From positions 14,075,557 through 14,139,556 of the forward strand of contig NC_092320.1 in assembly GCF_036785885.1 (NCBI RefSeq): DNA of 64,000 nt, written 5' to 3'. The DNA is from Coffea arabica. Taxonomy: Eukaryota > Streptophyta > Magnoliopsida > Gentianales > Rubiaceae. The position numbers were made by a program, and so were the translations under genes. Of the stretch, positions 1 through 64,000 are shown one piece after another. Position 1 is the stretch's first letter; each line of letters begins with the position of its first letter. A model generated the notes under the pieces. That model did no database searches. It was not told the origin of the DNA and worked only from the letters and a program-made list of their open reading frames with translations.

Positions 1-51
1 CACACAACGCATCTTTTGAGGAAATTCACTACGGTACCATTTGAAATATCC

Positions 52-290
52 AAACCACCACTTAAATTTAATGGATTCAGATTATAATATGTTCAAACGT
101 GCTTAATAACCAAAATTTGAATACTTGAATTAATTAAGTGACACTGAATTTTCTAAACAAAACTTGCTCCAAAAAATAAGTGATAAACAATTTACTTATC
201 ACTGAATGTGATATATACCTAAATAAATTAGATTCAATACTTAATAATTTAATGGATTCATATTTCAAATTTCAGATTTTCATTCTTTGA
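52..290. repeat. Degraded MITE-like copy, family shared with 25643-25908 and 35200-35275
   Basis: The segment contains the phrases TTAAATTTAATGGATTCAGA and CACTGAATTTTCTAAA and a short stretch on AAGTGATAA/TTATCACT. These recur, in the same or inverted orientation, at about 25643-25908 and 35200-35275. The segment reads as two facing arms around a central inverted motif at about 176-206, as expected for a small non-autonomous inverted-repeat transposon. Clean ends and a target duplication are not visible, so the copy is probably old or truncated. Confidence 0.45.
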
Positions 291-762
291 TAAGAGATTT
301 AAAAAACTTCTATATATATATATATAAGCGGAGACTCAATGCATGCCAAGTGATAACTAATCACAATTTAAATTTCAATATTTGATTTCACATACATGAC
401 ATGCATCTAATTTTATCTGCGTGTATGTTGTCGATGCATATAAAATTTATTCTTTAATTCAATTCTTCAAAATTCCAAATCGAAGAGCAAAATGTTTTGT
501 CAACGATCTAGATTCTTTGTTAGTTGGACTGGATGGTTGACATTGCCTCTATAGTGACAAAAGACAGCTGTAGATTTTAAAAATTCAAAGGAGGATACAG
601 ATATACTTCAGCCTTCACGAGCACATATGAATTCTTTTGACAGAGAATTCAGACGTGCCACTTGCCAGTGCTTGACAATCTAAAGAAAAAGAAAAGGCCA
701 AAGGCCTGCCCCTTACTAATAATAATGTCGACATGGTTATTATACTTTTTATTTTTTCTTTA

Positions 763-1004
763 GTCTTTTATCAACAATTGCAAATTGACTTTTGTTGAAT
801 TTGATAAACCTAATCCCAGAAGAACCCTCAAAAGCCGGCAATTCTTGAGGGCCTCCTAGGGACTTATCTACCCAACTAACCCAACCCCCAACCCCGATGT
901 GGGATAAACTACCCTGGAGAGAACCCTGCTACTAAGAGTGTAATAACCCCCAAATTCCCCGGAAAGCAGTTTGTCTTTTATTAACAATTGCAAATTGACT
1001 TTTG
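763..1004. repeat. 32-bp direct repeats flanking a ~178-bp insert
   Basis: Positions 763-794 and 973-1004 are the same 32-bp sequence with one C/T difference; the core is ACAATTGCAAATTGACTTTT. The DNA between them is less AT-rich and contains a short inverted repeat, CCCTCAA near 827 facing TTGAGGG near 845. This could be a local duplication or an old insertion with an unusually long flanking repeat. I do not recognise the insert. Confidence 0.45.
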
Positions 1005-2299
1005 CTACTCTTGAATTTTTCCTTTAGTCTACTAATATAAGAATGTAGACTGCTTCAATATCTGAACAGATACTTTACATTTCGGAATTGAGAAAAACAG
1101 TGAATACAACTACGTGGGTACATCGCTTATAATCCCTTGTGATTTTGGTATAATGTAAGATGACCTTTCTAAAGGTTTCGAAATAGTAACATTACCCCCT
1201 ATGATATGATTTTAAGTAGAATATGAACGGAATGTATGATTAGTTACGATGCTTATACGAAACGCGCTCTAAAAGCATTTGTAATGATATCTTAATCTAC
1301 ATGTAATTTCCTTATGGTTTATATAAATATCAACTTTACCTTCGAGTAATTTTTATATTTATCTACGTAATCTTTCTATATTTTTATACAATATAGTTAA
1401 GCTATCGATTAATTTAATATCTAAGTAAGGGCACTATTGGTGTTTCAATTAATGACATTATATAGCCTATTTTTCATTAATTTTTCACTTTACATAAAAT
1501 CACATTTTGAAACGTTCGAAGAATCATATGATAATAGACGAAACCACAAGAAGGTTATATGTAATTTAATCCAACTACAGTATATATAGTGCATTTGCCA
1601 CTTTTCTTTAAGCAAAGTTGGAAGATGGGAGCATACAAGATGTATTCTTTAATAGCGAGATCTGTTCGAGTATTTCAAGAAATTTTTTAAAAATTCATTT
1701 TTGTGTATTTCTCAATTATCTTTTCATTTCACATATATTACATTATTAATTTTTTTTTTACATGAAACTTCAAAGAACCCCAACTAAACTAGATCTTCAA
1801 TATTCTTATTCAGAATCACGCACATTTTTAACAATGTAAAAAATTATGATTACTATAAAAAATTTCTTTTTGTTCCTAACCATTTTTCTAGATTAACCAC
1901 ATAAGAAAAAATAATTAATTCGTGTCGCCTATTTTGTCGCACAGGGTTTTAGCATAAGAATTCCATTTTGTAATCTTTTTTCAAAGAAAAAAAAAAAAGA
2001 CAAAAATCTAACAAGTGCAGGAACCCCAAAAAAAAAAAAAATTTGCTCGATTGGTTGGCTTTTTTCGCACTGTACCGTACCAGTTATTTTAGTACGGTTA
2101 CTGTGAAAACTGCAGCAGTTTATCGCTCCTTCAAAACAAAAGTAAAAAAACAGAACAAACCAAAATCCAGAAAAAAAAAAGAGGTAAAAGAAGTCATCGT
2201 CGGTCTTGACCAACATTTTCACTGACAGTGACAGATACTTCACCATTTTCTTCAGCATTTTCCAGTTTGGTTCCTACGAAAGAGCACTAGGACAAAAAG

Positions 2300-3896
2300 C
2301 ACTAGATATTTACCAATAAATTCCATCTATACGGAATTTTTCTTTTTCACTTCATCACCCTCCTTGCAATTTCCGAGTCTCCCTGCCCACTTGATCTTTT
2401 ACTTCAAGTTATCTGAAGATTTGGTAACTGTAAGTCTCTTCGTCTGATCTAGTTTTGTTTCCTAAATCTAAATATGATATGCGGTTTGTCTTTTTCCTCG
2501 TAGATTTTTGTGTATCCATTGTTTTGGTTATGTGGGATTGTGATGATATAGATGGATTAAAAAAATAAATTCTGGTCAATAAAAGAAAGCCGGCTTTTGC
2601 TTGTGAATATGGAGTTTAGTTTTGCTGGTGCTTCCCCTTCTGTGGAAGTCTTGATAGTCAGTGATCAATTCAAAATATAATTTTCATGCTGGGGTTCATA
2701 AAGTTCATGTCTTTTTGAGTGGACTTGTAATTACTGGCAAAATTTTCTTTTAATTTAGAGGGTTTATCTGATAATTAGCTACTGATGAAATTCTTGGGTA
2801 GAGGCAAAAGAACAGTAGAAAAAGTTGAAATAAGGGACATTTAAAGACCCCAGCTCAAGTTTGGTTTTAGAATCTCTTCCTATATTCTTTGTACATTTTG
2901 ATGATTTTTCATCTTGTCAGTTGGGTTGATCTAGGCATTGTTGAATATGGGAAGAGTTCAATCGGGTTGTGAAAGTTTGGCAGGATTGCATAAAATGTAA
3001 ATGGTGCAGAACTAAGTTAGCAATATTTTTGTCACCTCCAACTACTGTTTGGAGACGTTTGGTATGCTGCTTCCTTATCTCGGGGAGCGGCTGCTTTAAA
3101 GCATAATTCATTAAAATGAAACTGCACTTTTCTAGTGGTGAATCTGTTAACCTTTTTTCTTCATTTTTCTGGATGGGAACCTCTTTTTGTTTATTGAATT
3201 TTGTGAATCATGGTGACCGTATTCTGTGTTAAGGTGCTCTGAAAATCTGGCGAGTGTAAGATACTGAAACTTATGCAGGAAAATAGCTCTGGGAAGGAGA
3301 ATTATTATACCATGATTGTTGGTTGGGATGATGTTGTAAATTGACTTGCACTACATTAGAGTCAATCTCGTCCTCTAGTAAGGAAGGGGAAATGGATTTC
3401 CAGCACATTTTGCTGCAAAAGCCGTTCTCTCTCTCTATGCTAATGGGAAATAGTAGCCCTATTGATCCCAACAGCATGCTTGTCATGGAACTTAGGTACA
3501 CCTGGTTTGTTTAAATACATGATTATTTACCCAAAAAAAATGCTTGCATCATAAGAACGTTTTTCGATCGTCGTTTTATCTTCCCAACTACCTTTTATCT
3601 CACACATATCACATCAAAGCAAGTGCTTCAATGTTATTCCAAAAAAAATTTTCCATATAATCTCCTACCCGAACACACTCCTTGTTATTATTATCGGCCC
3701 TGGTAGCTTATCATTTCTATGTTAGATAAATATGGTTCCTAGTCTTGCCTTATACATATGGTTTAATGTGTTCATGCCTTTTTGGAGTGAATGATGAAAG
3801 TATTAGTGTTCATTCTGATTTGTCTTCAGTGGAATAGGCCCTCACAGTGTATGTTGTCTTCCTTGCAGTGCACATTAATGCATTTGGTACTCTAAG
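2300..3896 (+). promoter_or_regulatory. Probable CNGC 5' leader with a leader intron
   Basis: A pyrimidine-rich acceptor ending TTGCAG at 3868 lies 28 bp before the CNGC start codon, so the leader is probably spliced. A strong donor, GTAAGT, begins at 2430 after a CT-rich stretch that resembles a plant 5' untranslated exon. If these two sites pair, the leader intron is 2430-3868 (1,439 bp). The acceptor is the better supported site; the donor and transcription start are inferred. No other gene is seen here. Confidence 0.45.
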
Positions 3897-6800
3897 ATGT
3901 TTGACCACGCTGCAAAGTCACAGTACATTGGTGGACAGCGAGAGAAGTTTGTGAGGTAGCTGTTGGTTTGTAGTTTTGTGCACATATGATTAAGATTATT
4001 ATGGCCTGACCAACAGATCCTGATTACTTGCGGTGTTACTACTGTTTGGGCTATGTGGTTGGAATCTGCTTCATTCATTGTCATTTAGCAGTAAAAAGAT
4101 TTTAGAAGTATGGGTTATTAAGCTGAACGTTTGCTTAGCTTGATGGCTAGACTTTGAAATAACTCTATTATGAACCTATATGTTTACCTTAGCATATTCT
4201 CTTCTCCATCTGCTTCAACTCGAAGAAATTCTTTTGACTTGTAACAGATATGTCCTAATTAAATTTTTTTGATTTGCCTAGTTTGCCTTGGAGAGGTCCT
4301 TCTTTGATTTTCAGAATCTGGTCTTTATTTGCAATGTGATGGGTACCATTAAGGAAATTCTTCTTCCCATCTTTCTTTTATAGCTTGTAGCATTGGAGAT
4401 TGAGTTATTCAATGATTGTTCTCTTTCTTTACTCTGATCTAAAACTGAATTTTTTTTTTGGGTGTTTAGATTGGATGACTTGGACTCAACACTGTCATCG
4501 CCATCTGCTTCAGTGGCTACAAATAAATGTGGCTTTGGCATTGAAGGCAAAGGGCGAGTTGGTTCTTCAACTACGACTACATCCAAATCGTTTAAGAGAG
4601 GAATGAAAAAAGGATCTGAAGGGCTTAAATCAATTGGTAGATCCTTTGGATTTGGTGTTTCGCGGGCTGTGTTTCCAGAAGATCTAGAAGTTTCAGAGAA
4701 GAAAATATTTGATCCTCAAGACAAGTTCCTTCTTCAGTGGAATAGATTTTTTGTCATATCATGTATTCTAGCGGTGTCTGTGGATCCAATTTTTTTCTAC
4801 CTTCCAGTTTTTGATAATAAAGCAAACTGCCTGGGCATCCATCGATCATTAGCTATCATAGCTACTACGTTGCGTACGGTCATTGATGCTTTCTATCTAA
4901 TTCATATGGTTCTTCAGTTTCGAACAGCATTTATCGCACCATCATCTCGAGTTTTTGGGCGAGGAGAACTTGTAATAGATCCAGCTCAAATTGCCAAGCG
5001 ATATGTGCGGTCCTACTTTATAATTGATTTTCTTTCAGTGCTTCCGCTACCTCAGGTTTGGAGAAATTTTTAGTTTGGACAACGTTGTTTTGAGTGCTAG
5101 CTTCATCCTCTTTTTTGATTTTTGGGAATGAGAATCTTATAATCTTCAAATGTTGTGCAGTAACTTGTAGAAGTTTATCAAATTCACACAATATAAAATT
5201 TTCTTGTTGCTTTTCTCCGTTCAAATTTTTTCTCTCATAAGATTCTCCTTCGTTTAGTTGTTAGATTTCTTTGTGAAAGCAAAGAAAGAGCTTATTCCTG
5301 TTTGTGAACAATTCTCTTTTCAGGATTCAAGAATTGACTGCTTTTATAGTTAAGGATATGTGTATCCGTTGTGTTATACAATTGCTAATTATTTTTAGCA
5401 CCATCTCACATTTCTCTACCTTTCCAGTTTTTGCTTTAAAAATATCAGTTCTTCATTGCTCCCTCGCTCTCTCTCTTCTCGCTCTCTCTCTTTGTGGGTT
5501 AGCACACTGAATATCAGCACCTGAGTGACACTACTTTCATTCTTTCAGGTGGTAAATCTGCTCGAAACACTAAAAAAGTAATTCTATTTAAAAATTATTC
5601 TTGAGTTCTGCTAAGTGCATACATGTTTTGGTAATAAGCATTCATATGTATGCAAACTTGGTTTTCACTATCTTCTTGTTCTTTGTGGTTGGTATCTTTC
5701 TTTGGTTGATGCTACACATTTTCCTTATTTTATTCTATTTCTATTTATGTTGGACTGCATGTATACTCTTTCAGGCTGCTTTCTTTGGGGTATTGCTTCC
5801 AGATTGTGGTTATGTGAATGTTTTAAGAACTAAACTTTTAACCCGAATAATAGTTTTAGATTGGTCTAAACAATTTTTGTGCACCAAAGTGTGCTTTTTT
5901 AATATGGAATATGAATCTCTTTCTGCTATGTCATTAGACTTCTTGTTGTGAGCTGATTGAAATTGAGTAGTAGTAAATGTCAGAAAATGGAAAACTTTTT
6001 CACTTCCTCTTTAACATTACTGTTTTGCATCTTTGCAGATTGTTGTGTGGAGATTTCTCCAGAAATCCGAAGGTTCAGATGTCTACACTACAAAACAAGC
6101 ATTGCTTGTTATTATTATTCTTCAGTATATTCCGAGGTTTATCCGGGTTTTACCCCTCACTTCAGAGCTGAAACGTACAACTGGTGTCTTTGCTCAAACT
6201 GCCTGGGCTGGTGCTGTATATTATTTGTTGTTATACATGCTAGCCAGTCACGTATGTCTTTGCAGTGTGATATATTTTCAGTCTCATAATTTTTCACATT
6301 TCAAATACTGAAATTGTAATAATTAGCCATATTGGCCCTTAGAAAAATAACAGTATCCTTTTTTTTCCACTGGATTGGCTTTGCAGATAGTTGGGGCACT
6401 CTGGTACTTGTTATCTGTAGAACGCAATGACTACTGCTGGCAGAAAGCATGCAAAACAAGACTTGGACAATGCAATACTAATTTCTTGTACTGCGGCAAT
6501 CAGAATATGAAAGATTTTAATTCTTGGAGCGGTATCAGCGAATCAGTGCTAAATGCATCTTGTGGAGTGGGTGTTGAAAATCCACCATTTGATTTTGGAA
6601 TTTTTGAGCAGGCGTTGTCATCGGGCATTATCTATTCAAAGAAATTCATATCTAAATACTGTTACTGCCTTTGGTGGGGGCTACAGAATTTGAGGTGAAT
6701 GAGCAATCATGCTTCAATTGAATCAATATTATATGAGTTTCTCTCTCTTTTTTTTTCCATGCATGCTCTTCATTAACAGTACATGAAGATTTGTGCCTGG

Positions 6801-9800
6801 TCTTTCCTTCACTGTACTTGCTGATTATAGACCTTTTTTTTTTCAGCTAAAAGCTGTTTTGAGATGTTCCTTCTTCTTTCCACTTATACTTTTAGGCTAC
6901 TTATGAACCCAAGACATGCATTAGATATTAAATTACTCACTTTTCCATAATAAATTCTACAATAGCAAAACCAAATGGGAGCAGGCCCTAAAATATTTCA
7001 GTTGTTTTCTGCTAAAATTACTATTTCTCTGTGTTGGAGAATGCTAAAATTTGAAGTTTCTGCATCTGGGTTCTGAAACAAGGCTGTTTATGAATTCAAT
7101 TAGAGAGTAATATAAGACTCTCCTGTAGATTTTAAACCTTTTTATTGTCTAAGTAATTGGCTCCTTAAATCTGACTTTTTGGAGTAGCTGATGTAATCCT
7201 TAATCTGGTAATACAGTTTTAAAAACAATCTGCTTCATTATCTGTGGTGATATTGCCCTATAATGCCTATTCTTCCTGTCAAAGCTTTGGTTGGCTGGAG
7301 TCAAATAGGGTAATAGAATTTTTATTTTTGCATTCTTGGGCATTTTCGATTTCCCTTATTTTACTTGCTCTGATTTCCCTTCTTGTTAGTGTCTTTGGGT
7401 CTTGGAGCACAATGTGGGGATGCTTTCTAGTCTGAGGTTAAATTGCTAGAGGTTTGTTCTATACTGGGTCCTAGGTCTAGTTACGTGTAGCTCAAACACT
7501 CCGAAGTTGTCTATTTGAAGCATACTTCTTTCAGAAGATCCACATTTAGATGGATTTGGTGGAGAATGACTAAAGGAGTGGAATATGCTTGTCTTTTCTG
7601 TATCAGTAAGAAACCGCTTAAGAGATATATGTTAGTTGAGTTCCTTGACTGCCAACCTTTTAGTTTTTCATGATCACTGGTGAATAAGCTTAAGAAGTTT
7701 AAAAATAAGAGAGAGGGAGAGAGGTAGAGGTAGAGAGAGAGATGCTTTAACTTGTTGATCTCAAAATTTGTGCATAGATCATTAAGAATGTCTTAGACTC
7801 TTCTACTATCCTGCTTTTTGTTATTTTTGTGTATCTATCTTGTTTTTATCACAATTAATGAGCAGTTTGAAACATTTTTCTGAGCCAATTTCACACCATG
7901 CAGCACACTTGGCCAGGGGCTTCAAACAAGTACATATCCTGGAGAGTCTCTGTTCTCTATTGCACTTGCAATATTTGGCCTTATTCTCTTTGCACTCTTA
8001 ATTGGAAACATGCAGGTAAACTACAAACATTGACCAGAGGATGTACATATACGTTTGCTGCCTTCTTTACTTGATGTTTGCTACATGTTATTGTACTTCA
8101 TTTTTGTGATTAATATGGGTTTGGGTTCATATTTTTTAGCTTTTTGGATGTGGAGAATAAGTTGACTTGGATCTTGCAGTATTTAAATGCAGCATCAAGT
8201 TTTATACACAAATTCTCCTATGAACTTTGGTCTGATATTTCTTGTGCTTGTTGCAAGCATCCCCTGCATTATTAAAAAAAAAGGTGCTTCCTCTGCTTGA
8301 TCATGTTTTAGGAAAACACATATTGATGTGGATAGTGTTGCCACTACCAAATCCCTAGATAGTGTCAACTTCTTAGGTAAAGTTCCAAATTACTATGTTC
8401 CAAAATTTGATATCCTATTATTCCTGTATTTAATAACAAATTATTTCTTTAAAAGCCTTTAGTGGTATAAAAACCATTGTACCAGAACGGCAGAAGTATT
8501 TGTAAAAGGGTTTTTTGGAGCCTTTTTATGGTCAAGAGAAACTTAGCATATAAATCTCTAGGAATAGGGAAGTACTAATCTAATATGTGGTGTATTAGTG
8601 CTTCTTTGTTGATACTGATTTTTGTGATAATATAGTTAGGAAATAAGTTTCAACACTTTGATTATGGAACTAAAATTTCCATAAATTACTCCGATCTCAC
8701 TATAAGTATTTATGGTAACAGATGACTTGCATGCTATTGCTACTGTTCATCATTTCAGCATTTAGTGTTATTGTTTTTCCCAGCCATATTTTGCACTTGT
8801 AGATCTTTAATCCTTCTGTGTATCAGTGACAGAGGCATATGGTTCGTCCCTGATTTAAGGGAGTGTTTTGTTAGTAAAATTGATCTAAATTTTCAGTGAG
8901 TACATCCTTTCTTGTATGAACCTATTTAATGAATTTCAAACAGTAGCGTATGAGTTGTACCAGGATTTTAGGAGTCCTTACCAATTATCTTTGAATAATT
9001 TGGTACAAGATGAATATGTCATGTTTGTTACCATCCACATGGAAGCTTACTCATATTTGTCGAAACTGAGGTTAGAAAAGGTCTCCACTAACTATTTTTA
9101 TAGGTCACTTCTTCGAAGTTGTTAAGCTGAAAGTACTTCACATTGTTTAGTGCATTATCATTTTTTTGCCCACTCCCTTTTTTCGCAACTGAAGCCAGAT
9201 TGTTATCTACCTACTTGATGGCGTGTTTTGGGTAAATTCATTCGTCAATATGCCTTTGCTTGGGTATATAATGCTGAGTAACATCTTGCTGACAATTTTA
9301 TATGAGATCTATTTGGTTTTGACATGTTGTATGGGGGCATAGCGAGTTTAGATCTGAAGTTTTGACATCCAGGTGCTTTCTTTGTATTTTGTTGTGTTTG
9401 GTGTGGGTTTAAAATGCTAAATGCTTGGTTAATATTCTCATTAAGATTTTGTTGTCAATCCTGGCAAAGAATGGGGATGTTAAGATCAGAAGATAACTCT
9501 TGTAACATCTGAAGAGCATTGAGTAGAAAAGATGAGTTGTTAGGATGTCTTGTATCAGATTGAACTAGCTTTGTGATGAACTGAAGCTAAAAAAGTTAAT
9601 ACTTTTTAAAGTTAAATTGATGGTAGGATGTTGTCGTGATGCTATCTTTGGTAGGTTTGTCTTCCTCAGTTGCTTGTACAGATCTTACTACAAGAAGGTT
9701 TAACATAGGCAAAGAAGAACGAAGAGAAACTTTCATTGAGTTTTTATCAAGACAGACTTGACATCACATCAATTAACTCTTATGTCACTTTTCAACATGA

Positions 9801-12800
9801 AACATGAAATGATCATACAGGAGAGCAGAAGACTCGGGAGAATTTGAGAAGTAAAGCAGAGCTAATTATTTAAAGACGTTTTGGTACTCTTTTCGCCACT
9901 ACCTTTTGTTGACTTGTAAATGCAGTACTTAAGTAACTTGACCTAGAGATGACCTGTGAAAAATTTCACTAACCACTATGGTCCTGAGATCTCTAACACC
10001 TAATGATGTCATGAATATCAGTATACAGCCAACAAGGTACTTATCTGAAAGCCATGAAGGACATGATATTTTTAAACAAAAACTACTTTTATGAGAGGTG
10101 ATGTTAGACTTCCTAAGTGGTTGAGACTTCTCAAATAATGAAATTGCAACTGCATCATATCCTGATGGTTAACTTAATTTTTAGAGTTGATTACATTTAC
10201 CTCCCATGTGGTTTGACCAAACTACCAAGCCAACCCTGTGGTTTCGCTAAATTACAGTCACCCCCATATGAGGTTCAAAGCCAACTAATGCAAGTAGGGA
10301 AATGACAGAACTGCCCTTTGCAAAAATTACATTTGCCTCCCTCAAAGTTTGTCCAAATTACAAAAAAGGACACCTATAGTTTGACCTGAGTGCAATTTGA
10401 CTTTTGAATAGCTAACTATATAAGAAAATCTCTTATTGTGATCCAAGAAAAAATCAAACCCAAATTAAAGTAAAACAATATTACATTACTGAAAATGAAA
10501 ATAAAAAGTTGAGAAAACTTATGCCTACAACTTATTTCAGCCACTACAAAACTCTCCAACACTTTTCTCGCACAACAATTATCCAATTTATTTAAACATA
10601 CAATTTGGTGTATAATAATAAATTTTAACTACAGTATATGGTTTTTTATCCATAAAATGAATTTTATTTTTATCCTTAATTCTATATAAGTGTTTTATTT
10701 TGGACTTTTACTGCTGATTTTTAAATTTATGTCTTTGTATAGAAACCCTAAAATTAAATGCATATAGGTACATTTACAATAAATATTTTATTTTTCTTTT
10801 TTTGAAAAGCAGAGTTTAATTATTTGCATATTGACATGGATAAGGTTTTCAATATAAAACATGTAATAGCGGTGGCTAAAGAAATTATATCAGTGATCAA
10901 ATTAGTATTCACTGTGTTGCCATGTGACTAGAATTTTGGTCACGCTAACTGTAACTTGGAGCAAAAGATGATTAAAAAAATTAAATATTTGTAATTATTG
11001 GGAATATTAAGGTTTTCATCAAAACTTTTGTTGCAATTGATGTTGACAAGTGAAAACGTATATTGAGTAAATGATTGACTATGTAAAGCATTGGACTAAT
11101 TTGGACGAAGTATGGTTTATTTTTTTCATTTGGACAAACCTCAAGGAAGGTAAATGTAATTTGGACAAACCTGAGGGGAGGTAATTGCAATCAACACAAT
11201 TTGCAGAAGGGTATGTTGGGGCTTTTAGACATATATTTTGCTGATGCAAGCAGTATTTTTAATGTTAGTTAACATGAGGGGGGCATTTGATAAATGTTTT
11301 GGCATTCAAGGGGTTTGACTGTAACTTGGTTAAATCATGGGGTTAGTTTGGTAATTTGGTCAAATCACATGGGTGGTAAATGTAATCAACTCTTAATTTT
11401 TATGGTGAATTTGGTCAGTTTTGTGGGATGCAAACACTTTAGAAATTAGGTCTTTGTAGCAACGGATGAGTTTTAAGAGTTAGCTGTTTACATGGTAATT
11501 ATTTTGTTTTGGGTTTACAACATTCACCTATTTATATTGCTTGATAATGATACTGCAAATATACTGTCAGAATTTGTGAGAGATTAGTAGACTCACAATT
11601 TTTGTAGAAGGCGAGTATTCCCCACTTCATGGCACCATGTATGACTATATGTAGCATGGATTTCCAGCTTAGCACCATAAACAATACGGCAGATGGGTCT
11701 ATTTGTCACAATACTCTTGAATAGGTGTCTTTCTTGGAATCTCTCTATGCTATACACCTAACAACACCTCCATTTTCTCATGCTGCCAAGCCCAGAGCAA
11801 TGGTCTTCCATGCTGAATGGTTCTCATTACTGGCTCTGGCAATGAGGATGACCTATTCTTGGTAATTAATAACATACATTGCTGTAACACTGGGATTGAT
11901 TTGATGCATCATTATGATAAACATCCACTCCTTGAATGAGAGAGATTCTAAGGAGCTTCATAGTTTTAGAATAAAAAAAGATTCAAGAACTTGCAGTTAG
12001 AAGACAACAGCTGCTCAGAATTTTGAAAGCGGCAAGAGATTCAACAAAAGAGCCTTTGAAATTCTTTCAGAATAAAAAAGATCCAAGAACTTGCAGTTTT
12101 CTCAGTGAAGAGACACCAATTACATAATTGACTTAAGGGTTGCACCGTAGGGTAATTGACTTAAGGGTTGCACCGTAGGGTTTCAGATATTAATATCAGT
12201 AACTTGTCTCTTACCTCAGTTTATCTCTTCACATTTTTTTTAATGAATTTTTTTCCTTAATTTCGTTGTTTTCTTGTTAATACTAGTTTCTAGGTCATTT
12301 TATTAAGATTACTCACAATTTACCTTCTAGGCTTAACCTGCCCCTCTTCCCTCAGCCCCCCTCCAAAAGGGCCTAAAGTTTGATGAAAAAGTGTCACATC
12401 TTTAAAGAATATAAGATATGTGTTGGGCAAATATTAGGCATACTGATGGATGAACTCTATATGCTTCTATCTTGTAATCAGAGAGATAACTGATTGAGAA
12501 GCAAGTGCAAACTACAGATTGGCTATCTGTCAGTCCTAATAATATTGCTTCATGCTATCACAGACCTATCTCCAGTCTCTTACCATCCGACTTGAAGAGA
12601 TGAGAGTTAAAAGGCGTGACTCAGAGCAATGGATGCATCATCGCTTACTTCCACAAGATCTGCGCGAAAGAGTTAGACGATACGATCAATACAAATGGTT
12701 AGAAACACGTGGGGTGGATGAAGAGAGTTTGGTACAGAGTCTGCCAAAAGATCTCAGAAGAGACATAAAGCGCCATCTTTGTCTGGCTTTGGTGAAGAGG

Positions 12801-14244
12801 GTAAGTTGCTATGTTTGCTCGAATGTTTTGATTGCTAGGCTACCAATTAATTTGTTTTCCCTGTGGCAGGTTTTCCAAGCTTTGTTACTCACAGATCCTT
12901 AGCATGTTTCAGAAATCTTTTCCCTTGTTTCTGTAGAGTAAGATTTACTTCAAAGATTACATGAGGTTTCTTTTATTCAGACAACACTGTAGTAGATACT
13001 AGTAAGAGAAATAAATTGGCTACTCATTTGGGAAGGAAGAATCAGATGAGATTTTTTTATATGTGTTTATGCAACCTTTTTACCCCAGAGGGAAAGAGAA
13101 ATAATCTTTTATAAATGATTTTTGTAAAGTCCTATTCCATGCATGTCAAAGTCAGTGTATTTAAGTAGACACACACACACACACACACACATACAGCGAC
13201 GCAGCCAGACATGTATTAGCCACATGTTTGATGCTTTTGCCATCTTGCTAGGTACATTTTGCATGATATCACCTGAGAAAATTGTAGTGATTTAGTGCTT
13301 TTCTTAGTTATCTTCAGATTTAATGTCATTAAAACATTTCTTCAAAGTAGCATATTGGTGGGGGAGTTGGTGAGGAGGTTGTAAAAGATTATTTTGTCAT
13401 CATAGCGAACACATCTTCCTAGCTGCTGCTTTCAGCCTTAATTTAATCTTCTGGATCTTATAAAATTTTTGGTTTTGCTTTCTCCAAAATGGATGCTGAG
13501 GTTGCTGTTTGCTCAAACGTTTTGTTAACTGTTCCCCAGGTTCCTCTGTTTGAGAATATGGATGAGAGATTGCTTGATGCTATTTGTGAGAGGCTGAAGC
13601 CCTGCTTGTACACTGAGAATACTTATATTGTTCGAGAGGGAGATCCAGTCGATGAAATGCTGTTTATCATACGTGGTCGCCTTGAGAGCGTGACAACTGA
13701 TGGGGGAAGAAGTGGATTTTTCAACCGTAGTTTGTTAAAAGAAGGGGACTTTTGTGGAGAGGAACTTCTGACATGGGCACTGGACCCAAAATCTGGTTCC
13801 AACCTGCCATCTTCCACCCGGACAGTGAAGGCCTTGATGGAAGTGGAGGCTTTTGCTCTAACGGCTGATGAGTTGAAATTTGTAGCTGGTCAATTTAGGA
13901 GGCTTCACTCTAGACAAGTTCAACACACATTTCGATTTTACTCACAGCAATGGAGGACTTGGGCTGCCTGTTTTATTCAAGCAGCTTGGCGCCGCTACTG
14001 CAAAAGGAAGCTTATGGAACTTAGAAGAAAGGAAGAAGAAGAAGAAGCAGCAGCGGCAGCAGCAGCTGGGGGCAGCAATAACGCTGGCGGAGGTTCATAT
14101 AGCCTCGGAGCAACCTTTTTGGCATCTAGATTCGCAGCTAATGCACTTCGTGGTGTCCATCGGAACAGGAACCTGAGGAGTGCAAGGGAGTTGATGAAAT
14201 TACAGAAGCCACCAGAACCTGATTTCACTGCTGATGCAGATTAA
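3897..14244 (+). CDS. CNGC: Cyclic nucleotide-gated ion channel, group II (CNGC5/6-like)
   Basis: Plasma-membrane cation channel (Ca2+/K+ permeable in this family), gated by cyclic nucleotides and calmodulin. Coding exons: 3897-3955, 4470-5055, 6039-6251, 6387-6694, 7904-8015, 12564-12800, 13540-14244; 2,220 nt, 739 aa, all junctions in frame with GT-AG sites. The N-terminus MFDHAAKS..REKFVR joins LDDLDSTL exactly across intron 1, which fixes the start. S1 is near residue 113, the pore segment WWGLQNLSTLGQ near 380-392, and the cyclic-nucleotide-binding core GDFCGEELLTWAL near 573-585. A calmodulin-binding IQ segment, FIQAAWRRYCKRK, is near 650-662, followed by a Glu/Ala/Gly-rich low-complexity stretch and the ending LQKPPEPDF. 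Length matches the roughly 720-750 aa of Arabidopsis CNGC5/6. Intron 5 (8016-12563) is unusually long and contains a transposon. Assignment to group II is firm; the exact orthologue is uncertain. Confidence 0.96.
7704..7742. repeat. GA-rich simple repeat in CNGC intron 4
   Basis: A run of GAGA and GAGG units inside intron 4 (6695-7903). It is an ordinary purine-rich microsatellite. The rest of this intron shows nothing recognisable. Confidence 0.6.
10174..11402. mobile_element. Non-autonomous Mutator-like element in CNGC intron 5
   Basis: The element spans 10184-11392 (1,209 bp). It opens with GAGTTGATTACATTTACC and closes with its inverse ending GTAATCAACTC. The two ends match imperfectly (roughly 80%) over about 78 bp when one is reverse-complemented. 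The same 10-bp word TTAATTTTTA flanks both sides (10174-10183 and 11393-11402), giving a 9-10 bp target duplication typical of the Mutator superfamily. Further imperfect inverted phrases such as TTTGTCCAAATTACA lie deeper inside. No transposase frame is visible, so it depends on a helper. It sits well away from both splice sites. Confidence 0.75.
12125..12180. repeat. 28-bp perfect tandem duplication
   Basis: Two identical adjacent 28-bp units (12125-12152 and 12153-12180) contain ACTTAAGGGTTGCACCGTAG. They lie in the last part of CNGC intron 5. Just upstream, a near-identical phrase built on AAGAACTTGCAGTT occurs twice (about 11985 and 12082), suggesting further local duplication. Confidence 0.8.
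13169..13191. repeat. (AC)n microsatellite in CNGC intron 6
   Basis: About eleven uninterrupted AC units lie in intron 6 (12801-13539). Nothing else of note is visible in this intron. Confidence 0.85.
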
Positions 14245-14915
14245 GTTGTTAGTCTGACTGACTCAATTGGTTATTACCTCAGGTCCTAAGTACTGACCTT
14301 GCAAGCTCGTAAGGGCTAAACATTGTATAATATGCAAATATCACAGGAGTGTTACCGTTATTGGAACTCCCAACTTATTTTGTATTTAGATATGCTTGAA
14401 GTGACCCTATTTTCATCTTACCTGTCTTCTTCTAGAGCTTTGAGAAAGGATAAGTAATGTGCATATTTGGCTTCTTTCTTTTCTTTTCTGACATTTTTAT
14501 AGCTTTATTAGTTAAAATGGTGTGAGCAAGACATGCCTTCCTTGTATTAAAGTAAAAAAAGTTAAAAAAAAGTGTGCTTTACCCTTGGTTCCCGGCTAAA
14601 AGCAGCAGTTTTTTTCATTGGTATCTCTACATTAAGCAGTAAGCACCCCTTGATTTTGAGCCAATTGAAAGGTTCTACTTGACAATCAAGTCCATAGGTT
14701 ACCTGGGAATCTGCAAAATCCAGTGGACCATTGTAAAACGCTGGCTGCGTTTGGATAGAAAATTACTTGGTTATTAAAAACATTACGAGTACAATTGACA
14801 TCCTGCCAATGTTATGAAGTTTTTTAAGTGGGTCTTCTGTCCAGAGGTTTTTAAGTGTATAGGCCGTGCACCCACCCCACCCCACATGTAATGTAGCCTC
14901 AAATAATCCTTGGGG

Positions 14916-15273
14916 TCACAACCATGGTTCGAAGACTCGGCCGAGACTGAGTCGTCACCGTCTCGGCCTAGTTCGAGACGAGATCGCGACGAAACGATAC
15001 CGAGATACGAAACTCACCGAGATGTCATCATGAAGGGTTGAAACAGCCGAATCTCACCGAGTCACTCCGAATCATCCCGAGTCAACTCGAATTTTTATTA
15101 TTTTTACTAAATTTTTAATTATTTTTGTTTATCATATTTTTTACAATTTTAAAAATATTAAATATTTCAAAAATTCGCGTCTCACCGAGATCGCGATCGA
15201 TATATCGAGACCGATGTGGAACGGTCCAGGCCGCAACCACATCCGCGACCGCGACTTTGAACCATGGTCACAA
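14916..15273. mobile_element. Small inverted-repeat element with ACCATGGTTC ends
   Basis: The element spans 14922-15267 (346 bp). It begins CCATGGTTCGAAG and ends CTTTGAACCATGG, so the ends are inverted copies with one difference. TCACAA flanks both sides (14916-14921 and 15268-15273); read with two more bases the flank could be an 8-bp GGTCACAA duplication, which would fit the hAT superfamily. The interior is rich in CTCGGCCGAG, TCGCGA and CTCACCGAG words around an AT-rich core, unlike the surrounding DNA. No coding capacity is seen. Confidence 0.65.
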
Positions 15274-16140
15274 CTGCAGCAGCTAATCCTTGGGGCCACA
15301 CACAGCTGATCCATCTGCTAAAATAAATGCAATCTGTGCCTTAACGTACTGGTCAAAACTTACAAATAAATGCGCAATCTTTAAACTCAGTAGATGGTTC
15401 CAAAAGGTAAATCTTCAATCAGGGAATTAAACTCTTGGGATGGGACCTTGAAGTTCAGTAGATGGTTCCAAGAGGCAATCTTCAATCGGGTGATTTAATT
15501 CTGTATGTTACTCTTGGGACCTTGACGTTTGGAAAGAGCGCAGAATCAATAAATTTTTTCTCAAATTGCTTTCTCTATTCCCTCCCATGTTCAAGCTTAA
15601 TTCAGATGGTTCTGTTACGTACGTATATTCGTGTTAAATATGAGTTATCCAAGAAATCATAGGTTGCACTGAGAGAGACAGAATTGTGTCCTATTTCATT
15701 TGTCTTGTAGAAACCAATACAACTGTTGTTCCCTCTGATCCAGCAAAATCAATCAAAACTCCCTGGATATGCACCAAAACTTTACACACACACACATAGA
15801 TATATATAGGTATCCGATGACTACTTTGGAATGGTTACCTTAAGTAAGACCATGTGCACAGGAGGCAAACAGGCGTGCATATGAATGAAACAATGGGCGA
15901 ATCATGCCTTCACTATTTCTGCTGCGTTTTGCAGGAAGAACATGAAACATGAAGAGTCTCCAGTCTTCACCCACAAATACGTCGAGAGGGAGAGGCGGAT
16001 GCTTGCTACGCTATTTTCATTTTTCTTCTTCATTTGAATCGATATATATATGTATATATATAACTGTTTCCTGCACCCAAATCAAATCTCCATGAACCAT
16101 TTTAAAGTCCACGAGTTATAGAAACTACTAGACATCTGGA

Positions 16141-16268
16141 CAATCAGCTGCTTCATCAAGAACACCGACGATCAGCTGTTTCATCTAGAACACCGCAGGT
16201 AGATAGTAGATGAAGAGCACCAACAATCAGCGGTTTCATCTAGAACGGCGTAGGTAGATGGTAGATGA
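16141..16268. repeat. Decayed tandem repeat built on ATCAGCTGTTTCATCTAGAACACCG
   Basis: Three imperfect units start near 16141, 16170 and 16224. They share an AATCAGC..TTCATC..AGAAC core; the last two also share a following GTAGATRGTAGATGA phrase. No function is suggested. Confidence 0.5.
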
Positions 16269-18397
16269 TATTGTGGCTCGTTCCAGTCTCATGCGCAAGA
16301 ACTTGTGTAAGCATGAGGCATTTTTCAGATTTCAAATACGATTTGTTGATGGATACTCCAAATCTGCTACTTATTAGCATTCTGAAAGGAAAAGAATTCC
16401 AAATAAAGTTAAACCAAAAAATTCAGGAATTCTATATTCAATCAGGAAACGTATACAATAATTAGTTGCAATTAGAAATCAACAAAGTAATCCCTGTTTA
16501 GAAATAAGCTGGAGAAAGGAAACCATATCACTAAAAAGTTAAAGAAACGGGGATGGCAACTGAACATGTAAAAAGACCCAGGCTAGATTAAGTCTATACT
16601 CTATGTCTCCAAATTCGCGTGCCTTTTTTTTTTTTAGCATTATTAAGGATATTTGAGTAATATCAAATAGAAATTTATTGCATCAAATTTTCTTTTGAAA
16701 TTATGTTGATTTTAACTACTAAAAAGAAGAGGAAATTAACTAAGAAAACCAAAAATAAAGACAAAAGAATGAAAGAAATAGGTTAGATTTGAAATAAACA
16801 TACACTAATGTTAATATCTAAAACAAAGAGGAAACTAAACAAAAAAAAAAAAAAAGGGACTGCCAACTTAATAGAAGAAATATTTTGGAGAACAGAAACA
16901 ACTTTAGATTGTTAGAGGCAAGCAACAAGACTTTCTTAAGTTGAATATTATCCAGACGGGAATAAGAATTAACGACGTCAAATATGTCCAATTCAGTCTG
17001 CACTCTAAGATTCAGGTTTCTTGTAGCTGTGTAAAAACATGATTAGACAGACACTTGATTGTAATATCTATATTATACTCAATTGTGATTGAGTTATTTG
17101 AGTGCCCTATGATCATGATTTCTTTTCGGTCAAAAAAATGGTTGGAAGGGTTTGATTGCAGTCACCGCCATGTATCAGGGTATGTGTTGAGATCATAAGT
17201 TGTTTACAAGAATTCCTGTAGATCTGACATCTGCAACAAGATTCAAGCAAATAACTTTTTTGTGAATAAATGATTCATCCTTATCAACTGAACCAACTGA
17301 CTATGATTTGCTACCCCTTCCATCCCACTATTAGAATCATTTTTTGGGAATCTAACTTTTTATAAAGATATAGTAATCATTATGTTTAAATAATGTGGCA
17401 GAATTGACATACTTGTTCTTCGAATTCAAAATATTTCCCTGTTAAATATGTATTAGACTTTTAAAAGTTGCTTTTTCAAATGATAAGATTGAAAAGTATG
17501 TGTTAAATTTGAAATAGTGACTTTTATTTTGAAACATAAATAAAGTGAAAACATGACATTAACAATGCGAGTATATTGTAAAGTAAAGTGATTGTGTATC
17601 CCACACAGTTAGGTCCAAATCTTTAATGCACTTTAGATTATATGATAGGGGCGAGGAAGTTTTGCAACATGAACCATAGGAGGAAAAGAAACTAATATAA
17701 TCCTGTACATTGTATATTCGTATCTTAATTTTTTAAAACTTCATTATTGAATTAATCAGAGGACAGGCAGGAGTATAGTTTCTAATTTGTATTCCAAGTC
17801 CACAGTTAAAATGTTATCAAACATGAGCAACGTACTTCGATTAGACTATTGGTCATTAAATATAATTAAGTTATTAAATGGACTATTAAATTCTTTTGTT
17901 AAATAATAAGAGACTAGACAGGCATATCAATCGGCACAGTGATGAAGAGTTTTTCGCCTTTTAACTTCTTCAATAAATTATTGAATGAGAGGATTGATAT
18001 TAATACAACACTTTTAATCAATTGAATTTTCCTTTCAAACTAGTATGCAAAAGTGTGGATTGACCAGCTACCCCACACGGTAACACTATGCTTTAAGAGT
18101 ATACGTACAACAAATAAGTCAATTTATCGAAATAGGCAGTATCTCGCCGGAAATTTCTCTAGAAACTTTTCTTGCAGCAATAGAAAAGAAAACTAAAATC
18201 AGACGAGCAAAAAGGATGGTCAAACCCAAAATGACCGGCATTGAGGTCACAGCAACATTCTATAATTAATGATTTGAAACTCAAACCAAAAAGTAATCGT
18301 GGTAGCATTTGCTAGCTTACAGTTCAAAACCAACCTGATGATTCAGTCTTTTAATGAAGTATAAACCATTTTCCTAGACATTCCTGATCTTTCTTTC

Positions 18398-21300
18398 TTA
18401 GTCGATCTTCACAGATGAGTAGATGAGCCTTGTGAACCAGAAACAGGCATAGAAGCCAATCGTACCAGTCAGTACGAAGAAGGCATACGAGGCAATCAGC
18501 ATGTACCCAAAGTACAATATACCGGACACTGGCTTCGTGATTTCCAGCTTTGTGAAGAAGTAGAATGCTGCATATAGGAATAGATAGAGAGCTGATGACC
18601 CTGAAGTCAGGTACGATCTCCACCACCATAGATAATCCTCACTACACAGCTGGAAATAGCAGAGCACGATTGTGATCTCAGCACAGGTGACAATTAGAAT
18701 GACGAATACGAGGAAGAGAAAGCCAAAAATGTAGTAAAATTGATGCAACCAGATTGAGGTGAGGATGAAAAAAAGCTCAATGAATACGGCACCAAATGGA
18801 AGTATGCCTCCAATCAAGACGGAGAAGACCGGGTTCATGTACCAAGCCTGCTCCGGAATTTGCCTTGGGATCTTGTTTGTCTTCACTGGATCCTCAATAG
18901 CTGGTTTCTTAAACCCTACATAACCACCCACAAAGACGAGTGGGACTGAGATGCCAAACCACAATACTACTAAAGCAAACATGGTTCCAAACGGCACCGC
19001 CCCAGAGGACTTCTCGCCCCAAATTAAAGCATTCAACACAAAGAAAATAACGAAGACAATTCCAGGGAACATGAATGAGGTACGAAGAGCAATTCTCTTC
19101 CACTCTGTCCCTTTGAACATCTTGTAAAGACGGGTAGATGCATATCCAGCAAAGATGCCCATGAAGACCCAGAGAAGAAGCATAGCTGTCATCAAGCCTC
19201 CCCGGTTTGAAGGGGAGAGGAACCCAAGTAAGGCAAAAATCATGGTAACTAATGTCATTCCAAAGAACTGAACACCAGTCCCCACATAAACGCAAAGCAT
19301 ATCCGAGTTCGTGGGAGGTCTGAAAACATCCCCATGAACCAGCTTCCACCCAGTCTCTTCCTGAGCTTCTTCCTGGGTCTCCAATTGGTTGTACTTTGAA
19401 ATGTCACGGTACAGTGTCCGCAGCATAATCATGGCAACCATGCCAGATAGGAAAAGAACAATCATCAAAGAATTAACTATAGAGAACCAATGAATTTGAT
19501 CATCAGCCATCAGAAGATAAGTATCCCACCTAGATGCCCACTTAACATCACTCTCCTGCAAATTCATCAAATAAAGAAACATAATTAACAGCTAAATTCA
19601 AGATTGAACAACTAAAATTTCACATAGTAACTTATCCACCTGAAACTCGACATCATATGTGAAAATGATTTCCTTCTTATCATCAACCTCTTGAGGAGGG
19701 TCTGCACTAGTTACAGTACGTTTTGCATGGGGATCACAAGTTGATAATCGAACATTATCGTTCCATCCACCATCATAGTCATGTTTCACACTGATCAACA
19801 AAGAATAACCAACATTATGACAGGCAATGCATTAACTTCCTATCAAAATTTGATCCAGATTATAATACAATACCTAAAGGGTCTAACTTCAAATCCTACA
19901 ATCCTTGCAGCATCACTTTGTGCATCCTTGTGATACTTTACTGTGAATGATAAATGGTTGTTGATAAATTGCTTTTCCTCTTTGCTCTGTCACGAATTAG
20001 AGAAGATGAAGCAAAAGGTTAAAATCTCCATTCAGTCCACAACTTCATATGTTGCAAGCAAACAACTTAAACGATGAAAGCAAACTGGAACTGTCTTACT
20101 CCAGCATATAATCCTTTAAGACCAACATAAAAACCATGTTGATAGACTATAGGGTCTTGTTCGGTCCTCTTTATGGGCTGAACAAGAGGTAGATTATCTA
20201 ATATCCTGTACAATGCAGCAGAATGTAAGAAATGAATCACATTTTGTGAGGATAACAAATTTCATAGAGAACCAGAAAGAAAGAGAAATTAAGGGGAAGA
20301 AAGACAGTATTGAAAAACTTGTCTCACATGTTCACCCGATACTCATCATCAATCTTCTCCTTGAATTCTTTTGCAGTTTTTGCATTAAGTACAATACGAC
20401 ATACAATATTGCACATTTGTGGCTCCCGCATACGGAACTACAAAAACATTTACAGATCAGTTTTAGGATACAGGAAGTACATGATAATACAAAATTGAGA
20501 AATGCCAAAGGTGGATTATGAGCACAAAAACTAACCACATAAGGGGAGTTTTCAATACGATCACCACGAAGTACTTCTCCAAGATTCTCTGCACTGTCCA
20601 CAATGGTTTTTGGAGCACAATATGGAATGGAATAGAAGGAATAAGGAAGTTGTGTCTTTGTGGATGTCAACTTGTTCACTTTGACTTTCAACTCATCTCC
20701 CTGAAACCAGAAGAGAAAAAAATTAGCAAATCGATTATCAAAGAAAAGAAGGAACATGGAAAAAAATAGTTATGGCATTGGCATTTTGGACATCAGTATT
20801 TAGGTCTTATTTAGTTCTACTGAAATGGTTTTTATGGTGGATTATCCCTGGTTTCCATACTATTCTATGTTCTACAAAATAGGAAACCAAGGAAGGGAGG
20901 AATCCAAACTCTCATTTATAAGATAAATGTTCTCCATGGATCTTGCTGAAAGACAAATGCAAATTGTTCATATTGAAGACCAATGCAAAAGCCTACAAAT
21001 ATAACTCCTCCGTTCACATTATATTCACAGTTGTAAAACAAGATCCAGAGTTCACAATTTGAACACATTCCCATGTCCAAGTAAACAGACAGTGAATACT
21101 AACATCATTGAGTGCATGCAGATTCTCCTAAAAACATGCAAACCAACAAATAGAGTACACAAGCAACATAGTCCAAGTCACTGAAGGGTAGAAGCATGAA
21201 GACGATAGATATCTTTTATCTTTCCTATAAAAGCATATGCTACCAACAAGAAGACACTGAAAACAAAAGAATGTGCAAGTTGATTCCCTTAAAACTACAA

Positions 21301-22434
21301 TGCACAAGCCCTAAGCATTTGATTACTGCACCACATACTAATTAATAAACATTTCTATTCTTAGTATAATTCAAGTGGACCAGCATCGGGAAAGATCCAG
21401 ATATAAACCGACAATCCCAACAAGCCTTAATGCCAAATCGTGATTCCAAGCTCAACAAACTGTTGTTCCCTCATGTGAGTTCTCATAATGTTCGAGGTAC
21501 AACAAAGCAACTTGTTACATCAATGGCAGCTCAACTTCACTTCACTATGAAAATTAGCTGCATAATTATCTCATCATATTTCAAACAAAAAACACCAGTC
21601 ATGTTTCAAATAAGAAGAAAATGTCTAGTCATATCATTCAGTATTAAAGTAAGCTGAATAGAGTGAATTGATCACTCAAACAGCTATTATTAGTAGATAT
21701 TTCTTGATATTCCAGTTTCAACATCATAAAAAAACCAAGTAATTTAAGAGAATGCACAGACGCTCCTCGTTGATGGGCGAAAAATTAAAAATGAACTTAA
21801 AACATCGCCAAGGAACGAATACCAAATCCTAATTTCTGGTCGTTTTAAACAATACTACCATTCGCATTCAGTATATCTTCTTCATCTCTGCCAATTGGTA
21901 TTAAACTTATCAGCACAAAACTTCGAAACTTCTAGAACAACAATGATTCCAGGGAAAAAAAAATCGTACAAATTACTATTCTTGAAATAGGAAAACTTTA
22001 TTTCCATAAAAATGCATCATTTCCTCCATTGACATAACTAACTGCACCACATTTCCTAAACAGTGGCACACTTCAAAAGCTCAACTTAAACCTGGATTTA
22101 CAGAACATCAACACACGTAACCAGAATCAAGTAAAATTTGACAATTATTAACCCAGATCTGACCAAAACAAGCTATAAAACAGTTAAAATGACACAAAAC
22201 TCATAAAATCAAACAAGATCCAATACTACAACAAACAACTTCTCACTTTTTATTTCCAAAAAAAATTAAATCAATATAGTCCAATTAAAACATCAAGAAG
22301 ATCTAATTACCTTGACGAAATCTTGCGGAGCAACACCGGGGAGGTAAAAACAATGAGCGGTGGCGAAGAACAGACCGATGAGAACGACCGAAACCGAGAT
22401 CCATCGGTGAATTAGCTGAGGCCTTGCGACCTCC

Positions 22435-22436
<2 letters not shown>
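18398..22436 (-). CDS. TMN: Transmembrane nine / endomembrane protein 70 (TM9SF, TMN8-10-like)
   Basis: Multi-spanning Golgi/endosomal membrane protein of the TM9 family. Exons in transcription order: 22436-22311, 20700-20536, 20437-20328, 20205-20100, 19986-19874, 19790-19640, 19555-18398; 1,929 nt, 642 aa, every junction in frame. Exon 1 encodes a signal peptide whose hydrophobic core is WISVSVVLIGLFFATAHC, followed by FYLPGVAPQDF, the usual start of the mature luminal domain (to about residue 275). The last exon alone carries the nine membrane segments and the motif YRDISKYNQLE. The protein ends SVKID, fitting the C-terminal KXD/E COPI-binding and Golgi-retention signal known in plant TMN proteins. 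Length fits the family (about 590-660 aa). Intron 1 (20701-22310, 1.6 kb) holds no recognisable feature. Upstream are a GA-rich leader and a TATA-like box. Confidence 0.97.
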
Positions 22437-22467
<31 letters not shown>

Positions 22468-22480
22468 CCTCTTTCTCTTG
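22437..22480 (-). repeat. GA-rich leader repeat next to the TMN start codon
   Basis: The + strand reads as almost pure CT immediately upstream of the TMN start codon, so the transcript carries a (GA)n leader. Such CT/GA tracts near transcription starts are common in plant core promoters. Confidence 0.6.
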
Positions 22481-22530
22481 TTTCTCTGTCTAATTCAGTC
22501 TCTTCCACTAAGATCTAGATCCACACACTC

Positions 22531-22545
22531 CTCTATATAAATATG
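22531..22545 (-). promoter_or_regulatory. TATA-like box of the TMN gene
   Basis: The - strand reads ATTTATATAGAG about 100 bp before the start codon and just upstream of the GA-rich leader. The position and spacing are plausible for a plant TATA box. The transcription start itself is not known. Confidence 0.45.
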
Positions 22546-23497
22546 CGTATGTATAATTTCCTCTTTTTTAATTTATTCCGCGAATCTAATGAAATTACTG
22601 CGTGAGTGTGTGAGAGAGAGAGGAAAATGGTGGGGGGAATTTAAACTTAATTTTGGGTATTAATAATATAGTGGGAGGAAACGGGAAGAACAAGGAACAG
22701 CCTGCAGCACTGAAGAAAAAACGACTGGGGAGGAAGATGGAAATGTGGGGAGTTGAATTCAAGGCTAATTAAACTATCATTAGTGGAAAGTAATTTTTTT
22801 AAAAAAATTGCTGTGGGCATTGAGGACCGTTGGATTGAGGGAGAAGTCGTGGGATGAATGGTTGAGATTGGACCTAAATGGGGTTGACGAAGACTGAATG
22901 GTAATTAATGAAGTAAGATTTTTCTTTCTCGGTTTTGGTAACAGTTTAAGATTTTCTTCTTTTTTTTCGCATGTTTGAATAAATGGAAAGTTGTTGAAGT
23001 AAAAGGAAAATAAAAGTTTATATCTAGTCATAAAAAAATTTTGAAACAAAATAGGAAATTAGCGAAAAATTAGTGACAATTCTTAAGATTCTTCCGTCTA
23101 ATTAACCATTTTCTTTCGAGATCCTGCAAAATTTATGATTACAAAATACAAAAATAAAATGTGTAGGAAGGAACAAGAAAATTTTCAAATTTCTTAAATA
23201 AAACAATAACTAACATTCTTCACTTTCCAACATAAACAAATATTACATTGGAAATTCTTTCTTTACATTAGTGGAATTATCACGTATTCAATTACTATTG
23301 TACTCTGTTCATCCCATAAAAATAAATTTGCTTCTAGTTTCCCACATTGACAAGTGTGAGTTAATATAGTTAATCCAATCATGTTTTTCCATTAGTTTTA
23401 GTGTTATATTCATCACTCGTACTAAAATGATTGACATGAGACTAAGGCATAACATCTAGTCAAATTCATACTCATAACACCTGGTGAAGTTCAAAAT

Positions 23498-23760
23498 TCA
23501 AGTTTTGTTTGGACAGCAACCGTAAATACATTTCTTAATCATCATTTTACTTTACATATATCAAATCATTACATTATTTTTTCCACAAAAAATTTAGAAA
23601 AATGCAATTTAAACAAAGCATTAGATCTAAATTCCTTAATGTATAAAAGATGATAAATATAAAAAAAATAATTCCATAAAACTTCGACTTCCATTGAACT
23701 ACAGATTTTTGAATTTTTTGTAGAAAAATATATTATAATGATGTGATATGAGATAAAAAG
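23498..23760. repeat. Decayed MITE-like inverted-repeat segments
   Basis: The block opens with TTTTGTTTGGACAGCAA and carries an inverse of that style near 23605-23620. Both this block and the following one (to 23760) contain variants of ATGATGTGATATGAGATAAAAAG, a phrase also found at 44375-44400. It looks like remnants of one MITE family, possibly two nested copies. Ends and target duplications are not clear. Confidence 0.4.
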
Positions 23761-23779
23761 TGATTAAAAAATATGTTAA

Positions 23780-24810
23780 GGGCCTATTTGGAACTTGAGT
23801 TTTTTAGGAGTTTGTCTAAAATTTTACTATAGTGCACTGTAGAAGTTTTTGAAAAAATTTTGTAGAATTTTTGTAAGGTGAAAAACTTTTTTGTAGAAGT
23901 TTTTGTAAGATAAAAAATTTTATAAAAGTTTTTGTAAGGTGAATTTTTTTTTTTCCTTTTCTTTTTTTTTTCTTTCTCTTTTTTTTTTCTTTTTTTCTTT
24001 TGTCCCTTTTTCTTTTCTTTCCTCTCTTTCTTCTTCTTCTTCTTCCTCCCTCCTCCCCCCACCCCTCTCCTCCTTTTCCCCTTCTCCTCTCCTCTACATT
24101 TCCCCCCGCCACCCTTTTCCCCTGCCAGCCCCTCTGCCCCTTCCCCCTCCCCTCTGCACGCCACCCCCTTTGCCTCGCCAGCCCTTTCCCCGTTGCCCCA
24201 CTAGCCCCTCTGCCTTGCCCTGCCCTGCCCCTTCCCCTTCCCCTGTGCCCCACCACCCCCTCCCCTCGCCACCTCCTCTGCCCCTTCCCCCTCCCCTCTA
24301 CATGCCACCCCTTCTGCCTCGCCACCCCCTTCCCGTTTCCTCCTCCCCTGTTTCCCTTCCTGTTTCCCGTTTCCTGCCACCCCCTTCCTTGTTCCCCTGT
24401 TCCCCCCGTCAGCCATAGCATTGGCGTGACTGGAGGGAGAAAAAAAAACCAGAGCAGGAGGAAAGTAACTGCTGTTGCTGCATAGGTCGGGGGAGTTTGG
24501 CTAGGGAGGGGAGAGGGAGAGGGAGGGAAGGAGAGAGGGGGGGAAAGGAAGGAAAAAAAAATTGGGAATACTGACGTCAGAATAGGTGGCCGGCACCGGA
24601 AACGGCGGTAGAGATGTTGGCCGGCGATGAAGGTATGGTGGATGGGGTGAGGGAGAAAGAAGAAGAAAGATAGAAGTTTTTTGTGTATTAGATATTTTGA
24701 AGTGTGTAGGTTAAAAAATTTGATAAGTTTTTTTGGGTTCCTGTAACTAAAGTTGTTAAAAAACTTGTAGTTAAAAAACTTAACCAAAAAACTCACTTCC
24801 AAATAGGCCC
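23780..24810. mobile_element. Inverted-repeat element carrying a ~470-bp pyrimidine tract
   Basis: The ends are GGGCCTATTTGGAA at 23780 and its exact inverse at 24797-24810; similarity continues a further ten or so bases (TGAGTTTTTT). Between them, about 23945-24415 is almost pure C and T on the + strand, with loosely repeated CCCCTTCCCCCTCCCCTCT phrases. A purine-rich stretch follows (about 24490-24560). The terminal sequence resembles GGGCCTGTTTGG-type MITE ends known from many plants, but I see no convincing target duplication (TTAA on the left, AATC on the right). Class is therefore unassigned. The long Arg/Lys/Gly-rich open frames across it are products of simple sequence. Confidence 0.6.
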
Positions 24811-25642
24811 AATCTGTGAAAACTCTCAATCTGCACGGGACTTATTTCTAAAGTGTTGCTTAATGCCGTGGTCAAAGTGTTTTAGATTTCGAAGCTTTGC
24901 GCCGTCGGTGAAAGTTCTATTTGCACATTTACCCTTTGATTAGTCCAATTTTTGCACTAACATGCTGAAAAAACTCACCCAAACTTGAAGTTAGTGGCAT
25001 AGGAAATTTGAGACCTCTCTCGCTCAACTCACCCAAACTTTGTTCATTTGTTGACCTTTATATCTTTCGTTTTTTTTTTCTGGTATAAAACTTAATTACA
25101 CCCCTTATTATCATCAAGTCATTAAATAGACTAATCATGAGGTTTTAGTAACAAAAGCATACTAAGGCACTTGATCAAAACCTTAAAACAAACACGTGGA
25201 GTTACTAGTTTCATTATTACACAGGCTTTCTCTGCTTAGCAATCTGCAACAATGTAGTTGACTTTGGTCATCTATGTTCTTACTTTTATGGTATGATGAC
25301 AAGAACAAGGAAAAAAAAAACAGCAAAAATAAAAATAAATAAGTGAATGCAATCTTGCTAGTTAATACAAGGCATACACAGTTGGAAGAAGCTTTTTTGG
25401 TTTTTATTTTTTTAAGTAAAAAGTTTTGAATTCAGGATCTCATGCTTACAATCCCTCTTATTTTATCATCCAATTCAACCATTCCTCTCTAAACGTTATT
25501 TTACTTGTATCGAACAAGATATAATTAAGATGATTCCGTTGAAGTTTTAGCATGGTTTTATGATGGATAATGGATTTGTGCAATAGAATTCATTAGATTG
25601 TTAAATTTACTGTAAGCCTGATTTCAATTCGGCCTAGTTTTA

Positions 25643-25908
25643 GGGTGCGTTTGATAAAATTAAAATTTGAAATCGAAATCCATTAAGTTATTGAATTATT
25701 TAATGTTATATCTAATATATTTGAGTGTATATCACATTCCGTAATAAGTGAATAACGTATCACTTATTTTTAAAAGTAAGTTTTACTTAAAAAATTCAGT
25801 GCAACATACTTTATTCAAATATTCAATTTTTGATTATCAAACGCGTCTGAACATGTTAATATTTAACTTTATTAAATTTAAGTATTAAATTAAATTATCA
25901 AACAAGCC
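25643..25908. mobile_element. MITE with GTTTGATAA terminal repeats
   Basis: This 266-bp element opens GGGTGCGTTTGATAA and closes TTATCAAACAAGCC. The interior has AAGTGAATAACGTATCACTT near its centre and GATTATCAAACGCGTCTGAA near the right side. Related phrases occur at about 52-290 and 35200-35275. No coding potential is present and no target duplication is certain. Confidence 0.6.
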
Positions 25909-26491
25909 TTTATCTTCATCGAAAAGAAAGTTTACAATCTAAAATGGTCCTTGCTGTTGTGGTCAACTCTTGAGGTCGTTGGGCAATTGAAATGTTACGA
26001 GCCAATCGCGCATCATTAGCACTAAGGAAACCCCTAGTTTGATGCCGTGCGCCTGTGACTCAATTTTTGTCCTATGTAGTTTGTGGTGAATTGATAATAA
26101 ACCAAAATCTATTTTTTTTTTCTTTAAACAAGTGCCAAATACTTTTTTTCCCAGGATTTGCATAAGGTAGACTAGACGTAGGCACAATCCTTAGTAGGAC
26201 CGCGGCCGGTTGTGAATTTAAAAGAGTAATAAATCACAGATTTTCCATATATGCGAGGTATGAAATGAATGATAGGGGGTCAAAGCTACAGTTCTTGCTT
26301 AATTATTATCATCCAACAAATTAAACAAATCAATTACTATATTAAAAACTACAAAACTTCGAGCTTGCTTGGCGTATAATTTTGATCTAACCTTGATTTG
26401 GACAACCCAACTGTTGCGTAGTTTCTCTTTTTTATTTTTCCTTTTTTCTTCCCTCATCAGGACACCTTGTCCTTAGGCGTTCACTAAAGCT

Positions 26492-26509
26492 TCCCCCCCC
26501 CCCCCCCCA
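26492..26509. repeat. Poly-C homopolymer run
   Basis: An uninterrupted run of about 18 C residues lies in otherwise AT-rich intergenic DNA. Its length may be unreliable because such runs are hard to sequence. Confidence 0.8.
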
Positions 26510-28039
26510 CAAATGCTATAAAGTTATTTCATTTCTCTGTCTAATTATTTCTATCATTTTCCTTGCTGTATATGATTGAAGAAAGCCAAAGTCCATCGAA
26601 TGATCAAAGGGAATTTTTTTTTTTTAAACGAGTAGTGGTCAATTTTTTTTTTTTTTTTGAAACAGGGACGAATGAAATTTAAGAAACGGAAAAGGGGCAG
26701 GAGAACAACGGTTAATTTGATTCGCGTTTCAACCAACGCAAAACATATTCAAGAAGTGAAATTGCACTTTTGATGTGGATGGTATATTAAAACAAATAAT
26801 GGAACGTTAGAAGGTTCTCCTCGTCTTGTTTACACATCCCTATCATTTGGGAAATTGGTAATACTCAGCATTATAGAATAGCTCATTAATTAATTAGTCT
26901 TTATAATCCGTGCAAGCTAAAGTGCCAGCCTTGTAAAGCCGTATATTCCATAATTTTTTTTCCCTACGCTGCGCATTATTTAAGTCATAAGGAGTGGAAT
27001 TATTCACCAAACGGGGGTTCCGTTCCACGGTGAAAATCCAGCCCTTAATTTGAAGAACTGAGATTTTATATGCACTTTATCTCTACAATTAGCCAAATTA
27101 ATTCAACACAGATCCCTTGGGCATGCAGTCACCCGATAGTCTACAGCCCAGCACCGCAGACTTTACCTCTCAAAAGGACTTTGCCTGTTTTGCCTAGTTC
27201 TTCACAAATTTCCACCGTTTGCATATCGTCAGTTTGTCAACAAGACTAGTTGAGCAGAGGTGATGGTAGAATTTGAGAATAGTTTGTGTAAAATTAGTGA
27301 TCTAGAATAACGATAAAGGACCCCCTACATTTTTTTTTTCTCTCAAAATCAATTAGTGACGGCTTAACACCCCCTCTTACACACGACTTGATATTGACGA
27401 GAACATTTCTAAAATGGATCGAAACGAACTTATGAAAAATAGTTAAGAATTTATCGGTACGAGATGCAAGCGAGCAATGCCCTAATAGCTCAAATTTTTC
27501 GAGATCAAATCTATGGTGGGACTCTTTAAGTTATATTCATGAAGTCGTCAAATTTGTTAATTTGCATTAACCCTAGATTCGCTTGGGCATGGGTGTTCTG
27601 GTGCACGCTGTTGCACCTCGCACCAGGTGCACGACGGGCTCTAGTTGGATAGGATTATTTATTTCACATAAATAACTCACTTTTTAGTTTTCATCCGCAT
27701 CCGCAAGCCCCAAATTAAACTTCTTGTTGCACCCCAAGGGGCATTGCGCCGGTTACTAAAGCTCGAGTGTTCTGTACCTGTTGTGCAACAGGATTTTCGA
27801 CTCCCTTAGTTCCTATGAATGTCCCAACTAAGTTGCAAATGGAACTATGAATAAGTTGATGAACAAAACTTGAGGCCCAACTCTGGTATCATGATGATCA
27901 TCTTGTACTTAGTTTTCCAATTTGTCTGCAATCTTTTTAGATTTGCAGCCATGCTTCGATAACGAACTAGTTATAATATCCTTAGCTATTCATACTGCAT
28001 GGAGAAACAAGGAATTAAGAAAAGAAAATTCCGCTTCAC

Positions 28040-28890
28040 GAGAAATTTCTAATTTTGTGATGAATTTTAAAAAAATTCTACAAAAGGGGTGATTTTGGTA
28101 ATGGATTCCGTCCGGGAATCTTCGCATTCGTGAACGAATGCGAGGTTAAAATAGAGCTCGCATTCGCGAAATGCGAGCTCTAATTTAATGTTTCTTTGCA
28201 TGAACTCCTAGTTTGCTGGTTCAGACTTGCGGCTTTGAAACTTTATCTACTTCAGTTGCTGTTTGGTTGTCTTTGTTTGGCCGCAAGTTCTGATCTGCCG
28301 AGATTTGTGTTTATAATCAATAACCCTGGTTTCATTTGAAGTGTTCAGTGTTAAGGGGTATTTGGGGTGATAGGTTCACTAGTTTTGTTTGAAGCTTTGC
28401 ATGATTTTTCTGCATCGAAATTTGCAGAAGCATTGTTGTTGAAGAAAAAACTGTTCTTTGATGCTCGCATGATCCTTTCATCTAATTTGTTTTGTGCTTA
28501 AACATAAGGATTTTTGCGGCTAAAAGATGGAAAATGTTTAGAATTTTTATTACTATAGTCTAAGTGTTGACTGTTCAAGTCATTAGTTGCAGTCGGATGA
28601 AAGGAAACTACATCAGACACCATAAAGGCTGTGCCGCGAGCCTGCTGCCGAACCATCTTGCATGAAGTATTTTCAATATTTGCATGATTTCCTCCTTGTC
28701 TTGGCTCTCAGTGAGCTCGCATTCCGGAAATGCGGGAATGCGAGCTCCAATTCGAGCTCGCATTGGCGGAATGCGAGCTCAGTGAGCTCGCATTTCCGGA
28801 ATGCGAAAACCCCTATTTGCAGAATACACTCCAAGAATCGCCTTCGTTGTAGAATTCTTTTTTTTTTCCATCATAAACTAAGAATTCACC
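28040..28890. repeat. Palindrome cluster with facing imperfect inverted arms
   Basis: Short palindromes built on GAGCTCGCATT..AATGCGAGCTC occur at 28154-28180, 28713-28747 and 28754-28780. Variants are at 28123-28142 (CGCATTCGT facing ACGAATGCG) and about 28784-28805. The outer flanks, about 28040-28120 and the inverse of about 28805-28890, share the order TTATGATG, AATTCTACAA, GGGGTTTT/GGGGTGATTTT and CGCATTC. So the block reads as an imperfect inverted repeat around a roughly 530-bp unique core (28185-28710). I do not recognise a known element class. Confidence 0.55.
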
Positions 28891-29118
28891 CTCCGCTTCA
28901 CCACCCAATTATCACGTAACGTCTAAATCCCGCCAACGCCCTGCCCCGCTCCTCCCCCCACCCCCCGGTGCCAGGTGGGGAAGGCAGCCAACCAAGAAAA
29001 ATTCTGGGGTTAGCATCCAAGATTCGTGCAATTTCTAAGAATGAATACTTCCACAATTAAGGGAACTGAAGCAAATACATTAGCATCCATCCTTTAACAA
29101 CAGCAATCACAAAACAAC

Positions 29119-32100
29119 TTAATTTCCATCTTGAGTAGGTGCATCAGTTAATCTTACAGTGCGAGGGAGCATAAACTCAGCGTGTATCGGGTAGTGTGAT
29201 GATGGATAAAGCCCATCGATATTGTCACTTACCACTTCGCACGAGACTGGTATCAAAGATCTGCCTCTGAAAAGAATCCAGTCGACATGCAGATCCTGAG
29301 TTTGGCGATCCCAGCAGAGGCAAAGTGCTCTGAAGATCAGCTTAAGGAATTCAACAGCTCCCTGCTTGTCACCTGACAGAACAAAATAAAGATTGAGGGC
29401 TGGAAAATACACCAGACTCAGATTAGCCTTTCGAAAGCTAGCATGTTGATACCTTTGAATCCATGATAAGTACGTATTAGGGAAACATTTTTCCTTACTC
29501 GAGCATTTGGCCAAGTATCCCTCATATCACCGACAACACCATGCTCCCTGTAAGAGAAACAATGTTTCAAAGAACTTAGCAGCTATACAGAACACAAACT
29601 ACTTTAAACAAATTTAGGAGTTGGAAAGTAGGGGTCCACCAGGATGAGTTAGCTACATATTCACCATTTGTAAAACATTATCTTGTGCTTGGGGGAGTGA
29701 AGGTCGACTGGGGAATGACAAAGCCACTCAGCTGTGGTTTTATTGGTGCAAGTGGTTGCTTCGTACATGATTTAACAGGATTATGGGCAATGGAAGCGGA
29801 CACTTGATGCCAGGAAACCAATCAGACAATATGTAGAGTTGCAGCAGGTGACGAAACATTGTCTGACCATGACTGAAAATGCAGATTCACACCCAACTTT
29901 TTAAATATAATACTTTTATGTTCCTATCTTGCCTCTTATCCCATCATAAAACACAAAAAATAACACCTAGACCAACAAAGCAGATGCAAAAATGGGCGGT
30001 ATGGAGCATGATATTTCCACCTCGAAAAGAACAGAAACTCATAGTGGGTTAACCTTCTCTCTGTAAGGTAACAAGCACTTTTTTGAGAACTGATGATGCT
30101 AATTTATAATCGAGAAGCATTATTTTGATACTGAGACCTATCATAGAGTCGAAGACCGTCGCAAGCAATTTGACTCACAAAGTTTGTAACTATACCAAGT
30201 TAACGTTCTTAGATTACAGTGCTAAAAATTGTAAAGAAACTATTTCAAAGCAATATACAAGAGGTCTATGATTTCAAATTTCCAGTCCATTTCTCTGTGT
30301 GTTTTAGTATTTTAGCAGAAATCACAGGGTCCAAGGCCATTCCATCCAGTCTTTTCACTATGAATTCATTGAAGAAAAATAGAATTTCTTAAGGATCAAG
30401 TAGCAACAAATAAAAAAAAAAAAAGGAATGTTCCGTCTATGTTTGATAAAGGGGATTAAACTTATCAAAAGAAACAATGCCAAGACAGAATTTTGACTCA
30501 ACACAATTCCATTACTCCGGATTTTTCTTCTTTGCAAAAGTCAAGGAATATTTGTACAGCAAAATTGTCCAAATTGCCAGCTTGGACCAGCCAGTCCTGA
30601 TTAAACCAGAAGCCCACTCATTATTCTGGCACAATACAGCCATATTGTCATTTGAAACACAGATCATGAAGCTTCAGTGAGGCATTATTTATTCAAAATT
30701 TATACACAGAAAATATCCTCCTTGCATACACCCTTTAGATTCTATCAATATCTTTGGAAGTGCAATTTTGTTCCACTTTAAAATTTTTATGCTGCATTTT
30801 GTTGGTTTCGATTTTGGAAAAAATCCTGAGACATTAGATGCACTGAACAGAATGACAATTTTTCATAAAGGAAACTGTCCTAGGCTTGGAATGGATATTT
30901 GTAAACCAATAATGTACACACATAAAATTGAGAAGATTCCAAGGGGGAATACCGTATAAGATAATATTCATACTGGTTGTTTCCAGGATGTATGCAATAA
31001 AAAATTTCCAATGAAAAAGGCAAGTTGTCAAAGCAAAATTACAAGTATAATTGACTTAAATACAAACTGAAGTTATCAGCAGCAGAGTTCAGAGAAAATG
31101 TAAAATTTCAATTTCAGGCTAAAACTGAATCAATACCTTGATCTTCCAAGAAGAAAACGCCCAGTGGTTGATTCCTTTTGTGTATTAAATCCTCCACTGT
31201 ATACCACAGGCAAGCTAGGAGGCAAAGAGGCAATATGTTGCCATGTCAGCAAAGCACTTCGCCTACGAGCCCGGGGACTAAATTCATCCATGCAAGTATT
31301 TACTATTTCAAATGAAAAACCAGGTGGTTCCACGCCTTTCAGTTGGAATGTGTACACAATTTGTAAAGGAAGCCAAGTGTAAAATGGTCTGTGATGCAGC
31401 ATTGAAACAAATGGATATAGAGAAGACAGTATAATGTGTAAAAGGATATTGCCCATGTTGCAATGCATGGAACAATAGAACCCCAAGACATGCTTCCAGG
31501 TACCGAAGGTGACTCTGACAACCAAAAAGTCCCACCCTCTAACAGCTCTACCTTCATCCAGAAACATAATACATGAAAATACAGGTCGAGTTCTTTGTAT
31601 GTTCAGTGTTCCGTAGAGCACTGGGATTATAGTAGGTTTTGTTCCTTCTAAGAGTAATTATCTCAGTCATGTCACGCTAAGATATAGAGAAGTTTTACCT
31701 TCTCCTTGTCATAGAAGATGGTGCAATACTGGTCTGAAGTGTCTTCAGATCCTTTCCTTGAAATTCCAAATTGGTTGTAACCTTTTCAAATGAAAGTTGA
31801 AGCATTATAAGTGCTAGAATTCTGCATAACATGTTACTGATCCAAACTGAGTTATTGCACTGTGCAGGTGTCTTTAGCTCATTGATATGAAAAAAAAAAA
31901 ATCAAATGAAGCATTCTCTTGTTATGAAATATAAGATGTCAAGTTGCAAGTTTTTATTAATTAGAAATAAGCTTATTGCAATATGATGCATACAGAGCCA
32001 ATTCGTAGCTGTGATCTGACAAAATAAAAGACTAAAGATGTCTTATCTATAAAACACATTAGCATGTTTGCAACAATCACGCAGGTAATAAAATCAAAGC

Positions 32101-33656
32101 ATGCTCAATATATAGATCAAAGCACTGCTAGAGGTCAAGAAAAAGTTTAGCCCATGCTGGTTGCCAGGAATCAGATAGTGGCAAAAGCAAAGCTACCAAG
32201 TCTTACACTAAAATGCAACAAAAATTTGGGCATCTCAGGGAGTTCAGGACCAGGAAGGCAATGCTGTTACCTTCCACAGACTTAATTCCTATACAAACTA
32301 AAACATACATAGATCCTAAAACTATTCCTTATAGTAGAATTTATTAGAATCTTATTTTCAAGATGTCCTAAATCGTCTCTTGTTAGGTTGCATAAATATA
32401 TTTTTCAATCAATTAAAAGCAAAAGAAGGGAAAAACTTTTCATTTGGCTACCATGATCCCTCAGTTCATTTAGATGCTGCAGAATGAAGAGTCGCTCAAA
32501 CTCATTGAGCACCACAATTTTTCCAGGGAACTAAAGATCATGCAGCTAAAAATCTGTAGGTTAGCTCTCAAAACATTTATGGGTCAATGTTTAGAGTTTG
32601 TCAGTACTATGATATCATCAAAATTTCAACTATATCTCGAAATGAAATTTCTTTGCCTTTTGGCATCGGCACGTATATGCAGCATAAATCCAAGAAGTGA
32701 GAAACACAGCAGAAAAGCATAAAGATTTCAGTACACTGAAGGATGGCATTCAACATTCTTTTGCATCTATTCAATTGATGGACTATAAGCCCTCCCCACA
32801 GCATATAGACATGACCCTTAATCTTCCCTATTCTTTTAGACGCCAGTCTCGTCCACTTTAACCTTCAACATGAACAATTGCAAACCTGACCATTATCCTT
32901 CATTATAATCCTGGACGCAATTAGTGATCTTCTCCTTAACGGAAAAAAATAAATTTATTCTTTGATATCTACTTGTGTGAATCTCAACATCCTACGTGTC
33001 ATTAAAGGGCTCCCTATTCAAGTATAAACTATGAGGTCAACCTGTCTGCAGACAACTAATTTAAGCAATGAAGGAGAGATAGAGCAGAAGAAATGCAAGA
33101 TGAAATTGGTCATTGCATCATAAAACAATATACCCCACATAAAACAATATACCCCACAAGTCCTCAACTCTTTGTGAGAAACTTCACCTGTCAAGCACTG
33201 CTGAAGATAGTCCAACTGTGACTTTACACCTAAAACCAAAAGACAACATGTCAAGTTGCAAAACCAAACATTTATGCACATAGTTAACAAAAGAACTGAA
33301 AAGCATTAAACCATTTAAGAACTAGAACACTAGAAAAATCCAGTCTTGGCCAATGACCTGAGAATAAAAACTCTAACGATAACAATAAGTGTACAATACC
33401 CATGTCCAAAAGACATACAAAAAATCCCAGATCAACCATTTCAACAAATGCCATATGAACAATCAATCAAGATTCAAGATCCACTCAATACATTAATCCC
33501 ATTAAATTTCATACCTTGTTGGGTACAGAGAATCATCGGAGAATAACTGGTGATGACACTTATACATATGTCTTTCCTTTTGTCCCACGAGTTAGGACTG
33601 TCCTCTGCTTGATCCTCAAGAAGATTAAAGGTCATTACTGTTAGAGGGACACTCAT
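29119..33656 (-). CDS. Endonuclease/exonuclease/phosphatase-fold protein, possibly inactive
   Basis: Exons in transcription order: 33656-33515, 33229-33188, 31781-31699, 31551-31450, 31351-31137, 29547-29453, 29372-29119; 933 nt, 310 aa, all in frame. Family landmarks are MTFNL (residues 8-12), FxxxN-type NTCMDEFSPRARRRSALL (about 141-158), GGFN (176-179), RTYHGF, and SSHYPIHAEF (284-293). Active members of this fold normally show an acidic QE pair, GDFN and SDH; here they read QQG (46-48), GGFN and SSH. That suggests weakened or lost metal-dependent hydrolysis. I recall plant relatives with the same substitutions, so this may be a family trait. The junction 31449-31352 has no GT-AG option that keeps the expected protein and fits an AT-AC U12 intron. 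Substrate is unknown. Introns 2 (33187-31782) and 5 (31136-29548) contain nothing recognisable. Confidence 0.92.
31352..31449 (-). other. U12-type AT-AC intron in the EEP gene
   Basis: On the - strand this 98-nt intron begins ATATCCTTTT, the near-invariant U12 donor, and ends GTGTAC. A branch-site match TTCCTTTAC lies at 31371-31363, with its A about 11 nt before the intron end, within the U12 range. Splicing joins CIATWA to TFQLKGVEPP in phase 0, giving a continuous conserved protein. Recognised by the minor spliceosome in known cases; use here is inferred from sequence. Confidence 0.85.
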
Positions 33657-34170
33657 TTTTCAGAGCCTCTGCTGCAGCTACTTCTCTCTCTTTGCTTTCT
33701 TTTCTACATGGTAATAATGAAGCGAGAAATTATTGGAGTTTCATTTTGCTATTCCAAAAGCTGTGATCCTAGAGTGGGAACACAATACAGAGAAATTTTT
33801 GGTTTTTCACAGTTGTACAGCTTGGGACTTGGGGAGTTGAAAGTTGAGCCTGAGTCAAATAGAGGGCAGCTCCTGCTGTTGGGAATCTTCTATTAACGGG
33901 GCTTTCCAACAGGAAGTATAGGTGTGTGTCTGAAACCGAATAATAGGGGCATGAGGCCCAAAGAGATTAGCTTTTGCTACATATCATGTGTTATATAGCC
34001 CAGTGAACAATAATCTCGTTTGATTATTTCAACTAATTTAAACTAATTTTAGACTCTAGTTTTGAATAATCACTTATTTTTTTTAATGGTCTCATTTATT
34101 TTTTGCATCTGAATTTTCGATTCTTTAATAGATAAAAAAGCTAAAATTCAGAATCCATAACGGGACAACA

Positions 34171-34535
34171 TTTGTTGAGTGTGTGCGTAAGTAATACTTA
34201 AGTTCCATGAGTGCAATCAAAAGTCAGTAATTGCCTTTTGGTTGTATCTTGTGGGATTAATTTAAGTGTTGTTTATAAACTTCTTGTCAAAAAGAAAAAA
34301 GACCTGTTGGCGAGGTTAAAAATCAGAGTGAGTGAGTGCTAATTAATGCTTAGTAGAGGCTTCCCTGTTCCCTTTCCCTGTGTCCCACATCGTTTGTTGA
34401 GTATGCGTGAGTAGTACTTAAGTTCCATAGGTACAACCAAAAGTCAGCAATTACCTTTTGGTTGTATTTTGTAGGGTTAATTTAAGTGTTATGGTTAATT
34501 TAAGTGTTATGTATGAACTTCTTGTCAAAAAATAA
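34171..34535. repeat. Separated direct repeat of ~125-145 bp
   Basis: Two copies (about 34171-34295 and 34393-34535) share TTTGTTGAGTRTG, TACTTAAGTTCCAT, AAAAGTCAG, CCTTTTGGTTGTAT and AACTTCTTGTCAAAAA in order. The second copy has an extra internal 18-bp duplication of GGTTAATTTAAGTGTTAT. The second is preceded by TCCCACATCG. These could be two remnants of one small dispersed element. Confidence 0.6.
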
Positions 34536-35199
34536 AGGGACAACTTAAATTGATTCTAATTTTTTCTTGATAATCAATTTTGAAAATTAATTTTTACAAA
34601 ATCTACAACAAACAATAATGGTTCTTAAATAATTGTGAAGTTCGATCATTTATACTCAATTTCCACGTTTCCCTTATTCTTTTTCCTTCTAAAAGTTTTT
34701 GGATCCGCCCTGTTTCCATTTTTAATCTTTTGTTGTCTTTTGTCCACCTTCAAGTCCTTTCTTTTCACCTCTCTCCTAAAAAAAATTGTGCAAAAGGAAA
34801 AGAGAATTTTGGTTGGAAACATTTTGTATTAGCAGAAGGTGTTTCTTTTTTTTTTCTTTTTTCTTTTTTCAATATGGGTTTATAAGAATTATACCAATTA
34901 GGCCAAAATATTTTGCTTTTTTTTTGAAAAAAAAAACCCCATGTTATAATTCTTTGTACCACTAAAATCAATGATACTAATACAGCACATTCTTCAGATG
35001 ACTTAAAATTCCAAACATTGACAAAATCTCTTTGAAAAAATGACCCAAGAAGTCCAACGTTGTATCATTTTCATATGGAAATAGTTAGCCAGGTTCCACT
35101 TCAATCCACCTGGAAACACAAAATACAATTGTTGTAGGGCCTTGTTGGAAAAATTATATTCTGTCATGCTCAATTGATCCATTTCTTTTGATATACAGT

Positions 35200-35275
35200 A
35201 ATTTAATTCAACACTTAAATTTAATAGATTCAGATCTTAATATGTCCAGATGCATTTGATAACAAAAAATTGAAC
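35200..35275. repeat. MITE fragment
   Basis: This short segment repeats the end of the family seen at 52-290 and 25643-25908: CACTTAAATTTAATAGATTC followed by ATGTCCAGATGCATTTGATAAC. Only one end is recognisable. Confidence 0.45.
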
Positions 35276-35388
35276 AGTGGCACAGAATTTTAATTGGTAG
35301 CCATAATAAATACTCCTATTTCAATGAGGGTTTTTTCAACGGATTTTTATTGGACACTCTTTAACACCTACAATTCATCTAATCTATC

Positions 35389-35427
<39 letters not shown>
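35389..35427. repeat. Compound (AT)n(AC)n microsatellite
   Basis: About twelve AT units pass directly into about eight AC units. An open frame through it gives only Tyr-Ile and His-Thr repeats, so it is not coding. Confidence 0.85.
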
Positions 35428-36264
35428 TACTAACAATTATTACCCTCCATTGCATTTATATTTTTTTTATTTAATCTTATCTACCCTCTTTTGCATTTAT
35501 TTACTTTTTCTAATTAATCATACATTTTTTAAAAAAAATATGACACTTGAAATATATTTTAACAAGTGTCTAATAGACAGAGACCTTTCTACAATAGAAC
35601 CACTATCCAGGCGTGAGCAGCTAAGCCAGAGTTGCATAAACTTCCATTTATAAACTTTTTGCTTAACTTTAAGGAAAGCATCTCTTCTTCTTGTACTCAA
35701 ACATCGCAGTTGATCAAACAGTAAAATAAGAGGTTTCCCTATTGAATATTTTGACATCCTATCAATTACTGACGCAACCAATCCACATAACTTCAATTTA
35801 GATAACCCAATAATTGGGATTAGCATAAGAATTAGAAGGCCAAACGACACACGCAAGCAGCTTGAAAAAATACACAAAGTGGGACACCAAGTTTCAGCTT
35901 TTCAAAGGTGTCAGCACTCAGTATTGCAGGCTGCAGCACACAGAAAAACCAATGTTTTTTTTAAAAAAAAAAAACCTTAGAAGTACTTTTATTGCATTAC
36001 TGTCAGCAAAGTTTACCTAGCAAAGCAAACTCCACGGAAGAAAGCACACTGCACATAACACAAATTTCAAGTTTCACAAGAACACGAGAGCCTGCTATGG
36101 GCAAATGGCAACCTGAGCAATATCCAGATGATTCAACAAAATCAAGCAAAAGCCCATTAAATATCTCGCTTCTCAGCTCTCAACGTATTCTCTTTTCTTT
36201 ATAGATAAGCTTATCCCCTTCAACTTTACTTTCTCCTGATAAACAGAACTCAGATAGATAGCTA

Positions 36265-39200
36265 CTAAGAAGAGTTTTTGAGCACCCACTCGACCAAAGT
36301 TGATATGCCAAATCCTGTTGCACCCTTCTTCTTTTCATTCCAAACAGGACCAGCCATGTCAATGTGCATCCACTGTACCTTTTCGTCAACAAACTGCGAA
36401 GCAAACAAACAAGCCACAAAATATACCATTGGAAAAGAAAAGGGAAAAAAATGCAGCATGCGATCATTGCTTTCCAATTTTAAGAACACACGCGATTAGA
36501 CATTTAGAAAACCTTCAAGTTTCCTAATGGCCAGAAACTTGCTCAATTCCTTTTTCAAAAGCTCATGTGTAATTGATGCAGACCAAAACGGTTTAGGAAC
36601 CAAAATTATGCATCAGAAAGTATTTTCATTTCACTGGTGCAGAATAAGATATCAAAGACCAAATTGACACAGAGATCATATTTCAGATACCACTACATTT
36701 TCTTTACCTTTTCCCTGATACTTTTTTATTCTTTTTTCTTTTTGGGGAGGTGGGGGAGGGAAAGGAAGGGGGAAGAAATGCAGAAGTTTCTGATTAGTCA
36801 TGTTCAGCTATTGATCTTAGCAATGTAAAGGCATTGTATAATTTCTGTAACACTTGAAACAGAATTCATTAACAATGCTGTCAATTGATGGTATGATTTC
36901 AAGTAAAGAGTGGTTTGATTTTCTTACACACTTATTGACCATAAACGCTTTTGTTTTAACTTGATCTAGAAAGTTTCAAAATCAGATGACAAATTAGGCA
37001 AAGCCAAGTTTCCAGATCAATACCTGCTTCAGGAACAAAGCTGCAGTGATAGAACCACCTGGACGACCACCTGTATTTACCATATCAGCTACTCCAGATT
37101 TCATAGATTCCCAGTAACTTTCCTCCAAAGGCATCCTCCAGAGTTTTTCTCCAGCAACTTCAGATGCTTCAAGTACCTCCTTTGCCAGGTCATCACTAGG
37201 TGTGTAAACACCTGTGTCAAATTTCCAAAGTCAATACAACTGCAATCATAAAACTGTTTTCCCTTCCTTTATCTTTGGGGTGTGGCTAATGCCACTGGAA
37301 GCATTATCAATGCAAAAATGATGTATTCCAGAAATGCGTCAAAATCTAAAAAATCTACTTCCTCGATAATTTCATAAAAGATTAGGACACAGTTTATCAT
37401 AATGTACATGTAGTTTTGCACATCTTTATAAGAAAGAGTATAAAAACTTGTTCCCGCAAGACATACATGCATTACCACGTAATGATTTTCACCAAAAAGA
37501 ACGAGAGAGACAGAGAGAAACAAGAAGTACAAACCAGCAATTGAGGACCCAAGAGCAATTATACATGCCCCGGTCAATGTAGCCAGATCAACAATCTGCA
37601 TAAAAAGGTAACTCGTCACTCAGACAGCTAGAGATATTGCTAAGGGAAGACTGAAATGATATTAACTCTACTGGCAAAAAGCAAAACATAGGACGTTTAA
37701 AGGTGGTGAGGGTCATGTATCTGACCTGATGCCTATACATTTTAACATTGAGACAGAAACTTCATGATATAATGAGTAACGTCAGGAGTCTGAGATTCCC
37801 ACCATGAACAATTCAAGGAACCAAACAGGAGTTTACTTTGCATATAGTGAACTGTCCAAAACGAAAAATCAACTTCCAACAAGATCACAATACTAGTATT
37901 ACTTAGCAAGTCAAGTCGACCACTTTATGATTGTCCAAGCTTTCCAAGTATTGCAAATAAATATAATTAAACAAAAATATTATAATAACTACACAGAATA
38001 GCAGTTTCAACTTTCAATCCCCCTTAAAACAGCCTATCAGATTCTGCCATTGTAGCTTTCAAAATGATAGTATACAAAAATGAGGTAGTTCCTTCATTCC
38101 TTCTCCCCTAAGTATTCTGCAAGGTTTGCTGCTTGTCTTTTCGGTTGGAAAGAGGAGTACAACAAAAATTTAAAACACACACCCGAAAAAAAAAGGAACT
38201 TGTACTAATAAGGAGAGCAGAAGGAAGAAGAAAAACATAAAATTATCAAGCATACACAGCATCTGAATCATACCTTTTCAACCCCTTGATTACAAGCATA
38301 TACTAGAGCATCTGCGAGAGTGAGTCTTCCCTCGGCATCAGTATTGTTAACCTATGATGAAGATATACATAAGAAAGCAATTTATATAAATTCATCTACC
38401 AGATGTATAGGGACAAAACTTGTTCACTTATGTGATAAAAAGAATAGACTTGAAAGATGAGAGTTGCAAACTCTTCTCCTTTCTGTCAATGTTTCCAAGC
38501 AAAAGACTTACTAAAATCAAGGTGCAAACTCTTGAAACACATATATTCATGGTTAAATTATTACAAATTAAGAACCATCATAATGTAACAAGAGTCAACC
38601 ATGAGTGAAAAGAAAATCTGGTCCTTTACTGGACATTTTGTAGCTTTTATCAAGTTTAACAGAGTCCATCAGAATTACAAAAAGAGACATTTTGTAGCTT
38701 TTATCAGGTTTAACAGAGTCCATCAGAATTACAAAAAAAATAGTTTCACATAAAAGTTTAATGCTTCTAGGCCACTGAGCATATAACATAAAATCAGATT
38801 GAATACCTGGTAAAAAAGTAAACCTATATAGTCAATTGTCTAATTATCTCATCATGCTGCAGTATATAAGCATGCATGCAAAAGTGTATGAACCCGTAAG
38901 CAAATGTATATCGATTGTCTAAACAAGGAAAATGAGTTGAGGTCGGCAACAAAGCCTAATTTGTGCAGAGACTATGATAATTCACACCATCTGTAGAACC
39001 AGGAAAGAAGAAATAAAAGTATATTTCTGGCCCCATCAGATCAGATAGTAGTAACTGAAGTCATTCCTGTCCGAAAGCATTACCTCAATAGTCTTTCCAT
39101 TTGAAGCTGTGACAATATCTCCAGGTCTCATACCTGTTCCACTGATCATATTTTCACAAGCTGCAACAATGAAATGAACCTACAAGCAAATAACTTTTTA

Positions 39201-42200
39201 TTAGCCCATAGCGTCCATTAGAAGGTACAATTGGTAAGAAATTGTTTAGATATTCTTCCCGCAAGAGGTGTTAATAGTTAGTTAAGCATAAAAACAATTC
39301 AGCAAGACTGGTAAACAACTCACCTCTACTCCAGCTGGCTTGATTTGGCCAAGAGCCTTTGCTGCACCCAACACAGCTGCAGAGCCTCCCATGTCAAATT
39401 TCATGAGCTCAATTGAACATCCTGGTCCTGTCTTGATATTGTAGCCACCACTGTGACAATAAAGAAAGGCAAATGTTCTTGATCAATGGTCCACAAAAAG
39501 AAACTATGAGAACATTATAGTACATGACAAAAGCAGCGACCCTCCAGGCAACCAAAATTTATTTTGTGCCACTTATTACCTGTCAAAAGTCAATCCCTTT
39601 CCAACTAAAGCCAGCTTAGTTTTGACGGATCCACCCAGAGGCTTGTAAACTATATGGATGAAATGCGGAGGATTAGCAGAAGCTGCAGCAACACCCAGAT
39701 AGGATCCCATTTTTAACTCTTTGCACTGCTCCACGTTCAAGATTGTTGTAGTGAGTACATCGCTGTACAATGAAGCAATCCTTTTGGCCTCTTCAGCTAG
39801 TACCGCTGAAGTACAAGAGACAGAGGTGAAGTATGAGGGGAACACTTGTCTTCCGACATGCATAAATTTGGGGAGAAAAACAAGGACAAAAAGGAAAACA
39901 TAAAGTCATTTGGGCGTTAAATACCGGGCAGGGGTTAAAGGCAGAATATGGGAATCAAAACAAAGGTAGCAATCTGCATCACTCAACTAGTACATAAAAA
40001 GAGATTGCAATGAAGATTCACCAACCAGGGGTGAGTACGTTGGCTGGCGCATTGACAAGGTTTATGCCAAAAATAACTGCTGAGGATACAGATTCTGCAA
40101 ATTTAAGTTTCTTTTCTATCTCAGGTCCAGTACCCAAACCAAGAATGTCCACAGATGTAAGAGTTGGTTTCTTTGACTCTGACTTAAACCTGCTATCTTC
40201 ATAAGTCCCCAGCACAGTTCCTAAAAAAACACATTATATGGTCACTGTTTAATCAATCAAGTTCCAAAAAAGGGGAAAAAAATACACACAGACATAAGCA
40301 AAATAATTTGGACAAGTGAACACACCAGTTGCTATGGCTGAAACAGTTGTAAGCCTCGAATCTGCAGAGAGAGTTTCAGAAGAAGCAAGGGCAATGGCAA
40401 CATTACTTGCCTGAGCAGACTTAGCTGCAGCAGCAATTGTCTCACCAAGACTGCGATAAGCGGCAGTAGTCGATGCTGCTTGTCCAAGCCCTACCAAGCC
40501 AACCCTTTTAGTCCCCAGGCCAGGAACTCTGAGAATTGTTGACTGCCCAGCCTTTCCAGTGAAATCCTCCTCAGAAGACGCTTCAGACAACAAACCACCT
40601 AACTTGGAATCTAACTTTTGCAAGATTGGATTTTGGAACTTTGAACTTTCATCTTTTGCTATGTCTTTCTCTGTGACACCTATAGCAAGTATGTCTCCTT
40701 TCCATTCAACCAAATCAATCTCTTTTGCCGCAAAAGAGATCTTCCAAGAGTTCCATCAACACATTAAAAAATTCAGCAATTCATCAACCATGAAAATACC
40801 AATCAAACAGCAACATTTATACACATGGGATGAAAAATATCTACATTTATATGACCTCAAATAATCAAGCCAAAGAAGTATTTTTAGTTTGATCAAAAGA
40901 ACCAGACTGAGCAAGAGAACTCTTCAATGTCAAAACATGAGTTACATATATATAAAAAAAAAAAGATAAAAAATGTACTTAAGGTCTATCGTGATCATCA
41001 TCAGAAACAAAAGTTGAAATAGAAATTCTAAATTACCGAAAAAGACTCAAACTCGATGCATCAGAAATGTACAAAAAAATCCAAATCCAAACTAATATAT
41101 CAAAATATCATGTTGAAAAACACTGTCTGAAGAAGTATTTCTAAGTACAATCTGTTATGCAACATCCAGAATAACATATATTAAATCAATCAAGTGATGA
41201 TTGTCTATTAGTCCAAAACTAACACCAGATGAAACTAAATTCCAAGAACACAATAAAAAATTCATAACACAACAAGCAAAGCATTCAGCACAGTTCAAAT
41301 CAACCTACAAAGAAAAATAGTAATACTAAGCAAGTATTCTTTAGTTGGGACTTAAACCTTAGGCGGCTCAATTTAATTAGGCTGAGTAAGGCCAAGACCA
41401 CCCTTAGCAATGTAGCAATGGAGTGAGCCATGCATTTTGCTCTTCTTGAAGAATAACAACACAAGGGTGCAACAGAAAAAGAAAAACACCAGATGGGTTT
41501 AGACCGAAATCTCATAAAAACTGAGTAACAAGATGATGAAAAAGAACAAGAAAAAGTTGAAACAACAAAAGTATGAGAACAAGAGGCTAAAGATGCTGAT
41601 GCTCTAACGGCTGCAATTGTACAGTGGCATGGCTAATCTATTTATACTACTAGAAGTCTAGAGCAAATATAATATTGTCAATAACGTATGAAAAATCAGA
41701 GCGCAAAAGGAGAGTATGTTGTGGGGTTCCTCAGGCTCAATGGATTCGATCAACTGTGCTTGTTGACCTCAGCGACAGCATCTTTCTTGCCAGACTATGA
41801 CTAAAAAGATTTCGTTTTCCTTTTCATTATCTTTAAGGGCTTTTGCTAGTTTGTTTACCTTATCCCTTGGTAGAGTTCTTAGTACGTTGAATGATAGAAT
41901 TAGTATTGTATAGTACTCTTAATCTATTTACATTATAAAAATGAAAGAGCATAATGCTATCATGTTCATTAGTTACCTTTTAATTGGGGTACAGTTAGTA
42001 GATCACATTATCACAATGCCTTTGCCATGCCTTTTCAATGAGTATAATGCTCACTTTCTACTTTCAGAATTATACTAGTTAAAGCGTGATTATTTTTAAA
42101 GAAGATCACTTTTTATCATTTAAAAATTATAATAACAAGTCAAATCGAGCTAATGAAAAATGTGGAGGACTGTGTTTTTAACTTCCAGCCTTGGCCATCC

Positions 42201-43137
42201 GCAGAAATCCCGAACTACAGATTAGTTTTCATCGACACATAAATAATCGCTACATTAATAAAGCCAACATTTTTGCCATCGTATTTAATTCAGGTGAACG
42301 AGTTGAGTAAAATATTGCACATATGCTCGCATAAGGTATCTTAAGGTCGGCTTATACCAATCAAACAGCAATATTCATGCGTATATTATGAAAAAAATAT
42401 ATTCACATTTTTATAGCGTCAAGGAATCAAGACAAAGAAGCATTTTTAGTTCCAGAATTGATCAATGAACCAACAAAAGAGCCCTATAGTGTCATAAAAA
42501 TTTGAACTTTGGACTCTCATGATCAACAACAGGTAAAAAAGTTGATGCAAATTTCTAAATTTCCGACGAAGTCTCAAACTTGATGCATCAGGAATAGACC
42601 AAAAAAAAAAAAAACTCCAATCCAACTAATTGATCAAAAGCCATGTTGCAAAGCAGTACCAAAAGAAGTATTCATAAGTACAATCAGTTGAGCAGCATCC
42701 AGACTAACAAATTTTCATTCAAGGATGATTATACACCAGTCCAAAACTAACAACAGATGAAACTAAATTCCAAGAATCCAACCAAAAATTCATCAAACAA
42801 CAAGAAAAGCATTGAGCACAGCTGAAAATCAACCTACACTGAGAACTACTACTGTTTAGCAAGTGTGATTGAGTTGGAGGACTTAAACCTTAGGGGGCAC
42901 AATCTGATTAGGCTGAGTAAGGCCAAGAGTGGCATGAGCAATGGAGTGGGCCATCCGTTTTGCCCTTCTTGAAGAATAATAACACAAGGGTGCAACAGAA
43001 ACCGAGAAACCCCAGAGGGGCTTAGATCGAAATCTCGTAAAAACCGAGGAACAAGATGATGCAGAAGTATAAGAAGTGGAAGCAACTAAAGTAAGAGAAC
43101 AAGAGGCTAAAGATGCTGATGCTCTGATGGCGGCCAT
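36265..43137 (-). CDS. LAP: Leucine aminopeptidase, M17 family, probably plastid-targeted
   Basis: Hexameric zinc/manganese exopeptidase releasing N-terminal residues from peptides. Exons in transcription order: 43137-42889, 40740-40326, 40220-40026, 39805-39580, 39450-39324, 39179-39084, 38351-38274, 37595-37535, 37211-37024, 36393-36265; 1,764 nt, 587 aa, fully in frame. Exon 1 encodes a Ser/Ala/Arg-rich N-terminus expected of a chloroplast transit peptide, ending [13 protein letters not shown]. Metal and catalytic residues are all present: K356 and D361 in GKGLTFDSGG, D381 in MKFDMGG, and D441, E443 and R445 in the M17 signature NTDAEGRL. Length equals tomato and Arabidopsis LAPs. Intron 1 (2,148 bp) contains a dead duplicate of exon 1. 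Intron 7 contains a 54-bp tandem repeat. A TATA-like TATAAATAG lies only 22 nt before the start codon. Confidence 0.97.
38632..38739. repeat. 54-bp tandem duplication in LAP intron 7
   Basis: Two adjacent 54-bp units begin at 38632 and 38686, each starting GACATTTTGTAGCTTTTATC. They are nearly identical. They lie in intron 7 (37596-38273 is intron 7's neighbour; this repeat is between exon 7 at 38274-38351 and exon 6 at 39084, so strictly in intron 6). No coding role is implied. Confidence 0.75.
41345..41625 (-). pseudogene. Dead duplicate of LAP exon 1 inside intron 1
   Basis: The - strand is clearly homologous to LAP exon 1: [24 protein letters not shown] and MAHSIA are all recognisable. 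The start codon is lost (TTGCAGCCG where the live copy has ATGGCCGCC). The run after MAHSIA is frame-shifted by inserted bases, and in the original frame PNQIVPPK now contains a TAA. It therefore cannot serve as a first exon of the same protein. It also keeps a diverged copy of the AAG/GTTTAAGTCC splice donor. Confidence 0.8.
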
Positions 43138-43158
43138 TCTGCAGAGTGGGGGGCTAAT

Positions 43159-43167
43159 CTATTTATA
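43159..43167 (-). promoter_or_regulatory. TATA-like box upstream of LAP
   Basis: The - strand reads TATAAATAG, ending 22 nt before the exon 1 start codon. The same motif is kept in the decayed duplicate at about 41639-41647. With usual TATA-to-start spacing the transcript would begin near the start codon, so either the real promoter is further upstream or the leader is extremely short. Confidence 0.4.
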
Positions 43168-45007
43168 CTAATAGAAGTCTTGAACAAAAATCGTATCATC
43201 AAAAATGGAGAGTGTGATGTGGGGTTGGGTTGCTCAATGGGCTCAGTCACCAATGCCTGTTGATGTTAGCTCCAGCACCTTTCCTATCAGACTATGATTA
43301 AAATTGATTTTTGATTTGGTTTTTCCCCTTATCTTTTTGGGATTTTGCTAATCTGTTTAAATTATCCATTGGTAGAGTTCTTTATTTTGAATCTTGGCTT
43401 AGTATTAGAGTATTTTACTGCTATATGCTATTGAATGTTATAAATTGTTCATCTATCAACATTACGAAAATGAAAAAGAATAATAACGCTAGCTTGTTCT
43501 TTTTCTTTTCTTTTTTCTTTTGAGCAAATATGCTATCTTGTTCATTAGTTACCTTCACATTTTAATTGTTTGAGGTATATTTTAGTACATCATATTATTA
43601 CGATGCCTTTGCCACGCTTTTTCCACAACCAAAATTGTTGCACTTTTTTTATTTTGACTTGTAGTAATAAAATTATGTTTATTATAAAATAAAAAGGTAA
43701 TTTTGTGTCCTTTCTTCGATTCTTATATTATCCTAATAACGTAAAATCAGGTGAAATTATTGCATAGAGTATCTCATTAATTTCACAAGTTGACATAGGT
43801 AAAATTCACTAAATTTTTGAAATCGTACGGAAAATAAACCTGAAAAAATAATATCCTAACCCTTATGTGCAGGAATTGAATCTCCAAAATTACTATTTTG
43901 TGGTAAATAAGGACGAAACAACATTAATCCTACCAAAAAAACAAGAATGAATAATATTGAACGCAATGAGGGAAAAACACCTTTCAACTTGAAATTTTGA
44001 CAAAAAGAAAAAAACAACATTCTAGCCCCTTCAATTTTGTAATAATTCCAAAATAAGACGTATTGTTCATCGATCAAAGATTGAATCTTGGTTTAATGGT
44101 TTTATATTCTTGAATGCTACATTGTTATCTACCAGAGATAGAGATACAAAATGATGCTATCTTGTTGATGTGTTACGCTTTAAATTATTTTTTGTTGTAC
44201 ATTAGTATCTCACAATACATATGCCATGATTTTATCACAAGCATAATGATTTTATTTCTTATTTTTGAAGTTTTAGCGTAAGTATATCTTGCTTATCCAG
44301 AGGGAAGAACGGTAATCTCTCTGTTTGGATTGTAAATTATTTGAGATATTTTTACTGTAGCACTTTTTGTGATGTGATGTATGTGAGATAAAAAGATAAT
44401 TGGAAAGATAAAAAGGTGTGTTGGAAATTGTAATGATGATGTAAACAAATAAATTTTAACAAATAATCCTCTGTCCAGTTAAACTTTTCATTAAATACAA
44501 CTAGATAAAAGCAAATTATTTGTATTTTGAATCTAGTCTAGCAAATCTTGAAGGAAAATGATGTTAGAACTCCTCAAAAAATCTCAAAACACTAATTCCT
44601 TTTACATTTAAGGAGTGTTTAAAAGTTTTTTAAGAAGTGCTAATATTCATTTCCTTTCTTAAAACATGAAATGGGAGATAATGAAACCAAATAGTACAAG
44701 AGTTAGATACAAATCATTAGGGGGACTCAAACCATAGCCTTGGCTATGACTTCTTCTCAGGTAACTCACCGAAATATAGGTAAGACGTCCGTCCGTCTGA
44801 TATGATAGCGATTAGTGAAAAACTGACAATCGACATATGACTGGGTGTGGATTAGTGAGAGAGTAAAAGATTATTAGAGTCATTAATGTATTTATAACAT
44901 ACTAATGGACTATTTATGTAATTCTAACAAATGTGTATTCTGTTCCCAGGCACAACCACTGCTTGCTCGGTTGGGTTGGTCCGCGTCCACGGGGAAATGG
45001 GAAACCA
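43168..45007. other. Intergenic region between LAP and the Pack-MULE
   Basis: The LAP upstream region, including the outer end of the duplicated unit, a third partial copy (about 44095-44255) and a MITE-like segment (44315-44455). No gene is supported; the remaining DNA is AT-rich. Confidence 0.55.
44315..44455. repeat. MITE-like segment
   Basis: Begins CTGTTTGGATTGTAAATT, then TTTTTACTGTAGCACTTTTT and GATGTGATGTATGTGAGATA, and ends near GTAAACAAATAA. The middle phrase recurs in decayed form at 23500-23760. The style matches abundant small dispersed repeats of plant genomes, but no target duplication was found. Confidence 0.4.
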
Positions 45008-45319
45008 AAGAAAGAAGGGCAAATTATCCAATTGGCCCTTTAACTCTTTGTCTAGTTAAAATTAAGTCCCTCATCTATTTTTTACTGATTTTAAGCCCTC
45101 GAACTTGTAAAATGGAAAATTCGTGGCCCTTTTAGCCAATTTCTCCGGTTTTGCAACCGGATGACCAATTCACACGAACGTCATGTGCTTCTTTCAAGGG
45201 CATTTTTGTCCTCATATTCTAAGCAAAAAGGCCACACATAATCCACATTTCTATTTGATTTCCACAATATTTTCGTTCCATAAATTAAACAAATCTCCAC
45301 ACTGCTATATTCCTTCGTG

Positions 45320-45823
45320 CTAAAAGAAATCAAATTCCAGGTAATTATCAAAGCCTTTTTTATCTGCAGCAGCTGCAGCCTTAGCAGCCTTCTCACTTGT
45401 TGAAGCTGCTGGAACAGGTATCCTCTCAAACTCAACTGGCTTTGGGATCTCAGGGGGGGTAGCACAGCGGATGAGTGCCCAATTAACTCCTTCAAAGAAA
45501 GGGTGCTGCTTTATCTCAGTTGCCCCTCTTTTGTACGCCAACCGATGCTGTGGTTCTTTCACAAGCAATCCCCTAATAAGATCCCTTGCAGCAAAACTGA
45601 CAATAGGTGAATCAGGAAATCTGAGGGGCTGTCCCACAACATTGAACAACGTCGCTCGATTTCCAGATCCTTTAAATGGCGTTTTACCAAACAAAAGTTC
45701 GTAAAGAAAGATCCCAAAAGTCCACCAATCTACAGCGCTTCCGTGACCCTCGCCTTTGATAATTTCAGGCGCCAAATATTCATGGGTCCCTACAAATGAA
45801 ATAGAACGTGCACTAGTTGGTGA
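45320..45823 (-). pseudogene. Captured C-terminal fragment of a D6PK-type AGC kinase
   Basis: Reading on the - strand, the fragment starts near [20 protein letters not shown] and runs unbroken to a natural ending NYLEFDFF and stop. It contains kinase subdomain VIII ([11 protein letters not shown]), [27 protein letters not shown]-type subdomain X/XI sequence ([11 protein letters not shown]), [18 protein letters not shown] and the AGC tail. The Gly-rich loop, catalytic lysine, HRD and DFD motifs are absent, so it cannot be an active kinase. Wording matches plant AGCVIII kinases such as D6PK, which phosphorylate PIN auxin carriers. The open frame continues upstream to 45961 through antisense of the neighbouring fragment, giving a possible 213-aa chimeric protein. 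Transcription is unknown. Confidence 0.85.
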
Positions 45824-45839
45824 TTGACCCGGAGATTTC

Positions 45840-46395
45840 CGATGCTGACCCGAATTTCGGGATTCATGAAGGAAACGACGGAATGGAGCCGACCCATTTG
45901 GATCTTGATCTGAATCTAGGGTTTCTCGGAGAGCCCACTTCGGCAAATATGGAAAATTCAAGGTTCGTAGCTGAAAATTTTGAGGGTGGGGACCATTTTG
46001 TAACCGGGTTGCGAGTCGTGGATATCGGGTCGGAATCGGATTCTGATATAAACCATGACGTTGAGATTGATTTTAGTGCTGACGATGATTATATAAGTGA
46101 GGGTGATGATGATCCAAGCCTTAGGCTCTGTTGGGATTATTTTCAGATTGAGGATCATAGAGAAGTTAATGAGGATTTTGAGTGGGAGGAAGTGGATGAA
46201 GGAGTTGATGAGAGAGAGGTTCTGAGCATGTTTCTGGATGATGATGACATGCCGGTGATGGCCCGGGAGGAGAGTGCAGATGTATCTAGGAATTTGGACT
46301 GGGAGGTTTTGTTAGATGTGCAGAATTTGGAAGCAATCCCCGAGAATGTGACAGAGACGGCCATGGGATTGCGTGGGGGTTGCGCAGGGAAGAGT
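45840..46395 (+). pseudogene. Captured N-terminal fragment of a RING E3 ligase (CIP8/RING1-like)
   Basis: The + strand has an open frame 45817-46452 (211 aa). It is strongly acidic ([26 protein letters not shown]) and contains EDHREVNEDFEWEEVDEGVD, DEREVLSMFL and NLDWEVLLDVQNLE. These phrases resemble the region before the RING finger in plant CIP8/RING1-type ubiquitin ligases, from memory. The RING finger itself is missing; after about 46390 the frame runs into the terminal inverted repeat and stops. It is therefore a partial copy without ligase activity. It overlaps antisense with the extended kinase-fragment frame at 45817-45961. The family call is less certain than the kinase call. Confidence 0.65.
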
Positions 46396-46663
46396 AAGGG
46401 AGGTGAGGGAAATCAAATAGAAAGGTGGACTATGTGTGCCCTTTTTGCTTAGAATATGAGGACAAAAATGCCCTTGAAAGAAGCACATGGCGTTCGTGTG
46501 AATTGGTCATCCGGTTGCAAAACCGGAGAAACTGGCTAAAAGGGCCACGGATTTCCCATTTTACAAGTTCGAGGGCTTAAAGTCAGCAAAAAATAGATGA
46601 GAGGCTTAATTTTACCTAGACAAAGAGTTAAAGGGTCAATTGGATAATTTGCCCAAGAAAGAA

Positions 46664-46891
46664 ATACTAAATAAATAAACTGTATATATATATATATATC
46701 GTCTGAATCCCATATTCCCATCCTTCGCGTGCGTAGAGTTGCCTATTGTACATCCGTCTAGAACTTACTAGAAGAAGTAGAAGAAGAGTCAGCGGTTTCG
46801 ATTCTGGGGCTCGGGAGCTGGTATCTTCTGAAACCCTAGATGAGCTAAATTCTGAAGCATTATACTAAACGAAAGAAAAAAAAAAAAGGAA
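46664..46891 (+). promoter_or_regulatory. PSMD9 proximal promoter/leader
   Basis: Only 228 bp separate the Pack-MULE target duplication from the PSMD9 start codon. This short stretch holds a (TA)n run (46682-46699) that could act as a TATA-like element, and a leader ending in a poly-A stretch just before the start codon. Everything further upstream is transposon sequence. Confidence 0.4.
46682..46699. repeat. (TA)n run before PSMD9
   Basis: About nine TA units immediately downstream of the Pack-MULE. It may be a TATA-like promoter element or plain microsatellite. Confidence 0.6.
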
Positions 46892-49800
46892 ATGGTGGCA
46901 ACAAATCTCAAAGCAGAGACAATGAAGCTGATGGAGCGGAGGAGCGGAATTGAGGCTGAAATGAACGTCATCATAGAAAATCTCTGCCGTCCCGGTGGCC
47001 CCGGTCTGTCCGGCAACCTCCTTGATTCCGAGGCATGCTTTTATTTTTGGAAATTTCTGGATTTAGAGTTATTTGCTGATATCATTTATTGATGAATTAA
47101 GGTAGTAATGTTTTTATTATCTTGCAGGGATTTCCAAGGGCTGATATCGATATTCCTGCTGTGAGAGCTGAACGTCATAGGCTTGCAGGTAAATATGCTG
47201 CATAAATGGTTAGTATGGTCAATTCTCTTCCTTTTTAAGTTCAGGTGAGTAAATTTTGGTGTGCAAGTGATGTAATTATGAGCAGAGCAAGATTAATCGA
47301 GGGTTTGTGATGGGCTAATATCTCAGTGGGATTCTTACTAAGTGGAGCTTGAGTTCTTGGGAAATCTTGCCCCAAATTAAACCGATAATGTGGCTAAATG
47401 ATGTTGCTTGTTTTAAGTTCATAGAAGTTTTTGGTAAATCTTAAGTTACTTCAACTAGGAGTTGAGCAGGATGTTTGCATCTTGAATGAGATGTGGAACT
47501 TGGAAAAAGTTAGCAATTTTTGCGAGTTTTCTGCACAAGAGAGACAATCTGTTTGTCTAAGAAGATAGTTATTTGGTTGCCTTTATCTTCATTACCATGC
47601 TGCGGTTTGAATTCTAAACTGGTCATGAAAATTGGAAGCAGTAAATGGTAGTCTCAGGTTTTGAAGAGACACGAGTAGTTATTGTAAAGCAAAGGTTTTT
47701 TGTGCAAGGCAATATCATACCTGGCTTTGATGTGATGAAACTGTTTAATCAAATCTTGGGAAGTGTTATATTTGGTTTTTGCTTTCATTTTTGTGGTACA
47801 GCATTTATGACAACTATGGGAAGGTGGAAGTTTATGTGGAAGAAATGGTGGTATACCCCCACCTCCTTTCCCAATAGTTTGTGCTCTCAAGTAACTCAAC
47901 TGTATTCTCTATTGGACCCTGCTCTGCAGTCTTGATTATTGAACTTGTGAATAAGATGATGAGATTATGGAAGGTTCTTTATTGTTCTGTTTCAGTTTGA
48001 CATGGACTATGATGTGGTTAAGTTGTTTGTATCTACCCTTCTAGATGAAAAGTTGAACCTCTTTCTTAATCTGAATAGTATCTCTGAAAGAACCATGTAG
48101 TTTTGTTCAGTTGATCTTCGTCCGGTAAAGGGCCACTTGGATTGAATCTACATGGTTACTATTTGGGAAAACTGTTAGTATATTTGATGTAAGTTCATTG
48201 AGCAATGTCTTTTGGAAACCTAACGGTTTTGTCATGTTGATGCTATGATGGCCATCATTGTGCAGTTTTTTCATCTTGCTCAGCAAGATTGTGAGTTATC
48301 TCTCTGTTTGTTTTTCAGAGCTACGCAACGATCATAAAGATATCACAGAGAAAATAAACCAAAATATTCAAGTTCTGCATTCAGCAAGGCTTACTTCTAC
48401 GACAGCTGAAGATACAGGTAATCATTTCAATTTTATGTCTTTCTTGCTGTTCGCATTGATCAAGCTTGTGAATGAGTTATGTTGTTTATTTTTAGTATTT
48501 TAATTTCCAATGTCAACATTTTTTTCCAAAAACTTATTGTTATTGACTCATCAATTGGTGTAATTTTCTTATTCTTGCATTCTGCGTCAATGTTGAACAA
48601 TTGATTGCCTTGTTTGAGTCACCTGAAACTTTATATATTTCACAACTGAGAATCTTAGTTAATGCCAAGGGGCTTCTGCCCCCTCTTGGATTGTACTATG
48701 TCATGGTCCCAACAGTTGCATGTATTTCTGCTATTTGTTGCCAGTTACTCAGCTAACAATATTTTATGTACTTTTTAAGGTGATGCAGGGATGATTGATT
48801 TAAATCCTTCTGTAAATTCTGCCACAAGGGATGCATCAAGGGCCATGGATGTTGATGTAGTTGTAAGCAAGCCCTTCGCAGTGGTTGATGAAATAACAGA
48901 AGGTTCTCCAGCTGCAGAAGATGGTGTACAACTTGGGGATCAACTTGTGAAATTTGGATGTGTGGAATTTGGTGAAAACCTGTTGCAAAGGCTTGCTGCT
49001 GAAGCGCAGACAAATCAGGGGCGTGCAATACCTGTGGTGGTTCTCAGGCAGGGTGCTCGGGTTAGTTTAGCAGTAACACCAAGACCATGGCAGGGACGTG
49101 GCTTATTGGGGTACGTTCAAACTTTTTCTTCCTTGCTTATGGACCTCTTTCCTGTCTAAAATAGTTCTAGCTATTTAAAATTTTTGGCCTGAAGAATCAT
49201 CAACCTCATTATGGTTGGTGAAAGCTTTAATTTCTCAGTAAATGCAAGAAGCGAATATAGCTGTTTGTATGTTACATCTTTACCAAGCTTCTTTCTTTCC
49301 AACTCCCTGCCCTTCTTTTGTTCTCTTTTCGTGAGAAAAAATGAAAATTATTGTTGTGTTTGCCAATTTTTTGAGATGGATTGTACATTTTCAGATTTGA
49401 CTCTCTTCTGGAATCCCATGAGATCGATTTTAGCAAGTTGTATGATTGTTGCTTGGTTCCGGGGTATCTAGGATGTATGCGGTACCAAAGAAGGTTGAGA
49501 ACAATTTAAATGCCACCTTTCCTACCTCCTTTCTCTGAAGAAATAGGGACTCTGGGAAAATATTTTTCTGATAAAAAAAAATGATTTTTGGTAGGTCAGA
49601 AAAGCCCAAGTAAACTAAGACTTGGGGCATGATAGTGCTGTAGTGTTCAAGATGCTAACGAGTTCTGTCCTTCCGGTCTCATCTTTTTATCTGCTTCTAT
49701 TTGTCCAACTAGATATTGGACAGGGTCATAAGGACATTTAAAAAAATGCGCGGAGAGTTTGTCTCTTATGGCGTTCAAAAGGCTGGCTTTTTGAAAGAAT

Positions 49801-50182
49801 TTAGCTATATTTTGCCCCCTGGCTTTCCTGTTTTGATAATGTTAGCTGTTCTTTCCTCCCCAGTCCCCACATAGATAAAAGTAGATAAATGTTCAGTCAG
49901 TTGCTATAGACGAAAGAAGATAAATGTTCAGTCAGTCGCTGCCTCAAGTGCAGTGTCCCCTCACGTATTCTGGCCTCATGGGGTCCCTGCCCAGAGTACG
50001 CCTCCAATTGTAGATAGTCAGTCCAAATCATCTCATAGCTAAAGCAACAATACTGTAGTTGATTATTCCGTATTTTTATTACTGCTTTTACTTCTTGTTT
50101 GTTAATGTGGCTTGCTAGACAATATGCTATTAACCTTCAATTTCCTGGTGATGCTTGCAGGTGGCATATACAGATAATATAA
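46892..50182 (+). CDS. PSMD9: 26S proteasome non-ATPase subunit 9 / assembly chaperone (PSMD9, Nas2)
   Basis: Chaperone that binds the C-terminus of the proteasome ATPase RPT5 during assembly of the 19S base, then dissociates. Exons: 46892-47032, 47128-47188, 48319-48417, 48780-49110, 50161-50182; 654 nt, 217 aa, in frame throughout. The N-terminal helical part reads NLKAETMKLMERRSGIEAEM, then GGPGLSGNLLDSE joined to GFPRADIDIPAVRAERHRLA and ELRNDHKDITEKI. The C-terminal PDZ-like domain (about residues 115-205) contains FAVVDEITEGSPAAEDGVQLGD and NLLQRLAAEA. It ends WQGRGLLGWHIQII, encoded by a tiny last exon of seven codons. Length and order match Arabidopsis and animal homologues. The first intron has a GC rather than GT donor. 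Confidence 0.96.
47033..47127 (+). other. GC-AG intron, PSMD9 intron 1
   Basis: To join LLDSE to GFPRAD as in all homologues I know, exon 1 must end at GAG (47030-47032), followed by GCATGC. The acceptor is a standard CTTGCAG at 47127. GC donors are the commonest non-canonical U2 class. No GT near this place gives the conserved protein. Confidence 0.8.
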
Positions 50183-53100
50183 TTGATTACGCTATCGCCT
50201 ACAGGCTCCACTTGGTAAACTTGAGGCCATGGAAGTGAAAGGCGTGAAACTTTAAACCATATAAGAAGGAAATACTTCTGTCGTGTTCAAACTTCAAAAG
50301 TTAATCTGTCAACAAAAAATTATAGCCATGATGATGTTGCTGTACTCATTAGATTTAAAGTACTGTAAACATAGATTGCTCATGGCATGATGCGTCGATT
50401 TTTATTCAAAAATCTATAACCTTTTTGGGCAGGCAAAGATTGGCTTTCATCAATAGCCTACAATTCCTACTCTAATGTCCATTAACATGTCCCACATTTG
50501 AGTGACTAGCCAAAACATAAACTAGATTAGTGTTGTAAAATCGCAAGGTTCCAAACGGAAGGGACTAGATATGTTTTGGGCAAAACAAATGCAACCCATT
50601 TTGGTCCACTGCTCGAATGATAGGGATCAATTTTCTCACTAGTGTGGATGTCCCTTGGGCCATGTTGTTTCCAAAATTCATTCTTACAAAGGATCGGATT
50701 AGTGACGTATACAATACTTGAATTCTTGATGTAGATGCTATATAGTTGGTTTTCATTCTTTAGAGATTACAAGTGTAATATGAGCATGGTTTTCATTCTT
50801 TAGAGATTACAAGTGTAATATGAGCATTTCAGAGATGCCAAATGTAATTTGAGCATCCGTAGACAAAAGGATCACCCTAAAATGATCATCTCATGGCTTA
50901 GTATGAGAACGTTTGCTTCACTGCTTTGTAGCGCCTCAGTATTGGACGCAACGAAGCTGGTATTGCAATCGAAATATTTACTCTAGTTGCATTTGGCATA
51001 AGATTAAGTACAAAAATATTGTTAATTTGTTATGGTCCATTTGAAACTAACATTAAGATTACAAAGTAGACTTGGTGCCAGTTTAGACTATTATAAAATT
51101 GCATTTCATTGCTTTAATTTTTTTTTTTTTTTTTTGGCATCTTCTTTTATGAGATGGAAGAGTATAACATTTCTTTTTGGGTAGATATAAAATACAATAA
51201 TCTGATTACTGAGATCCGAATTCAAGAAGTAAAGCTGGGATTGGTCATGTTGTTTAGCGATCTAAATCATGGAATTTACGAAATCAAATGATTATGCATG
51301 CTATTTAGTGGATTATCGCAAGGGATCAAACTAGTTGCAATTTGATGTCTTTTTACCATTTTACACTTTTATGGCATGGATTTCTCTCTGTACTATGACT
51401 TGAGAGCATATTGTTGCCTCAGCTTTTTTGAACTTTCTTGTATGGTCACATAATCATGTGTCTCAATTCATATGGAAAACAGGAAAAAAAAAAAAAAAGA
51501 AAAAGGGCTGACGTGCTGTCTTACTTTTCAATGTAATCAACTGTTGGAAATTGTTTTAACTTGTTTCTTTTATATTTTTGGATTGGGAAAAATAGAAGAC
51601 AACTTTTTCTACCAACCAAAATTGTGTTAATTCTCTCCCTCATGTACTGTTAGATGGGACTTAAAAAGACACACCGATTGCACCAACCACTTAAAAGAGT
51701 AATATAGCACTTGAAAAGGAAGATGTATGTTTCTCCGTTTCACAGCAACATATGATAACAGATGTAGCAGTCGAATTAATTTACTTATTACGGACAGAAA
51801 TTAACTTCTAGAAAATTTGGGGATTAGATACTAATCGTAACCATATATGATACTTAATTCAAACCTTGACAGCTTCCTAAAGTTGGTTGTTGTTCCAAAT
51901 TGTCACATGAAAATGAAAAAAAGAAAGGGCTTGTCCCTTAAATGATCCCTATGTTATGTATGCATATGTGATAAATTTTGATAACTGAAATCTCTCATCT
52001 CTCCAATGTCCCTTAATTGATCCCTGTGTTATGTATGCATATCTGCAGGGGCTCAAGAATGATGTATGCATATATGCAGGGGCTCAAGAGCGAGGCCTTA
52101 AACAGCATATTTGTGGTAAACTTCTCTTCATGATTTAGAAACAATGAAGCTATACTAGCATGCCAGACAAAGCCAATGACACGAGCAATGATGATGAACA
52201 CCATGAACAAGTAAAGAGGTTAAGCCTATGTATCTTTATTCAAGAAAATGGTAAATGTTTTATGTTTTAACAGAACAGAGTGTTACACGTAAGAAGAAGT
52301 GGGTTGGATTGGATGGTAAAGTTGGAGCGATAAAAAAAAAGAAAAAAAGAGCGTTATACGTAAATTAAGTGCTGCTTTCAGGCTTTTTGGTACCATAATT
52401 TTCGTGTTATCAAATGGAAATGACAGTAATAAAACTATAACCGAGTTGCTAAAAATCAAGTAATGAGCAGTGTTAGTCTTTTTTTTTTTCGGAGACGACA
52501 ATAGTTGTATAACCTAATATATTCTACACTAAAGGGGAGGGGGCGGAGCTAAGGAGATCCAGGAATAATCCGGAGGGAACTGAATCACCACCGTATCAAA
52601 CGGAACCGTGTAAGTCAAGCAGCGGAATTACCGAAATTTACAGTGTCAATCAATACATTCTTGCTGTCACAGCAGGAAAGAATTCAAGTCCTTTTGTCTC
52701 CCATTCTCATTTTGGACACAAATTCCAAATCTTGTCGACATCTTATGCATGCAATATAAATTGTTGCAGCAAAACAGTTCTGTTTGCCTAATTTTTCAAC
52801 CTTGCGTTTATCTTTTCGAGTCCGTGATTACTGGTCTGGTGAAATGTGTAAATGTTTCCAACTTTCCATCCATCGACAATTATTTGATCCATCACGAAAT
52901 ACATTGAAAACTGAAAGAAACGGATCAACTATACTGACTTGCCAGTCGCCAGCAATGTCATTGTCACAAAATTTGATGAAATAATTCATTTCCTCTTAGT
53001 TAGAGCAAAGGTCCAAACTCCATTTGGCAGTTTGTGAACTATTTGTTTTGCATCTGCTTCCTTATATTCGATTCTCTCTTCTAGGCTTTTGTAGCCAAGT

Positions 53101-54512
53101 ACTCTAATAAATAAGATCAAATAGTTAATCGATTTTTGCGCTTCCGGAAAGTACAAAGATATTTTGAGTAGCAGACAACAAAAGTACTCGTATCAGTACA
53201 ATTATCTACAATAATAGTAGGTACAAAACAAAATTATTAAGGTAAAGTCAGAAGTTCTATTAACAATCCGGTTGTTGGATTGATCAGAAGGGAGTGAGGA
53301 AAAAAAAGAAGTGTCTTGATTATAACAAAGAAAAACAAGAAGACAATAATATCAACTCCCAAATTATGCTTAGTTTATTTTTTTGTTCTCACAGTCAAGT
53401 AAGCTTCATTACAAAACTCTAGCATTGTTTATCTAATTCATGTACGATATATTCTTTTTTCATCCTCAATTGAGTCTACAGGCACCCAATGGAGACTGAA
53501 TCACCATCGGACCAGATATGAAACGGGTGAAATTGTTTTCCTCTGTTGACATTCAAAAAGGGCCAGAACTGTCTTGTCATGAAAACCTTTCATTAAGTAG
53601 ATGACTTTTGCCAACAAGAGTGGAGATAATTGATTGGCTTTCGAAAATATGCTTAATAAGGGATTAATTAGATAGACTTAAGCAGTGAAGCATTTCAACA
53701 CAAAAATCATGGCATTTTAAGCTGTGTAACAGGCTAATGTCAAGTTTTTGATAATCCGTGAAGGGGCAATTAAATGAAACCATTTCAGGGAAAAAGAACA
53801 TATTTGTTAGTTAGGAGAGATGTTTACCCTATCAAGCCAAAATTGATTTGTTTCTTAAAAGTCTTGCTTTCCATTTCAATCTTTTGTCGTTTGTTTGCAT
53901 TTGTGTAAACATTTAAGAGAAGTCCAAGACAGGAAGCAAAGCATCCAATGCCTCAAATGTAAGCATCACCTCCGATTCAACCGTCCATCCAAAGCCAGGC
54001 ACCCCTCACTTGCAACTTTCAGGGACTCCTTGGAACCTTAACAAACAAAACCCAACTACTTGGCTGAATTGAAGTTTGAGTGAGAACTTTTTATTAGTAA
54101 GATGGAATTATGGAACATTTCTGACTCGAAATGTTAGGGAGAAACTAAAGCTAAACTGATGGTTTCTTGTCGAAATCAAGTTTAGTTAAAATTGCATTAC
54201 ACAAGTAAATCTTAACCATTTCTGTGGTTCAAAAAGACTCTTATTTTTTTGGAAGTTTATGCTGTTCAATCTTAATTTTATGGTTTCAGATGTGTACCGT
54301 CTTGGTCGAGGCAAGTATTTTTAAAACAAACTTCTGTCCATTTCCACCTATTATTTCTGATTTAATGAAATCAAACCTCTTATAATTGGTTCAATTGAGT
54401 TTTGTCCAATTTGTGTGATTTTCAAGATTTGATATAAAACCACACAATATTTGTTTGTGGAAGTATTTTATCTTGTTTGTATACACCAAACTTGTAAGAA
54501 TTACACCGACTG
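50183..54512. other. Intergenic region downstream of PSMD9
   Basis: About 4.3 kb with no supportable gene. It holds a 40-bp tandem duplication (50748-50827), a local repeat of TGTATGCATATCTGCAGGGGCTCAAGA (about 52034-52090), poly-T near 51119-51136 and poly-A near 51484-51499. Open frames are short and unrecognised. Confidence 0.6.
50748..50827. repeat. 40-bp perfect tandem duplication
   Basis: Two adjacent units start at 50748 and 50788, each beginning GGTTTTCATTCTTTAGAGAT and ending TATGAGCAT. A shorter diverged third unit follows to about 50855. Confidence 0.8.
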
Positions 54513-55831
54513 ATAAAATAAGGGATAATTTCAGAAACCTCCCCTAAGGTTTCTGACAGTCTCACTGTCCTTCTCTAAAGTTTTCAAAATATCAGAAACC
54601 TTCCCTAAACCTAATTAGCTAGTAACAAATCAACCCAATTCAAATACAAAAATAATATAAAATTGGTATTAGGAAAGAGAAGACGATTTGATTCCATAAC
54701 TACCCCCTAAATTTTGCATTAGATAGGTAATTCACTATGAACAATATATATCTATTTTAAATTTAGCAAATGTGAGGTGTTGTAAATGAAATTGCTTACA
54801 AAAGCAAGGCTTCAATTTCAAAATTGTGTAACTATTACCACATTCACAGAGTGTAAACAAAAGATTAGTTTTCTAACTCTACGACAAGTTTAGCAACTCA
54901 AAGTCTCATCTATGTATTTCACGTGTGATATCACAGTATTACATCTATTATAACACATCAATTGCATACTCTGCTTCAGGAGAAACAAAGCATGTAAACC
55001 TTGCTACAGCCAATATTTCAATTTAAAAAAGGCCATTTGTTGAATAATCACAAACAAGAAAAAAATTGTCATCATTAAAAGATTTTTCAATTTAGTAGCA
55101 CACAACCAACAATCTGTACTTATTTTTCATACAACACTAATACCTATTTTCCATGACAATAAAAGTAACAATTAGGATAAAAAAAGAAAAAGCACTATAA
55201 TTGAATATCAATCATCAAATGGAGCAGATCATATAGAAAATAATACAAACTATATAATATCATATTTTCCAATTTTTGTTTGATCCAAGCTATTATTTTT
55301 CACTTGTCGGGTCACTATTAAGCATGACCATCAAGAATTGCCGTAACATTTGTAATCTAATAATAAAAATTTCCAAAATTTAAGAGCAGAAAAATCTTAG
55401 AGGTCGATCTTGAAATTTTCACAATCACCAAAATTTTGAGGGTAAATTTCCTCTTCAAGTCTCCTAAATCCTTAGATCTATTTCTCTTATTCCACAAAAA
55501 CCACTAAAGTCCTGAATTATTGTTTCTACTCATTCACATCAATTATCAATCTCAAAAATGCACCTATATTTGGCTCCCCTTTTGTAATGGCATATTACAA
55601 ATTTAAATAAAAAACTTATAAATTGTCATTATTTCTATTAAACCAGTTACTAACAATTTAACTAAGAATGTGGGCATAATTGCGAAATATCTCTTAAGTT
55701 GTGTGGGTAATTAAGTAATTTCACCATGATAGATGTAACAAATGGACCCCAATGACCTGACAGGGGGAGGTTTCTGATATTTTAGAAACCTAAACCTCTG
55801 GGAAGGTTTCTGAAATTAACCCATAAAATAA
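54513..55831. mobile_element. Non-autonomous Mutator-like element
   Basis: The element spans 54522-55822 (1,301 bp). It opens GGGATAATTTCAGAAACCTC and closes with the inverse ending GGTTTCTGAAATTAACCC. The perfect 9-bp word ATAAAATAA flanks both sides (54513-54521 and 55823-55831), typical of the Mutator superfamily. Internal phrases near each end repeat the AGAAACCT motif. The interior is AT-rich with no long frame and no captured gene that I recognise. Confidence 0.85.
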
Positions 55832-57017
55832 TCTCACTTGGACCTGCCACTAAACTACATTAGCTATGGGCTTAAAAAGTAGTAAAAAAATTGTTTAAAT
55901 TGCCTTGGCTAAAGAAAGAGAGTTGAAACGGTCAAGCTCATCTCCAATGACACTCCATCGCCCATTCCTCTTCCACTCACTCTCACTCTCCCTCTCATTT
56001 TTCTTCTTTGCCTACCTGTCTCTCCCAATCTCTCTCATCAATTAATCCTCTCCCTTCTTCACCTGTTGTGGTAAGTGAAAAAAGTTCATGGTTCGTCTCT
56101 CGCTCTCCCACATTGTTCTTTCACATTTCAGGTCTCCACTTTACCACACTCCCGAAAGGTAACAATGACAACTTTCCCAAAATTTACAGCCCAGAATAGA
56201 ATATAGTGCAGTATAAGTGCTCTGCCAAATTCTTTGTTTTTACTGCCATCATCATTCTCATCTTAGCACTGGTTAAAAAATGTCAGCTTTTGTGCTTCAA
56301 CAAGTGCTAATAAAGCTCTGAGAAAAATCAAAAGAGAAAGAAACATATGCAGACTGGAATCTACCCTCTCTTTTAAGAAGGCTCATTATTATTCTAATAC
56401 CTTTCTTGGCTCAATATAAAACCACCTATTCACAGCTGTCTGCTATACTTAAATCAGTAACTGCTGCCACTCCTCCCTCCTCTACTTATAAGTGCGTCTT
56501 ATTCTATGCGTGCGTGCAAATCTAGGCATTGGTCAAAAAGGTGATATATATTTTTCCCATATATGAATAAGGGTGGTATACTTGAAATTTTGAGAAATGG
56601 GTTTCTGGGGCTTTTGAATTTTGAAGCAAGGAAATGGTGGGTAAGAGTAAAAAGCACTACTTTTTTTATTTGTTGAGGGAAGGCAGGAAAGTTTGGGTCT
56701 CTTTGGCGTTTTACTCTGGCGTTTTTGGGGTTCGAGTAGCGGGGGAGGAGAGGGGTTTTGGAAGCTGAAATGTGGTTTGGTAATGCGTGGAACTTAGCTG
56801 ATGAATAATCCTTTTGTAGTTAACTAGGGATTTTGAGAGAATTGTACTAAACCCAAAAAGGGATTTGGTTAGAGTTTCTTGGTTTCTCAGTGGGGTCGAG
56901 CATCTTGCAATGTGGTTGTAATGGATGGTATTCAACCTTAAATTTGGTGAATTCTTGACTATCTGGGAGCATAGGAACAGAGGCAAGTGTTTCAAGTTAG
57001 AAGAAGTACCTCATTCA
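55832..57017 (+). promoter_or_regulatory. Upstream region and probable leader of the glycosylase gene
   Basis: CT-rich stretches at about 55970-56040 and 56100 look like plant leader or core-promoter sequence. A possible splice donor GTAAGT occurs near 56070, so part of the leader could be spliced, but no paired acceptor is certain. The reading frame also stays open upstream from 57018 to 56925. No other gene is seen. Confidence 0.4.
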
Positions 57018-60000
57018 ATGTCAGGGGCGCCAAGGATGAGGCCAATGAGTGTGGGAGATTCAGAAGTGAGGACTGTCCTAGTACCAGGTGGGAACAAGGC
57101 ACAGCGGTCACTTAGGGTGAAAAAGCCTGTCACTAAGGCTTGGGGAAACGCAGAGAAGTCAACTGACGAAGTTGAGGTCGTGGAAGATAAAAATGGCCCT
57201 TCATCACCAACTTCTGTTACTGATTTATCGCCTCCCTTGAATTCTACACGCTTTCCTTCAATACTTCGTAGACAGGATTCATTGTTGCACTCTAGTTTAT
57301 CACTCAGTGCTTCATGCTCTTCTGATGCTTCTACAGATTCATTTCATAGTCGGGCATCAACCGGTAGAATTTATAGAACAAGAATTATTGCGAATAGGAA
57401 AAAGCACTTGGCATCAAAGGCAAAAATAGTTGGTCCAAATGGTGTTTCAGGATCAACATCTGATGGTTTGCCGGCCAAGAGAACTTGTGCCTGGGTGACA
57501 CCTACTACTGGTAAGTCTTGATTTTGAAATTTGAAGTTAACTCTGATGTATAGTCACTTCCGTTTATATTTCATTCCGTGTTGTTTCATTTTTCAGATTT
57601 CATTAGTGTATAGGGGTCAGTAGTTTGATGGTTCTAGGTTCTAGAGTTTGCTCCGCTAGGTTTGCTTAAGGCAGAAATGAAACTAGTGAGTTCAACAAAA
57701 TTCAAAATTCAGCAGTTAGTGCTTTGCAAAGAACTAAGGAATGTGTTTCATAAACTCAGTTTGCTCGCAATTACAAGATTATTTCTAATTTTCTTCTGGA
57801 ATCTGAATTCCTTTTAAGAACTAAGAAGGGAAACAATATTGGCTTCTGAGTGTTATAAGGTTTGTTGATTCAATACATTTTAGAATAGTTTAGAATAGCT
57901 ATTGTTCTGCCAATGATACATCAAAATTTTGTAAGTTCAGCATTTGCTTTATAAAGAGGAAGTTCCCTCTTTAACCTATGGAGGTTAATGCTGGCAACTC
58001 TTTTGTACCACTGCGTGTATAGTATTTTTCTTGGATCTTCTATGACATACTATTCTTAAATTAAATTTGTTGAGAGACAATATCTGCTACATCAAAACAA
58101 CTGAATATTAAAATTACAGGCTTGGATGAAAATTTTGCATGCCATATCAGTTAATTTTGGTGAAATTTTTTGGCTGTTTGCGCCTGCATTAAAATGCTAG
58201 AAATGAAGTGCAAGCTCTACATATCCAGGCTATTCATTTTATCTTTTAAGTTGCTTGAAATCATTAGCCTTTGTTCATATAATAAGAGGAGGTGGTATTC
58301 TGGCTATTTTAAATTGGATCTTTAATTGTGCGCCCCCACCCCCCTTCTCTTTAAAAGGAAACTGAGTCCCAACATAGAATTTTTTGGTCAAAATGTGGAC
58401 GATTTCCTTATTTCCTTTAAATTAATTTATTTTGAAAATGATCAAGTTTTTGTCAAATTACTTTTAGTTGACATTTTAACAATCTTCAGAAGATGTATTC
58501 CAGGTCTAAATAAATAAGCAACATAAATTGATCCGACAGGTGAAAATTTGACGTTTATATTGAAATGATGGTGGAAGGGATTTTAGTTTCCTTTAACTGA
58601 AACTGCAAACACATTCTTTAAACAATTAAAGCCTGTTTGTACCTAGAATCAGGGGGTCCATTTACTACCTCCTGGCTGCAAAGTTAGCTAGGTATTATGT
58701 AGACAGGTTCCTGATGATGATGGCCATGGTTTTAAGTTCTCTTGAGCTATCTATTTGTTTATAGCTTTCAATTGCTGATGGCAGATCCAGCATATGCTAC
58801 TTTTCATGACGAAGAATGGGGGGTTCCAGTTCATGATGACAAGTGAGCAACTGAAATGATGTTTGCATTTATTTTTTATAGTCTAAATCTGAATTATGTG
58901 GTGATTTCTTTGCTCTCTTCCCCCTTTTTATGTATGATTGTGCCCATTGATTTGTGCAGGAGACTGTTCGAGCTCCTTGTTCTTTGTGGAGCCTTATCTG
59001 AACTTACATGGCCTTCTATCCTCAGTAGAAGGCAGATATTTAGGTATCTTCCATATATTGTTTTCCTTGTTATCTATGATTAGTGAATGTGATCTGTCAG
59101 TGTAAAGTACATAGATCAGTTTGGCAATATCTTGTGCTGCTTGTTGATTTCTACACTATTTCTAAGAAGAGGACTATCTTAACGTTTTCTGATCTTGTTG
59201 TTTTGCCTTCGCTTGAGCTATTTTGATGCATTCTTTATTGACAAAATTTCTTTACGCAGGGAAGTATTTGCAGATTTTGATCCCACTGTGGTTGCAAAGT
59301 TGAATGAAAAGAAAATAATAGCACCTGGAAGCACTGCAAGTTCGCTACTATCAGAGCTTAGATTGCGAGCCATAATTGAAAATGCTCGTCAAATATCCAA
59401 GGTAGATTGTCTAATGGTGCACATTGTCTGGTAACTCTGTCCACCAGGTCAACTAGTTTGAGATCAGGCCGTTGAGTTATTAGTTGGTTTGGTTTCCAAG
59501 ACAAATCTGGCTATAGCTATAGTGATTGATCTTATGGCAGTTAGACTGTTATGGATGTTGTCATTAATCTTGCTGTCCACCAAAATGATCATGGCCTTGT
59601 TGTAGTACAGCATTTACGGACCCACTAAGTTTTTTTTGCTCATGTCATTCTGTCCAATAGATGGGTTTAGGACTAATTGATCAGTCAGATTAGGCGGAAA
59701 GTAACTTAGTGGTGGTCCTGACCATCTCCAATCCGTTTTATGTACTAAGGGCCATGGGAAAATTATTTGCCCTGTTCTCTATTATACTGCAAATGGCAAG
59801 TTAAAAAGTTTGCATTTTGATCTTGATACTGTAAAGTTCAAAATGATCACTTAACATAACTGTCCCTCTCATTAACCGTGCCAGCTTGCCTCTAACCTAA
59901 CTTTATTGGTAGAGTAAAAGAACGGAGATTCATAGCTCTTTTAGCTAGTGTTACTGCAACTAACTTTTTTCAGGTTTTGCCAATGGCAGGTCATAGATGA

Positions 60001-60355
60001 ATTTGGGTCATTTGACAAGTATATCTGGAGCTTTGTGAACCACAAGCCTTTGGTTAGCAGATTCCGCTATCCTCGCCAGATTCCGGTGAAGACCCCAAAA
60101 GCTGATGTTATCAGCAAAGACCTAATGAGAAGAGGTTTTAGGTGTGTGGGGCCAACGGTTGTCTACTCATTTATGCAGGTTGCTGGTTTAACAAATGACC
60201 ATCTTGTTAGTTGCTTCAGATTCCAGGACTGCATGACTCCTGAAGGAAAAGCAGAAGCTAGCGTTGAGGATATTGCCCAGCAGAAGAAAGTCAACGAAAT
60301 CATCAAATCCGAGTTATGTGTATCAATGGACGAGTTGAGTATTTCATCGGAATGA
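57018..60355 (+). CDS. DNA-3-methyladenine glycosylase I (TAG family)
   Basis: Base-excision repair enzyme that removes 3-methyladenine from alkylated DNA. Exons: 57018-57510, 58785-58842, 58960-59043, 59260-59401, 59990-60355; 1,143 nt, 380 aa, all in frame. A Ser-rich, basic N-terminal extension (about residues 1-150), usual in plant members, precedes the catalytic domain. The domain starts RTCAWVTPTTDPAYATFHDEEWG. The zinc ligands known from E. coli TAG are conserved: C157, H172, H330 and C334 (NDHLVSCF), and the Glu of the HDEEWG motif is present. FELLVLCGALSELTWPSIL and DLMRRGFRCVGPTVVYSFMQ match family blocks. The start MSGAPRMRPM was chosen because plant homologues begin similarly; an in-frame ATG 93 nt upstream (56925) is possible. 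Intron 4 has two nearby acceptors. Confidence 0.96.
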
Positions 60356-62107
60356 CCTGGTTTATCTACTTTGGGGCAGGCAATGATAATGTTACTTCTT
60401 CTGTAACACCTCTATCAACTGCTATTCAGCCATAATTTCACATGTATAGCAGTTAGCTGCAAAGATGGTTGTGTATATAGAATTTATGCATCAAGAATTT
60501 CCTTGACTGGCGACCATGATTAATCAACTGATATCTCAATTTAGAATCCCTTGTAAAGTAGAAAAGCTAGTGTTGTGATTCTACTCTTCTCAAAATCTAA
60601 TCCAGACTATAAGTAGGGGCCATTTTGACATGAAACAAACCGGCTGAAAATTTGCTGTTCTTGGCGTGGTACTGGCCTTGTGAGGCACCTGTCTTGGGAC
60701 ACAAAGTGCCGTCATGGCTGTGAGTTTCGCATGCTGTTCATGAAAAGGGTGTCAAAACTTGTTCCATTAGCCCAGCTTTTAATGCCTGCTTTGGGACTAA
60801 CGTGACAGCATTATACTATTAACTTCGTCCAGGAGTTGTTGGCCTCATTTAAATGTGATTGAAAACTTATGTACAGGACCCCAATTCCTTCAAGGACAGG
60901 GACCAAGTGAATTTACTCTACTGAGGATGTGAAGTTTTGGGCGCGGACTTGAGTAGAGCAATCGTTCGCGTGTGCCTGGCTACACTTGAGAAGAGGCTGG
61001 CTTAGAGACGCCTCCGTCACCACACCAAACGTTGACGGCATTTAAATATAAGCTATTTAGTCGTTCCAATATATTTGAACAGCAGGACATTTTTAGCATG
61101 GTGGTTGTGACTACTCATCGCTGTCGTGACAATTTTGGAGCTTTCTTCTAAGTAACAGACAGCATAGAGGAGTTCGAAGAGGGAAATTGCTCTTAACTTG
61201 TACATTACTCTGTAATTCATCTCGCTTGCCAACCAAAACCTTGTCAGCAAATGATCCAGACTTTAGTACCACCCACCATATGATAGGTTCAAGGAACAGT
61301 GATACAATGTACCCGGGCGTCTGGCGAACTTGTAATCTATCATATAAACTTCCCAGTAATGAAAGATGGATGACGAAAACAGGATGTTTTACCTATTATG
61401 CTTAAGTCAACAAAAGAGTAGAATGCAAGAATTGAAGGAAAATAGGATGTTTTACCTACATTCGGTGAACAAAGGATAACAAGAACCGAAACCTTTCATG
61501 CAAATTCAAGCAGTAAGCAGCTTCCTTTGAATAAAAAAGTTTTAACGCTTAAATTGCTGCCATCTTCTTTGTTAGATTTACTTTAGGCACCACACCACAT
61601 CAAACATACTAGACAGCCATTCTGCAATTATTCATGCAAGACAAGACGTACATATTGATGTAAGAGGAAGCCGTGATCTTTTCCTCTAAGCTTGTATAAA
61701 ATCAAAGGCAGCAATTGCACAAAGCTGAACGTTACGCATAAAACAATTTCTCAAGATAAGTACTGAGAAAACATAACAGGCCTCTATTGCTCTCAGATTG
61801 CCCATATCAAAGTCAACTAAACTTGACAAGCACAAGAAACTCTCTGTTTAGCTTACCATTTTGATTAATTAGTGCACAACAATGTACATGATGAAGCAGC
61901 CAATCCTATGCTATTCCAGCACTATCAATCAGTCTAACCTACTAAAAAGCCATACAAACAGCTAGATAAATGAAGCATACCTATATTTGACAAGGAAACA
62001 CACAAGGAGATAAAATCAAGCAAAGAGAGCATCTTATCCAAAAGATACTTTTTCTTTATGCCATCCAGTCCTACTCACTATCTTTGCTCAGACTGGAGAC
62101 TGGAATT
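60356..62107. other. Intergenic region between convergent glycosylase and WRKY genes
   Basis: About 1.75 kb containing the two 3' flanks. No gene, element or strong repeat is seen. Short open frames here have no recognisable content. Confidence 0.6.
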
Positions 62108-64000
62108 TCAGCAAGGCTTGATTTCAAACCCAATACTTAACAGAGTTCTAGCAGATTCAACGTTCTTCTCACCTCCACATTCCAATGTCTGACCTTTCAG
62201 TCCACCTTCTTTGTCTACTGACCACTGGGTGGCAGATACTTGATTCTGGATGGTTTCAGATTTTACTACCTGCACAGTGCTCATTGAAGCAGGAGCAGCA
62301 GCAGCAACAAGTGGAGCACTAGGTGGGCCATGACGTTTCTTTGGTACTGGCATGTCATGATCATGTACACCTTTGTAGGTTATTATGACAGCATTTGTGT
62401 TATCTTTGGCCCTCTCAATGTGCTTTCGAACTGGACATCCTGCTGAAGTACACCTATAATAGTTCCTGAAATTCATTGATTTGAGATGAAACCAACCAAT
62501 AAACATGTAGGTCTGGTAGACAACAAGAAAAAAAAAAAAAAAAGAATGTCAGAAGACTTCCAATTATTGCTCAGCTAAGAAAACAATCGAATCCAAGCAC
62601 TGGCAAGCACAAGGTCTCTCATTACATTCATTTGACACTATTTCACAGACATCTAACTTTGGGGATCAATACAACCAAAAAGACACTCTTGGTGAACCTA
62701 AACGGAATTCGGGATATCCTGTGAATGTATATAGTTTTTTGATTACGGGTGAAATTTAGCACAATAATCACTGTATCTTTCCATTATTCTAGCAAAATAT
62801 CTGTCTCAAAAACAACAAAGGCTAAAGCATTGGTGCATGTCAGGGCTACACGTAAAGTGCTCCGCTCGTGTCTTAAATATATATACAGTTGTGCACATTA
62901 ATTGAGACGTATTCATCCATTGATTCAGTTGTATGACCAGTATTAAGTCCTTCATGTATGATATTAAACAACAAGCCACTAACTGCTAGCTTCTTCATGT
63001 CTCACTGCCGTCACTTCTAAAACTTTCTCTTTTCCTCCATTTAACTGCTAAGATATCACATTTAGCAGCAACTTATCCACCAATGTTTCTCTTGAAGTCC
63101 TCAGTTTACAAACTGTATCAGATAGTTTTTCCTTTGCAGTCTTAGGATAACACCACAATCAGTCAACATTTAGAAATCTTCATTCATCTTAAGGCATGGA
63201 AGCAACTAATTTTGTTTCTGCAATCTAACAATTTTAGTACCTCATGAAGTCAATCTTTGTTCTTCTTTGGATAGGACTTGAAATGTCTTGAGTTTTCTCC
63301 TTAAACTATTTAATGGATAAAAGCTTAGTAATATAGCAATTAGCACTGTCAGTGATTACTCCTATCATGCACACATAATAACACATAATAAGCAGGACAG
63401 GATACATCTCAGAGAAGAAAAAAATTGTTGAAAGTAGAATCCCAACTGCACCATTCCTTTTCACTTTCTAGTAGGAATTCATGTTTATTTCTTGTAAACC
63501 TTGGCCATCTTACTAATCAGAATGCTGACCTCTACACACAGGTTTCTACTCTCACAATTTGCCTTTAACTTTTCTTCCAGTGTTTAGTTCAGAAAATCAT
63601 CCCCTCCAGTTATCAGGTATCAAATAGACAGTGCATGACAACACAACATCAAGTACCAATTTATGCCTGTGAAGGGAGCAATCTCTAATCTCTAATTCCT
63701 TCTAACAGGACCTAGGCAAAGGAAAATGTTTGAGCAAGACTTGTAAGGTGGATAAGCTGGATACTTCTAGCATTTGCTTCTTGTCATATATGGGTAGACT
63801 ATAAGGAACATCAAGATTCCCTCGCTTGAAGTTAAACTCAACTCAAAGGACACTCCAACATTCACTTTTTAACAGCAAAGTGTGAGAAACAAAAGCAGAA
63901 TAATACATCACAAGAATTTCTTTAAGATCTCATATCATAATAGAAAACATTTTACCTTGGATGAGGATTCCCCTTGACCATCTTTTGCCCATACTTCCGC
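62108..64000 (-). CDS. WRKY: WRKY transcription factor, group I C-terminal part (WRKY32-like), partial
   Basis: Nuclear W-box-binding factor, cut at the window edge. Visible coding parts are 64000-63956 and the last exon 62465-62108. The first gives [15 protein letters not shown], joined in frame (AG/G) to [42 protein letters not shown]. Together these form the WRKY motif and the C2H2 zinc ligands (CX4CX22-23HXH) of a C-terminal group I domain. The intron interrupts the domain after the PR codon, the conserved R-type position. The wording [28 protein letters not shown] fits WRKY32-like proteins. After the domain lies an Ala/Pro stretch and 65 or so unremarkable residues to a TGA at 62108-62110. 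The intron (62466-63955, 1.5 kb) contains no recognisable feature. The upstream domain is outside the window. Confidence 0.93.

Follow-up and report, generated by a model that had tools for sequence, protein, structure and literature searches.

A coffee Pack-MULE carrying fragments of three unrelated genes apparently acquired in successive layers

The window, that is the whole stretch of 64,000 nucleotides of Coffea arabica analysed here, corresponds to contig C11:14075557–14139556, and the genome searched comprises 1,197,963,845 bases in 131 contigs. Between two genes it holds an element of 1,638 bp (window positions 45017–46654). On the left is a leucine-aminopeptidase-type gene on the minus strand with Peptidase_M17 domains, the start codon of which, as deduced from the open reading frame, is likely at 43137. 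On the right, outside the element, is a host gene on the plus strand (46892–49159), joined from several open reading frames by inference, with a PDZ-type domain (PDZ_2, E 9e-06, just under the cut-off); we take it to be probably a homologue of the 26S proteasome non-ATPase subunit 9. Its ATG at 46892 lies 229 bp downstream of the element. In the left flank there is also a short repeat (44319–44477, about 160 bp), probably a MITE or similar, for which the genome contains dozens of matches at 92–97% identity.

As stated in the first-pass annotation, which was made from the letters of the sequence, the element has inverted ends of equal length and a perfect 9-bp target duplication. The duplication, AAGAAAGAA, is read directly at 45008–45016 and at 46655–46663; the arms, of 247 nt each (left 45017–45263, plus strand; right 46408–46654, minus strand), are 94.7% (about 95%) complementary and have 1,144 nt between them, the element starting with GGGCAAATTATC and ending with GATAATTTGCCC. 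At the homoeologous site on C12 the right flank (97% identical) and the left flank (87–95%) are joined without the element, and no match to it was found in the 9.5 kb fetched around this site; the insertion is thus absent from the homoeologue in the assembly analysed. The target sequence is single at this empty site, although repeats of A, G and T in the local sequence make the one copy only approximately readable.

The two ends and three host fragments account for the whole of the element, without a transposase. From left to right, the first is an AGC-type kinase gene fragment of 563 bp (45259–45821, minus strand), comprising the end of the kinase domain, the stop codon at 45320, which is the same as in the parent ORF, and 3' sequence. 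It matches Pfam PF00069 (Pkinase, 74 bits, minus strand) and aligns with L020 on C18 at 98.8% without gaps and with L021 on C17 at 97.5% with one 9-bp gap. We would describe it as AGC-like, the closest solved structures being CBK1, S6K and SGK; "D6PK-like" was the label given in the first-pass annotation. The second is a RING-ligase gene fragment of 534 bp (45818–46351, plus strand), an N-terminal coding part that is 98.9% identical over 534 bp to L022 on C7 and 98.7% identical to L023 on C8. Its parent is an intronless gene with a 435-aa ORF and a zf-RING_2 domain (PF13639) at residues 374–415; the piece ends before the RING finger, and accordingly no domain match was found in it. Both pieces had been recognised, on these strands, from the start; the count of two donors does not hold, as a third piece, of 86 bp, is present at 46350–46435 on the minus strand and extends into the right arm. 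This is a scar of the 5'UTR and start-codon region of a purF-type amidophosphoribosyltransferase (ATase) gene, 93.1% identical over 87 columns to L051 (2252–2166) on C4, and the parent gene, on C3 and C4, has a 560-aa ORF (TIGR01134 purF, 509 bits).

Each of the three donors has its own chromosome pair (kinase C17/C18, RING C7/C8, ATase C3/C4), and the two copies of each gene are on neighbouring contig numbers, which matches the expectation for an allotetraploid. The kinase and RING pieces are therefore not neighbours at their native loci, and the view of a Pack-MULE holding pieces of two unrelated genes head to head is upheld for these two. Judged by its structure, the 1.6-kb element is a non-autonomous Mutator-like element (Pack-MULE). 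Pack-CACTA-like hybrids have CACTA ends and a 3-bp target duplication, and such an identity is ruled out by ends beginning with GGGCAAATTATC and a duplication of 9 bp. The arm length fits the long terminal inverted repeats of Mutator-like elements, which a passage of PMC4858842 puts at usually 100–500 bp; the 8–11 bp target duplication at independent insertions expected for them is matched by 9–10 bp at 11 of the 12 RING-bearing insertions; and the host fragments expected of a Pack-MULE have parents elsewhere in the genome, located here for kinase, RING and ATase. With the kinase and RING coding pieces both truncated, the cargo probably does not form a working gene; the most likely role of the element is that of passenger DNA and of a promoter-region insertion.

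A search of the element against the whole genome, as the first-pass annotation had proposed, found a sister copy on C3 and ten copies matching the window element in its right half only (RING layer, no kinase); 40 of 414 candidates were scored, and the family counts are lower bounds. In total 29 elements with these ends were delimited, L024 and L038 being fetched without delimitation. The sister, L009 (C3:32606271–32607908), contains all three layers at 99.2% identity behind a different target duplication, and is the one other three-layer copy found among the scored candidates. In both chimeras 563 bases of kinase replace the left part of the RING piece, and apart from the chimeras the candidates scored show the kinase piece at its two parent loci alone. 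Bases 232–1280 of the RING-only copy L010 track the RING parent on C7 or C8 at 97–99%, starting upstream of the parent's start codon and reaching into the N-terminal coding part, with a single deletion of 85 bases (a spliced intron was rejected for this gap, there being no GT–AG); L010, the RING-only copy tested, also retains the ATase scar. The other nine RING-only copies are 98.4–99.1% identical to L010 end to end, except that the alignment of L019 stops before the broken end. In other elements with these ends the ATase piece is the sole cargo. Because these one-layer elements and the ten two-layer copies persist alongside the chimeras, the captures can be put in order, and the cargo is, on this comparison, three layers from three unrelated genes (ATase, RING ligase, kinase) acquired successively. 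Of the eleven RING-bearing insertions with target duplications, ten have perfect ones and one has a single mismatch, while L019 has lost its right end and has none. All 11 differ, so no insertion found looks common to a homoeologous pair. At the C4 site homoeologous to L009 there is no element match in the 1.7 kb fetched, but only one flank aligns. A tree groups both chimeras together (branch support 86/88 as drawn and 92/89 in the group table) with two shared changes, but the tree is weak, nine of its 11 inner branches being open and none starred.

The sites that could tell the donor homoeologues apart are mixed for both pieces. The kinase piece agrees with C17 at four sites (one beside an indel) and with C18 at two sites and the 9-bp indel; the RING copies agree with C7 at three sites and with C8 at one site and a 2-bp indel, two more differing sites lying in the deleted part. 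Against the parent, the RING frame shows 2–4 synonymous and 0–4 non-synonymous changes and no stops in nine of the 12 copies (L013, L016 and L017 were left out for their indels), numbers too few to judge selection.

The arms have a history of their own. The innermost 28 bp or so of both match the ATase stretch, the left one (45236–45263) weakly (86% over 29 columns of the ATase 5' region, E 0.012), so that captured sequence appears to have become part of the arms. On the kinase side the left arm carries a 16-bp inner extension; among 20 elements aligned, the window element and L009 are alone in having it on the left, all other occurrences being at right arms. The left arms of the two chimeras also have private changes in common that are absent from the other arms aligned; the left arm is not cleanly assignable to a left- or right-arm lineage, so that a step of arm swapping is uncertain.

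The first-pass annotation described the ends as near-identical and took this as a sign of recent activity, which the family does not bear out: at 94.7% the arms of the window element are the least alike of the 12 RING-bearing elements, the other 11 having 95.2–98.7% (97.2% in the C3 sister) and the 29 elements together 87.3–99.0%. Dating by the two arms was rejected in view of this spread and of the separate history of the chimera left arm. Better evidence of youth is given by the empty homoeologous site and by the comparison with L009, from which the window copy differs at 13 of 1,638 positions, seven of them in the left arm. Between homoeologues, the donor region of the kinase (C17/C18) diverges by about 4% over 8,997 bases and that of the RING gene (C7/C8) by 2.3% over 5,271 bases; the chimera thus probably spread after the two homoeologous sets had separated. 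None of the 13 differences falls within the 554 kinase-only positions (45264–45817), for which the probability by chance is about 0.5%; gene conversion is possibly involved, and the three-step history proposed below gives no account of it.

Descendants of the ATase element show at least six further captures by internal replacement, namely RING, kinase and four others. One of the latter, in L027, arose independently of the kinase capture as the second replacement within the RING lineage, its donor being an EMP70-domain gene (C11/C12); in the others the ATase backbone received a CAP-domain gene (C12/C11), a gene with a GUB_WAK_bind-like domain (28.0 bits against a cut-off of 29.4; C4/C3), and an unnamed locus on C16/C15. 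A 695-bp insert in L037 and L038, an element pair on one contig (C2), was rejected as a gene capture, being a repeat with 40 matches listed, these two included; in L037 it occupies element positions 847–1541, nested in an ATase-type Pack-MULE, and the 38 further matches listed are 94–96% identical. In two other pairs, both members are flanked left and right by identical stretches of 15 bases, which points to segmental duplications: L039/L040 (C2:40.615M and C2:40.780M), with an offset of about 165 kb, and L046/L047 on C46, with an offset of about 73 kb. An autonomous partner with these ends, coding for a MURA-type transposase, was sought among matches to the transposase domain PF10551, 150 of 2147 candidates genome-wide being scored, and was not found at the two loci fetched, which lack such ends in 5.8 and 5.3 kb. 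Among the 150 scored loci there are open frames of equal length, 733 aa (at least 32) and 823 aa (at least 8), for example at C17:1025706 and C7:7833896, which suggests recently active MULE families.

At its inner border the arm extension shares TTTCC with the kinase piece (45259–45263, 5 bp), and kinase and RING pieces share TGGT (45818–45821, 4 bp), both runs being read off the sequence around the junctions. Over the six replacement events, exact overlaps of 2–6 bp occur at eight of the 12 junctions (5, 4, 2, 2, 3, 3, 3 and 6 bp) and filler of 1–9 bp at the other four. Random joins, simulated for the two kinase junctions only (20,000 trials each), gave at least 5 bp in 0.57% and at least 4 bp in 1.65% of cases; overlaps of 2–3 bp, which make up five of the eight, are not striking. 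The comparison of family members shows that the cargo was built up in three steps, and we consider it reasonably probable that these proceeded through break repair with template switching, along the lines of the gap-filling and FoSTeST models of PMC8277862. An element captured the 5' region of the ATase gene; a descendant then lost nearly all of this cargo to a 1.05-kb RING-ligase piece and spread to at least ten sites; and in one RING copy 563 bp of the kinase gene replaced the left half of the RING piece, the resulting chimera being found at two sites, one of which lies in the window. At each replacement an internal break or gap would have been refilled, the growing strand crossing over at a short stretch of identity to a host gene elsewhere in the genome and later returning to element sequence; both ends would thereby have stayed intact and the element still mobile by transposase supplied in trans. 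Because the inner part of the chimera's left arm is of a type otherwise belonging to right arms, a right arm may have been copied to the left side during that same replacement. The repair event itself is deduced from the junctions, no intermediate being seen at a single locus.

Microhomology at junctions would be expected also from end joining after deletion, and the short matches suit a history in which the kinase gene received two closely spaced insertions of related elements, the inner parts of both were deleted, and the outer ends together with the host DNA between them formed a new element. Such a hybrid model is described for Arabidopsis Pack-CACTA in a section of PMC13317346. It would directly explain the right-type inner sequence of the left arm, an inverted neighbour giving its right end, and does so equally well as template switching. 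However, every one of the six donor genes would need to have taken two insertions at a distance of 0.5–1 kb from each other, whereas no arm match (E below 0.01) was found at any of 12 loci of the seven donors in the 3.6–9 kb fetched for each, and both homoeologues of the kinase and of the RING donor run continuously across the fragment without element sequence. On balance we regard this origin as unlikely.

Considerably more doubtful is a recombination between two Pack-MULEs, in which a kinase-bearing element exchanged with a RING element to give the chimera. The private changes shared by the chimera left arms, unseen in other aligned arms, speak for it; but of 414 candidates, the 40 scored show no kinase piece outside the chimeras and the two parent genes, and a junction of 4 bp is no homologous exchange. 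That the structure is not a transposon product at all, and reflects a segmental duplication or an assembly artefact with inverted ends by chance, has a probability close to nil. Chance is excluded since the same ends bound many elements; the 9–10 bp target duplications at 11 of 12 RING-bearing insertions, all different, and the empty C12 site argue against duplication, in favour of which there is nothing for the window copy, although the pairs L039/L040 and L046/L047 do resemble plain segmental duplicates. Nor do the window copy and the C3 copy show shared flanks beyond the target duplication, and the end repeats are not part of a larger segmental duplication, an outcome that the first-pass annotation had named as contrary to capture by a MULE. 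Stepwise replacement through break repair and template switching remains our preferred reading.

That annotation further held Pack-MULEs to be known mainly from rice, and a compact eudicot example combining two donor genes in opposite orientation to be unusual. Earlier work does not support this, and the rarity in eudicots is overstated: a table in PMC3310237 lists 46 Pack-MULEs for Arabidopsis, 220 for tomato and 2853 for rice, and in the portion available of PMC8903248 elements with several donor loci are already reported. Multi-gene and eudicot Pack-MULEs being known, what is new is the preserved three-step capture series in coffee. The word "Coffea" does not occur in the available text of the latter Pack-TYPE survey, and among the entries listed for Pack-MULE and MULE literature on Coffea, titles and opening lines name no coffee Pack-MULE; a literature search on stepwise or multiple acquisition yielded nothing useful. 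The coffee element is like the Pack-MULEs of rice, Arabidopsis, tomato and maize in its long inverted ends, 8–11 bp target duplications, host fragments and lack of a transposase, and differs in having three ordered donor layers with one- and two-layer relatives in the same genome. As far as the sections seen of PMC3310237 describe it, tomato PM-ZIBP is likewise a multicopy eudicot Pack-MULE family with a captured fragment, and the acquired sequence can become part of extended ends; the tomato ends are tandemly duplicated, whereas the coffee ends are single and the cargo is replaced. For animal Pack-TIRs, the relevant passages of PMC8277862 set out gap-filling/FoSTeST models and report microhomology of 1–36 bp (median 2 bp) at one breakpoint at least in 67.6%; short-microhomology joins, multicopy forms and distant donors are common to both systems, the coffee case being distinguished as a plant MULE in which one lineage recaptures repeatedly. 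In those passages the authors leave undecided whether the models apply to plant Pack-MULEs. Arabidopsis Pack-CACTA, as portrayed in the part seen of PMC13317346, is also a TIR element shuffling coding DNA; it belongs to another superfamily, and tandem insertions next to each other, from which it has been proposed to arise, have left no trace in the coffee donor stretches fetched.

The mode of gene pick-up by Pack-MULEs is called not understood or perplexing in passages of PMC3310237 and PMC8277862, and the present family offers seven donors and base-resolved junctions, with ancestor-like and derived forms side by side. The two homoeologous chromosome sets can be used as empty-site controls, and a comparison with the diploid parents could date each capture step. 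For the PDZ-domain gene, an effect of the insertion on the promoter is possible: lying 229 bp upstream of its start codon on C11 and being absent at C12, the element is a candidate cause of unequal homoeologue expression. More tentatively, and short of an even chance in our estimation, the lineage as a whole might be a serial cargo exchanger, in which the ends and a stub by the right end persist while the interior is repeatedly overwritten from unlinked genes by microhomology-guided template switching, one arm being copyable to the other end. If this were true, the layers would record the order of capture, and the mechanism of capture by plant Pack-MULEs would become testable event by event.
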